46,630 nucleotides of DNA from Acidithiobacillus sp. (GTDB lineage Bacteria; Pseudomonadota; Gammaproteobacteria; Acidithiobacillales; Acidithiobacillaceae): positions 1-46,630 of the forward strand of contig NZ_JAGDWX010000026.1 in the NCBI RefSeq assembly GCF_023256195.1. The letters are read 5' to 3'. The notes under the pieces are model-generated. The model saw nothing but the letters and a program-made list of their open reading frames with translations. It was not told the DNA's origin and searched no databases. A program made the position numbers and the translations under genes. How positions within the stretch are numbered: the first letter of the stretch is position 1; each line of letters starts with the position of its first letter. This document shows positions 1-46,630 of the stretch, piece by piece.

Positions 1-7
1 CGATGAT

Positions 8-84
8 TGGTGGCGCTTCAGGGACTCGAACCCCGGACACGCGGATTATGATTCCGCTGCTCTAACCAGCTGAGCTAAAGCGCC
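8..84 (-). tRNA. tRNA-Met (anticodon CAT)
   Basis: The minus strand folds as a full cloverleaf of 77 nt including an encoded CCA. The 7-bp acceptor stem is GGCGCTT/AAGCGCC. The anticodon stem is GCGGA/TCCGC around a 7-nt loop ATCATAA, placing CAT at positions 34-36. The T arm has the usual GTTCGAGTC loop. CAT could mean elongator Met, initiator Met or lysidine-modified Ile2. The A-U/G-C rich acceptor with a paired first base argues against initiator, and the body resembles proteobacterial elongator tRNA-Met. Elongator Met is preferred but Ile2 is not excluded from sequence alone. Confidence 0.93.
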
Positions 85-337
85 ATGAGGGATGCCATTT
101 AAGCCGCAAGCGCCGATGCTGTCAATAGCCTGAGGGGCGACAGGACTCAGGCGGTGGGTCTTTGCTCCCGATGTGGGTGGCAGGTAGGCTCGCAATACTT
201 GTGGACCTATGTGACTCGAAAAGCACAAAGCATCGCTACTCATACAGCGGCAATGGGATGCACCCAAATCGAGCGTCGGCGTTGGCGGCTGCTTCGTCAC
301 GGGGATTTCAGGCGAAAAAACGAACTTTTCCCGAGGC

Positions 338-367
338 AAAAAGGGCCCGGAAAATTTCCGAGCCCTT
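338..367 (-). terminator. Rho-independent terminator of ssrA
   Basis: Just downstream of the tmRNA 3' end the minus strand holds a 10-bp stem (AAGGGCTCGG paired with CCGGGCCCTT, one G-U pair) around an AAATTTT loop, followed by a T run. It is the classic intrinsic terminator shape and correctly placed to end ssrA. The roughly 250 bases between it and the tRNA gene show no gene I can support. Confidence 0.8.
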
Positions 368-374
368 GTGTGTG

Positions 375-737
375 TGGTGGAGGCGGCGGGAATCGAACCC
401 GCGTCCACAGGACCTAGACCACCGGATCTACATGCGTAGTCTGTCTTTTGTCTTTGACACCCCAGGGCTCCGACGGACAGGATCCCCAGGGTGCGAGCCC
501 GCTTGTTTTAACGCTAGGTCAGCGGGCAGACCCAGCGCGATTCCGCGTTTGTCGACCCCCCGCAGGCCTTTCGGCCACCGCGTCCGCGGACGAACCCGGG
601 CGGAGGGCTCACTGCTTAAGCAGCGAGGGCGTAATTGCTGTCGTTGGCAATTATAGCGTTGCGACCAGTTTTAAGAGCGAACCGCAGCTCTGCATGCACC
701 GAAGGCTTCGCGACCTGTGTCGAAACCGATCGCCCCC
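375..737 (-). ncRNA. ssrA: Transfer-messenger RNA (tmRNA)
   Basis: This is tmRNA, which rescues stalled ribosomes and tags nascent peptides for proteolysis. The 5' strand GGGGGCG (from 737) pairs with CGCCTCC just before ACCA at 378-375, forming the acceptor stem with one G-U pair. The 3' part has a T arm with TTCGATT loop and encoded CCA. The 5' part carries the conserved GGTTTCGAC segment. The tag reading frame runs 648-619 and encodes ANDSNYALAA followed by TAA (618-616), with GCC as resume codon. The length of 363 nt is normal, and the two acceptor halves are in the standard, non-permuted order. Positions of pseudoknots were not worked out. Confidence 0.96.
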
Positions 738-812
738 TTTGAAACCCTGGACTCAAAACCATGAGACCCTCAGGTCTGATAAAAGTTTCGAGCTTCCGGA
801 CTCTGCATAGTA

Positions 813-849
813 CCCCCGCGGCACCGGAGGTGCAAAGCACGGTGCGGGG
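813..849 (-). terminator. Stem-loop after the nodIJ genes
   Basis: On the minus strand directly after the nodJ-like stop codon there is a strong GC hairpin: CCCC plus GCACCG pairs with CGGTGC plus GGGG, with a three-base bulge (CGC), and a smaller GTGC/GCAC hairpin sits inside. There is no T run, so it may be a Rho-dependent end, an RNA-stabilising hairpin, or simply a barrier between nodJ and ssrA transcription. Confidence 0.4.
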
Positions 850-855
850 CTGCCA

Positions 856-1635
856 TCACACCAAGAGCCGCCGGCGTAGCAGAACGATGGCCAAGGCATA
901 GCCGACCACGGCATAGGCCGTCAGCACGGCCAGGTGCAGCGGTATCTGGGTCGGCCAGTGCCCCGTGAGCCAGGGGCGAAGCAGGGCGACGGCGTGGGTC
1001 AGGGGCAGGAATTGGGCGATGGTCTGGCCGACCGCGGGCAGGGTTTTGAGCGGATAGAACACCCCACAGAAAAGGAACATGGGGGTCACCACCAAGGTGA
1101 AGTAGTACATGAAGAAATCGTAGCTGCGGGACACGGCGGTGACGGCCAGAGCAATGGCGCCAAAAGCGAGCCCCGACAGGAGAATGACCAACAGGGCCCA
1201 AGGTACGCCCGCCCAGGTGATGGCCCCGAAGAAACTGGCCACCAGGATGATGGCCACGGCGCTGATGCTGCCCTTCAGAGCACACCAGAGCATCTCCCCT
1301 GCCAGGACATCGCTGACCTCCATGGGCGTTGCCAGGATGGCCGCGTAGGTCTTCTGTACGCTCATGCGGGTAAAAGCGGAGTATAGCCCTTCGAAGGTGG
1401 CGGTATTCATCACCGAGCTGGCCACGATGCCTGAGGCGATGAAGGTGATGTAGGGCATATCCTCTATCCGGCCGACGAAATGGCCCAGGCCATAGCCCAA
1501 GGCCAGCAGATAGAGCAGCGGGTCGCCAAAGTTACCCAGCAGGCTCGGCAGCCACAGCTTGCGCCATACCCGAAAGTTGCGGGCTACCAGAGCCCAGCAG
1601 GCCCAGCCGGGGAGGTAGCGGCGCCAGTAGCTCAC
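856..1635 (-). CDS. ABC-2 type transporter permease, NodJ-like
   Basis: The inner-membrane subunit of an ABC-2 exporter, 259 aa. The protein is strongly hydrophobic, with about six predicted membrane spans and the NodJ/daunorubicin-type features: N-terminal ARNFRVWRK, then a YxLALGYGLG region, and a C-terminal span ending in LLRRRLLV. It starts with GTG at 1635 and overlaps the preceding ATPase gene by 4 nt (GTGA), so the two are translationally coupled and surely form one transporter. In rhizobia NodIJ exports lipochito-oligosaccharides; homologues in free-living proteobacteria are common and their substrate is unknown. Here the context (ferredoxin, hydrolase) gives no substrate. Family assignment is good; function beyond export is inference. 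Confidence 0.9.
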   Translation of the reverse strand: MSYWRRYLPGWACWALVARNFRVWRKLWLPSLLGNFGDPLLYLLALGYGLGHFVGRIEDMPYITFIASGIVASSVMNTATFEGLYSAFTRMSVQKTYAAILATPMEVSDVLAGEMLWCALKGSISAVAIILVASFFGAITWAGVPWALLVILLSGLAFGAIALAVTAVSRSYDFFMYYFTLVVTPMFLFCGVFYPLKTLPAVGQTIAQFLPLTHAVALLRPWLTGHWPTQIPLHLAVLTAYAVVGYALAIVLLRRRLLV

Positions 1636-2588
1636 CCGCGATCCCCCTCGCGCAGATCCCGGCCGGTAAGGCGCAGAAAGACGTCCTCCAGGTTGGCCGT
1701 GCGCAGCAAGAGACGCAGGTCGTCCCTTTGCGCGTAATGGCGTTGCACCGCACCCAGATCCTCACCGTAGAGCAACAGGGTATCGCCGACGCGTTCGCCC
1801 GCCGCTACCCGACCGCGATACCAGTCCTCTGGGTCCGGCCGTCCGCCATCGAGTCGACGTAGTTCGAGGACCATGGGCGGAATGTGGCGAGCGATGAGTT
1901 CCGCCGGTGGCGCCTCGTCCAGAATGCGGCCGTGGTCGATGATGCCGACCCGGTCGGCGAGGCGTTCTGCCTCATCCATATAGTGGGTGGTGAGCAGCAA
2001 GGTGACGCCCTGGCGCTTCAATTCGCGTAACTTCTGCCAGATGAGGTGGCGCGCCTGGGGGTCAAGACCGGTACTGGGCTCATCCAAAAGGATCAGGCGC
2101 GGCTCGTGGATGAGGGCGCGGGCGATGGTCAGCCGCCGCTTCATGCCACCCGACAGCGCGCCGATGGGTTTCTGGGCGTAGTCCGACAGTAGCATGAATT
2201 CGAGGAGTTCTGCCGTGCGCTGGCGGATGCTGGATCTTGGCAAGGAAAAATACCGGCCGTAGACCCAGAGGTTCTCGGCCACACTGAAGTCGGGGTCGAG
2301 ATTGTCCTCTTGGGGCACCACGCCCAGGATATGCCGCCCGCCGTGGGGCAGGCTCTGCAGCGGCCGACCGGCGATGCGGATCTCGCCGCCGTCCAGTGGG
2401 GTGATGCCCTGGATGCCGCGGATGCAGGTGCTCTTGCCGGCACCATTGGGACCCACCAGAACGTAGCACTCGCCGGCGCGAATCCGAAGTCCGAAATTCT
2501 GCAGTACCGGCCGTCCGGAGTAGGCCTTGTACAGCCCCTCAGCCTCGAGAAAGTTCGAAGGCACAGTCGCGTCCGCTGCCGTCACCAT
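1632..2588 (-). CDS. ABC transporter ATP-binding protein, NodI-like
   Basis: The ATPase partner of the NodJ-like permease, 318 aa. It shows Walker A GPNGAGKS at about residues 46-53, the signature LSGGMKRR, Walker B LILLDEPSTGLDP, and the switch histidine in LLTTHYMDEAERL. The C-terminal third (after about residue 230) is the NodI-type extension. The ATG at 2588 overlaps the end of the upstream hydrolase gene by 50 nt; an in-frame GTG at 2564 would shorten the overlap to 26 nt and is an alternative start. It is in operon with the genes on both sides. The transported compound cannot be read from the sequence. Confidence 0.92.
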   Translation of the reverse strand: MVTAADATVPSNFLEAEGLYKAYSGRPVLQNFGLRIRAGECYVLVGPNGAGKSTCIRGIQGITPLDGGEIRIAGRPLQSLPHGGRHILGVVPQEDNLDPDFSVAENLWVYGRYFSLPRSSIRQRTAELLEFMLLSDYAQKPIGALSGGMKRRLTIARALIHEPRLILLDEPSTGLDPQARHLIWQKLRELKRQGVTLLLTTHYMDEAERLADRVGIIDHGRILDEAPPAELIARHIPPMVLELRRLDGGRPDPEDWYRGRVAAGERVGDTLLLYGEDLGAVQRHYAQRDDLRLLLRTANLEDVFLRLTGRDLREGDRG

Positions 2589-3264
2589 CGGGATCGGTCT
2601 GGAAGCGCTCCAGAAGGGCCGCCTCGATGGTGGTCAGCCGAGCGTGGAAGAAATGGTCGGCGGGCAGGGAGATCCTCTCGGGCTCAACGGACAGGCCGTC
2701 CAGCCAGGACCAGACCGCGCCCGGCGGCACCAGCTCGTCCTCTTCCCCCTGGATGACCGTCCACCGACAGGTCGGTTCGGGCAGACCGGTAAAATCGAAG
2801 AGGTTGACGGGCGGCGCCACGGTGATGAGCTGCTGTATCCGCGGGTCCTGCGCCGCCCGGTAGGCGACGTAGGCGCCAAAGGAAAAACCCGCCAGCCAGA
2901 TGGCAAAACCCGGCCGCCGCTGCGCGACCCAGTCGAGGACCGCCAGGCAGTCTTCCGTTTCGCCGCGTCCGTCGTCGTAGCGCCCGGCGCTCTCACCGAC
3001 ACCACGAAAGTTGAAACGTAGGGAGGGGATGCCCAGACGATTGCAGGACCGGCTCAGAAAATGCACCACCTTGTTGTTGAGGGTGCCGCCATAGAGTGGG
3101 TGCGGGTGCAGAATCACCGCCACCGCGCGACGGGTTTCCCGCTCGGGGCAGGCAGTCAGGCCCTCGAGGGGCCCCGCCGGCCCGGGTATGAACACCCGCT
3201 CGCCAACACATTCGAGCTGGAGCTCCTTACCGTCGTAGAGGTGGCTACGGTCGATGGGCAGCAT
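2539..3264 (-). CDS. Alpha/beta hydrolase (dienelactone hydrolase/YprA-like)
   Basis: A 241-aa cytoplasmic alpha/beta hydrolase. Visible landmarks are the oxyanion-hole region HPHPLYGGT, the strand-loop FNFRGVGESAG, the nucleophile elbow GFSFG (Ser), an acid-loop region VIQGEEDELVPP (Asp), and a C-terminal catalytic His in ADHFFH. This pattern matches the small COG2945-type hydrolases often annotated as alpha/beta hydrolase of unknown substrate. The ATG at 3264 overlaps the ferredoxin stop (TGATG), and its own 3' end overlaps nodI. The four genes therefore look co-translated. Confidence 0.88.
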   Translation of the reverse strand: MLPIDRSHLYDGKELQLECVGERVFIPGPAGPLEGLTACPERETRRAVAVILHPHPLYGGTLNNKVVHFLSRSCNRLGIPSLRFNFRGVGESAGRYDDGRGETEDCLAVLDWVAQRRPGFAIWLAGFSFGAYVAYRAAQDPRIQQLITVAPPVNLFDFTGLPEPTCRWTVIQGEEDELVPPGAVWSWLDGLSVEPERISLPADHFFHARLTTIEAALLERFQTDPDGDGSGRDCAFELSRG

Positions 3265-3581
3265 CAGATACGCAGACGCTCTACGGGCTGACCATCGCGC
3301 AGGTGCGACTCGACGATCTCGATGAGGTCATCCTCGTCCACGTAGGTGTACCAGACGCCATCGGGGTAGACGACGGCGGTGGGACCCTCGCTGCAACGGC
3401 CAAGACAGCCACTACGGTTGACCCGGACCTGGCCGACACCATGGATACCCAGGGCCTTGGCGTGCCGCTTGGCGGCGTGGAAGGCACGGTCGGCGATACC
3501 GCTGTTGTTGCAGGCCTGTTCGCCGGACTCGCGGCGGTTGAGGCAGATGAAGAGATGGCGCTGGTAAAACGCTTCGGACAC
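3264..3581 (-). CDS. Thioredoxin-like [2Fe-2S] ferredoxin
   Basis: A small electron carrier of the thioredoxin-fold [2Fe-2S] type, 105 aa from the chosen start. Four cysteines are arranged as in the family: HLFICLNRR, then ACNNSG, and the late pair GCLGRC; the C-terminal VYPDGVWY and DEDDLIEIVESHL segments are also typical. I chose GTG at 3581 because GAGGGG lies 8 nt upstream and the protein then begins right before the first strand. An ATG at 3611 is in frame but has a weaker ribosome site. It heads the ferredoxin-hydrolase-nodI-nodJ set and is divergent from coq7. The redox partner is unknown. Confidence 0.88.
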   Translation of the reverse strand: MSEAFYQRHLFICLNRRESGEQACNNSGIADRAFHAAKRHAKALGIHGVGQVRVNRSGCLGRCSEGPTAVVYPDGVWYTYVDEDDLIEIVESHLRDGQPVERLRI

Positions 3582-3650
3582 GGTCTTGACCCCTCTGGAC
3601 GCTGCACCCATGATAACCCAATCTCCATGTCTCAGGCAGAGGTCCTCGCC

Positions 3651-4277
3651 ATGCTCGCCGATCGGATCATCAGCAACGTCGACAACGCCCTGCGCACCCT
3701 GGCCGGACAGAGCCCCGGCAGTGGCCGCGCCAATCCTGCCAAGGACACGCGGGACGCCCTCCTGCGGCCCTGGCAGCGGCGGCGCGCGGGTCGCCTCATG
3801 CGCGTCAACCACACCGGCGAGGTCATGGCGCAGGCCCTCTACACCGGACAAGCGGCCGGTACCGGAGATCCGCAGCTACGCAGCGCGCTGCTGCAGGCGC
3901 GACGCGAGGAAGAGGATCACCTGCGTTGGTGCGAGGATCGTCTGCGCGAACTGCGCAGTCGCCCCAGCCTGCTCGGTCCGCTCTGGTACGGTGTTGGCTG
4001 GGGCATGGGCTTTGCGGCGGCGCGGCGCGGTCGCGGCAGCAACCTCGGTCTCGTGGTGGCCGTGGAACACCTGGTGGAGAAGCACCTGGATGAGCACCTG
4101 GCCGTTCTACCACCGGAGGACGAGCGCAGCCGCCATATCCTGGAGCAGATGCGCCAGGACGAGATCGCTCACGCGCACCAGGCCGAAACCCTGGGTGCGC
4201 AGGCCCTGCCTGTGTGGAGCGAATCGGCCCTGAAGGCGCTATCGAAGATCATGACCCGCGGCGCGCTGTGGGTCTGA
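3651..4277 (+). CDS. coq7: Demethoxyubiquinone hydroxylase Coq7
   Basis: A di-iron monooxygenase of ubiquinone synthesis (C6 hydroxylation of demethoxyubiquinone), 208 aa. The diagnostic RVNHTGEVMAQALYTGQA supplies the first Glu ligand. EEEDHLRWC gives an ExxH pair, VEHLVEKHLDEHL a further Glu, and DEIAHAHQAE the last ExxH. A hydrophobic GxxxG-rich segment (about GVGWGMGFAA) suits its membrane association. ATG at 3651 has AGAGG 8 nt upstream; ATG at 3627 is the alternative and has none. The stop is 2 nt from the convergent rrf2 stop. It shares a short divergent upstream region with the ferredoxin gene, so the two may be regulated together. Confidence 0.95.
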   Translation: MLADRIISNVDNALRTLAGQSPGSGRANPAKDTRDALLRPWQRRRAGRLMRVNHTGEVMAQALYTGQAAGTGDPQLRSALLQARREEEDHLRWCEDRLRELRSRPSLLGPLWYGVGWGMGFAAARRGRGSNLGLVVAVEHLVEKHLDEHLAVLPPEDERSRHILEQMRQDEIAHAHQAETLGAQALPVWSESALKALSKIMTRGALWV

Positions 4278-4279
4278 AC

Positions 4280-4768
4280 TCAGCCCGGATGGACATCCCG
4301 ACCGGGCAAGGCGCGTAACTGGAGCTCGTTGCCGCCCGGCAGATGGATGCGGTAGCGACCGGCGCGCACGGCCTCGGCCATGCTGCCGATGGTCTGTTTG
4401 CCCAGGAGATCCACCACCTGGGCCTTGAGCGGCTTCCAGGCGTAGTGTACGGGGCAGGCGGTCTCGTCGGCACAGGCCTTGAGACCGAGCACACAGCCCT
4501 GACCGAAGGGCGCACCCTCCACCATCTCCACCACTTCCAGAATGTTCATCTGCTCGGCGCCGGGCCGCAGGACGAAACCGCCGCCACGGCCTTTGTAGGA
4601 GTCCAATACCCCGCGCTTGGCCAGAACCTGCAGGATTTTCGCGAGATACTGGCCGGGCACGCGCAGGTAGTCGGAAATATCGCGACTCAGGACCGGTTCA
4701 CCCGAAGGCTGGGCGGCGAGATAGATGAGTGCCTGCAGAGCGTATTCGCTGGTTTTGCTCAGGAGCAT
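4280..4768 (-). CDS. Rrf2-family Fe-S transcriptional regulator
   Basis: A 162-aa DNA-binding regulator. The N-terminal winged helix starts MLLSKTSEYALQALIYLA, and SRDISDYLRVPGQYLAKILQVL is the recognition-helix region, followed by the wing GRGGGF. Three cysteines in the effector segment (C-x6-C-x5-C around residues 92-105) are spaced as in Fe-S binding Rrf2 proteins. IscR itself has C-x5-C-x5-C, so a general redox/NO/Fe-S sensing Rrf2 is a safer call than IscR. GGAGG lies 6 nt before ATG, within a small palindrome (GGGAG-GA-CTCCC) that could be part of an autoregulatory site. It is the last gene of the long minus-strand run. Its targets are not evident. Confidence 0.9.
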   Translation of the reverse strand: MLLSKTSEYALQALIYLAAQPSGEPVLSRDISDYLRVPGQYLAKILQVLAKRGVLDSYKGRGGGFVLRPGAEQMNILEVVEMVEGAPFGQGCVLGLKACADETACPVHYAWKPLKAQVVDLLGKQTIGSMAEAVRAGRYRIHLPGGNELQLRALPGRDVHPG

Positions 4769-4799
4769 GGGAGTCCTCCCGGAAAGCCGAGATCTGGCC

Positions 4800-5228
4800 C
4801 TAGCACTCCAGGCTCCGAATCTCGAAATCGTGCGTCATTTTCGCCGTTTTTCCCAGCATGATGCTGGCCGAGCAGTATTTCTCGGCGGACAGGCCGATGG
4901 CGTGCTCGACCCGGCGCGGATCGAGGTCGCGACCCGTCACGACGTAGTGCAGATGAATGGCCGTGAAGACCTTGGGGTCGCTGTCGGCACGCTCCGCCCG
5001 CAGCTGTACCACGCAGTCACGGATATCCTGTCGGGATTTCTGCAGGATCATGACGACGTCGATGCTGGAGCAGCCCCCCAGGCCCATGAGCAGCAGTTCC
5101 ATGGGCCGCGGCCCAAGATTCTGGCCGCCGATGTCGGCAGCACCATCCATTACCAAGGCATGACCGCTGTCGGCATGGGCCAGGAAACTCATATGACCCG
5201 GACCAGACCATCGTACCTCTGCCTTCAT
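4800..5228 (-). CDS. OsmC/YhfA-family protein
   Basis: A 142-aa OsmC-superfamily protein. The family's first catalytic-type cysteine is in GLGGCSSIDV and the second in AEKYCSASIML; the N-terminal GHMSFLAHADSGHALVMDG and central PRPMELLLMGL are typical of the YhfA branch. OsmC/Ohr proteins reduce peroxides through these two thiols, but for the YhfA branch the physiological substrate is unsettled. It sits 46 nt after trpC and 31 nt before the Rrf2 gene on the same strand. That suggests a small redox appendix to the trp genes. Confidence 0.88.
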   Translation of the reverse strand: MKAEVRWSGPGHMSFLAHADSGHALVMDGAADIGGQNLGPRPMELLLMGLGGCSSIDVVMILQKSRQDIRDCVVQLRAERADSDPKVFTAIHLHYVVTGRDLDPRRVEHAIGLSAEKYCSASIMLGKTAKMTHDFEIRSLEC

Positions 5229-5274
5229 GTCCTTGCTCCCTGAAATCCTCTATCCAAACCCTACCATATCACGG

Positions 5275-6069
5275 TCATCTTTCGGCAAACAGTTCGGCCA
5301 GGGCCTTTCCGGGGGCCTCCTCACGCATCAGCGCCTCCCCCACCAGGAAGGCGTGGATGCCGTAGCCGCGCAGAGTCGCCACGTCCTCCGGCGTGCGGAT
5401 GCCGCTTTCGCTGATCACCAGGCGGTCCGGTGGAATCGCGGGTAGGAGATCGATACTGCGTTGGATGGAGGTAGTGAAACTGCGCAGGTCACGGTTGTTG
5501 ACGCCCAGCAAGGGGCTGCGCAGGGCCAGAGCGCGCTGTAGCTCCTGGGCGTCGTGCACCTCCACCAGTACCGCCATGCCCAGATCCAGGGCCAGAGCCT
5601 CCAGTTCGCGCAGGGTCGCATCGGTGAGGGCGGCGACGATGAGCAGGATGGCATCGGCGCCGATGGCGCGCGCCTCCCAGACCTGGTAGGGGTCGATACA
5701 GAAATCCTTACGCAGCGCCGGTAGATCCGCGGCCGAACGCGCTGCCGTGAGGTAGCTGTCGTTACCCTGGAAAAAGCGCTCGTCGGTCAGCACCGAAAGG
5801 CAAGCGGCGCCGTGGGCGGCATAGTCGCGGGCGATCTCCACGGGATTGAAATCCGCTCGGATGACGCCGGCCGAGGGTGAGGCCTTCTTGATCTCGGCAA
5901 TGACCGCCGCCTGTCCGGTCTCCAGACGCCGGCGCAGCGCCCCGACGAAATCCCGCGGCGGCGCGGCCAGTGCCGCGGCCGACTGCAGCTCGGCGAGGCC
6001 CAGACGCTGGCGTCGCGCTGCCACTTCCGTCGCCTTGTGTTGGAGAATCTCACGGAGGGTGTCCACCAC
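5275..6069 (-). CDS. trpC: Indole-3-glycerol phosphate synthase
   Basis: TrpC closes the indole ring (CdRP to indole-3-glycerol phosphate), 264 aa, a TIM barrel. Visible conserved segments are [13 protein letters not shown] (catalytic Lys), [24 protein letters not shown] (catalytic Lys), [17 protein letters not shown] and [11 protein letters not shown]. It is monofunctional, with no fused TrpF. It begins at GTG 6069 with AAGGAG 7 nt upstream, only 3 nt after trpD. trpF, trpB and trpA are not in this window. Confidence 0.97.
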
Positions 6070-6072
6070 GGC

Positions 6073-7092
6073 TCAACTCCTTGCAGTAAAGGAACGCAGA
6101 CGTTCCCAGCGCTCCCGGGCAGCGCCGGAGACCAGAGCGGCGCGCGCCTGCGCCACGGCCGTAGGGAGATCATCGACCACATCGGCGGCGTAGAGTGCCG
6201 CGCCGGCATTGATGGCGACCACATCCTGACGCGCCCCCGGTTTGCCGGACAATACTTCGTGGAAGGCCTCCAGCGCCTCGCGGGTGTCCTGGATCTGGAG
6301 CAGTGTGAGCGGCGCCGGCTCGACGCCGAAGTCCGTAGGCTGCAGACGGTAGCGCCGGATGCTGCCATCTTCCCGCACCTCGGCCACCTCCGTGGGTCCG
6401 CTGATACTGATCTCGTCCAGGCCATCGTGCCCGTGCACCACGAGCACGTGGCGACCGCCCAGCTCCTTGGCGGCCTCGGCCACCGGCATCAACCAGCCTT
6501 CGGCAAAGACGCCCAAAACCTGATGGGGAGCGCCGGCGGGATTGCTCAGGGGTCCCATGAGATTGAAGAGGGAGCGAACACCCAGCTCGCGCCGCGGTCC
6601 TACGGCATGGCGCATGGCGCCGTGGTGACTGGGCGCAAAAAGGAAGCCGATGCCCACCGCATCGATGCAGGCGGCCACCTGTGCGGGGCTGAGATCCAGC
6701 CGCAGACCGGCTGCCTCCAGCACGTCGGCGCTGCCACTGCGACCGGATACGGCACGGTTGCCGTGCTTGGCCACCCGCGCCCCGGCAGCGGCGGCCACGA
6801 TGGCGGCCAGGGTTGAGATATTGAAGGTATGGCGAGCGTCGCCACCGGTACCACAGGTGTCGACGAGATGTTCCGTGCCCACCTCCACCCGCAGCATGTG
6901 CGCACGCAGGGCGCGGGTGGCGCCGACCAGTTCCTCTACCCGTTCCCCTTTCATGCGCAGCGCCACCAGCAGGGCGCCGATCTGTGCCGGAGTCCAGTCA
7001 CCGGACATCAGCGCGTCAAAGACACGCTGCGTCTCGGCACGGGACAGATCCTGGCGGGCGATGAGCCGTTCCAGCACCTCACGCGCCTGCAT
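6073..7092 (-). CDS. trpD: Anthranilate phosphoribosyltransferase
   Basis: TrpD transfers phosphoribosyl from PRPP to anthranilate, 339 aa. It carries the PRPP-binding signature [17 protein letters not shown], the [18 protein letters not shown] stretch, the anthranilate-site region [11 protein letters not shown], and [10 protein letters not shown]. The gene overlaps trpG by 14 nt and is followed after 3 nt by trpC, so trpG-trpD-trpC is a coupled block. The length is normal and no key residue is missing. Confidence 0.97.
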
Positions 7093-7666
7093 GGACGGCC
7101 TCGCGGATCTTGCAGAAGTGGTGCAGCAGTTCCTTACCGTGCTCGCTCAGGATGGACTCTGGATGAAACTGCACCCCCTCCACGGCAAAGCGCCGGTGGC
7201 GCAGGCCCATGATGAGGCCATCCTCGGTCCAGGCAGTAATCTCGAGCTCCTCCGGCAGGTCCTCCCGGGCGACGATCAGGGAGTGGTAACGCGTGGCCGT
7301 GAAGGGTGTGGGCAGACCGGCAAAGATGCCCTGCTCCGCGTGATGGATGGGCGATGTCTTGCCATGCACCACCTCCGGCGCGCGCACGACCCGTCCACCA
7401 AAGGCTTCGCCGATGGCCTGATGACCCAGGCAGACGCCGAGAATGGGCAGGCGTCCGGCAAAATGGCGAATCACCTCGAGGGAGATGCCGGCCTGTGCCG
7501 GTGTGCACGGTCCGGGGGAGATGCAGATACGCTCGGGCTGCATGGCCTCGATGTCGGCAAGGCTCAAGGCGTCGTTGCGCACCACCTCGAGGTCGGCACC
7601 CAGCTCGCCAAAGTACTGCACCAGGTTGTAGGTGAAGCTGTCGTAGTTGTCGATCATGAGGATCAT
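7079..7666 (-). CDS. trpG: Anthranilate synthase glutamine amidotransferase subunit
   Basis: A class I glutamine amidotransferase, 195 aa, supplying ammonia to TrpE. The nucleophile is in [15 protein letters not shown], and the His/Glu pair of the triad is in [14 protein letters not shown]. The N-terminus [18 protein letters not shown] is the standard TrpG/PabA start. ATG at 7666 overlaps the trpE stop as ATGA. TrpG can also serve as PabA for folate synthesis in some bacteria; whether it does here cannot be seen. Confidence 0.97.
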
Positions 7667-9171
7667 CGCTGCACCCCCACTTCGGGATCGAGACCGTTCT
7701 CGGCAAGCTCCACGGCGCGGAACATGGCGCGGCGTTTGTTCATGGTCTCCTCCCACTCGCTCGCGGGCTGGGAATCGGCGACGATGCCGCCGCCGGCCTG
7801 GATGTGCAGCTCACCGTCCTGTACCACCCCGGTGCGGATGGCGATACAGGTATCGAGATTGCCATTGAAGCCCCAGTAGCCCACGGCGCCGGCGTAGACA
7901 CCTCGGGATACCGGCTCCAGCTCGCGGATGATCTCCATGGCGCGGATCTTGGGTGCGCCAGAGACGGTGCCCGCTGGAAAGGCCGCGCGCAGGGCATCCA
8001 TGGCATCGAGACCCGGACGCAGGCGGCCCGATACTTCCGAGACGATGTGCATCACGTGGGAGTAGCGCTCGATGCCGAAGGATTCGTCCAGATGCACCGT
8101 GCCCACCTCGGCAATCCGCCCGACATCGTTGCGGGCGAGGTCGATGAGCATGAGGTGCTCGGCGCGCTCCTTGGCATCGGCCAGCAGCTCACGCTCCAGG
8201 GCGAGATCGCGGTCCAGATCCGCACCGCGCGGGCGGGTGCCGGCGATGGGGCGCACCGTCACCCGACCGTCCTCCACCCGAACCAGGATCTCCGGCGAGG
8301 AGCCCACCAACTGCGTCTTGCCAAGATCCAGATAGAAGAGGTAGGGCGAGGGGTTGACGCCGCGCAGGGCACGGTAGAGATCCAGGGGATGAGCCTGCAG
8401 CGGGATGCTGAGGCGCTGCGAGGGCACCACCTGCATCACATCCCCCGCGGCAATGTAGTCACGGATCCGCTCGACGGCGGCCATGTACGCCTCGCGGCTG
8501 AAACTGGCGCGATAGTCCTCCTCGCGCACCCGTCCCTTGCGCGGCGGCGATGCCGGTGGTGCCGGCGCCCGTTCCCGAAGGGTCGCCGCCAGCTCCTCGA
8601 CCCGAGCGCGGGCGCGCTCGTAACCATCCGGATGCCCCGGGTCGCCGTGGACAATGATGCGCAGGGTGCCGCGCAGGTTGTCGAAGACCAGCAGCTCTTC
8701 CGCCACCAGCAGCTGTATTTCCGGAAGATTCAGGGGATCAGGCAGGCGCGACGCGCGCCGCAGACGCGCTTCCATGAAGCGTACCGTATCGTAGCCGAAG
8801 TAGCCCACCAACCCGCCGGCGAAACGGCCAGCCACCTCCTCGCTTTGGGGTACGCGAAAGCGACCCTGATAGGCGCGGATCCAGTCCAGCGGGTCCTCGG
8901 GACGGTGGCTTTCGCTCAGCACCCCATCGACAAAGACCTGGACTTCGCCATCCCGCACTTCCAGGCGTTCGCGAGCGGGCAGACCGATGATGGAGTAACG
9001 GCCCCACTGCTCACCTCCCTGCACGGATTCGAAGAGGTAGGCGTAGGGCCCGTGGACGACCTTGAGGTAGGCCGACAGGGGCGTGTCGAGGTCTGCCAGG
9101 ACCTCGCGGGCCAGGGGAATACGGTTGTAGCCTTGTTTGGCCAAGGCACGGAAATGGGCTTCAGAAATCAC
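7663..9171 (-). CDS. trpE: Anthranilate synthase component I
   Basis: The chorismate-using subunit of anthranilate synthase, 502 aa. It has the N-terminal feedback region ([15 protein letters not shown]-like [11 protein letters not shown]), then the catalytic domain with [37 protein letters not shown] and [10 protein letters not shown]. It starts with GTG at 9171, with GAGG 8 nt upstream. The gene follows gph after 95 nt and so is joined to the Calvin-cycle genes, an arrangement known from the Acidithiobacillus cbb3 operon. A structured leader precedes it (see 9168-9237), which may add tryptophan-specific control within the operon. Confidence 0.97.
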
Positions 9172-9184
9172 GGTGCATGCCTCA

Positions 9185-9237
9185 CGATGGGAGATAGGGG
9201 AATACTGCCGGTCAGTGGCAGCGCCATCGTCCCATCG
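9185..9237 (-). promoter_or_regulatory. Two-tier hairpin upstream of trpE
   Basis: In the gph-trpE gap, CGATGGGA pairs with TCCCATCG (outer arms 9230-9237 and 9185-9192), enclosing an inner CTGCC/GGCAG hairpin (9205-9221). The outer 3' arm is directly followed by the trpE ribosome site. Two mini reading frames lie over it: one of seven codons containing a Trp codon (9235-9212) and one of 19 codons (9227-9168) whose stop overlaps the trpE GTG. There is no T run, so a translational or processing role is more likely than classic attenuation. The function is inference. Confidence 0.4.
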
Positions 9238-9266
9238 CGAAGTACCCTGTGGTTCCCAGGTGCACG

Positions 9267-9977
9267 TCAGACCTTCCCGAAATCCCGCGCCTGCGGTGCG
9301 TGCTCGAGAATATCCAACAACTCGAGGAGGTTGTCCAGCAGGGCGTCGGGCCGCAAGGCGGCCACCGGCTCATCGCCGTTGTAGCCGTAGGTCACACACG
9401 CTACGGGCATACCCGCAGCACGCGCCGCCTCGGTATCGTTGCGGGAATCCCCCACCAGCAGTGCCGCCGCGGGCGAAACATCGAAGTAGGCTGCGGCGTG
9501 GGTCAGTGGCAGCGGATCGGGCTTCTTGCGCGGCAGGCTGTCGCCCGAGAGCACGAGATCGAAGTGCGGGCGCAGACCCAGGGTGTCCAGCAGCGGCTCG
9601 GTAAAGGCGCCCGCCTTGTTGGTGATACACACGACATGCCGCCCCTGGTCCTTGAGCGCCCTCAGGGTCTCGGCAGCGCCCGGGTAGACGCGGCTGTGGT
9701 CGGTGAGGTGGGCCGCGTAGTAGGCGCCAAAATCCACCATGGCATCGTCCAGTTCAGCCTCCGTGGGCACCCGGGTGAGGCTCAGGGCGCGCCGCACCAA
9801 CTCACGCACCCCGTTACCGATGAAACCGCGAATCACCGGCATCGCCGCCGGCTCCCGGCCGAGCTTGCGCAGCACGTGATTGGCAGCGGCGGCAAGATCG
9901 GGGGCGGTATCTACCAGGGTACCATCCAGATCCAGAAGTACGACGCGGGCAGGAAAAGCCCTGGATGCCGTCGCCAT
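9267..9977 (-). CDS. gph: Phosphoglycolate phosphatase
   Basis: A HAD-superfamily phosphatase (CbbZ/Gph), 236 aa, that removes 2-phosphoglycolate made by the RuBisCO oxygenase reaction. The nucleophile motif is [15 protein letters not shown], with the Gph-type cap domain after it; motif II is VCITNKAG, the lysine KKPDPLPL, and motif [17 protein letters not shown]. It starts directly after the rpe stop (no gap), which supports co-translation and its assignment to the Calvin-cycle operon rather than a generic HAD phosphatase. Confidence 0.94.
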
Positions 9978-10646
9978 TCAGGCACTCTGCCCCAGCGCCG
10001 CACGGAAGGCGGCGATGGTGGCCCGGTAGTCCGGGGTGTTGTAGATGGCGCTGCCCGCCACGAAGACATCGGCGCCGGCATCGGCCACGCGGCGGACGTT
10101 GTCGACCTTCACACCACCGTCCACCTCCAGTTCGATGGCCTTGCCCGTGGCGTCGATGCGCTTTCGGATGGCCTCGATCTTGCGCAGACTATAGTCGATG
10201 AAGCTCTGCCCCCCGAAGCCCGGGTTCACACTCATGACCAACACCAGATCGATGCTCTCCAGGACATAGTCCAGCACCGACAGGGGAGTTGCTGGATTGA
10301 GGGAGACACCGGCCTTGCAGCCGAGACTCTTGATGAGCTGGATGCTGCGATCCAGGTGGATGGTCGCCTCTGGGTGCACCGTAATGATGTTGGCACCGGC
10401 CTTGGCGAACTCGGGAATGATGGCGTCCACAGGCGAGATCATCAGGTGGACATCCAAAGGCTTCTGGGTGTGGGGGCGGATGGCCTGTACCACTACCGGA
10501 CCGATGGTCAGGTTGGGCACGAAATGATTGTCCATGACATCGACGTGGATGTAGTCCGCGCCGGCCTCGTCCACGGCCCGAACCTCCTCACCGAGACGGG
10601 CAAAATCCGCCGAGAGGATGGACGGGGAAATCTTGAAATGGGACAT
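9978..10646 (-). CDS. rpe: Ribulose-phosphate 3-epimerase
   Basis: Interconverts ribulose 5-phosphate and xylulose 5-phosphate in the Calvin and pentose phosphate pathways, 222 aa. Typical segments are [34 protein letters not shown] (metal-binding His and Asp), [18 protein letters not shown], and [11 protein letters not shown]. It is a complete TIM-barrel of normal length. It lies 63 nt after fba and is fused in frame spacing to gph with no intergenic base. Confidence 0.97.
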
Positions 10647-10709
10647 GCTCGCTCTCCCTGGAGACGAGGGGAGGGCACGGCCCTCCCGCGATGGAGACGG
10701 TACGCTCGC

Positions 10710-11780
10710 TCAGACGCCGGTGACGCGCGGGTCCAGCTCGCCCTTGCTGTAGCGCTTGACCATGGTATCCAGGGGGATTGCCTTGATCTTGCTCGCATGG
10801 CCGGCGGTGCCGAAAGCCTCGTAGCGCTGCTTGCAGATGTCGCGCATGGCGTCCAGAGAGGCCTGCAGGAACTTGCGCGGGTCAAAGTTCTTGGGATTGG
10901 TATACAGACTCTTGCGCACCGCACCCGTTGCTGCCAGACGCAGGTCGGTGTCGATGTTGACCTTGCGCACGCCGTGTTTGATGCCTTCCTGAATCTCCTC
11001 CACCGGCACACCGTAGGTCTCACCGATGTCCCCGCCAAACTCGTGGATGGTCTTCAGCCAGTCCTGAGGCACGGAGCTGGAGCCGTGCATGACCAGGTGG
11101 GTGTCGGGGATGCGGGCGTGGATCTCCTTGACCCGATCGATGCGCAGGACCTTGCCCGTGGGGGGCTGGGTAAACTTGTAGGCACCGTGGCTGGTGCCGA
11201 TGGCGATGGCCAGGGCGTCCACCTTGGTCGCCTTGACGAACTGCGCTGCCTCTTCTGGATCCGTGAGCAGCTGGTCGTGGCTCAGGCAGCCCTCGGCACC
11301 GACGCCATCCTCCTCACCGGCCATACCCGTTTCCAGCGACCCCAGGCAGCCCAGCTCACCCTCGACGGTGACACCCACGGCGTGCGCCATCTCTACGACC
11401 TTGGCCGTGACGGTGACGTTGTAGTCATAGCTGGCAGGCGTCTTGGCGTCTTCCATCAGGGAGCCGTCCATCATCACGCTGGAGAAACCGGAGCGGATGG
11501 CCTGGATGCAGACGGCGGGACTGGCGCCGTGATCCTGGTGCAGAACCACGGGGATGTCGGGATATTCTTCGATGGCGGCCAGGATCAGGTGGCGCAGGAA
11601 GGGCTCGCCAGCGTACTTGCGCGCTCCCGCCGATGCCTGCAGGATCACTGGCGCGTCCGCCGCTGCCGCCGCCTCCATGATGGCCCGGACCTGCTCCAGA
11701 TTGTTGACGTTGAAAGCTGGAATGCCATAGCCATGCTCGGCGGCATGATCCAGGAGTTGACGCATGGAAACGAGTGCCAT
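10710..11780 (-). CDS. fba: Fructose-bisphosphate aldolase class II (Calvin subtype)
   Basis: A zinc-dependent aldolase, 356 aa, making fructose 1,6-bisphosphate (and sedoheptulose 1,7-bisphosphate in autotrophs). It shows [11 protein letters not shown] with the catalytic Asp and zinc His region, [33 protein letters not shown] and [11 protein letters not shown]. The sequence fits the Calvin-cycle subtype common in cbb operons. GAGG lies 8 nt before the ATG. The 100-nt gap to pyk is one of the two largest in the operon and holds a hairpin (11847-11864). Confidence 0.97.
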
Positions 11781-11846
11781 AGTGCTTACCTCGATGCTGT
11801 GGTGGATTGGGAAATGAGTCTCATCTGTATGCTACCCAAGGGGCTT

Positions 11847-11864
11847 GACGGCCCGCAAGCCGTC
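11847..11864 (-). promoter_or_regulatory. Hairpin in the pyk-fba gap
   Basis: On the minus strand GACGGC pairs with GCCGTC around a six-base loop, roughly 20 nt after the pyk stop. It lacks a T run. It may be an RNA processing or stabilising hairpin that sets the relative level of fba and downstream genes, or a partial terminator. No convincing internal promoter was found near it. Confidence 0.3.
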
Positions 11865-11880
11865 CGCCCAGACGCCTCGG

Positions 11881-13317
11881 TCACGCACGCTGAGGCCCGC
11901 CAATGCGGACGATCTTCAGGGTGTTCGTGCCACCGGGCGCGCCGATGGGCTCACCGATGGTGATGAGAATGAGATCGCCCTCGCGCACTACCCCGCGTCG
12001 CCGCAGCTCATCCTCGGCCGCCCGCATCACTTGCGCAGGATCGTCGTGACGGCTCTGCGGAAAATTCACGGGGTGCACGCCGCGATAGAGGGTGACGCGC
12101 CGGCGCGTGTAGACCTGTGGCGTCAGGGCATAGATGGGTACACGCGGCTGGGCACGGGACAACCACAGAGCGGTGGATCCGCTCTCGGTGAAGGCGGCGA
12201 TAGCGGCGATGGACGCCCTCTGGGTAGCCAGAATCGCCGCCGCCGCGATGGTCTCGTCCACCCGCTGCAGGGCCTGATCGGCTACCGGAAAAGCGGTCCC
12301 GCAGGGCATCTGCCGTTCCACCTCGAGACAGGTCCGCGCCATGGCGGCAACGGCCTCCACCGGGTAGGCGCCGCTGGCCGTCTCCGCCGACAGCATGACG
12401 GCATCCGTACCATCGAGAACGGCGTTGGCGACATCCGACACCTCCGCCCGGGTGGGGATGGGCTGGTGGATCATGGACTCCATCATCTGCGTCGCCGTGA
12501 TGGTCACCCGCCCATACTTCTGGGCCAAGGCAATGATGCGCTTCTGTACCGGCGGTACCGCCGCATCCCCAATCTCCACCCCAAGGTCACCGCGAGCCAC
12601 CATGACCACCTCGGAAACCGCCAGGATCTCCTCGATGGCCGCCACCGCTTCGGCGCGCTCGATCTTGGCCACCAACGCCCCGTGACCACCAGCCTCGCGG
12701 AAGAGGCGGCGCGCCTCATCCATGTCCGCCGCGCCGCGAGGAAAGGAAACCGCCAGGTAGTCGGCCTCCAGCTGCGCTGCCGTAAGGATATCGGCGCGGT
12801 CCTTGTCCGTCAGGGCCGGCGCCGTGAGCCCGCCACCGGCACGATTGATGCCTTTGCTGTTGGACAGTTCGCCGCCCTGCACCACCCGCGTATGGATCTC
12901 CGTCCCTTGGACCTTGTCGACCCAGAGCACGATCATGCCATCGTTGAGCAGCAGGGTGGCGCCGCGCTCGACATCGCTCACCAGTTGGGGATAGGTGATG
13001 CCGACCCTGCTCTGGTCCCCCAGGTTACAGGCGCTGTCCAGTATGAAGGAATCGCCTTCGCGCAGCTGGATCTTGCCCTCGGCAAACTTGCCGATGCGGA
13101 TTTTGGGGCCCTGTAGGTCGGCAAGGACCCCCACCGCCCGCCCGTGGGCCCGGGCCCGCTCCCGCACCAGCTCAGCGCGGCGGACGTGATCCTCCGCCGT
13201 GCCGTGGGAAAAGTTGAGACGAACGACATCCACGCCCGCCTCGATCAGACGGTCGATGACCTCGACCTCCGAGCTGGCAGGGCCGAGAGTGGCAACGATC
13301 TTGGTTCGACGGATCAA
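11881..13317 (-). CDS. pyk: Pyruvate kinase
   Basis: Converts phosphoenolpyruvate and ADP to pyruvate and ATP, 478 aa. Conserved segments are RRTKIVATLGPAS, VVRLNFSHGTAEDH, DLQGPKIRIG, SFPRGAADM, KIERAEAV with MVARGDLGVEIG (metal and catalytic region), and ATQMMESM. The only in-frame start after the pgk stop is TTG at 13317, with GAGG 7 nt upstream inside the end of pgk. Its presence inside a Calvin-cycle operon links carbon fixation to pyruvate production, as in the Acidithiobacillus cbb3 cluster. Confidence 0.96.
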   Translation of the reverse strand: MIRRTKIVATLGPASSEVEVIDRLIEAGVDVVRLNFSHGTAEDHVRRAELVRERARAHGRAVGVLADLQGPKIRIGKFAEGKIQLREGDSFILDSACNLGDQSRVGITYPQLVSDVERGATLLLNDGMIVLWVDKVQGTEIHTRVVQGGELSNSKGINRAGGGLTAPALTDKDRADILTAAQLEADYLAVSFPRGAADMDEARRLFREAGGHGALVAKIERAEAVAAIEEILAVSEVVMVARGDLGVEIGDAAVPPVQKRIIALAQKYGRVTITATQMMESMIHQPIPTRAEVSDVANAVLDGTDAVMLSAETASGAYPVEAVAAMARTCLEVERQMPCGTAFPVADQALQRVDETIAAAAILATQRASIAAIAAFTESGSTALWLSRAQPRVPIYALTPQVYTRRRVTLYRGVHPVNFPQSRHDDPAQVMRAAEDELRRRGVVREGDLILITIGEPIGAPGGTNTLKIVRIGGPQRA

Positions 13318-13320
13318 GCA

Positions 13321-14517
13321 TCAGCCTCGCGCGCGCTGTTCGAGCATGGCCACCGCCGGCAGGGTCTTGCCCTCGAGGAACTCGAGGAAAGCGCCTCCAC
13401 CCGTACTGATGTAGGAGACCTTGTCTTGGATGTGGAACTTGTGGATGGCAGCGATGGTGTCGCCGCCACCGGCGATGGAGAAGGCGCTGCTCTCCGCAAC
13501 GGCCTGGGCGATGGCCCGGGTACCCCCGGCAAAGGCGTCGAACTCGAACACGCCCACCGGCCCGTTCCAGACGATGGTTCCGGCTTTGCGCAGAATTTCA
13601 CCCAGGGCCGCAGCACTGTCGGGGCCGATGTCAAGGATCATTTCGTCCTCACCAACGGCATCCACGGGGCAGGTCCGCGCCGCAGCAGTGGCCGAGAACT
13701 CCTTGGCCACCACGACGTCCGTCGGCAGGGGCACATCCCCGCCCTTGGCCTTGGCCGCTGCCATGATGGCCTTGGCCTCGTCCACGAGATCCGACTCGCA
13801 GAGGGATTTGCCGATGGGGTGGCCGGCGGCCAGCAGGAAGGTGTTGGCGATGCCACCGCCTACCACCAGTTGATCGACCTTTTCCGCCAGGGATTTCAGG
13901 ATGGTCAGCTTGGTGGAGACCTTGGAGCCGGCGACGATGGCCACCAGCGGCCGCTTGGGATTCTGCAGCGCCTTGCCAAGGGCCTCCAGCTCGTTCACGA
14001 GGAGCGGGCCGGCGCAGGCCACGGGGGCGTAGAGACCCACCCCGTGGGTACTGGCCTGGGCGCGGTGCGCCGTGCCGAAGGCGTCCATGACAAAGATGTC
14101 GCACAGGGCCGCCATCTGCTTGGCCAGGGTTTCGTCGTCCTTGCCTTCGCCCGCATTGAAGCGGACGTTCTCCAGTACCACGATCTGGCCATCGCCCAGG
14201 GTCTTGAGGGCGGCGCCGCCGGCGCCCAGCCAGTCACGCACCAGGGCGACCTCGCGACCCAAAAGCTTGCCAAGGTGCGCGGCGACGGGGGCGAGGCTCG
14301 CCTTCTCGTCGTACACGCCTTCTTTCGGCCGCCCCAGGTGCGACATCACCATGACCTTGGCGCCCGCCGCCAGAGCGGCCCGCAGCGTCGGCAGGGCTGC
14401 CCGGATGCGGGTATCGTCGGCGATCTGCCCCGTCTCGTCCATGGGCACATTGAGATCTTCCCGAATCAGGACCCGTTTACCCTTGAGGTCCAGATCCGTC
14501 ATGCGCAGCACGTTCAT
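13321..14517 (-). CDS. pgk: Phosphoglycerate kinase
   Basis: In the autotrophic direction it phosphorylates 3-phosphoglycerate, 398 aa. It begins with [25 protein letters not shown]. Substrate and nucleotide sites are visible in [31 protein letters not shown]-like [22 protein letters not shown] and [12 protein letters not shown]. Ten nt separate it from gap and three from pyk, so it lies in the middle of the operon. Confidence 0.97.
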
Positions 14518-14527
14518 GAGCGACTCC

Positions 14528-15544
14528 TCAGCGCTTGACGCCCATCATGGCCAGGGCGGTATCGATCATGCGGTTGGAGAATCCCCACTCATTGTCGTAC
14601 CAGGAGCAGACCTTCACCAGCTTGCCCTTGACCTTGGTCAGGGAGGACTCGTAGGTGGAGCTGGCCGGGTTGTGGTTGAAGTCGATGGACACCAGGGGCT
14701 TGTCGTTGTAACCGAAGACGCCCTTCAGGGCCCCTTCCGAAGCCGCCTTCATGGCCGCGTGGATGTCGGCCACGGACACCTCCCGCTCCACCAGGCAGGT
14801 GAGGTCGACGATGGAGACGTTGGTGGTGGGCACGCGGATGGCAAAACCGTCCAGCTTGCCTTCCAGCTCCGGCAACACGAGGCCGATGGCCTTGGCGGCT
14901 CCGGTGCTGGTGGGAATCATACTCATGCTCGCCGCACGGGCCCGCCGCAGATCGCTGTGGTAGACATCGATGATGCGCTGGTCGTTGGTCATGGAGTGGA
15001 TGGTGTTCATGGTGCCGCCGACGATGGGCGTCAGATCGTTGAGGGTCTTCGCCAAGGGCGCCAGGCAGTTGGTGGTGCAGGAGCCATTGGAGACGATCTG
15101 GTGCTTGGCGGGGTCCAAGAGATGGTGATTGACGCCGTAGACCACGGTGAGATCCACCGGATCCTTGGCCGGGGCCGAGATCAGAACCTTCTTGGCACCG
15201 CCCTGGATGTGCAGCGAGGCCTTCTCACGGGTGGTGAAGATGCCGGTGCACTCCAGCACCACGTCCACCCCGAGGTCCCCCCACGGCAGCTTGCTGGGAT
15301 CGCGCTCCGCCAGGACCTTTACCCGATCCTTGCCCACCAGCATCTCCTGTCCCTCGACGCTGACGGGGACGGGGAAGCGACCGTGTACCGAGTCGTATTG
15401 GGTCAGGTGGGCGTTGGTCTCCGGGCTGCCGAGGTCATTGATGGCGACGATCTCTACCTCGCCCTGTCGATCGGCTTCATAGACCGCCCGCAGGATGTTG
15501 CGACCGATCCGCCCGTAACCATTGATACCAATCCGCAATGCCAT
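14528..15544 (-). CDS. gap: Glyceraldehyde-3-phosphate dehydrogenase, type I
   Basis: A 338-aa enzyme that reduces 1,3-bisphosphoglycerate in the Calvin cycle or runs glycolytically. The Rossmann start [17 protein letters not shown], the active-site [12 protein letters not shown] (Cys), the HSMTNDQ catalytic His region and the C-terminal [13 protein letters not shown] are all present. An Asn-Asp after the second strand (AINDLG) suggests NAD preference, but cofactor use cannot be proved from this. CAAGGAG precedes the ATG. Confidence 0.97.
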
Positions 15545-15606
15545 GTCTCACTCCTTGAAAAGCCTGACAATAGAAACCTGTTCCGAGATGGACGCGCCAG
15601 CGCGTC

Positions 15607-17604
15607 TCACAGCCCCTTGAAGGTGTCGACCACGTGATCGACGGTGAAGCCGAGCTTCTCGAAGATCACCGGTGCCGGCGCCGAGGCTCCGAAGCGGTCG
15701 ATGCCGATGACGGCACCCTGAAGTCCCACGTACTTGTACCAGAGCGCCGTGGCACCGGCCTCGATGGCCAGCCGGCGGGTCACCTTGCTGGGCAGCACGG
15801 ACTCGCGATAGCTGGCGTCCTGCGCATCGAAGAGCTCGACGCAGGGCATGGACACCACCCGCACCGCCACACCCTGCTCCGCCAGGCGCGCCTGCGCTGC
15901 CAGAGCGAGTTCCACCTCCGAGCCCGTGGCGATGAGGATACCCGCCGGGGCAGCACCCTCCGCGTCCTTGAGCACATACCCACCACGCCGCACAGCGGCG
16001 ATGCTCGCGTCGCTGTGGGGCAAGGGGGCGAGATTCTGGCGGCTGAGGGCCAGCAGGCTCGGGGTGCGCTCCTGCTTCACCGCCGATTCCCAGGCAATGG
16101 CCGTCTCTACGGCATCGGCCGGACGCCATACGTGCAGATTGGGAATGAGGCGCAGGCTGCTGACCTGCTCCACCGGCTGGTGGGTAGGCCCGTCCTCACC
16201 CAGACCGATGGAGTCGTGGGTCATGATGTAGATCACGCGGATGCCCATGAGCGCCGACATGCGGATGGCATTGCGGGCATAGTCCGAGAAAATCAGGAAG
16301 GTGCCGCCGAAGGGCAGAAGCCCACCGTACAGGGCCACGCCGTTCATGATGGCGGCCATACCGAACTCACGCACGCCGTAGTGGATGTAATTACCCATGA
16401 GGCGGTGTTTGCCGATGTCCAGGGCTTCCTTCCAACGGGTGTTGTTGGAAGGCGTGAGATCAGCCGAACCACCGACGAATTCCGGCACGGCCTGGGCAAC
16501 GGCTTGGATGCACTTGCCCGAAGCCACACGGGTCGCAATCTTGGGCGGGTCCTTGCGGAACTCGGCAATGAGGTGTTCGATGGCGCGATCGAACTCGGGA
16601 CTGACCTTGCCTGCCCAACGCCGCTCCAACTCGGCGGCCTCTTTGGGGAAGAGCTCGCGGTACTTGGCAAAACGCTCCTTCCACTCGGCCTGGGCCTGCT
16701 CGCCCTTGGCGCGCGCATCAAAAGCCCGATAGATGGCCTCGGGAACCTCGAAGGGTGCACCACTCCAGCCCAGATTCTTGCGGGTCAGGGCGATTTCTTC
16801 GGCCCCCAGGGGCGCGCCGTGGACATCGTGGGTACCGGCCTTGTTGGGCGAACCGTGGCCAATGACCGTCTTGCAGCAGATGAGGGTGGGCTTGGTGGTC
16901 TGCTTGCGCGCCTCCTGGATGGCGCGCTTCACGGCCTCGGGGTCGTGACCATCGACACCGGCGATGACGTGCCAGCCGTAGGCCTTGAAGCGCGCCGGGG
17001 TATCGTCGGCGAACCAATCGTCCACGTGTCCATCGATGGAGATATTGTTGTCGTCGTAGAAACAGATGAGCTTGTTGAGCCCCCAGACGCCGGCCAGGGA
17101 GCAGGCCTCATGGGAGATACCCTCCATGAGACAGCCGTCGCCCAGAAAGACGTAGGTGTAGTGGTTGATGATCTCGTGATCCGGGCGATTGAAATGCTTG
17201 CCCAGAATCTGCTCCGCCAGGGCCATGCCGACCCCGTTGGCGAGACCCTGCCCCAGAGGGCCCGTGGTGGTCTCGACCCCCGGAGTATCACGGTACTCGG
17301 GGTGCCCCGGCGTCTTGCTGTGCCACTGGCGGAACTGCTTAAGGTCATCGATGCTGAGCTCGTAGCCCGAAAGATGCAGCAGGGCGTACTGCAGCATGGA
17401 ACCGTGGCCGTTGGACAGCAGGAAGCGATCGCGGTTAGGCCAATGCGGATCGGCGGGATTGTGCACCAGAAAATCGTTCCAGAGCACCTCGGCGATGTCC
17501 GCCATGCCCATGGGCATGCCCGGATGGCCGGACTTGGCCTTCTCGATGGCGTCCATGCTGAGGACACGGATGGCGTTGGCGAGATCGCTGCGCGTGACGG
17601 TCAT
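15607..17604 (-). CDS. tkt: Transketolase
   Basis: A thiamine-diphosphate enzyme moving two-carbon units in the Calvin and pentose phosphate pathways, 665 aa. The substrate/TPP region includes [29 protein letters not shown] and [18 protein letters not shown] (TPP-Mg motif GDG...). The Pyr domain contains [13 protein letters not shown] and [14 protein letters not shown], and [14 protein letters not shown] is the transketolase signature. AAGGAG lies 6 nt before ATG. The length is typical of bacterial TktA. It is the first of the large Calvin-cycle enzymes after glpX. Confidence 0.97.
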
Positions 17605-17660
17605 AAAAAGCTCCTTACAAGGGCGGCGACGGGCGCACCGCCGGGGTTGCAGTCAAAGAT

Positions 17661-18608
17661 TCAGGCGTCCACCCGCTGATGCGTGCGCACGCGACGAAGA
17701 ATGCCGTCGTGGCCGGAGATGACCAGACTCTCGCTCTCGACGAAGTAGTGGGACCGGGATACGCCGTCGAGGATATCGCCAGAGGTGAGGCCGGTGGCCA
17801 CGAAAAGTACATCGTCGCTGGCTACCAGATCGTTAAGGCCCAACCATTGCCCGGCCTTGAGGCCGGCAGCGGCGATGGCCTCGGCCTCCCCCGGCTTCTG
17901 CGGCGCGAGGCAACCGAACATATCTGCCCCCATGGCGCGAGCGGCACAGGCGCTGATGACCCCCTCGGGCGTACCACCGATACCCATCATGGCGTCCACC
18001 TTGACACCCAGCGCCGCCATGATGCCGCCGCTCACGTCGCCGTCGGTCTGCAGACGCACGGCGGCGCCGGCTGCCTGGATCTCGCGGATCATCCCCTCGT
18101 GCCGCGGCTTCTTGAGGACGAAAATACGCAGCTCGCGCACCTCCTTGCCCAGGGCCCGAGCCAGAGCCGCCAGCTTGTCGGCCATGGGTGCGGCGGGATC
18201 GATCTTGCCGCGCGCCGGGGCCGGCACGACCAGCTTATCCATGTAGAAGGCAGGACCGGGCCGGAACATCGCCCCTTTGGGTGCGGCGGCCAGCACGCAG
18301 ATGGAGCCCGGCATACCGCCGGCCATGAAGGTCGTGCCCTCCACCGGGTCCACCGCTATCTCCACCTCCGGACCACTGCCCGAGCCGACGCTCTCGCCGT
18401 TGTAGAGCATGGGCGCTTCGTCCTTCTCGCCCTCGCCGATGACCACCAGACCGCGCATGGGCACCTCGCTCAGGGCGGCGCGCATGGCATCCACCGCCGC
18501 CCCATCGCCCTGCTCTTTTTCACCTCGGCCGATCCAGGCGCTTGCGGCGCGGGCCGCGCTCTCGGTGACGGGCAAAAGGGAAAGGGCGAGATTACGGATG
18601 GTGGCCAT
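17661..18608 (-). CDS. glpX: Class II fructose-1,6-bisphosphatase (GlpX type)
   Basis: Dephosphorylates fructose 1,6-bisphosphate, 315 aa; in some autotrophs the same enzyme also takes sedoheptulose 1,7-bisphosphate. The GlpX pattern is clear: GEGEKDEAPMLYNGE, EIAVDPVEGTTF with metal-binding acids, MDKLVVP, and GVKVDAMMGIGGTPEGV near the middle. This is not the class I Fbp fold. In Acidithiobacillus operons this gene is often called cbbF. It is 51 nt after suhB and 56 nt before tkt. Confidence 0.95.
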   Translation of the reverse strand: MATIRNLALSLLPVTESAARAASAWIGRGEKEQGDGAAVDAMRAALSEVPMRGLVVIGEGEKDEAPMLYNGESVGSGSGPEVEIAVDPVEGTTFMAGGMPGSICVLAAAPKGAMFRPGPAFYMDKLVVPAPARGKIDPAAPMADKLAALARALGKEVRELRIFVLKKPRHEGMIREIQAAGAAVRLQTDGDVSGGIMAALGVKVDAMMGIGGTPEGVISACAARAMGADMFGCLAPQKPGEAEAIAAAGLKAGQWLGLNDLVASDDVLFVATGLTSGDILDGVSRSHYFVESESLVISGHDGILRRVRTHQRVDA

Positions 18609-18659
18609 AAATTAGCGATTCCTGGTAGCGCATGGGAGACAATAGGCATTCAGCATAAA

Positions 18660-19496
18660 TCAATGTTCCCTTTTTGGGAACTCGGCGCACGGGGCGGGAC
18701 GGTCATCACCGAGCCAACGCCGCCAAGCGGCATGCAGGAGTGGGTCCAGGGTTGCCAGTACCGAGCTACAGGCCAGATCCGCCACGGGCAGGGGGGCTCC
18801 GACGAGGGTGCTGAGGCTGCCGCCGGTTTCCGTCAGGATCAGCGCCCCCGCCGCCCGATCCCAGAGCTGTTGACCACCGTGGAGGTAGAAATGGTAGCGT
18901 CCGGCGGCGAGCCAGCACCACTCCAGGACAGAACTGCCGAAATTCCGCTGGCTGTGAAAGGGGCGCTCGTCGATGAGCCGCAGGGACAATGCCCGAGTCA
19001 GACGCTTGTAGTCCACCACCCCCACGGCTTTGTCCAGACTTGGCGCTTCCCGCGGCATCAGGGCCTGACCGTTGAGGGTGGCGCCGTGGCCGGCGCGAGC
19101 CGTGAAGAGTTCGTCCCGGATCGGGTCGTAGACCCAGCCGGCAATGGCCTGCCCACCCTGCAATAAGGCGAGGGAGATCCCGAAGATGGGTACACCGGCG
19201 GCGAAGTTGCTGGTACCGTCCAGCGGGTCGAGGCACCACAGGGGCACGTCCCGGGCCAGCAGCCGCTCCTGCTGCGGGCGGGTCATCTCCTCACCCAGCA
19301 AGGGCAACTCTGGGTAGCGCGATGCCAGCATCGCCTGCAGAAAGTCCTGACTATCGAGATCGGCAGAGGTTACCACGCTGCCATCGGGCTTGCGGCTGCA
19401 CACCACCTCGTGAAAGCGGGGCAGGATGAAGCGCTCTGCCGCCTGGCGCAGGATTCCGCCGATCCAGGCCATATCGCTTTCGGAACTGGTAAACAT
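18660..19496 (-). CDS. Inositol monophosphatase family protein (SuhB-like)
   Basis: A 278-aa Mg-dependent, lithium-sensitive-type phosphatase. It has the family's metal motifs: LLGEEM, WCLDPLDGTSNFAAG, and the late WDRAAGALILTETGG. It is the first gene of the long minus-strand run and, as I recall, occupies the same place (suhB) in the A. ferrooxidans cbb3 operon. Members act on inositol phosphates, fructose bisphosphate or PAP; a role as an extra sugar-bisphosphate phosphatase is plausible but unproven. Start: ATG 19496 is chosen; ATG 19529 and 19472 are in frame, and none has a strong ribosome site. Confidence 0.88.
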   Translation of the reverse strand: MFTSSESDMAWIGGILRQAAERFILPRFHEVVCSRKPDGSVVTSADLDSQDFLQAMLASRYPELPLLGEEMTRPQQERLLARDVPLWCLDPLDGTSNFAAGVPIFGISLALLQGGQAIAGWVYDPIRDELFTARAGHGATLNGQALMPREAPSLDKAVGVVDYKRLTRALSLRLIDERPFHSQRNFGSSVLEWCWLAAGRYHFYLHGGQQLWDRAAGALILTETGGSLSTLVGAPLPVADLACSSVLATLDPLLHAAWRRWLGDDRPAPCAEFPKREH

Positions 19497-19583
19497 CGTT
19501 CGCTGGCACCTTCTCTTCGGTCCGCCCATGGCTCATGGTATCGTGCAGCCTCATCGCCCTTCCTTCAAGCCTTTGCGCCGGAC
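19497..19583. promoter_or_regulatory. Divergent promoter region of the cbb-trp operon and rsmE
   Basis: This 87-bp gap lies between the divergent starts of suhB and rsmE and is the only sizeable upstream region for the whole minus-strand operon, so its main promoter must be here or inside the 5' end of rsmE. I do not see a consensus -35/-10 pair. A LysR-type CbbR site (T-N11-A within dyad symmetry) would be expected for a Calvin-cycle operon, but I cannot name a convincing one by eye. Confidence 0.4.
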
Positions 19584-20324
19584 ATGCCCCGAATCCACCT
19601 ATACAGCGCCGAGACTCCCAGCGAAGACAGCCACTGGCTGCTCCCGGCAGAGCCCAGTCACCATCTGCTGCGCGTCCTGCGTGCCCGACCGGGACAGGAA
19701 CTGACGCTTTTCACCGGGGATGGCCGCGACTATCCCGCCGAACTGGTGGGAGCCCAGGGCAAACAGGCACTGCTGGCCGTGGGGCAGGCACGCCAGCGGG
19801 ACACCGCTTCACCGCTGCACTGCTGCCTGTGGCTTCCCCTGATCCGAGCAGAGCGCTGGGACTGGGCCCTGCAGAAGGCGACGGAGCTGGGCGTCCACGC
19901 CATACAACCCGTGGTCTGCCGCCACAGCCTGGTCCCTCTGCGCGAGGCCCAGGCAGCCCGGCGCCAGGAGCGCTGGCGGGAAATCCTGATAGCCGCCTGC
20001 GAACAAAGCAGCGCCACCCGCATTCCTCAACTGCTGCCAGCCCGCGCCTTGTCCGAACTGGAGGCGCCCGCCGCGCAACTGGCCGTGGTTTGCGATCCAG
20101 GCTATAGCAAGAGACTCGGCAGCATCCTCGCGGCGCGTCCCGGTTGCGCCAGCATCGTGCTGCTCTGCGGCCCCGAAGGAGGCCTGCACCCCGCAGAACT
20201 GGAGCGGGCAGAGTCCCTGGGCTTCGTGGGCGCGCAGCTGGGTCCGCGCATCCTGCGCGCCGAGACGGCGGCCATCACCGCCCTGACCCTGGCGCAGGGC
20301 TTCTGCGGCGACCTCGGCGGTTGA
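19584..20324 (+). CDS. rsmE: 16S rRNA m3U1498 methyltransferase
   Basis: RsmE methylates U1498 of 16S rRNA, 246 aa. N-terminal PUA-like domain begins [10 protein letters not shown] with [18 protein letters not shown]. The SPOUT methyltransferase domain has [18 protein letters not shown], the SAM-knot region [15 protein letters not shown], and [16 protein letters not shown]. The start is set by homology at ATG 19584; a longer in-frame extension upstream runs over suhB and is rejected. It is followed by ispH on the same strand after 52 nt. Confidence 0.95.
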
Positions 20325-20376
20325 CAGGGGCCCGTCTGCGGGTGACCATCGCCTTTATTTTCGGGAGCTTGCCACC

Positions 20377-21324
20377 ATGGACATACTGCTTGCCAATCCG
20401 CGCGGTTTCTGTGCCGGGGTCAATCGCGCCATCCAGATCGTCGAGCGCGCCCTGGAACTGTATGGCGCCCCCATCTATGTGCGCCACGAAGTCGTCCACA
20501 ACCGCCACGTGGTGGACGATCTGCGCGAGCGAGGCGCGATCTTCGTGGAGGAGCTGGACGAGGTCCCCGACGGCGCTACGGTCATCTTCAGTGCCCATGG
20601 CGTCCCCATCTCGGTGCGTCGGCGGGCGCAGGAGCGGGGCCTGACGGTGTTCGACGCCACCTGCCCGCTGGTCACCAAGGTACACATGGAAGTCAAGAAG
20701 TACAGCCGCGAGGGCATGGAGATGGTGCTCATCGGCCACGCCGGGCACCCAGAGGTAGAGGGCACCATGGGCCAGGTGGAGGAGGGCATGATGTATCTCG
20801 TCTCCAACGTCCGCGACGTCGCCGCGCTGTCCCCCCGCAATCCCGAGCGCCTGGCTTACATCACCCAGACCACCCTCAGCATGGATGACACGGCCGAGGT
20901 CATCCAGGCTCTGCGCGAGCGCTTTCCGGCCATAGAAGGGCCCAAGAAGGACGACATCTGCTACGCCACTCAGAACCGTCAGGATGCCGTCAAGCGGCTG
21001 GTACCCGACGTCGATATCCTTCTGGTGGTGGGTGCGCCCAACAGCTCCAATTCCAGCCGCCTGGCAGAGCTGGGGGTACGCCTGGGTACCGCCACCCATC
21101 TCATCGAGGATGCCAGCCAACTGCGGCGGGACTGGTTTACGGGGGTGGAACGTATCGGCATCAGTGCGGGCGCCTCCGCCCCCGAGAGTCTGGTTCAGGA
21201 AATCATCGATACCCTGAAGGAGTGGGGTGCGGGTGTGCCGGTGGAAACCCACGGTGTCGAGGAAAGGGTCACCTTCAGCCTGCCCCTGGCTCTCTCCCAA
21301 CGCAGCGGCACGGCATCGCGCTAG
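20377..21324 (+). CDS. ispH: 4-hydroxy-3-methylbut-2-enyl diphosphate reductase
   Basis: The last step of the MEP isoprenoid pathway, making IPP and DMAPP, 315 aa. The Fe-S ligand cysteines are in [24 protein letters not shown] and [11 protein letters not shown]. The HEVVHN and [14 protein letters not shown] segments carry substrate His and Glu, and [12 protein letters not shown] binds the diphosphate. GGGAG lies about 9 nt before ATG. The gene converges on rmuC. Confidence 0.97.
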
Positions 21325-21325
21325 G

Positions 21326-21348
21326 GCGGTGACGAGTCCGATCACCGC
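21326..21348. terminator. Stem-loop between convergent ispH and rmuC
   Basis: GCGGTGA (21326-21332) pairs with TCACCGC (21342-21348) across a nine-base loop. It lies 1 nt after the ispH stop and includes the rmuC stop codon. It could serve as a shared end for both transcripts. There is no T run on either side, so an intrinsic terminator is possible but not clear. Confidence 0.4.
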
Positions 21349-22865
21349 TCGCCATGGTCTTCCGGTGGAGCTTCGCCCAGCCCCTGCGGCGGGTGCCGCG
21401 GAATGCTGTCCACCGGCTCCAGAATCTCCAGATCCTTCCCCGCTTCGCTGGCCTGTAGGTCGCGAAAGCGGCGTGCTGTGACCAGCACACGGCTCTCCAG
21501 CGAGCCCGTCGCCTTGTTATAGGCCTGCACAGCCTGCCCGAGGCCTTTGCCGACCCGCGCCCAGTGCTCCGCCAAGGTGGCCAGTCGATCGTAGAGCTCC
21601 TTGCCCAGCGCACTGATGGCCTGGGCGTTTTCCGCCAAGGACTCCTGGCGCCAACCGTAGGCCACGGCACGCAGCAAGGCGATGAGGGTGGTGGGCGTGG
21701 CGACGATGACCTTCTGCTCCACGCCATACTCGATGAGCCCCGGATCTGCCTGCAGCGCGGCGCTGAACAGATCCTCACCGGGCAGGAACAACACCACGAA
21801 TTCGGGCGTCGGTACCAGCCGCTCCCAGTAGACCTTCTTGGCCAACTGGCCCATGTGGGTCTTGAGCTCCGCCGCATGTTTCCGAAGCCAGAGCGCCTTG
21901 TCTCCCTCTTCCGCGGCCTCCACAGCCTGAAGATAGGCATTGAGGGGGGCCTTGGCGTCCACCGCAATCTGCTTGCCGCCGGGCAGTCGGACGATGAGAT
22001 CGGGGCGCTGAACCCCACTGTCCCCGGTGCCGGCGAGGCTCTCCTGCTCCACGAAGTCGCAGTGCGAGAGCATCCCCGCCATCTCCACTACCCGGCGCAG
22101 CTGCAACTCGCCCCAGCGCCCGCGCGCCGCCGGCTGCCGCAGAGCCTTGACCAGACTGGCGGTCTCCTGATGCAGGCGCGGCAGGTGATCCTGCACCAAT
22201 GCCCGCAACTGCTCATTGAGACTGCTGTAGGCGTCGATACGAGCCCGCTCCAGCATGTCCAGGCGCTCACCCACCTTGCCCAGAGACTCCTGGATGGGTT
22301 GAACCAGCTGCTGCAGACCGGCCTGCCGCTTTTCCCAATCGCCCCGGGCACTTTCCTGAAAGCCCGCCAGTTTCTCCTGAGCCAGGGTCAGGAAGGACTG
22401 ACTGTTGCGGCGCAGGGCCTCTGCCGACAGGGCTTCGAAAAGCTGCCGGAAATGCTCACGCGCCTCCTCCAGACTGGCAACCCGAGCCTCGGCCTGGCGC
22501 CGCTCTTGCAGAAGGCGCTCCTCCAGCTCGGCCAGGCGACGGTCGCGGTGGCCGACATCCTGACGGCTGGCCTCCAGATCCTGCCGGAGCTTTTCCTGCT
22601 CCCGTCGCAGCTCTGCCAACTGCCGATTCTCCGCTCGCAGCTCCGCCGCGGCCAGTGCTTCGGCGTGCAGTTCGCGCTCCAACTGCACGATACGCTCCTG
22701 CTGTCGGGCATCCTGGGCGCGCTGGCGCTCGAGCTCGGCGTTGAGCTGATCCCTCTGCAGGCGCAGGGCATCCCCATCACGACGCACTTGTCGCCACTGC
22801 CAGACGACCACGAGAAGCCCTGCCGTCAGTGCAGCACTCAGGGCGAGCCACCACCAGGAAGCCAT
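21342..22865 (-). CDS. rmuC: DNA recombination protein RmuC
   Basis: A 507-aa RmuC-family protein, linked genetically to limiting inversions at short repeats and thought to contain a restriction-endonuclease-like fold. The N-terminus [21 protein letters not shown] is one membrane anchor. Residues about 30-170 form a long Gln/Glu/Arg-rich coiled coil. The conserved domain follows, with [40 protein letters not shown] and [17 protein letters not shown]. The ATG at 22865 gives a proper anchor; a longer frame to 22934 adds an unlikely Arg/Pro-rich leader. It is 77 nt from mscL on the same strand. Confidence 0.94.
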
Positions 22866-22942
22866 GAGCAAGGGATGCGACCTAGGGCGCCGAGCCCGGT
22901 ACGAACCGCCCGGCGTGCCGATCCCCGGCCACACGGAGCAAT

Positions 22943-23398
22943 CTATTCAACCCGCAGATCCGAGGTGCAGTGGGGGCAGCGCAGGGCTGCCAGGGGGATG
23001 CTACTGGCACAGAAGGGGCAGTCCTTGCTGGCCACCGGTGCTGCGGGCTGGGGATAGAGGCGATTGATGAGGCGCACCAGGCTGAAGATGAAAAGGGCGA
23101 TGATGATGAAGCCCACCACCGCATTGATGAAAAGACCATAGTTCAGGGTGACCGCCCCCGCCTTCTGCGCCGCTGCGAGGGTAGGGTAGGGACCGGGGAC
23201 GCTGCCCGCGTGCAAGGTGAGATAGAGATTGCTGAAGTCCACCTTGCCCAGCAGCAGACCCAAAGGAGGCATCAGAATGTTGGTCACCAGGGAATTGACC
23301 ACGGTGGAAAAAGCAGCACCTATGACAAAGGCCACGGCTAGGTCGATGACATTGCCACGCTGCAGAAAGGTCTTGAAATCTTGAACAAATCCAGTCAC
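22943..23398 (-). CDS. mscL: Large-conductance mechanosensitive channel with zinc-ribbon tail
   Basis: MscL, the last-resort osmotic release valve, 151 aa. N-terminal [30 protein letters not shown] is the amphipathic helix plus TM1. The periplasmic loop follows, and TM2 is [21 protein letters not shown]. The usual charged C-terminal bundle is replaced by a short tail with two CxxC pairs (CPFC and CPHC, about residues 127-146), a zinc-ribbon-like module. It starts with GTG at 23398, with AAGGAG 6 nt upstream. The tail is unusual and could sense metal or redox state or dock a partner; that is inference. Confidence 0.95.
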
Positions 23399-23426
23399 CG
23401 GCTGCTCCTTGTCCGAGTTGCGGCGT

Positions 23427-23945
23427 TCAGTGGCAGAAACGATTCACCTCGTCCTTGCGTTGATCCATGGTAGCCCGCTGGGAAGCGGCCGTGCAGTCCG
23501 CAAGGCTGTTGCCGCAGCTGCTGGCCCAGCTCTGCGTGAGATCGAAGAACTCGCCGGCCTTTCGCGCAGAATTGGCATAGGGGCCCGCGCCGAAAAGGGT
23601 TTCCAGTGCCGAAAAATATCGGCTCTCTTCGCCTGCCCATTGCGAGACCGCCGTCCAGCAGGCCGCCTGCTGGTCTGCCTCCATGCGGGCGCAGCCGATG
23701 GCGTCGCGGCGGGCGAGTTCCAGAGCCCGGCGCCAAGAAGTACAGAACTGTCCCTCGGCGGCACGGCGCTGAACGGCCGTCGCGGCCAGCTTCTGTTGTG
23801 CTTCCTGTGCCGCCCGCGCGGCCGCCTGCGAGCGCGCCTCCGCCGTTCCTGCAACACCCGCCGGAGACGGCGGCATCATGGCATTGCTGGCACAGCCGCC
23901 CAGGCCAAGGATAGTCAATCCGGAAAAAAGCCACCTGCGCATCAT
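23427..23945 (-). CDS. Cysteine-rich putative lipoprotein
   Basis: A 172-aa protein with no family I recognise. The N-terminus MMRRWLFSGLTILGLGGCAS is a lipoprotein signal with lipobox LGGC (acylation Cys 18). After an Ala/Gln-rich helical stretch (about 30-60), six further cysteines follow (in QFCTSW, IGCARM, AACW, SCGNS, DCTAA and RFCH), likely disulphide-bonded in the periplasm. GGAGG lies 8 nt before ATG. It is 28 nt upstream of mscL on the same strand, so the two are probably co-transcribed. Possible envelope-stress role; no function can be assigned. Confidence 0.7.
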   Translation of the reverse strand: MMRRWLFSGLTILGLGGCASNAMMPPSPAGVAGTAEARSQAAARAAQEAQQKLAATAVQRRAAEGQFCTSWRRALELARRDAIGCARMEADQQAACWTAVSQWAGEESRYFSALETLFGAGPYANSARKAGEFFDLTQSWASSCGNSLADCTAASQRATMDQRKDEVNRFCH

Positions 23946-24007
23946 ACCCCACTCCTCCCGCCACCAGCCCCACAGGTTTATAGCACAGCTTGGCGGGGTC
24001 TGCTGCG

Positions 24008-27000
24008 TCAGCTGCCGGGCACGATGGCAGCCTGCGCGGCCCGCCGGGGACCTCGGAGATTTTCCAGGAGCACGTAAAAGGCCGGTGTCACGTACAGGGT
24101 CAGGAACTGGGATACGATAATACCGCCCGCCACGGCCACCCCCAGGGGCACGCGCGACTCGGCACCGGCGCCAAAACCGATGGCGATGGGCAGGATCCCC
24201 AGAACTGCAGCAAGATTGGTCATCATGATGGGACGAAAACGGGTGATGCAGGCATCGACCATGGCGGTGACGGGATCGTCGCCGGCACGCCGCCGGTGCA
24301 AGGCGAAGTCCACCATGATGATGCCGTTTTTCTTGACCAGGCCCACCAGCATGATGATCCCGACGAAACTGAAGAGATCCAGCTCCTTACCGAAGATCCA
24401 TAGGGCCAGCAGGGCGCCGAAGCCGGCCAGGGGCAGTGCCGTGAGGATCGTCAGGGGATGCAGGAAATCCTCGTAGAGGATGGCAAGGATGGCGTAGATC
24501 AGGGCCACCGTCGCCAGCAAAAGCAGCGGCAGGCCGCCGCTGGATTGCTTGAAAGCCGCCGCCGTGCCGCCCGCAGTGCCCTGGACGTCGGCCGGCAGGA
24601 TCTGTGCCGAAAGCTTCTGGATTCTGGCACTGGCCGAACCGAGCGCTACGCCCGGAGCCAGATTGTAGGACACCGTCACACTCGGGATGCCATTGTAGTG
24701 GCTGATGCTCAGGGGACCCACGCCATAGCGGGACTGGGTGACGGAGCTGAGAGGAACCAGGCCGCCAGTACCCGGCAGCAGGATGTTGTCGAGCGCCGAG
24801 AGATTCTGCTGAAAACGCCTGGCCAGATCGAGAATGACCTGATACTGGTTGGTAGCGGCGTAGATGGTGCCCACCTGAGTGCCCCCGAAGGCAAAATTCA
24901 GGGCCTGCTCGATGACCTGGGGCGTCACCCCCAAGGCCTGGGCGCGCTTTTGCAGAATCTGCACATCCACCTGCGGATTGGCCAGCTGCAGGTCGCTCGT
25001 CACCGACTGGAAACCCGGTGTCGCCCGCAGCGCCTCCACAAACTTCGGTACAACAGCGTCGAGACTGCTTTGGTCCTCGCTCTGCAGAACATACTGATAG
25101 CTGGACTGCGAGGCTATGGGTCCCATCTGTATGGCCGGCGGCATCATGAAACTCACCTGCACCCCGCGAAAACCCTCGACACTACGCCGTAGCTGCTGGA
25201 CCACCGTCGCGCCGGCCGGACGCTGGCCCTGGGGCTTCAGACGGATGATGAGACGCCCGGTATTGGCCGAGCCGAAGGCCCCTGCGCCCTGACCGGCACT
25301 GGAGAGTACCGACTCCACAGCCGGATTCCTTGCCACCACGGCGGCGATGGCCTGCTGCTGGCGGCCAAGCTCCGTGAAGGAGATGCCTTCGGGATACTGC
25401 AGATTGCCCATGACCATGCCGCTGTCGTCGCTGGGGATGAAACCCTTGGGCAGGATCACGAAGAGCCCGATCATGGCGATGAAGGACAGGCCGGCCACGC
25501 CGTAGACCCATCCTCGGTGCGCCAAGGTCCAGCGCAGGCTGCGTCCGTAGCGGTCGCGCAGGCGCAGAAACCAGCGCTCAAAGGCGCTGGCCTCGGCGTG
25601 CTTGACCCGCAGGTAGCGGGCGCAGAGCATGGGTGTCAAGGTCAATGAGACCAGGCCCGAGAGCAGAATGACCACGGCGATGGTTACCCCGAACTCCCGA
25701 AACAGCCGTCCGACGATGCCGCCCATGAGCAGGAAAGGTAGGAAGACCACGGCCAGGGACAGGGTCATGGACAGTACGGTAAAGCCGATCTCAGCGCTAC
25801 CGCGTAGGGCAGCCGTTTCTGGCTCCTCACCCATTTCCTCGTGGCGGGCGATGTTCTCGAGCATGACCACCGCGTCGTCCACCACGAAACCCACCGCCAA
25901 GGTGAGGGCCAGGAGCGTCAGGGTATTGAGGGTGTAGCCCAACAGGGACATCACCGCAAAGGTGCCGAGGATAGAGGTGGGGATGGCCAAGGCTCCGATA
26001 AGGGTGGGGCTGCCGCGACGCAGAAAGAGCCACAGCACCCCCGCCACCAGCAACGAAGCGAGCAGCAGGGTGACCTCCGTCTCACGGACGGCCGAGCGGA
26101 TGTAGTCGGCCTTGTCATAGATTACCTGCATCCGCGCCCCGCCGGGCAGGCTCGCGGCCAGGTCCGGCAGACGCTTCGCGATGGCGCGGGAGATGGCGAC
26201 GGTATCGGCGTTGGGCTGGCGTACCACGGCCAGAATCAGAGCACGTTGCGGTCCAAGCCAGCTGGCTATCTGATCGTTGTCCACGCCATTGCTGACCGTG
26301 GCCACATCCGCCAGGGGGATGACCGTGCCCTCGCTCTGGAGCACCGGCATCTCGCGGAAGGCCTGGGCATCGTGCAGCTGTCCATGAACATGGACGGCGT
26401 AGTTGCGCGCGCTCCCCAGCAGAGTCCCCTGGGGCAGATTGACGTTGTGACTGGCGATGGCCTGACTCAGAGTCTGCAGGGAAATGCCGCGGGCTGCCAT
26501 GGAGAAGGGGTTTGCGTGGATGCGTACGGCATAGTTCTGCTCCCCGAAGACCTGTACCTGGGCAACCCCCGGGATTCCCGACAGGGCCGGAACGATGCGA
26601 TCCACCGCGTAGCGGTTGAGCGTATAGATGGGCATGTCCGGAGCCGACAGGGCGATGAACTCGATGGGCGCCGCCGAGGGATTGATCTGGCGCACCAGCG
26701 GTAGACTGGGCAGACCGGGCGGAAGCAGGTGCGCGGCCTGGGTAACGGCATTCTGGACATTCTGGGTGGCGACATCGATATTCTGGCTGAGGTCAAACTG
26801 CAGAATGATCCGGGACGAGCCCTGACTGCTGGTGGAGCTCATGGAGGCGAGCCCGGGAATGGCGGAGAACTGCTTCTCCAGCGGCGTTGCCACACTACTG
26901 GCCATGGTCTCCGGGCTGGCCCCCGGCAAGGCCGCCGCCACCACCACCGTCGGAAAATCGACGCTGGGCAGCAGCGCCACTGGCAGACGCAGGAAAGCAA

Positions 27001-27079
27001 AGACTCCGTAGACCACGAGCCCCAGCGTGAGGACGATGGTCAGCACCCGGCGGCGGATGAAGAGGGCGGAGATATTCAC
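24008..27079 (-). CDS. RND efflux transporter permease (HAE1/AcrB type)
   Basis: The inner-membrane proton-driven pump of a tripartite efflux system, 1023 aa. It begins MNISALFIRRRVLTIVLTLGLV (TM1), with two large periplasmic loops and 12 TM segments. The proton-relay acidic pair is in GFVVDDAVVMLENIARHE (TM4). Porter motifs such as GSARNYAVHVHGQL and the C-terminal FVGIIMLVGLVKKNGIIMVDFA are typical of HAE1/MdtB-like pumps rather than heavy-metal HME pumps. The GTG start overlaps the adaptor gene by 4 nt (GTGA). The substrate is unknown; organic compounds, dyes or detergents are typical for the class. Confidence 0.95.
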   Translation of the reverse strand: MNISALFIRRRVLTIVLTLGLVVYGVFAFLRLPVALLPSVDFPTVVVAAALPGASPETMASSVATPLEKQFSAIPGLASMSSTSSQGSSRIILQFDLSQNIDVATQNVQNAVTQAAHLLPPGLPSLPLVRQINPSAAPIEFIALSAPDMPIYTLNRYAVDRIVPALSGIPGVAQVQVFGEQNYAVRIHANPFSMAARGISLQTLSQAIASHNVNLPQGTLLGSARNYAVHVHGQLHDAQAFREMPVLQSEGTVIPLADVATVSNGVDNDQIASWLGPQRALILAVVRQPNADTVAISRAIAKRLPDLAASLPGGARMQVIYDKADYIRSAVRETEVTLLLASLLVAGVLWLFLRRGSPTLIGALAIPTSILGTFAVMSLLGYTLNTLTLLALTLAVGFVVDDAVVMLENIARHEEMGEEPETAALRGSAEIGFTVLSMTLSLAVVFLPFLLMGGIVGRLFREFGVTIAVVILLSGLVSLTLTPMLCARYLRVKHAEASAFERWFLRLRDRYGRSLRWTLAHRGWVYGVAGLSFIAMIGLFVILPKGFIPSDDSGMVMGNLQYPEGISFTELGRQQQAIAAVVARNPAVESVLSSAGQGAGAFGSANTGRLIIRLKPQGQRPAGATVVQQLRRSVEGFRGVQVSFMMPPAIQMGPIASQSSYQYVLQSEDQSSLDAVVPKFVEALRATPGFQSVTSDLQLANPQVDVQILQKRAQALGVTPQVIEQALNFAFGGTQVGTIYAATNQYQVILDLARRFQQNLSALDNILLPGTGGLVPLSSVTQSRYGVGPLSISHYNGIPSVTVSYNLAPGVALGSASARIQKLSAQILPADVQGTAGGTAAAFKQSSGGLPLLLLATVALIYAILAILYEDFLHPLTILTALPLAGFGALLALWIFGKELDLFSFVGIIMLVGLVKKNGIIMVDFALHRRRAGDDPVTAMVDACITRFRPIMMTNLAAVLGILPIAIGFGAGAESRVPLGVAVAGGIIVSQFLTLYVTPAFYVLLENLRGPRRAAQAAIVPGS

Positions 27080-28224
27080 GGTCGTCCCTCGTGGCCCGAG
27101 CCGCCGCTGCGGTGACCGTCGGCGCGGTCCGAGGCAGACGCCCCCGGCAGCAGCACCTTGGCGCCGGGGTAGATGCGGGCCGGCACGGGATAGACCACCG
27201 CGCTCCGGGCGGGCAGGCCGCGGATCACGGCCAGCGGTCCGTCCTCCCAGAGCAGTTCGACCTTCTGCACCCGTACTGTCCCGCCTGGGGCGAGGTAGAC
27301 GAAGTTCCCGGACTGGCCCTGCTGCACGGCGCCCGTGGGCAGGGTCTGAGCATCCGGCACCCGCCGCACTGGCAAACGTATCTCCACGTATTGCCCCGGC
27401 CAGAGGGCGTCGTTGTCGTTGTCCGCCTCGGCCTGCAGGCGGACGGTAGCCGTCGCCGCCTGGACACCGTTGTCCACCACCCGCAGATGGGCCGTGGCAA
27501 GGGACGCACCGGTTTTTTCATCGACGACAGGCAGAGGTAGAGCGTCCCTCTGAGCAGTCCGGGCAGCCGCCAGCAGACCCTGAGGAATCTGGAAATTGAT
27601 GGCGATGGGGTGGACCTGATTGATGACGGCCAACTGGGTCTGATTGGCCGTGACCACATTGCCCGGCTTGACCAAAGCCATGCCGATGGTACCGGCGATA
27701 GGGGCGCGGATGACCGTATAGCCGAGGTTCAATTGCGCCTGCCTCAGCGCTGCCCGGTCGGCCTGCACCGCAGCACGCGCCGCTTGTGCCTGGGATACCG
27801 CCTGCTCATAACTCTGGCGCGTGATGAAATCCTTGGCCACCAGGGGTGCGTCCTGTTCCACCAGGCGCCCCTGATAGCGTGCCGTGGCCTCGTCCGCTGC
27901 CAGTTTGGCCGCGGCCTGGGCCACACTCGCCTGCGCCTGGGCCGGGTCGATCCGGAACAGCACCTGGCCACGCTCGACCTTGCCACCCTGCACGAAGCTC
28001 TGGGTCTGCAGGATACCGCTGGTCTGCGGCACCAGGGTCACGGTCTGTAGAGGCGTTACGGTGGCCAGGAAAGCACGGTACTCTACCGCGTCCTGGGTCT
28101 TGACCTGCACCAGTTGGACACTCAGAGGCGGTGGCGCGCCGTGCGGAGCTTTCTGACAGGCGCTGAGCGCAAGGGCGAGAAAGAGGGCCAGCGCGCCCTG
28201 CAAGCAAAGACGGGACGAACTCAT
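27076..28224 (-). CDS. RND efflux periplasmic adaptor (membrane fusion protein)
   Basis: The adaptor linking the RND pump to the outer-membrane channel, 382 aa. The signal LALFLALALSACQKAP has a lipobox (LSAC), so it is probably lipid-anchored. The order of parts is VTPLQTVTLVPQTSGILQTQ (lipoyl half), a helical hairpin of about residues 90-160, the second lipoyl half with RAPIAGTIGMALVKPGNVV, then the beta-barrel and membrane-proximal domains. It is ATGA-overlapped with the upstream channel gene and GTGA-overlapped with the pump gene, forming one coupled unit. Confidence 0.94.
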   Translation of the reverse strand: MSSSRLCLQGALALFLALALSACQKAPHGAPPPLSVQLVQVKTQDAVEYRAFLATVTPLQTVTLVPQTSGILQTQSFVQGGKVERGQVLFRIDPAQAQASVAQAAAKLAADEATARYQGRLVEQDAPLVAKDFITRQSYEQAVSQAQAARAAVQADRAALRQAQLNLGYTVIRAPIAGTIGMALVKPGNVVTANQTQLAVINQVHPIAINFQIPQGLLAAARTAQRDALPLPVVDEKTGASLATAHLRVVDNGVQAATATVRLQAEADNDNDALWPGQYVEIRLPVRRVPDAQTLPTGAVQQGQSGNFVYLAPGGTVRVQKVELLWEDGPLAVIRGLPARSAVVYPVPARIYPGAKVLLPGASASDRADGHRSGGSGHEGRP

Positions 28225-29648
28225 GGCTGCGCTTCTCCCAAGGGCATGCCGACGGCCTGACTGAGCTGGGCCAAAGCAACGTAACTGGAGACCAGTTTCT
28301 GGATGAGGGTGTAGCGGGCCTGCGCCAGCGAGGACTCGGCCAGCAGCACGTCCTGGATGGTGGCCTGCCCCACCCGGTATTGCGCTCGCACCACTTCCAG
28401 GGCCTTCTCGGCATTTTCCAGACTGCTGCGCGCACCGGGATAAGAAGCCAGCGCACCCTGGAAGTTGTGATAATCCTGCCAGACCTGTGCCAGCGTGGTG
28501 CTCTGGCTCTGGCGTAGCTGGGCGGCAGCCTGGTCGGCCTGAGCCTGGGCCTGCCGGATCTGATAGTGGCGGTTGAAACCCGTGAACAGCGGCACTGTCA
28601 ACGTGAGGCCAAGACCCCAGGTGTCACCCGGCGCGAAACCATTCTGAAACTGGTAGCCGTAGTTACCGGACACCGCCAGGCTGGGCAGGCCGGCGGCTCG
28701 GGTGCTGCGTACATTGGCCTCGGCCACCGCCAGCTGAGCACGGGATTCCTGCAGGGTGGGGTTGGCCTTTTCGGCGGCCTGCATCAGCGTTTCCGCCGCC
28801 TCGGCAAGCCCCGGCGGTGGCGGCGCTTCCAGGCGCAGGTCCGCAAGACCGATGGCGGTGGATGGCGCAAGCCCCAGCGCCGCCGCCAGTGCCCCCTGAC
28901 TCGCGCGCAGGGTCTGCTCCTGCGCCGCCAGGGTGGAACGCGCCTGGGCCAGGGCAGCGCGTGCCTGGTAGAGAGCACCGATGGTGGCCCGCCCGGCACG
29001 GTGCAGCAGTTCCGCCGCTTCCAGATTCTTTTCCTGTTCCGCCACGGTCTGACGATCGGCCAGGAGCAGGGCGCGATCGCCCAGTACTTGGTAGTAGGCC
29101 TGGGCAACGCTGAAGGCGACGGCCTGGATGCTCTGGTTCTGGGTGAAACCCGCCACCCACTCCTGCGCCCGGGCCGCATCCACCTTGGCCCGACGCAGGC
29201 CGAAGTCCCACAGGGTGTAGGACAGGGTCAGGTTGGGACTGACGCTGTTGCGGACCGGCACACTGAAGCCCGCCGTGGATACCGCCTGGCGGCGGCTGAT
29301 GGGAGTGCTCAGGGTCAGGGTCGGCAGCCAGGCGCTCTCTGCCACTCCCAGCGCCGCGGCCTGCGCACGCAAGCCGTTCCATGCGGCGGCCGTCTGTGGG
29401 TTGTGGCCTAGGGCATAGGCCGTGAGCTCTGCCAGTGTCCAGTCACGTCCGGCCCAATCTTCCGCTGCCGGAGCTACCTTGGGCAAGGGCGGCAGCTGCG
29501 TCTCCCCCTGCCAAAGCACGCCCGGGGCGGACGGTAACCCGTGCAGCGTGGAGAATGGATCGGTCACGAGGCCACCGCCCATCGCCATTGAGCTCACCGG
29601 CACGAGGGTCAGGACGAGACCAAGAGAGGACCATCGACCAGGTTTCAC
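28221..29648 (-). CDS. TolC-family outer-membrane efflux protein
   Basis: The outer-membrane channel of the same tripartite system, about 475 aa. A signal peptide (WSSLGLVLTLVPVSSMA) precedes two homologous helical/strand halves rich in Ala and Gln, with TolC-type signatures such as VAFSVAQAYYQVL, and GYQFQNGFAPGDTWGLGLTLTVPLF in pieces around residue 320. I chose GTG 29648 because GGAG is 7 nt upstream; GTG 29663 is in frame without one. It is the first gene of the operon, divergent from the Spy-like gene across about 200 bp. Confidence 0.93.
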   Translation of the reverse strand: MKPGRWSSLGLVLTLVPVSSMAMGGGLVTDPFSTLHGLPSAPGVLWQGETQLPPLPKVAPAAEDWAGRDWTLAELTAYALGHNPQTAAAWNGLRAQAAALGVAESAWLPTLTLSTPISRRQAVSTAGFSVPVRNSVSPNLTLSYTLWDFGLRRAKVDAARAQEWVAGFTQNQSIQAVAFSVAQAYYQVLGDRALLLADRQTVAEQEKNLEAAELLHRAGRATIGALYQARAALAQARSTLAAQEQTLRASQGALAAALGLAPSTAIGLADLRLEAPPPPGLAEAAETLMQAAEKANPTLQESRAQLAVAEANVRSTRAAGLPSLAVSGNYGYQFQNGFAPGDTWGLGLTLTVPLFTGFNRHYQIRQAQAQADQAAAQLRQSQSTTLAQVWQDYHNFQGALASYPGARSSLENAEKALEVVRAQYRVGQATIQDVLLAESSLAQARYTLIQKLVSSYVALAQLSQAVGMPLGEAQP

Positions 29649-29810
29649 GCTCCATCTCCACACCGGCTATTGCCAGCATTCTCGGGCAAATGCGCCGCCG
29701 AAGGAAGCGCTGGATCCGCTTGGAATTGTTGCGGGATGTGAAGTGTTTTTTACAAGCCTTGATAGTTTGGTCCTGGCAGGTATCTGAAGACAGGGCTATC
29801 TTGAGAACAC

Positions 29811-29828
29811 GGGAAGGAGTCCCTTCCC
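29811..29828 (+). promoter_or_regulatory. Inverted repeat before the Spy-like gene
   Basis: GGGAAGG pairs with CCTTCCC around AGTC, ending about 18 nt before the ATG and next to the ribosome site. It could be an operator in the divergent efflux/two-component intergenic region (29649-29846) or a hairpin that tunes translation. There is no sequence support for a specific regulator, though the adjacent OmpR-type protein is the natural candidate. Confidence 0.35.
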
Positions 29829-29846
29829 CTGATTCAGGAGAATGCC

Positions 29847-30422
29847 ATGAAAATTTTCCAGCCTGCTGTACGCATCCTTGCCACCGGTCTGCTTCTGAGT
29901 GCCCCCGTAGCCTTTGCCGCCGATACCGGCATGATGGGCGGTAATAACGTCATGCCTGCGGCCCCCATGGGTGCCGGTCCCATGGCCGGTCACGGTCCCA
30001 TGCAGGGCATGGGCCCACACATGGGCCCCATGGCCAAGATGGCCAATGCACCCGTCCCCATGCTCTTACCCATCGTCTGGAGGCACGCGGTAGAGCTCAA
30101 GCTCACCCCGGCCCAGGACAAGGAACTGCAGAACTGGCGCAAAGAAGCCGAAGAGAAGATGCGCGGACGTTGGCCCGAATGGCGTGCGCACAACCTTGCC
30201 CTGCGCAAGGCGCTTCTGGACAATGCGCCGGCGGCCACCCTCAAGCCTCTGGAAGATCAGGTGCTGAAGGACCATGCCGAAATGCTGCAGGAAGGGATCG
30301 CCCAGGTGGAGTTCGTCCACAAGCTGCTGACCCCGGAGCAGTGGCAGAGGGTCACCCAGATCTATGCCGACATGGAAAAACGGCAGAAGGACATGGGTCA
30401 TCCGGGCTGGAAGCGGCCCTGA
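29847..30422 (+). CDS. Met/His-rich Spy/CpxP-like periplasmic protein
   Basis: A 191-aa exported protein. The signal peptide ends LLLSAPVAFA-A (cleavage near residue 25). Residues about 30-70 are built of GPM/MGPM-type repeats rich in Met, His and Gly, a pattern seen in copper/silver-binding proteins. The rest is helical with ELKLTPAQDKELQNW and KLLTPEQWQRVTQIY, each close to the LTxxQ motif of Spy/CpxP. AGGAGA lies 6 nt before ATG. The stop overlaps the response-regulator start (TGATG). Such proteins act as periplasmic chaperones or as accessory sensors feeding a two-component pair; metal binding is inferred. Confidence 0.82.
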   Translation: MKIFQPAVRILATGLLLSAPVAFAADTGMMGGNNVMPAAPMGAGPMAGHGPMQGMGPHMGPMAKMANAPVPMLLPIVWRHAVELKLTPAQDKELQNWRKEAEEKMRGRWPEWRAHNLALRKALLDNAPAATLKPLEDQVLKDHAEMLQEGIAQVEFVHKLLTPEQWQRVTQIYADMEKRQKDMGHPGWKRP

Positions 30423-31144
30423 TGGCCAAGGCCCGCGTCCTGCTGGTAGACGACGACCCCAAGCTGCGCAGCATTCTGCTGCGCTACCTGGAGATGCAGG
30501 ATTTCAGCGTCTGTGGCGTCGCCTCCACGGCGCTGATGGACCGTATGCTGGAGCGGGAGTTCTTTGACCTGCTCCTGTTGGACGTGATGATGCCGGGAGA
30601 AGACGGCTTCGAGGCCTGCGCACGTCTGCGCCGGCAAGAGCCGCAGCTGCCCATCATCATGTTGACGGCCCGCGGCGATCTGGACGATCGCGTCCAGGGT
30701 CTGTCCCTGGGCGCTGACGACTATCTAGCCAAACCTTTCGAGCCCGAAGAGCTGGTGGCCCGCATGCGCGCCGTCCTGCGCCGCAGTCAGGAGCCGGACA
30801 TGGCCAGACCAAGCCCCGGCGCCATTCATTTCGGACCGTTCCGTCTCGCCCTCGATACCCGCAGCCTGTGGCGGGGTGACGAACGTATCGCTCTGACCGA
30901 AACCGAATTCTCTCTCCTCCACGCCCTCGCCAGTCACCCTTGGCAGACCCTGTCGCGCGATCGGCTGATCCAGATGATCCGCGCCGGCGACGAGGTCCCG
31001 GGAGCGCGCGGTGTCGATGTCTTCATCTCGCGTCTGCGCCGACTGATCGAGGACGATCCGTCCGCCCCGTGCTATCTACAGACCGTCTGGGGACGCGGTT
31101 ACGTCTTCGTCCCCGGCGAGGACCGCGCGACCCCGGTCCGCTGA
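30422..31144 (+). CDS. OmpR-family response regulator
   Basis: A 240-aa regulator. The receiver domain has the acidic pocket in LLVDDDPKL, phospho-acceptor Asp 54 in LLLLDVMMPG, the Thr in MLTARGD, and the Lys in DYLAKPFEP. The C-terminal winged helix includes LTETEFSLLHALASHPW, the recognition-helix region VDVFISRLRRLIEDDP, and QTVWGRGYVFVP. Its start overlaps the Spy-like stop, and its stop overlaps the sensor-kinase start, each by one base, so the three are co-translated. The divergent RND operon is the obvious target; that is inference. Confidence 0.95.
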   Translation: MAKARVLLVDDDPKLRSILLRYLEMQDFSVCGVASTALMDRMLEREFFDLLLLDVMMPGEDGFEACARLRRQEPQLPIIMLTARGDLDDRVQGLSLGADDYLAKPFEPEELVARMRAVLRRSQEPDMARPSPGAIHFGPFRLALDTRSLWRGDERIALTETEFSLLHALASHPWQTLSRDRLIQMIRAGDEVPGARGVDVFISRLRRLIEDDPSAPCYLQTVWGRGYVFVPGEDRATPVR

Positions 31145-32400
31145 TGCGTCCCCGTTTCTGGAGCGACACGCTCTTTGCCCGGATTTTTCTGCTGGTGGGT
31201 GCTCTGCTACTCGCCAGCCAGCTCGCGGTATACTGGTATTTCAACGTCTATCAGGCCGAGCGGCGGGCCCAGTTTCCCGCCCAGAACTGGGCGCAGATCC
31301 TCACCCTGAGCGAATCCCTGGGGCCAGCGGCGCGGGCCGAGCTGGCTCCCACCTTGGCCCGTCAAGGCATGGACTGGCGCCCGGCCAGCGCCATGAGCGG
31401 CAGCCACAAGCTTCCGGCACCCCTGCAGAGCGCCCTGCAGATCCTGCACGGGCTCGGCTGGCCCGAAGCCGAGATCCGTCTCGACCGTCGCCACGATATC
31501 CTCTGGTTACGGGCAAGCCCCACCAGCGCGCACGCCATCGCCATGCCCTTGCCCAGGCCCGCCGGACCATCGCCGCAGTGGTTCAAGCTCAGTGCCATTC
31601 TTCTCCTGTCCCTGCTCGGCACCTTCCTCATCGTCCGCCAGTTGACGCGTCCCTTGAGCCGCATCATTGCCGGCGTGGCGGATGCCCGCACCACCGAGAC
31701 CCTGCCGGAACTGCCCGTGGCCGGGCCCGCCGATGTCCAGCGCCTGGCCGAGAAACTGAATCAGGCTCTGCGCGACGTCCACCAGCTCTGGAAGGAGCGG
31801 GAGATGGTCCTGCTGGGGGTGTCCCACGATCTGCGCACTCCCCTGACGCGGATGCGCATGCTCCTGGAATTTTTGCCCCCGAATACCGAAGTACGGGAAG
31901 AGCTCATCGCCAATCTGCGGGAGATGGATGAGATCCTGCGCCAGTTCCTGGACTACGCCCGCAGTGGTCAGGAAGAACCGAGTCAGGTGCTGGATCTGCC
32001 GCACTGGCTCGAGGATTTTATCGAGCGGCAGGGGCCGGACATCCAGCTGGACCTACCGGACGAGCGACCACTGCAGGCGAGACTGCGGCCCGTGGGCCTC
32101 GCGCGCATCCTTCAGAACCTCATCGACAACGCCCGGCGCCACGCTGCCCCGCCATTCCTGCTGCACCTGCGGCGGGAAGGCACGGAACTGGTCTTCGTGC
32201 TGCGCGATCACGGCAGTGGCATTCCCGCAGGAGACCTGGAAAATCTGGAGAGACCCTTCGCCGTGGCGGGTCGTGGTGGCGGCACCGGGCTCGGCCTCGC
32301 CATCGTTCGCCGACTGGTCCAAGCCCAGAGGGGCGCCCTCCACTTCCGCGATGCCGTGGGCGGCGGTCTGGAAGTGGAGGTACGACTGCCCGAGCGCTGA
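31144..32400 (+). CDS. EnvZ-like sensor histidine kinase
   Basis: The membrane sensor partner of the OmpR-type regulator, 418 aa. TM1 is around residues 12-33, a periplasmic domain of about 110 residues follows, TM2 is around 145-165, then HAMP (RQLTRPLSRIIAGV). The H-box SHDLRTPLTRMRMLLEF has phospho-acceptor His 228 and is of the EnvZ type. The N-box is ILQNLIDNARRHA, and the G-boxes are RDHGSGIP and GGGTGLGLAIVRRLV. The periplasmic sensor part is unlike any I can name and could read signals passed on by the Spy-like protein. Confidence 0.94.
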   Translation: MRPRFWSDTLFARIFLLVGALLLASQLAVYWYFNVYQAERRAQFPAQNWAQILTLSESLGPAARAELAPTLARQGMDWRPASAMSGSHKLPAPLQSALQILHGLGWPEAEIRLDRRHDILWLRASPTSAHAIAMPLPRPAGPSPQWFKLSAILLLSLLGTFLIVRQLTRPLSRIIAGVADARTTETLPELPVAGPADVQRLAEKLNQALRDVHQLWKEREMVLLGVSHDLRTPLTRMRMLLEFLPPNTEVREELIANLREMDEILRQFLDYARSGQEEPSQVLDLPHWLEDFIERQGPDIQLDLPDERPLQARLRPVGLARILQNLIDNARRHAAPPFLLHLRREGTELVFVLRDHGSGIPAGDLENLERPFAVAGRGGGTGLGLAIVRRLVQAQRGALHFRDAVGGGLEVEVRLPER

Positions 32401-32407
32401 ACTCGCC

Positions 32408-32746
32408 TCAGTGCTGCGGTGGAGCCTCACGCGGACAAAGTTTGCGCAGATCCCGCACTTCCTGGGGACTGAGGTCGCGCCAGGCGATGTTGCCGCAGCT
32501 TCCCGCCAGAGGTCCCTGCAAGGTGCCGGCCTGGGACACCGCCTTACCCACGGGAAAATCCGGTACGGATCGCGTGCTCACCGTAGGACCGACCATCTGC
32601 ACCGAGGCTGCCGGACTGGTGACTGCGGTCTGCGCGACCCGGGCGCGCTGGTTCTGCCACCAGAAGAAGGCGATGGCCACTACCAGTAGTACGAAAATCA
32701 CCAGCACCCACCACCTCGCCGACCCGCGGCTATCTTGTCCATCCAT
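32408..32746 (-). CDS. Small single-span membrane protein, unknown
   Basis: About 112 aa. There is a short N-terminal segment, then one membrane span (WWVLVIFVLLVVAIAFFWW, about residues 12-30) and a hydrophilic remainder ending in a part with two cysteines (SCGNIAWRDLSPQEVRDLRKLC). No family recognised. ATG 32746 has GGAGG 9 nt upstream; ATG 32755 and GTG 32764 are longer options. It lies 33 nt after uvrD on the same strand and converges on the sensor kinase with only 7 nt between stops. Confidence 0.6.
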   Translation of the reverse strand: MDGQDSRGSARWWVLVIFVLLVVAIAFFWWQNQRARVAQTAVTSPAASVQMVGPTVSTRSVPDFPVGKAVSQAGTLQGPLAGSCGNIAWRDLSPQEVRDLRKLCPREAPPQH

Positions 32747-32779
32747 CTTGCTCATCCTCCTCACTTTCCTCGCCGGCTC

Positions 32780-34927
32780 TCAGGAGAGAGCTTCCAGGGC
32801 TACGACACCCAGAGCCAGCCACTTGGTGCCCGACGCGAAACGTACCTGGATCCGTCCCTGCCGACCCGAAGCCTCGTAGTCCAGTACCGTTCCCTCGCCG
32901 AAGACCGGGTGCCGAATGCGGCTGCCCAAGGGGTATGGCAACTCCCGCTCGGCCCTGCTCTGCCGGGCTGACCCCATGGCCACCGCCGCCACGGGACGAG
33001 CGATGCGCGCCCGAGGCCGTAGCTCGCGGATGAGCTCGGCTGGCAGATCCCGCAGAAAACGGGAGGGTAGGCTGGAGCGCTCCGATCCGTGCAGACGCCG
33101 GCTCTCGGCGTGGCAGAGTACCAGCCGCCGCATGGCGCGGGTCATGCCCACGTAGCAGAGCCGACGCTCCTCGGCGAGCCCGTCGGCATCCTCCAGCGAG
33201 CGCTGGTGTGGGAACAGGCCCTCTTCCAGACCCACCAGAAAAACCACGGGAAACTCGAGGCCCTTGGCGCTGTGCAGACTCATCAGCTGCACGGCGTCCT
33301 CCCAGGCATCGCTGGCGCCCTCGCCGGCTTCCAGCGCGGCGTGGGTGAGGAATTCCGACAGGAGGTTGCCCGGATCGGGATTGAGCTCCCGCAAGGCCTC
33401 CCGCTCTTCCACAAACTCGTAGGCGCGTGCGGCATTGATGAGTTCGTCCAGATTCTCCAGCCGGCCCTCGCTACGATCGCCGTCGCGTCCGTACCAGTCG
33501 CGCAGGCCAGTGACCTCTATGACCCGATGCACCGCGGCATCCAGGGGTTCTCCGGCAATCTGGGCGGCCAGTTTGTCGATGAGGGTCAGGAAGGCGTTCA
33601 GCTTGGGCAGGGCCGCCTGTCCTGCCGCCTGCCACAGCGATAGCCCCTGCTCCCGTGCCTGCAGCCGCAGACGCTCGAGGGTGACGTTGCCGATACCGCG
33701 GGTGGGCACATTGACCACCCGCTCGAAGGAGGCATCGTCGTGGCGGTTGCGGCACAGGCGCAGATAGGCCAGCACGTCCTTGATCTCCGCCCGTTCAAAA
33801 AAACGCAGGCCGCCGTAGACGCGATAGGGCACGCCCTCGCGCACGAGGACCTCCTCGAAGACCCGAGACTGGGCATTGGAACGGTAGAGGATGGCGCAGT
33901 CCCGACGCTGGCCTCCCTGCGCTACCCAGTTCTGGATCTGGGCGACGACGAACCGGGCTTCGTCCTCCTCGTTGTAGGCCGCATAGAGCTCCAGGGGCTC
34001 GCCGCCGTCCTGCGCCGTCCACAGGGTCTTGCCCAGACGCTCCGGATTCTGGGCGATGACGGCATTGGCAGCCGCGAGGATCGGTGCCGTGGAGCGATAG
34101 TTCTGCTCCAGACGCACCAGGGCCGCACCAGGAAAATCCTCGGCAAAACGCAGCAGATTCTCGACCCGGGCGCCGCGCCAGGCATAGATGGACTGATCGT
34201 CATCGCCCACCACGAAGAGCCGTCCGTGCGTGGCCAGGCGCCGCAACCAGGTGTATTGCACAGCGTTGGTGTCCTGAAACTCGTCCACGAGCACGTGCGC
34301 AAACCGTTCCCGGTAGTGCTCCAGGATGGCGTCCTGTTCCCACAGGCGCAGCGCGTACAAGAGCAGATCGGCAAAATCCAGCAGCCCGCCCCGTTCCTTG
34401 ATGAGTTCGTAGCGTTGATAGACCTGCACCGGTGTCGACCAGCGGCCCACCTCCCGCGCCGCAACCTCCGCCGGCGTCCATCCCTCGTCCTTCCAGCGGC
34501 CGATCTGGGCCGCCAGGGCCCTGGGGGCCCACTGCTTCTCGTCCAGACCCAGTTCGCGCAGGGCGCGGCGCACCAGCCGCTGGCTGTCGTCGCTGTCGAG
34601 AACCTGAAAATCCGCGGGCAGACCCAGGGCCTCGGCATGACGGCGCAGCAGGCGGTGGGCGATGCCGTGGAAAGTCCCCATCCACAAGGGGCCAAGGTCC
34701 AGCTGCACCAGCGCTGCCAGGCGCTCGCGCATGGACCGGGCCGCCTTGTTGGTGAAGGTCACGGCCAGGATCTCCGCTGGGCGTACGCCCTCTTCCAGGA
34801 GGTGGGCGATCCGGCTGATGAGCACCCGGGTCTTGCCGGAACCCGCTCCCGCAAGCACCAGAGCAGGGCCCGGTGGCAGAAGTACGGCCTCGCGCTGTTG
34901 GTCGTTGAGTTGCGTCCATTCGCTCAC
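32780..34927 (-). CDS. uvrD: UvrD/Rep-type DNA helicase
   Basis: A superfamily 1A 3'-5' helicase, 715 aa from GTG 34927. All motifs are present in order: Q-motif LNDQQREAV, I AGAGSGKTRVL, Ia TFTNKAARSM, II LVDEFQDTNAVQ, III GDDDQSIYAWRGA, IV LEQNYRST, V LMSLHSAKGLEFPVVFL and VI RRLCYVGMTRAM. The C-terminal tail contains LPYPLGSRIRHPVFGEGTVL, as in UvrD/PcrA. The GTG has AAGGCGG upstream and gives a typical N-terminus; ATG 34969 would add 14 residues without homology. The role is mismatch and nucleotide-excision repair; Rep cannot be fully excluded. Confidence 0.93.
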   Translation of the reverse strand: MSEWTQLNDQQREAVLLPPGPALVLAGAGSGKTRVLISRIAHLLEEGVRPAEILAVTFTNKAARSMRERLAALVQLDLGPLWMGTFHGIAHRLLRRHAEALGLPADFQVLDSDDSQRLVRRALRELGLDEKQWAPRALAAQIGRWKDEGWTPAEVAAREVGRWSTPVQVYQRYELIKERGGLLDFADLLLYALRLWEQDAILEHYRERFAHVLVDEFQDTNAVQYTWLRRLATHGRLFVVGDDDQSIYAWRGARVENLLRFAEDFPGAALVRLEQNYRSTAPILAAANAVIAQNPERLGKTLWTAQDGGEPLELYAAYNEEDEARFVVAQIQNWVAQGGQRRDCAILYRSNAQSRVFEEVLVREGVPYRVYGGLRFFERAEIKDVLAYLRLCRNRHDDASFERVVNVPTRGIGNVTLERLRLQAREQGLSLWQAAGQAALPKLNAFLTLIDKLAAQIAGEPLDAAVHRVIEVTGLRDWYGRDGDRSEGRLENLDELINAARAYEFVEEREALRELNPDPGNLLSEFLTHAALEAGEGASDAWEDAVQLMSLHSAKGLEFPVVFLVGLEEGLFPHQRSLEDADGLAEERRLCYVGMTRAMRRLVLCHAESRRLHGSERSSLPSRFLRDLPAELIRELRPRARIARPVAAVAMGSARQSRAERELPYPLGSRIRHPVFGEGTVLDYEASGRQGRIQVRFASGTKWLALGVVALEALS

Positions 34928-35028
34928 AGCATCCGCCTTGGTCTTGAAATTCGCAGTCCTTGCCCACATTGTGAGGGCAGGAATTGCGCTTTTCCACCAT
35001 TGGCCTCGAGTCTCATCAGGGGATTGCC

Positions 35029-35964
35029 TTGGAATATAAAGATTACTATCAGATTCTGGGTGTTGGCCGCGACGCCGATGCCGACGCCATCAAGGCGGCC
35101 TACCGCAGGATGGCGCGCCGGTACCATCCGGACGTCAGCAAGGAGGCAAATGCGGAGGATCGCTTCAAGGAGGTCCAGGAGGCCTATGAGGTGCTCAAGG
35201 ACCCCGAGAAGCGCCGCGCCTACGATCAGCTGGGAAGCAATTGGCGCGCCGGTCAGGAGTTTCGTCCACCGCCGGGATGGGAAAATTTCCACGCGGGCTT
35301 CGGCGGCCCCCAGGATGCTGCCGGCATGGGCGGCTTCAGCGACTTCTTCGAAGAACTCTTTGCCCAAAGCCGCGGCGGTCGGCGCGGTGGCGGTTTCCGC
35401 GCCCAGGGCGAGGATACCCAGGCCACCCTCGCCATCAGCCTGGAGGATGCCGCCCACGGTGTGCAGCGGGAGATCGCCCTGGAATTGCCGGGGCTCGGTC
35501 CGGACGGTCGTTTGCAGCGTCAGACCCGGCGCCTGACGGTCAAGATTCCCAAAGGCATCACCGCCGGTCAGCGTCTGCGCATTGCCGGGCAGGGTCAACC
35601 GGGTCTCGGGGGCGGTCCCGCCGGCGACCTGTATCTGCTGGTGGATTTCCTGCCCCACCCGCAGTTCCGTGTGGAGGGCCGGGATCTCTATCACGATCTC
35701 AAGGTCACTCCTTGGGAGGCCGTGCTGGGCGCCAGCGTCGAGGTGCCCACCCTGGATGGCCCGGTCCGCACCAAGGTCCCGGCCGGTTCCAACTGCGGTC
35801 AGAAGCTGCGCCTCAAGGGCAAGGGTCTACCGGGAAGCGCGGGCAAGGAGGGCGGAGATCTCTATGCCGTCATTCAAATCGTCGTGCCGAAGACCTTGTC
35901 GGAGCAGGACCGGGCACTCTGGCAGCAGTTGGCCGAACACACGCACTTCCACCCACGTCGCTGA
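35029..35964 (+). CDS. cbpA: DnaJ-class co-chaperone CbpA
   Basis: A DnaJ paralogue that works with DnaK and binds curved DNA, 311 aa. The J domain is at residues 3-70 with the HPD tripeptide in [13 protein letters not shown] Gly/Phe-rich linker follows (about 85-130), then the two C-terminal substrate-binding domains; there is no DnaJ zinc finger, which marks CbpA. The start is TTG at 35029 ([12 protein letters not shown]), with AGGGG 6 nt upstream and the family's usual (M)EYKDYY beginning. cbpM follows after 22 nt, as in other proteobacteria. Confidence 0.94.
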
Positions 35965-35986
35965 GCCAGTGTGAGGAGAAGCGCCC

Positions 35987-36274
35987 ATGAGTTCCACTCC
36001 CATCCCCGTCCTGCAGGCCGAGATCGTCGACGACGGTCTGTTCTGCTTCGACTTCGGTCAGCTCTGCACCCTGCTGCACTGTGCCCCCAACGAGGCCCTG
36101 GCCTGGGTCCATTACGGGGTGATCCAGCCCCAGGGCAGCGGACCACAGCATTGGCGCTTCCGGCGCATCGACCTCTACCGCGCCCGCCTCGGGCAGCGCC
36201 TCGCCCGCGATCTCGAGCTGGATATGGCCGGCGCGGCACTAGCCATCGAGCTGCTGGAGCGTCTGCGCTCCTAG
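35987..36274 (+). CDS. cbpM: Chaperone modulatory protein CbpM
   Basis: A 95-aa partner that inhibits CbpA by binding its J domain. Its MerR-like helix region (FDFGQLCTLLHCAPNEALAWV) and the short aromatic strand HWRFRRIDLYRARLG fit the CbpM family, and the gene order cbpA-cbpM is conserved. GAGGAG precedes the ATG. The name rests on context plus weak similarity, as CbpM proteins diverge strongly. Confidence 0.85.
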   Translation: MSSTPIPVLQAEIVDDGLFCFDFGQLCTLLHCAPNEALAWVHYGVIQPQGSGPQHWRFRRIDLYRARLGQRLARDLELDMAGAALAIELLERLRS

Positions 36275-36611
36275 ACGGGGCCGCCGTCGCTGCTCTGGTG
36301 GACCAGCACCCGATCCGGCCCTCCGTTTCGGCACGGTAGAGCGCGCGGTGCGCGCGCCATCGACGGTGGTTTCGGGGCAGATGACGAGAAATCCATCGCC
36401 ACTGTGGTAGCCCCACTCCTCGTTGATCTCCTTGGAATTGCCGAGGTCCGAGCAGGAGAATCGCCAGGGTCTTTCCGTGGCGTCGTGCAACGGCCCACTC
36501 TTGGGCCAGGCGCTCCCCGTCACGTAGGCCGATTGCGCAGCGCCGACAAACACGTCGGAACGTCCCACGAAGCAGTGGAATATCGCCGGATGACAGTCGA
36601 TCGACGGGAGC
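36275..36611. other. Gap with an orphan reading frame of unknown status
   Basis: These 337 bases lie between convergent cbpM and the SIMPL-domain gene. A minus-strand open frame of up to 130 codons spans 36631-36239, overlapping both neighbours. Its middle part (for example GYHSGDGFLVICPETTVDG) has a protein-like composition, but it has no recognisable family, no good ribosome site, and an Arg/Pro-rich low-complexity end. It may be a decayed gene or a chance frame. No RNA gene or terminator was recognised. Confidence 0.3.
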
Positions 36612-37316
36612 TCAGGAGCGGCACCAAGCACTGCCTGCGACTTCCACCTGACCGGCTTTGTGACCCTCGCCCATGGGTATCTCAGGCGGCGTGCTGCTTC
36701 GAGCAGCGGCGAAGATCACGGGGCGCGGTCCGGAATCCTGCCAACGATCGCTGAGGCGCACCGAGTCTATACCGCCCCAGCGCAGGCCAAGGGCTGTGCA
36801 GGCTTCCTCGGCGCGTTTGCGCCAGACCTGCAAGGCCTGGGTTGCCGCCCGTTTCTCGGCCTGCTCGTGACCCGCAGGACTAGCGACGAACTGCGTCGAC
36901 ACGATCTGCAGACGCGTCTGCAGCTGGGCGAGCAGCGGACCCAGCAGGGATGGTGCCGCTTCCACCATCAGACTCCCTGAGACACGCCAGAGCGAACGTT
37001 TGTCCACCTCCACGCGAAAACTCCGGTAGCCCACATTCTGCCAATGCACAGCGGGCTCCTTGGCGAGAATCCGACTGGCCCATTGTAAAGATGCATTGAC
37101 GCTCGCTGCGGCGCTGACAGGATCGTCCCGATCCGCGCTGGCGCTCAGCTCCGCCCGGAGCAAGGTGGCCGGAACGCTATAGTCCTCGGTGGTCGACAAC
37201 TCGATATGCGTACGGTCCTGGTCGCCGGCGCCATCCCCCCAGGCAGCGCTGGACAGCAAGAACAGACCGACCACGAGACCACCGAGAACCGCACTGGAAC
37301 GATAACTGGGCACCAT
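36612..37316 (-). CDS. SIMPL-domain (DUF541) periplasmic protein
   Basis: A 234-aa exported protein. The signal peptide is SAVLGGLVVGLFLLSSAAWG, and the body has the DUF541/SIMPL outline: repeated beta strands with LRAELSASADRDDPVSAAASVNASLQ, then FRVEVDKRSLWRVSGSLMVEA in two pieces, and the C-terminal RAEEACTALGLRWGGIDSVRL segment. Members are periplasmic or outer-membrane associated and mostly uncharacterised. GAGAGG lies 5 nt before ATG. It is 21 nt downstream of the 2OG-oxygenase gene, so the two probably share a transcript. Confidence 0.72.
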   Translation of the reverse strand: MVPSYRSSAVLGGLVVGLFLLSSAAWGDGAGDQDRTHIELSTTEDYSVPATLLRAELSASADRDDPVSAAASVNASLQWASRILAKEPAVHWQNVGYRSFRVEVDKRSLWRVSGSLMVEAAPSLLGPLLAQLQTRLQIVSTQFVASPAGHEQAEKRAATQALQVWRKRAEEACTALGLRWGGIDSVRLSDRWQDSGPRPVIFAAARSSTPPEIPMGEGHKAGQVEVAGSAWCRS

Positions 37317-37337
37317 CGTATCCTCTCTGTAGAAAGC

Positions 37338-38078
37338 TCAGCGCAGCCGGAATCCATCGGGATCCTTGCCTCGCAGACGCCGAGAAAGGACCTGAAAGGA
37401 AAGACGGTTGGCGACGACGATGAATACCTTGCGCAGATGACCCGGGGGGCTGCGCAATTCCCGGACCGCATGCCAGGAATGATCGGTCTGCGCAAAAAGA
37501 AAGCTGCGGTTGCCCAGCACGGTGGACGCCGCGACCAGTTGCAGATCGTCGTAGGTAGGCGCCGAATGCCGGGGGAAACGTCCGCCATCGTCCAGGACCA
37601 GGGTTTGACCGCCCCACTCCTCCTGCCAGTCCGCCGGGGTATTGAGGTAAAAGATATGCGAGCCCAACTTGCGCCGGGCATCGGTGTGGGGCGACACCGA
37701 CGCCCCAGCCGCTGCGTAGTGCCAGTGCATGCTCAAGAGCACCGGTCTGCGGCGCGGCAATCCCAGCATCTGCCGCCAGAAATCCAGGTAGACTGGACTG
37801 CGCAGCTCTCCCAGGAAATTGCGCCAATGGCTGGACAGTCGTCCCTCTGTGGCCGGCACCACCTGCAGGCTGAGGCGCTGGTGCGTCTGCTGACCGTGGG
37901 CGCGACGGCGATTCTCCAGTTCCATCTCCTCTGGACTCGGCGACTCTCGGCAGAGCGTCGCAAAGGCCTCTTCCCGCAAGAATCCCTGGATGCTGGCGTA
38001 GGGATAAGGCTGCTTCTGCTGAAACGCATCCCTCTGAGCCAACAGCGACTCCATGACCGCGGTATCGATATACTCCAT
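37338..38078 (-). CDS. 2-oxoglutarate/Fe(II)-dependent oxygenase
   Basis: About 246 aa with the double-stranded beta-helix iron site: HTD in SVSPHTDARRKLGSHIFYLN gives the HxD pair (spaced H-x-D), and the distal His is in DHSWHAVREL, followed by the 2OG-binding Arg in GHLRKVFIV. The central EWGGQTLVLDD is typical of prolyl-4-hydroxylase/Tpa1-like proteins. The target (protein residue, sugar or small molecule) is unknown. ATG 38078 is chosen, with AGGCGG about 7 nt upstream. A longer frame to 38165 has a basic leader with no homology. Confidence 0.82.
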   Translation of the reverse strand: MEYIDTAVMESLLAQRDAFQQKQPYPYASIQGFLREEAFATLCRESPSPEEMELENRRRAHGQQTHQRLSLQVVPATEGRLSSHWRNFLGELRSPVYLDFWRQMLGLPRRRPVLLSMHWHYAAAGASVSPHTDARRKLGSHIFYLNTPADWQEEWGGQTLVLDDGGRFPRHSAPTYDDLQLVAASTVLGNRSFLFAQTDHSWHAVRELRSPPGHLRKVFIVVANRLSFQVLSRRLRGKDPDGFRLR

Positions 38079-38308
38079 CGTCCATCCGCCTCGCCAGTTC
38101 CCAATTCTCAAGGATAACTCAGCACGTCCAGGCGCGAAAACCACGCCCTTGGGCAGCCGGCCCACTTCCCGGTCCGATCAGCGGGTGGCCTACGTGGCAA
38201 TCCCCACTCGTAGGTCTCCCATCACCCGGTGTCCGCACGATCGACAGAAGCCGAGGTTAAACAGAGCGACGTGTCCTTGACACCTGGCCACCCCTGCCGT
38301 GGATCGAC

Positions 38309-39949
38309 TCACTCCGTTTTCTGGATTCGCAAAAGCGCAATCTTCTGCTGATCATATAGTTCGAAGCGCACCAGCAGCACCGAGGCGCGAAGGGGCGGCT
38401 TCACAGCCGCGAGCACAGCCTGTACACGGGACTCCGGACATACCAGATAGAGTGGACGATGCTGCGCCAGCGCTGGCAACTCGTCCAAGAACTTCAGGCG
38501 CTGAATAGGCATGGCGCCCCGCCCGGCATAGAAGAGAAAATTCGGCTGAAACCATTGCCAGGCCGCCAGACCGTAAGGCGCGCCTTGCTGTATCTCGCGG
38601 ATCTTCTGTCCCATGGCGCGGGATGGCTTCAGGCTGTTGAATTCTGGGGTGTAGACCAGAACCAGCAGTGCGCTCAGAGATACCGCCCCCACGCCCAGGC
38701 TGATCAGAGCCGCGCGAAGCCACCGTTTCCAGAACAAAAAGGTCGCGACGACGGCGGCCGCTGCGTAGGGCAGGCCCACGAGGGCAAGCCTGGGAAGCTC
38801 CGGTTCCTGCCTCGGCAGAATCCAGCCGCCATAGACGCTGAGCGCGAGTCCTATGGCAAAGAGTACGAGGCCCGACGCCCAGTAGAGATACGGTGGATGG
38901 GTCTCCTGTTCGTGTAGGTACCGATCGAAATATACTGCCAGCAGAACAACCAGAGGTGGATACGATTCCCAGACGTAATTCGGCAATTTCGTCGCCGAAA
39001 GACTAAAGAAGACTGCCCAGACAACACCCCAGATCAGCATAAAGCAATTTTTGGCGTGACCCTCTCCCTGAGGAACGCGCTGCTCTCGAATGGCCAGCGT
39101 GAGCGCCTGGGGCAGAAAAATCGACCAAGGAAGCATCCCGAGAAAAATGCTCAGGGCATAGTAGAACCAGGGCCCCCGATGTCCCTGCATGCTCGAGTCG
39201 AAGCGCCCGATATTCTGCTGCAGCAAAAATACGCGGTCCCAGGACCAATGCGTCTCCAGGCCGACCGCCAGATACCAGGGCAGCGCGATGATCAGGAAGA
39301 GAGGAACGCCTATATATAGTCTTCCTTCACGCCACAGAAATCTGAGGTTTCCTTGTGTCAGCAAGAAAAGCACGATGATCAGGCCCGGCAGCAGAAAACC
39401 GATGGGCCCCTTGGCCAGGGTGGCAAGTGCCATGGCCGCATATGAAAACAGCAGAAATCGACTGCCTTGCTTTTCTCTCTCGGTATAGCCTATGAGAAAA
39501 AAGATAAGCGCCGCGGCAACGGTCAGGATCAGCAGCGGATCGGGTGTGGCACTGCGAAATATCACGGTGCTGTGCAGCAGGGTGACGGTCATCGCCGCTG
39601 CAAGCAGGGCAACACGGCGATTGTACAGCCGCTGGATGGACACCCATAGCAACAGGATGAGCAGCGCACCGACGAAGGCCGATCCCACACGCAATCCCAG
39701 CGAGTTCCAGCCGAAGACTTTGGTACCGCACCACATCAACCAGTAATTCAATATGGGCTTATCCGGCAGGATATGACCATTGAAGGTGGGCACCAAGAGA
39801 TTGTGATGAGCGATCATCTCCTTCAGGGATTGAGCGTAGATGGGCTCATCGATGTCCCACAGACTGGTATTGCCCGTAGCCCAAAAAAAATACTGGAAAG
39901 AGATGAAGAATACAGCGAAGGAAGTGGTAACGATAGAGAGCTTTTTCAT
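38309..39949 (-). CDS. ArnT-like lipid-linked glycosyltransferase (GT83)
   Basis: A polytopic inner-membrane transferase, 546 aa, of the ArnT/PMT clan, which moves a sugar from an undecaprenyl-phosphate donor to lipid A or another envelope glycan. The catalytic acidic motif is early, WDIDEPIYA (Asp 32, Asp 34, Glu 35), after TM1; about 12 TM segments follow, and the C-terminal part is a periplasmic domain of about 100 residues. ATG 39949 overlaps the GT2 stop as ATGA, so the GT2 enzyme likely makes the donor for this enzyme. Whether the sugar is aminoarabinose cannot be told; no other arn genes are here. Confidence 0.88.
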   Translation of the reverse strand: MKKLSIVTTSFAVFFISFQYFFWATGNTSLWDIDEPIYAQSLKEMIAHHNLLVPTFNGHILPDKPILNYWLMWCGTKVFGWNSLGLRVGSAFVGALLILLLWVSIQRLYNRRVALLAAAMTVTLLHSTVIFRSATPDPLLILTVAAALIFFLIGYTEREKQGSRFLLFSYAAMALATLAKGPIGFLLPGLIIVLFLLTQGNLRFLWREGRLYIGVPLFLIIALPWYLAVGLETHWSWDRVFLLQQNIGRFDSSMQGHRGPWFYYALSIFLGMLPWSIFLPQALTLAIREQRVPQGEGHAKNCFMLIWGVVWAVFFSLSATKLPNYVWESYPPLVVLLAVYFDRYLHEQETHPPYLYWASGLVLFAIGLALSVYGGWILPRQEPELPRLALVGLPYAAAAVVATFLFWKRWLRAALISLGVGAVSLSALLVLVYTPEFNSLKPSRAMGQKIREIQQGAPYGLAAWQWFQPNFLFYAGRGAMPIQRLKFLDELPALAQHRPLYLVCPESRVQAVLAAVKPPLRASVLLVRFELYDQQKIALLRIQKTE

Positions 39950-40917
39950 TTTTTTGTGCAAGCATCCGCGCCATCGGTATTGCTCGACCAGATATTGCGC
40001 ACCAAATAAATTGGACGATGCTTACTCTCTTCGTAGATACGGGAAAGGTATTCCCCAATGATGCCCAAGGCCAGCAACTGCACTCCCCCCAAGAACAAGA
40101 TCGCCACCATCAGCGAGGGATAGCCCTTGACTGGATTGCCATACACCAGCGTGCCGACGACCAGATAGACCGCATACACAAAAGCGAAAACAGAGACTAA
40201 AAGTCCCACGTGGGCGGCCAGCTGCAAGGGTACTTGGCTGAACGAGGTAATACCCTCCACAGCCAGCTTCCACAGGCTCCGATACCCCCACTTGCTCTTG
40301 CCGAGCTGGCGAGGCTCGCGGTGATAATACACATGGGTGGTTCGGAAACCGACCCAGGCGAACAAACCCTTCATGAATCGGCGGCGCTCCGGGAGGCGTT
40401 TGATGGCCTCCAGAACGGGCCGAGAAAGTAGGCGAAAATCTCCGGTATCTTCAGGAATGTCCACCTCGCTTACGCGGTTGAGGATCCGATAGAAGGCATG
40501 GGCGCTGACGCGCTTGGCCCAGGATTCCCCTTCGCGCGACCGCCGCACGGCATTGACCACATCGAAACCTTCGCGCCATTTGGCCAGCAGCTCCGGAATG
40601 AGTTCGGGTGGGTCCTGGAGGTCGGCGTCCAACGGGATGGCGCAATCTCCTCGGGCGTGATCCAGTCCTGCCGTCAGCGCCGCTTCCTTGCCGAAATTGC
40701 GGGAGAGATCGATCACCACGATGCGGGAATCGTTGCGGTTCAGGGCGAGGAGCTGCTCCAGGGTTTCGTCCCTGCTGCCATCGTTGATACACAGCATCTC
40801 CCAGGATTCGCCCGTCCGCTCCATAACGGCACACACGCGCCCGTAGAGAATGGGCAGATTTGCGGCTTCGTCGTGGCAGGGGACGACCAGAGAAACTACC
40901 GGACGTTTTGCGGTCAC
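39946..40917 (-). CDS. GT2 glycosyltransferase, ArnC/DPM1-like
   Basis: Makes polyprenyl-phosphate sugar on the cytoplasmic face, 323 aa. The GT-A domain has SLVVPCHDEAANLP, CINDGSRDETLE, DLSRNFGKEAALTAGLD, the metal motif LDADLQDPPELIP, and DTGDFRLLSRPV. Two C-terminal membrane spans follow (about residues 230-255 and 265-290), as in GtrB/ArnC-type proteins. It starts with GTG at 40917, with AAGG 6 nt upstream. It pairs with the ArnT-like gene. The donor nucleotide sugar is not evident. Confidence 0.9.
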   Translation of the reverse strand: MTAKRPVVSLVVPCHDEAANLPILYGRVCAVMERTGESWEMLCINDGSRDETLEQLLALNRNDSRIVVIDLSRNFGKEAALTAGLDHARGDCAIPLDADLQDPPELIPELLAKWREGFDVVNAVRRSREGESWAKRVSAHAFYRILNRVSEVDIPEDTGDFRLLSRPVLEAIKRLPERRRFMKGLFAWVGFRTTHVYYHREPRQLGKSKWGYRSLWKLAVEGITSFSQVPLQLAAHVGLLVSVFAFVYAVYLVVGTLVYGNPVKGYPSLMVAILFLGGVQLLALGIIGEYLSRIYEESKHRPIYLVRNIWSSNTDGADACTKK

Positions 40918-41004
40918 TTCCAGCCTTTGACTTGGTCTAATGGGTGTTCTGATGGTATCACCGAAATCGCAAGCACATCCACACCCATCAAGGGTCGCAC
41001 CAAT

Positions 41005-41328
41005 AAGGCGGATGCGCTGGCAGGGCCCTTGAACACAGAAGAATCGCGATGGATGGCGGCAAACTATTGCTTGGAGGGCGAAGAATTCGTCGTTTTGCTA
41101 CCGCTAAAGCGTCGCGAGGAGGCGCCACAGGTGGCCGAACGCCTGCGCCAGAGTATCTCCAAACAGCCCATTCAACTGGCCGATCACCTCGTCCCAGTGA
41201 CTATCGGTGTCGGGGGCACCCCATACCAAAGCTGTGAGGATCTCTGCGTCGACACCATCCCCCGCGCCGATCGAGCGCTCTATCGTGACAAGCAAGAAGG
41301 ACGCGATCTGCTGCCTACGGGGAGTTGA
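41005..41328 (+). pseudogene. Decayed GGDEF (diguanylate cyclase) fragment
   Basis: The plus strand encodes the back half of a GGDEF domain: the active-site loop reads EGEEF in place of GGEEF, followed by VVLLPL, then PVTIGVG and the final RADRALYRDKQEGRDLL, which are standard C-terminal GGDEF motifs. The segment DALAGPLN some 20 codons upstream resembles the DALTGLPN start of the domain, so about 40 residues between appear deleted. There is no sensor domain or start codon in context. It is a pseudogene lying just outside the left end of the Tn7-like element. Confidence 0.7.
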
Positions 41329-41527
41329 GCGTACCCTCGCCTGATTCGCAGCCGCTGGTCTTTGCCGGCATTGCATCGGCGGCCATATCTGGGTCGAGAG
41401 CGATGGGGCGGATCGCTCCCGAGCACGTCATTCGGGACGGCCAGATATCCAACCCACCGCTCGGACGGCGCCACCGCGTTCGGGAGGCGCGTCGACCATC
41501 GGCTAACCACCGAGGCCCTACAAAGCA

Positions 41528-41532
41528 GTCGC
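41528..41532. repeat. Left 5-bp target-site duplication (GTCGC)
   Basis: GTCGC sits directly before the TGT that opens the left transposon end. The same five bases directly follow the right end (46503-46507). A 5-bp duplication is what Tn7-family elements make. Confidence 0.85.
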
Positions 41533-41561
41533 TGTACGCGGGTAATAGAGTTTGATCATGG
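41533..41561 (+). repeat. Left terminal repeat with TnsB-like site
   Basis: It begins TGTACGCGGG and holds the internal unit TAATAGAGTTTGATCATGG at 41543-41561. It mirrors the right end position by position, with six differences. A further weaker copy of the internal unit (TAATAATGTTTGCTCA) lies at 41598-41613, matching the multiple TnsB sites expected in a Tn7 left end. Confidence 0.82.
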
Positions 41562-41697
41562 CCCCTGTTGGCGCCACCCTGGACGCATGAGCCATTATAA
41601 TAATGTTTGCTCACCGAATTCCTTGACAGAGGTAATCGGCCGAGCATCTCTTCCTTTTCAGCGCAGGCCAGCCTGGCCACGGCTATCGATCCCACCA

Positions 41698-41949
41698 GTG
41701 ACCTTCATCGGCCGGTACGCAGCGAAAGCGAACATTCAAATAACCTACAGATGCGGGCAGGAAGAAGTTGCTGGTCATCACCGTGCCGCAAGACATATCA
41801 TTTCCGGAATGCGGGGCGCCGGCGCACAAGTGCTGGCGCCACAGTCCTTGCGGGAAGAGATCGCCCGAACCCTGCAGCGGGCCGCTGGCGTCTATGGGCA
41901 AACCGACCCACAGACACCCACTAATTCAAACGGAGAATACGCAGCATGA
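41698..41949 (+). pseudogene. C-terminal remnant of a WYL-type regulator
   Basis: An open frame on the plus strand ends with AGAQVLAPQSLREEIARTL and RAAGVYG, close to the conserved end of WYL-domain regulators (VLxPxxLRxEI...Y). ITYRCG upstream resembles the first WYL strand. The stop codon overlaps the DUF262 start as ATGA, so it was once a coupled first gene of this operon. No HTH part or proper start remains; the frame runs back towards the transposon end, and the middle of the WYL domain seems deleted. WYL proteins often control defence operons. The call is similarity by eye. Confidence 0.5.
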
Positions 41950-43385
41950 CCATTGAGAAAAAAGGCGTTCGAACGAGCACTGTCGGCGAACTGCTTGAGG
42001 AACATCTGCAAATCCCGTCCTACCAGCGCCCCTACAGCTGGTGGCCGGAAACGGCGCTGCAGTTGCTGGACGATTTGCGCGATGCCGCACAGCAAAGAGA
42101 CAAGGTGTCCTATGTGTTGGGTGCGGTGATTCTTCACCACGACGGTAAAATGCTCAACGTTGTCGACGGCCAGCAGCGCTTGCTCACTTTGCGCATCCTG
42201 CTCGATCTACTGGAAAACCAGAATGCCTATGAAGACCTCACAAATCCACCTGGCAAGGACACACCGCCCATCGTGAGGGTCATCAAGGACCTGAAACGGG
42301 AAATCAAGTGTTCTGCAGAAAACGCACAAGCGGATGCCACTACGCAAAGCGGCGCGAATCAGGCAAACGAGAATAAGAAGTTGGCCGATTTCATCAAGCA
42401 TAAATGCCAGATGATCCGTATTGAAACTGACGATATAGACGAAGCCTTCCGGGTGTTCGACTCGCAAAACTACCGGGGCAAGCCGCTGGCACCACACGAC
42501 CTGCTCAAAGCTTACCACCTGCGTGCCATGCGCCACGAAACCGCCGCCATGAAAGTGGCATTGATCGACGCTTGGGAATCGGCTGGCGACGCGGCGCTCG
42601 ACCATCTGTTCTCCCGCTATCTCTACCGCATCACCCGCTGGTCGCGCGGAGAAAATGCGCCGCAATTCACCGAGCGGGACATCGACCTATTCAAGGGGAT
42701 AGATCCAAGCCGGGACAGCACGCCCTATGCCCGCTACCACAGCATCGCCCAGACCGCGATGCCTCTGCTGTCGCTCCTGGATGCGAATGACTCCGACGAG
42801 ACGTCATCTGCCTTCGGGCATGCCAGTTTTCAGCGCGTCCTCGGACATGCCCGTTTCCAGTTGGATGCGCCCGTAGTGGCGGGACGTCTGTTCTTTGAGC
42901 GCGTCACCTTCATGCTCGGCGAGGTGAACCGGCTGATCAAGGACATCGCAAACCTGTACGCCGCCGAGTGGCCGACAGAAAGCAAACCGTTTCCGTTCTA
43001 TCGTGTCTCAGGTGATGGAACGCTCATCGAACAGCCTCCCGGCCGCTATCGCTATGTATCCGAGCTCTATCTAGCGGCGGCGCTGTATTACGTCAATAAG
43101 TTTGGGATGGAGAATTTCGAACGCCACCGCGACCTCCTTTTCGCCTGGGCCTACGCGCTGCGCACGGGATTGCTCCGCGTACAATACCGGTCGGTCGACA
43201 ACCATGCCAGCGAGAACGAACCAACAGTATCTGCCTTCAAGCTAATTCGTAATGCACGATCTGCCAATGAGCTGCGCGGCCTATCCCTCAGAGTTCTTCT
43301 GCCCAAAGGGCATTCCGAACACGAAGAACAACTCGCCAATTTTCTGAGACACAAGGGATTTGAAATCAGTGAATCACAGACATGA
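41946..43385 (+). CDS. DUF262-domain protein (GmrS-like)
   Basis: A 479-aa protein with the DUF262 hallmarks: IPSYQRPYSWW (residues 23-33), YVLGAVILHH, and the NTP-binding DGQQRLLTL at residues 74-82, plus the later FDSQNYRGKPLAPHDLLKAYHL. The C-terminal domain is helical and ends without any DUF1524 His-Asn-His signature, so this protein is probably an NTPase/sensor subunit without a nuclease. In GmrSD, the DUF262 subunit (GmrS) hydrolyses NTP to license cleavage of modified phage DNA. GGAGA lies 10 nt before ATG. Its 3' end overlaps the next gene by 17 nt. Confidence 0.87.
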   Translation: MTIEKKGVRTSTVGELLEEHLQIPSYQRPYSWWPETALQLLDDLRDAAQQRDKVSYVLGAVILHHDGKMLNVVDGQQRLLTLRILLDLLENQNAYEDLTNPPGKDTPPIVRVIKDLKREIKCSAENAQADATTQSGANQANENKKLADFIKHKCQMIRIETDDIDEAFRVFDSQNYRGKPLAPHDLLKAYHLRAMRHETAAMKVALIDAWESAGDAALDHLFSRYLYRITRWSRGENAPQFTERDIDLFKGIDPSRDSTPYARYHSIAQTAMPLLSLLDANDSDETSSAFGHASFQRVLGHARFQLDAPVVAGRLFFERVTFMLGEVNRLIKDIANLYAAEWPTESKPFPFYRVSGDGTLIEQPPGRYRYVSELYLAAALYYVNKFGMENFERHRDLLFAWAYALRTGLLRVQYRSVDNHASENEPTVSAFKLIRNARSANELRGLSLRVLLPKGHSEHEEQLANFLRHKGFEISESQT

Positions 43386-45297
43386 CGAAGCCAACAAGCT
43401 TCATCCAGAACTGCTAACCATCGGTGAAGTGTTCGGTGGCACAACGCACTACACGGTGCCGATCTATCAGCGCAACTACGCCTGGCAAATGGAGCAGATC
43501 GAGCAGATGCTGAGCGATATTTATGACGCGATGGATGTCCGGAGGGGAGATTACTTTCTTGGCAACATCATCGTCGCCCACCCAGAATCCGGCGTGTACA
43601 AAGTGATTGACGGCCAGCAACGGCTCACGTCGCTGTATCTGCTGTTGAGCCAGCTGGGGCACACAGCTCATCGTGGTCTGCTGCAGTACGAAGCGCGCCA
43701 GCGCGCCGCAGCGGCCCTAGAGAAGATCGCATCAGAGGATTTCAATGCCCAGGTCGCCCCGGACGCACCACACGGCGAAGATGAAACAACAGGTATTTGG
43801 CAGGGCTGGAAGTACATCTCCCAGTATCTCCGGCAGCACTTTAAGGGCGAAGATTCGAAGAGCAAACTCGAGATTTTTAAAAAATATGTTTTAGGGAACG
43901 TGACGGTCGTGCGCACGACGCTGCCGGAGGGGATCGATTTCAATCGCTACTTCGAGATCATGAATACCCGTGGCCGGCAGCTCCAGCAGGTCGATATCGT
44001 CAAGGCAAGACTGATGGCGCACCTGGTGGACGACGCCGAACGCGACTGCTTTGCCTGGATCTGGAACGCCTGCGCAGACATGGATGCCTATGTGCAGATA
44101 GCTCTGAAACACGAGAACAAGGAGTTGCGCACGCAGGTTTTCGGCGATAACTGTTCCTTTGTTAGTGTGACTAGCTTTGATGAATTATTGAAGTGTCTCG
44201 AAACTAATCCTGGGCAACACGGCGCGGGCGGAATCAATGAATCGGTTGGGCTCGCCGATGCGATCAAGGCATACGGCCAGAAGAGCGTCGAAAAAACTGA
44301 GAAAAACAAGGACACCGTGCACTTCCGCTCGATCATCACTTTCCCTTCATTCCTGTTGCATGTCCTGAAGATCGTTCAGAAGGATGATGCGGACGAGAAC
44401 GAAGGTCATCTGGACGATAAAATGCTCGTCAAACGCTTTACAAAATTCCTAAACGGTACAGAATTAGACAAGCGGAACAAGGCCAAAGAATTTGCTTTCG
44501 AATTGCTTCGATGCCGCAACCTTTTCGACAGTTATGTCATAAAGCGAGAATTCACCGGAACCTCTGACGACGATGGAGACTGGTCACTCAAGATCCTGTT
44601 CAAAGATGGGTTCTACAAGAATACGTATTCGACTAAAGAAAAGGAAAATGAAGATGACGACACCGATGCGGCAACCAAAGAATTATTGATGCTTGAATCG
44701 ATGCTGCGCGTGACCTACACCTCGCCGCGAACGATGCACTGGATCACCCGACTACTGAGGGTGCTGGCTAAAAAGCATCAAGGGTCGAAGACAATCGAGG
44801 AGTCGGTATTGGTTTCTGAACTGAGGGGTTATGCGCGGGATAAACTGAAGGATGCTTTCTTCGATGGTGAAGAGCAGCCGCAAGGTTTCAGCATCGAACG
44901 TATTGTGTTTACATACCTGGATTACCTTCTCTGGAAGGAAAAACCAAGGCCTGATTTCAGATTCACTTTCCGGAATTCGATCGAGCATTTTTATCCGCAA
45001 AACCCTAGGGACGGACAGAGTGGGAATGGTTCAGTTTCTAAAAATCTAATCGATTGCCTGGGCAACCTTGCGCTATTAAGCGTAAGCGACAACTCGCGTT
45101 TCAGTAACGATCTTCCGGAAACAAAAGCCACCTACGAGCACATCATCAATCAAAGCCAGAAATTAAAAAAAATGACGGAGATTGCCAAAATTCGATGGGA
45201 CGATGCTGCGGTGCTCGATCACCATAGAGAAATGGTCTCTCTCCTGAAACGAGATCTTGAACAGAAATACCCCGGAATCCAAAGTCATGAATGCTGA
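43369..45297 (+). CDS. DUF262-DUF1524 protein, putative HNH restriction nuclease
   Basis: A 642-aa protein combining both halves of GmrSD. N-terminal DUF262: VPIYQRNYAWQ, YFLGNIIV, DGQQRLTSLYLLL (Asp 81) and FEIMNTRGRQLQQVDIVKARLM. C-terminal DUF1524: SIEHFYPQNP with catalytic-type His 540, then LGNLALLSVSDNSRFSN and a Lys (ETKATY), the usual HNH-like set. The same architecture is found in SspE and BrxU-type anti-phage nucleases. GTG 43369 is chosen, with AAGGGA 10 nt upstream; TTG 43360 is three codons longer. Several stretches are AT-rich compared with the chromosome, a sign of transfer. The target modification is unknown. Confidence 0.88.
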   Translation: MNHRHDEANKLHPELLTIGEVFGGTTHYTVPIYQRNYAWQMEQIEQMLSDIYDAMDVRRGDYFLGNIIVAHPESGVYKVIDGQQRLTSLYLLLSQLGHTAHRGLLQYEARQRAAAALEKIASEDFNAQVAPDAPHGEDETTGIWQGWKYISQYLRQHFKGEDSKSKLEIFKKYVLGNVTVVRTTLPEGIDFNRYFEIMNTRGRQLQQVDIVKARLMAHLVDDAERDCFAWIWNACADMDAYVQIALKHENKELRTQVFGDNCSFVSVTSFDELLKCLETNPGQHGAGGINESVGLADAIKAYGQKSVEKTEKNKDTVHFRSIITFPSFLLHVLKIVQKDDADENEGHLDDKMLVKRFTKFLNGTELDKRNKAKEFAFELLRCRNLFDSYVIKREFTGTSDDDGDWSLKILFKDGFYKNTYSTKEKENEDDDTDAATKELLMLESMLRVTYTSPRTMHWITRLLRVLAKKHQGSKTIEESVLVSELRGYARDKLKDAFFDGEEQPQGFSIERIVFTYLDYLLWKEKPRPDFRFTFRNSIEHFYPQNPRDGQSGNGSVSKNLIDCLGNLALLSVSDNSRFSNDLPETKATYEHIINQSQKLKKMTEIAKIRWDDAAVLDHHREMVSLLKRDLEQKYPGIQSHEC

Positions 45298-45691
45298 CAA
45301 CGAACGCCGCTTGCGTGAGGCCTTTCCCGCGCTTTATCGGAAGGAGCTACCTTTCGGCTTCGAGTGCGGCGATGGTTGGTTTGGCATCCTCTGGGAGCTG
45401 TCCGAGTCGTTGGACGCCGAGTCGAAGGCCACCGGCAACCCGCCGGATTCGGACCGGTATCCCTACGCGGTGCAGGTCAAAAGCAAATTCTGCATGTTGC
45501 GCTGGTACGGCGAGAACCTCAACGAAGCGATGGATGCCCTGATCGAAGCAGCGAGCGCCCGGGCGAGTACAAGCTGCGAAACCTGTGGTGCCCCCGGGCG
45601 GCTCTGGGTTCGCCGCAGATGGTATCGGGTCTGCTGCGATACGCATGTGCCACCAGGCAGTCAACTCGTCGAAGACGGCAAGTCGGGCTGA
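45287..45691 (+). CDS. Small protein with zinc-ribbon-like tail, unknown
   Basis: A 134-aa protein overlapping the nuclease gene by 11 nt, so co-translated with it. The N-terminal part contains FGFECGDGWFGILWELSESL and a QVKSKFCMLRWYGENLNEAM segment. The C-terminal part has CETCGAPG (Cys 97, Cys 100), then CCDTH (Cys 116, Cys 117, His 120), which could bind zinc. I recall similar uncharacterised proteins with the FECGDGWF/QVKxKFxxLR/CxxCGxPG outline in phages and bacterial accessory regions, but no function. As third member of the cassette it may be an accessory, adaptor or immunity protein. Confidence 0.72.
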   Translation: MNADNERRLREAFPALYRKELPFGFECGDGWFGILWELSESLDAESKATGNPPDSDRYPYAVQVKSKFCMLRWYGENLNEAMDALIEAASARASTSCETCGAPGRLWVRRRWYRVCCDTHVPPGSQLVEDGKSG

Positions 45692-46453
45692 CGCGCTTCG
45701 CCCCTGCCCACGACTCTGCCCGAGACGTGATGACGCACCTCTTCTGTAGCGTCTGATCAAGGTGCTCCGGGCGGTTCCGGTACACCAAGGCGATACGGCG
45801 CTGAGCGCCGGCCGACACTGGATTACCCGCCTCTTGCGGCGCCTCCCGGCCCGGCCCACATCGGCTCCCGGGTCGATTTAGCCTGGACATTTTGAAATAG
45901 GCGCCATTCCCCGTCTTAACAACAAAGCGGTCTTTTGAATTTCTATGCTGGAGTTTAGGCAAACAGTCTCATCACCGGCCCATTTGGGTGATGGCGTGGC
46001 TTGGTATTGCTGAGTCAGAAGTTGGTTAGGCGGCCTGTTTTCGGGGCGGGTCGTCGGTATGGGCCAAAAAAAGGCGGGAGAGGGGCACTGTGCAAAGCCC
46101 CCGATTACCTGGACACGATTTTTCACAAATCACGCCGCCTCTGCGATTACCGCATGGGCGGCGCACACCCGCGCCGGCGTGGCATAGTCATGCCGCTTGA
46201 GCAGCCAGTGCTCATTAAATCGAAGTGCCGCCATACAGATAACTACTTTGGATCGTATAATACCCTTGAGTTTCCGCTGCTGAATGTCTGCAATCAGTCT
46301 CAAGCAGCCGTTTAATGGATCAATAGTGCCCCCCAAGGGAACCTGCTGTCACGAATCGGCAATCCTCGTGCTGCGAGGGTTATGCCTGGGGACCAGGGCC
46401 ACACGTCGAACCAAGCGACAGGATAGGGTCGTCATGATCAGTCTTGGTGTAGC
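45692..46453. other. Non-coding right arm of the Tn7-like element
   Basis: Apart from the IS3 fragment there is no gene I can support in these 760 bases. A minus-strand frame at 46130-46336 (ending in LRFNEHWLLKRHDYATPARV) has a transposase-like flavour but no family I can name. The motif CGATT..CCTGGACA followed by ATTTT occurs twice in the same orientation, near 45878-45905 and 46104-46126, and may mark IS ends flanking the IS3 piece. Confidence 0.35.
45968..46075 (-). pseudogene. IS3-family transposase (OrfB) fragment
   Basis: Read on the minus strand, about 36 codons contain RPPNQLLTQQYQATPSPKWAGD, in parts very close to the conserved N-side of the IS3 OrfB integrase core (NxLL.. F.A..PN.KWAGDITY). 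Right after WAGD the similarity stops (ETVCLNSS), before the DDE residues, and nothing upstream looks like OrfA. It is a remnant of an insertion inside the Tn7-like element. Confidence 0.55.
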
Positions 46454-46474
46454 CCATGCGCAAACTATATTACC
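46454..46474 (-). repeat. Second TnsB-like site at the right end
   Basis: The minus strand reads GGTAATATAGTTTGCGCATG plus G, matching the left-end internal unit at 18 of 21 positions and lying one 20-bp step inside the terminal unit, so the two overlap by a base. A weaker third copy ending in TGATCATG follows at about 46432-46454. Overlapping sites at about this spacing are a feature of the Tn7 right end. Confidence 0.7.
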
Positions 46475-46502
46475 CATAATCATACTTTATTGCCTGCGAA
46501 CA
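46474..46502 (-). repeat. Right terminal repeat of the Tn7-like element
   Basis: On the minus strand it begins TGTTCGCAGG and continues CAATAAAGTATGATTATGG; 23 of 29 bases match the left end. CAATAAAGT is also present at the same distance from the tip in the right end of Tn7 itself, as I recall that sequence. The tip lies 24 bp from the glmS stop codon. Confidence 0.82.
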
Positions 46503-46507
46503 GTCGC
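46503..46507. repeat. Right 5-bp target-site duplication (GTCGC)
   Basis: GTCGC directly abuts the outer ACA/TGT tip of the right end and equals the duplication at 41528-41532. It falls inside the sequence downstream of glmS where Tn7 integrates. Confidence 0.85.
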
Positions 46508-46526
46508 CGCCATTTTGCCGCCTATC

Positions 46527-46630
46527 TCACTCGACCGTGACGGCCTTGGCAAGGTTGCGCGGACGATCGACGTCGGTCCCTTTCACCAGTGCGGCATGAT
46601 AGGCAAGCAATTGTACCGGTATAGCGTGCA
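46527..46630 (-). CDS. glmS: Glucosamine-fructose-6-phosphate aminotransferase, C-terminal end
   Basis: The last 34 codons of GlmS, which makes glucosamine 6-phosphate for cell-wall synthesis; the rest lies beyond the window. The reading ends with [20 protein letters not shown] and LAKAVTVE then TGA, the nearly invariant GlmS terminus. This 3' end is also the recognition site of TnsD for Tn7 integration, so the gene defines the insertion point of the neighbouring element. Confidence 0.96.

What the first reader, a model, noticed from the sequence alone, without database searches (positions are those of the whole stretch)
41528..46507. A complete 4970-bp Tn7-like element at attTn7 without visible tns genes
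Three independent signs agree. (1) Inverted ends at 41533-41561 and 46502-46474 match at 23 of 29 positions and both start TGT. (2) Both are flanked by GTCGC, the 5-bp duplication size Tn7 makes. (3) The right tip lies 24 bp past the glmS stop, the standard Tn7 site, with the Tn7R-like end facing glmS. Yet no tnsABCD is inside. That makes it a minimal vehicle that must be mobilised in trans, or one that lost its machinery.
Basis: partly seen in the sequence, partly recalled or inferred. Interest (0 to 1): 0.93.

Follow-up and report, generated by a model that had tools for sequence, protein, structure and literature searches.

The report
Transposase-free Tn7-like element carrying defence genes
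Just downstream of the glmS gene sits a complete 5-kb jumping element with Tn7-type ends and a 5-bp insertion scar but no transposase genes of its own, carrying a probable two-gene anti-phage restriction system; related genomes hold the matching transposase elements, so it probably moved as a passenger of another transposon's machinery.

Summary
Window 41533-46502 (4970 bp) has 29-bp inverted ends matching at 23/29, flanked by GTCGC on both sides, with the right tip 24 bp past the glmS stop. A TnsB-site matrix built only from relatives ranks four window sites highest: three strong ones at the tips (two overlapping by 2 bp on the right, as in Tn7R) and one weak left site. The same ends occur on a 27.8-kb relative (G021) with TnsABCD plus a TnsE-like gene and a 5-bp duplication, so the ends belong to a tns-bearing family. 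No TnsB, TnsC or TniQ/TnsD is found in this genome, though 14-15 of 29 family genomes score. A second tns-less element with a perfect duplication (26.2 kb, nitrate-reductase cargo) sits at glmS in relative G022. A second R end, 95% identical over ~209 bp, with different cargo follows glmS on another contig of this genome. The cargo is a TgvAB-like pair (DUF262; DUF262+DUF1524) plus an orphan ORF. Best reading: a non-autonomous Tn7-like passenger placed by TnsABCD in trans. Loss of tns genes is not fully excluded, and no empty site in a close relative was available.

The parts
41528..41532 (.). Target-site duplication, left copy (GTCGC)
41533..41561 (+). Left terminal repeat (TGT...); contains TnsB-like site 41540-41561
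   Evidence: 93-96% identical to L ends on G025 contigs C71 and C44
41595..41616 (+). Weak internal left-end TnsB-like site
   Evidence: 13.1 bits with relatives-only matrix; 1 of 500 shuffles of the arm reaches it
41812..41886 (+). Possible remnant of a WCX (WYL-regulator C-terminal) domain, just below Pfam cut-off
   Evidence: Pfam PF25583 E 6.5e-5, 23.6 vs 23.9 bits
41946..43385 (+). TgvA-like protein: GmrSD_N (DUF262) + DUF7834, 479 aa; QR, DGQQR and FxxxN motifs present
43360..45297 (+). TgvB-like protein: GmrSD_N (DUF262) + GmrSD_C (DUF1524), up to 645 aa (start codon uncertain, TTG 43360 or GTG 43369); QR, DGQQR, FxxxN and the H...N...N nuclease pattern present
45287..45691 (+). Orphan ORF, 134 aa, Cys-rich C-terminal part; no Pfam, PADLOC, NCBIfam or PHROG match; not found beside the other tgvAB-like pairs
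46283..46502 (-). Right arm shared (93-95% identity) with the second R end of this genome on contig C8; non-tns sequence
46454..46475 (-). Second right-end TnsB-like site, overlapping the terminal site by 2 bp
   Evidence: 28.8 bits
46474..46502 (-). Right terminal repeat, facing glmS; contains TnsB-like site 46474-46495
46503..46507 (.). Target-site duplication, right copy (GTCGC)
46527..46630 (-). 3' end of glmS (33 codons and stop), cut by the contig end; attTn7 target region

Best explanation
A complete, non-autonomous Tn7-like transposon at attTn7. Shown: two Tn7-type ends, a 5-bp duplication, Tn7 orientation and spacing from glmS, a cargo of a two-gene GmrSD-family (TgvAB-like) restriction system plus an orphan ORF, and no tns genes in the element or the rest of the assembly. 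Inferred: TnsABCD from a related autonomous element that was once in the cell (or came in on a plasmid or other DNA) bound these ends in trans, TnsD selected the glmS 3' end, and TnsA+TnsB cut and pasted the passenger, leaving GTCGC on both sides. The helper is now absent, so the element is stranded until a new helper arrives. The cargo probably cleaves phage DNA with modified bases, which would give the host a reason to keep it.
For: Ends, duplication and attTn7 geometry. TnsB-like site array found by a matrix trained on other genomes only. Same ends on a complete autonomous element: G021, 27,809 bp, TSD CAATC, TnsA/TnsB/TnsC/TnsD by Pfam; G025 C23 has the same operon at 75-84% identity. Own genome lacks TnsB, TnsC and TniQ, each found in 14-15 of 29 family genomes. 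No Tns-like remnant in the element. Second tns-less right arm with other cargo in the same genome. Independent tns-less element at glmS in G022: 26,225 bp, TSD CGACA on both sides, nitrate reductase and transporter cargo, with a tns operon 98% identical to G021's a few kb away. Cargo domains and motifs match TgvAB as described in PMC11411939; the pair is adjacent in most of the 23 loci found.
Against: No empty site from a near relative was available, so the precise junction is inferred from the duplication. The L end has one strong and one weak TnsB-like site and the R end two strong and one damaged, fewer than the three plus three of G021, so this copy may be poorly mobile now. The helper is not in this genome. 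The assembly is ambiguous at glmS: contig C8 shows another R-end element after the full glmS, and the window contig ends in exactly 55 bp identical to C8, which looks like an assembly-graph branch.
Confidence: 0.72

Rival explanations
1. Deletion derivative: a full Tn7-like element inserted here with its own tns genes and later lost them by internal deletion or recombination, so this copy never moved as a passenger.
For: Degraded tns operons at glmS exist in the family (G002: tnsB and tnsC broken by stops or frameshifts). The right arm outside the cargo (about 760 bp) has no recognisable gene and could be scar tissue.
Against: No tns remnant by tblastn. R-arm similarity to tns-bearing elements stops about 68 bp in, right after the TnsB sites. 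The same tns-less right arm is present with different cargo on C8. G022 has an independent complete tns-less element.
Confidence: 0.2
2. The interior is a composite created by homologous recombination in the shared glmS/R-arm segment: cargo blocks were swapped between elements resident at the same attTn7, so the 4970-bp unit was never transposed as a whole.
For: C8 and the window share the glmS tail plus ~209 bp of R arm (95-96%) and then diverge sharply near 46283-46294; only one L end is found in the genome for two R ends.
Against: The exact 5-bp duplication on both outer sides is what a single insertion gives. Recombination inside the element would keep it too, so this argues only about the outer ends, not about the cargo.
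Confidence: 0.2
3. Assembly artefact: glmS, the R end and the window contig were joined wrongly from a mixed population.
For: Window contig ends with exactly 55 bp identical to C8, and the genome holds only one full glmS.
Against: The two R-end flanks differ by SNPs inside the glmS tail and spacer, so the window end is a real distinct sequence. In the same-genus genome G001 the window backbone (14-38 kb) also lies downstream of glmS. Both outer flanks carry the same GTCGC. At most it means two alleles or copies of the site.
Confidence: 0.05

Closest known systems
Tn7 / Tn7-like transposons of Acidithiobacillaceae, incl. Tn5468 (tnsABCD-orf5 at glmSU in A. ferrooxidans; PMC2621215, citing Oppon et al. 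1998)
   Same: attTn7 just past glmS, R end facing glmS, 5-bp duplication, arrays of ~22-bp TnsB-like sites (20-bp repeats on the R side)
   Different: No tns genes inside or elsewhere in the genome; 5 kb rather than ~28 kb as in G021; fewer sites per end. Direct sequence comparison with Tn5468 itself was not made.
Mini-Tn7 laboratory vectors (Tn7 ends + cargo, TnsABCD supplied by a helper plasmid)
   Same: Works like one: two ends and cargo, no transposase
   Different: Natural, with defence cargo; mobilisation in trans not shown
Tns-less element at glmS in relative G022 (C1:69364-95588; this work)
   Same: Same end family, perfect 5-bp duplication, no tns genes
   Different: 26.2 kb, nitrate-reductase/transporter cargo, three R sites intact, tns operon nearby in the same genome
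TgvAB of Vibrio cholerae VPI-2 (PMC11411939), GmrSD family type IV restriction
   Same: Two adjacent genes, DUF262 and DUF262+DUF1524, with the QR, DGQQR, FxxxN and H-N-N motifs
   Different: Not embedded in a type I RM operon; on a Tn7-like element; sequence not aligned to TgvAB here
Defence-carrying Tn7-like transposons surveyed by Benler et al. 2021 (PMC8649781)
   Same: Defence genes as Tn7 cargo
   Different: That survey started from models of the core Tn7 proteins, so tns-less elements fall outside it

Membership tests
Tn7-like transposon (element-end and target criteria) | Inverted ends starting TGT with multiple TnsB-type sites, R-side sites closely packed | tested here: met
   three strong sites plus one weak; 20-bp spacing on R as in G021
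Tn7-like transposon (element-end and target criteria) | 5-bp target-site duplication | tested here: met
   GTCGC both sides; relatives CAATC and CGACA
Tn7-like transposon (element-end and target criteria) | Insertion ~25 bp past glmS with R end facing glmS | tested here: met
   24 bp; 24-25 bp at the same-type glmS sites of C8, G022 and G025
Autonomous Tn7-like transposon | Encodes TnsB with TnsC and a TniQ/TnsD target selector (TnsA usual) | tested here: not met
   None in element or genome
Non-autonomous Tn7-like element | Ends recognised by the transposase of a related autonomous element | tested here: inconclusive
   Sequence match of ends to G021/G025/G002 elements; activity not tested
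Non-autonomous Tn7-like element | Movement in trans demonstrated | not testable with these tools
   needs a transposition assay
TgvAB-type GmrSD restriction system | Two adjacent genes, DUF262 and DUF262+DUF1524, with QR, DGQQR, FxxxN and H...N...N motifs | tested here: met
   compared with the description
TgvAB-type GmrSD restriction system | Both genes needed for restriction of phages with modified cytosines | not testable with these tools
   experiment needed

The most novel reading that the evidence does not exclude
In this bacterial family there is a standing pool of transposase-free Tn7 'satellites' that carry defence or metabolic cargo, compete for and stack at attTn7, and depend on autonomous cousins for movement, so that surveys keyed on tns genes miss a layer of Tn7-borne defence islands.
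Probability: 0.4. Interest if true: 0.65.

Novelty: new variant of a known kind. Interest (0 to 1): 0.5.

Why it matters
Tn7-like elements are usually found by their tns genes. A natural element that keeps only ends, duplication and cargo shows that part of the Tn7-borne gene pool, including defence systems, can be invisible to such searches. It also gives a simple test system for mobilisation in trans: defined ends, a defined target, and a tnsABCD operon from a relative with matching ends.

Tried and rejected
TnsC_int Pfam search had no ringing control and was not used as evidence; replaced by a TnsC protein search with positives. The rve hit on contig C34 is an IS-type integrase fused to a cold-shock domain, not TnsB. 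Empty-site search: G001's region downstream of glmS does not align to the element's left flank; no other same-genus genome is held. IMG/VR has no exact match to the R-end pattern. Plasmid collection: only weak matches to the DUF262 genes and a 42-bp piece of the right arm in A. caldus megaplasmids. A possible GmrD remnant near 45816-45855 rests on 13 residues (E 0.04) and was dropped. Literature searches in the held library turned up no described natural tns-less element at attTn7, but the library lacks most subscription papers and only a few of the listed papers were opened.

Full report
The observation. The 5 bp outside each tip are GTCGC, and 24 bp separate the right tip from the glmS stop. 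The glmS identity is secure: 33 codons at the window edge are 100% identical in protein to the C terminus of the full GlmS on contig C8 of the same genome.

End anatomy. From the ends found in other genomes of the family I built a 22-bp site matrix without any window sequence. Scanned over the whole 46.6 kb it ranks 41540 (+, 32.8 bits), 46454 (-, 28.8), 46474 (-, 25.8) and 41595 (+, 13.1) highest; the next is 8.5. The two R sites overlap by 2 bp (start-to-start 20 bp), the packing seen in the R ends of G021, G022 and G025; L sites in relatives are spaced by about 55-67 bp. A third R site is recognisable on C8 (15.5 bits) but carries a 2-bp insertion in the window. So the array is of Tn7 type but thinner than in autonomous relatives.

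The ends belong to a tns-bearing family. G021 has a complete element at C1:2269657-2297465 (27,809 bp, TSD CAATC) with the same ends and, directly inside R, TnsA, TnsB, TnsC, TnsD by Pfam and a further ORF; that ORF's homologue in G002 weakly matches TnsE, below the Pfam cut-off, so I call it TnsE-like. G025 C23 carries the same operon at 75-84% identity. G002 has it at glmS in a degraded state.

No transposase here. TnsB, TnsC and TniQ are absent from this genome while 14, 14 and 15 of 29 family genomes score. The estimated completeness is 99.99%. The only rve hit is an IS-type protein. Nothing in the element resembles TnsA-E.

Passenger or wreck? Three facts favour a passenger. First, C8 of the same genome carries, 24 bp past the full glmS, another R end of the family, 95% identical over ~209 bp and then with different cargo (an isoprenylcysteine methyltransferase-like ORF, below NCBIfam cut-off), so this tns-less right arm is not a one-off. 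Second, in G022 a 26,225-bp element sits directly at glmS with CGACA on both sides and no tns genes; its cargo includes a narGHI-type nitrate reductase and transporters. Right after its duplication comes a truncated older R end, so insertions stack at this site. A tns operon 98% identical to G021's lies a few kb further. Third, similarity of the window R arm to tns-bearing elements ends right after the TnsB sites. None of this shows movement in trans; loss of tns genes in an ancestor, or cargo exchange by recombination between resident elements in the shared arm, remain possible.

Assembly caveat. The window contig ends in exactly 55 bp identical to C8 inside glmS, no other glmS piece exists in the assembly, and only one L end was found for two R ends. 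This looks like an assembly-graph branch (k = 55, inference) between two alleles or copies of the glmS 3' region; a mixed population is the simplest reading. The window's own continuity is supported by G001, where the window backbone (14.1-38.1 kb) also lies downstream of glmS. G001 has no element of this family there, but its sequence between glmS and that backbone is unrelated, so it gives no empty junction.

Cargo. Genes 41946-43385 and 43360-45297 overlap and encode DUF262+DUF7834 and DUF262+DUF1524 proteins with intact QR, DGQQR, FxxxN and H...N...N patterns. This is the layout of TgvAB, a two-gene GmrSD-family system that restricts phages with modified cytosines (PMC11411939). The pair is adjacent in most of the 23 loci found in other bacterial genomes. 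The 134-aa ORF has no relatives in the libraries used. The element's G+C is 54% against 63% for the window.

Verdict. A real, complete Tn7-like element at attTn7 without tns genes; it works, by anatomy, like a natural mini-Tn7. It is not an autonomous Tn7-like transposon (tested, not met). New variant of a known kind.

Noticed in passing
L005:10504-12042 (G000:C8:129503-131041): Second R end of the same family after the full glmS in this genome, with different cargo (isoprenylcysteine methyltransferase-like ORF); contig ends soon after in a stretch with an 84% match on contig C35.
   Followed up: partly
L143/L144 (G022:C1 ~99.9 kb and ~125.1 kb): The tns-bearing element of G022 has lost both outer tips; both remaining ends are fused to the same sequence, as if the same kind of insertion had hit both ends.
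   Followed up: no
L091 (G021:C1:386215-386243): A lone R terminal site of the same family remains at glmS in G021, whose complete element sits elsewhere on the chromosome.
   Followed up: no
window 41000-41328: C-terminal half of a GGDEF domain, apparently truncated, next to the left end; the 38.3-41.5 kb flank has no match in same-genus G001.
   Followed up: no
window 46246-46312: A 66-bp non-coding stretch of the right arm, 82% identical to A. caldus megaplasmids NC_015851.1 and NZ_CP026329.1, lying where the homology to C8 ends.
   Followed up: partly
L018 (G026:C1:285799): R end of the same family away from glmS, next to an AcrB-type efflux gene; no L end seen within the 20 kb read.
   Followed up: no

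Follow-up and report, generated by a model that had tools for sequence, protein, structure and literature searches.

The window analysed here is the whole of contig C16 (46,630 nt) of an Acidithiobacillus sp. genome. Towards its end lie two adjacent genes for DUF262 proteins, with the following features in and around them:

41698 to 41949, forward strand: decayed upstream scrap, about 25 residues of the WCX domain (C-terminal domain of WYL regulators; Pfam PF25583)
41946 to 43385, forward strand: gene 2 (TgvA-like), 479 aa, N-terminal DUF262 (GmrSD_N) and C-terminal DUF7834, no nuclease domain
43369 to 45297, forward strand: gene 3 (TgvB-like), 642 aa from GTG, DUF262 and DUF1524 His-Me nuclease
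45287 to 45691, forward strand: gene 4, 134-aa Cys-rich, zinc-binding-like protein of an uncharacterised phage/plasmid family, probably outside the system
46294 to 46630, reverse strand: partial repeat of the glmS 3' end and the region downstream of it, at the contig end, recognized by nucleotide identity

A first-pass annotation of this DNA had reported coding segments overlapping by 4, 17 and 11 nt, and re-reading of the open reading frames bore out both their ends and these overlaps. Gene 2 begins at 41946 and shares 4 nt with the upstream ORF, which runs to 41949. From its GTG at 43369 (a TTG at 43360 is an alternative start), gene 3 shares 17 nt with gene 2, whose last base is 43385. The ATG of gene 4 at 45287 lies 11 nt inside gene 3, which stops at 45297.

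Gene 2 encodes a DUF262 protein without a nuclease. Pfam places PF03235 (GmrSD_N/DUF262) at residues 15-191 (E 5e-30) and PF25202 (DUF7834) at 203-454 (E 1e-50), and no DUF1524 was detected by Pfam. The product of gene 3, numbered from the TTG at 43360, contains PF03235 (GmrSD_N) at 22-219 (E 1.5e-31) and PF07510 (GmrSD_C/DUF1524) at 494-626 (E 1e-12). The DUF262 and DUF262-DUF1524 assignments made earlier from the sequence are thus upheld by Pfam. The QR (Q27-R28), DGQQR (D74-R78) and FxxxN (F171-N175) motifs of gene 2 are 100% conserved across 84 aligned sequences. Their counterparts in gene 3 are Q34-R35, D81-R85 (DGQQR) and F195-N199, followed by the His-Me nuclease residues H540, N566, N575 and N580. 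In the alignment of 83 gene-3 sequences, where contig ends cut some rows and so affect the percentages, DGQQR is 97% conserved and the catalytic columns reach 92% (H540), 92% (N566), 93% (N575) and 85% (N580). The residues previously singled out for mutation, D74 of gene 2 and D81 and H540 of gene 3, all fall inside conserved motifs of these alignments.

The structural model of gene 2 has a pLDDT of 85. Its best matches among solved structures are SspE, DndI and BrxU (Foldseek E 8e-6 to 4e-3), followed by ParB domains. VIA-align superposed the model on SspE with Z 14.2 (rmsd 19.9 over 318 residues), on DndI with Z 13.0 (rmsd 7.0 over 344 residues) and on BrxU with Z 7.4 (rmsd 18.9 over 319 residues). 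Since the rmsd values are large, the domains match those of solved relatives, whereas their mutual placement does not. SspE and DndI are DUF262-DUF1524 enzymes that sense phosphorothioation and, unlike the pair described here, operate with host phosphorothioation genes; none of these was found among the Pfam-scanned ORFs near the pair. The best PADLOC names for the pair (HEC-06, Orf5 and SspE) were rejected, as they reflect the common DUF262 domain. No paper on DUF7834 was found in the literature collection searched.

Genes 2 and 3 travel together. Scanning a gene-2 alignment against one genome per species confirmed at least 346 relatives, and the best 80 loci were kept. In 79 of these best 80 loci, the next gene downstream, on the same strand, is a gene-3 relative; the one exception (L081) stops at a contig end. 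An HsdR-like ORF follows gene 3 within a few dozen bases in eight of the same 80 loci (L022, L040, L044, L047, L051, L061, L071 and L075), and five of these (L044, L047, L051, L061 and L075) also have an HsdS-like ORF directly before gene 2, a layout confirmed with Pfam at L075 only. A long downstream ORF at L024 turned out to be a UvrD-type helicase-nuclease.

The pair is also found on plasmids. In PLSDB, gene-2 relatives were detected in 889 of 72,556 plasmid records, 853 of them from Klebsiella, and gene-3 relatives in 885 records. All four plasmid loci that we viewed contain the pair, each gene being split into two shorter ORFs at L009. The TgvA-like relatives of Klebsiella plasmids belong to at least two lineages, roughly 47% and 29% identical to gene 2, and the plasmids that carry them are often conjugative (for example L004 and L007). 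Closer to the host, a full-length gene-2 relative was absent from the 28 other same-family genomes searched, five of which had short DUF262 matches only (at most about 41 bits, where the window itself scores 1089 bits). The genome itself has another DUF262 gene (G000:C1:17602-18363; L003), located inside a 573-aa open frame.

The segment upstream of gene 2 had been presented as the first gene of the cassette, a WYL remnant. It is not an intact gene: of the 76 positions in the WCX profile, only 52-76 are matched (E 1.7e-5 when read from 41698, 6.5e-5 within the long ORF), and no WYL domain was found in the frames tested. Among the upstream ORFs of related loci sent to Pfam, one (L073) was a WYL gene, and jackhmmer searches started from it retrieved no other among the 80 loci. 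A WYL regulator was accordingly rejected as a regular partner in the 80-locus sample, at the sensitivity of jackhmmer. Further upstream, Pfam recognized the C-terminal fragment of a GGDEF (diguanylate cyclase) domain at 40498-41325, and the region 38312-40917 encodes PMT-type and family 2 glycosyltransferases, with related DNA at two other places in the same-genus genome G274.

The contig ends next to a likely insertion site. At 96% identity, positions 46294-46630 (337 bp) match a stretch of contig C8 (G000:C8:129375-129709) that contains the end of a full gene, taken to be glmS by its sequence rather than by a family search. The neighbourhood of glmS is a long-known insertion site, the attachment site of Tn7, and the partial repeat suggests an insertion next to glmS. 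In genome G286, glmS follows the UvrD-DnaJ block after about 460 bp; in G274, which belongs to the same genus, the two are separated by about 14 kb of other genes. Together, the repeat and this difference in spacing place the pair in a variable region next to glmS. The earlier claim that the pair sits on a mobile element therefore stands in part: a variable region is indicated by the repeat, but none of the eight tyrosine integrase matches in the genome is on contig C16. Around the pair, neither an integrase nor a transposase was found by the searches run, including those of the Pfam-scanned ORFs near it. The TnsA-like family of Tn7 had no match in this genome, nor in the control genomes. Location on a mobile element is plausible.

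These surroundings might also be read as those of a decaying, inactive locus, a relic in a degraded island. The GGDEF and WCX fragments that flank the pair, as well as the partial glmS copy, would fit such a history. Genes 2 and 3 are nevertheless full-length with all motifs intact, which makes decay improbable. A functional pair with an unrelated gene downstream is the most likely reading of the locus.

TgvAB, first reported from Vibrio cholerae, is a GmrSD-like type IV restriction system that consists of two proteins (PMC11411939). In the VPI-2 island (VC1767-VC1766), TgvA, a DUF262 protein, is followed by TgvB, a DUF262-DUF1524 protein, and tgvAB sits between hsdS and hsdR according to the same report (PMC11411939). 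The modification sensed by TgvAB is glycosylated hydroxymethylcytosine. A survey of 41,142 genomes returned 1,341 hits (PMC11411939). Protection against T-even phages is reported to need both tgvA and tgvB, the DGQQR motifs of both proteins and the catalytic His/Asn of TgvB (PMC11411939, PMC12409362). The pair described here has the same order, with a nuclease-less DUF262 protein first and a DUF262-DUF1524 protein second, the same QR, DGQQR, FxxxN and His-Me motifs, and conserved adjacency. Moreover, its relatives embedded between hsdS and hsdR reproduce the published V. cholerae layout, which ties the family to TgvAB. Unlike tgvAB, the pair in the window lies outside a type I restriction-modification operon and has an unrelated small gene downstream. 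From architecture, gene order, motifs and the shared synteny of relatives, assignment to the TgvAB type appears well supported.

Other DUF262-DUF1524 systems share some features with the pair. Gene 3 has the two-domain architecture of the single-chain enzymes Eco94GmrSD and BrxU, but these function as single proteins, with no DUF262 partner. A second two-protein GmrSD-like system, GrwAB of the V. cholerae WASA lineage, likewise combines a DUF262 protein with a DUF262-DUF1524 protein, both of which are reported to be needed (PMC12137116), so the pair could in principle represent GrwAB or another two-gene branch rather than TgvAB. In the published GrwAB, however, the nuclease gene precedes its partner, and the C-terminal part of GrwB is longer and made up of several domains (PMC12137116, PMC12409362). 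Here the nuclease gene comes second, the partner encoded by gene 2 is short (479 aa) with one known C-terminal family, and relatives of the pair lie between hsdS and hsdR, as tgvAB does. We regard a GrwAB-type or other affiliation as highly unlikely.

Genes 2 and 3 thus very probably encode a two-protein type IV restriction system of the GmrSD family and the TgvAB type, which was acquired horizontally and from which gene 4 is separate. The first-pass annotation took the pair for a new composition; it is common and has been in print since 2024 in reports describing TgvAB and GrwAB (PMC11411939, PMC12137116, PMC12409362). The anti-phage role proposed at the same time is well supported for genes 2 and 3, as type IV restriction, by homology to the experimentally tested TgvAB. 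Activity, substrate and complex formation are inferred from TgvAB. The DUF262 (ParB/Srx-like) domains would allow each of the two proteins to bind and hydrolyse NTP, and the two would jointly sense modified phage DNA, which the DUF1524 His-Me nuclease of gene 3 would then cut. As GrwAB shows, targets differ within two-gene GmrSD-like pairs (PMC12137116). Gene 4 would be no component of this system but a separate accessory gene that came to lie immediately behind the pair. The locus is largely ordinary, a known kind of enzyme that a common phage/plasmid gene adjoins by chance, and it extends the host distribution of this published two-protein system by one. Why TgvB needs TgvA is the more open question, and interest there lies in the DUF7834 half of TgvA, which the gene-2 model covers.

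Gene 4 is a small Cys-rich protein with no match in Pfam, NCBIfam, PADLOC or PHROGs. The consensus of its family, FGFECGDGWF...QVKEKFG.LRFY...CExCGxPG...CDxH, has a conserved CxxC...CxxH pattern in which Cys97, Cys100 and Cys117 are invariant or nearly so. These cysteines make the zinc-binding description given earlier a reasonable one. We confirmed 290 relatives in viral contigs, and others are present in 35 plasmid and 13 phage records; a further one occurs by itself in a genome from the same order. The family (45287-45691; L006; L094-L173) is widespread in phages and plasmids and uncharacterised.

The first-pass annotation had joined gene 4 to the pair in a single translational unit. A three-gene system of this kind, with the zinc protein, possibly captured from a phage, as a regulatory or targeting subunit, draws on several features of the locus: gene 4 is on the same strand, its 11-nt overlap with gene 3 would allow translational coupling, and its product is a genuine, conserved protein whose fold is predicted with confidence (pLDDT 95). 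Comparison with related loci argues against it. None of the 80 pair loci, 76 of which extend at least 450 bp beyond gene 3, yielded a relative to a gene-4 profile; the 80 are the best of at least 346 gene-2 relatives, and a rare association elsewhere could be missed. Only L060 among the 76 has a CxxC-bearing ORF after gene 3, which is 273 aa long and unmatched by the gene-4 profile. Conversely, no DUF262 match was found in the fetched flanks of 80 viral gene-4 loci, kept from the 290. The six plasmid gene-4 neighbourhoods viewed had no DUF262 annotation and consisted mostly of runs of small hypothetical genes. GC content also differs (0.62 in gene 4 vs 0.50 in gene 3). On co-occurrence in these loci, gene 4 was rejected as a subunit. 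The annotation had itself named as its refuting condition that the third gene never co-occurs with the pair elsewhere, and the neighbourhood check found just this in the 80 related loci, so that the three-gene unit is refuted by its own criterion; with the evidence on both sides taken together, we judge a three-gene system very doubtful. Slightly less probable still is that a phage-type zinc protein was captured behind the TgvAB pair and has come to modulate its action; an inhibitor or adaptor once used by phages against modification-dependent nucleases would be one example.

The predicted fold of gene 4 has no PDB match at E <= 0.001, and the best VIA-align Z of 4.3 is uninformative. Six viral matches were retrieved at the same E threshold; of the three that are named, one is labelled thymidine kinase and the other two are uncharacterised proteins of phages.
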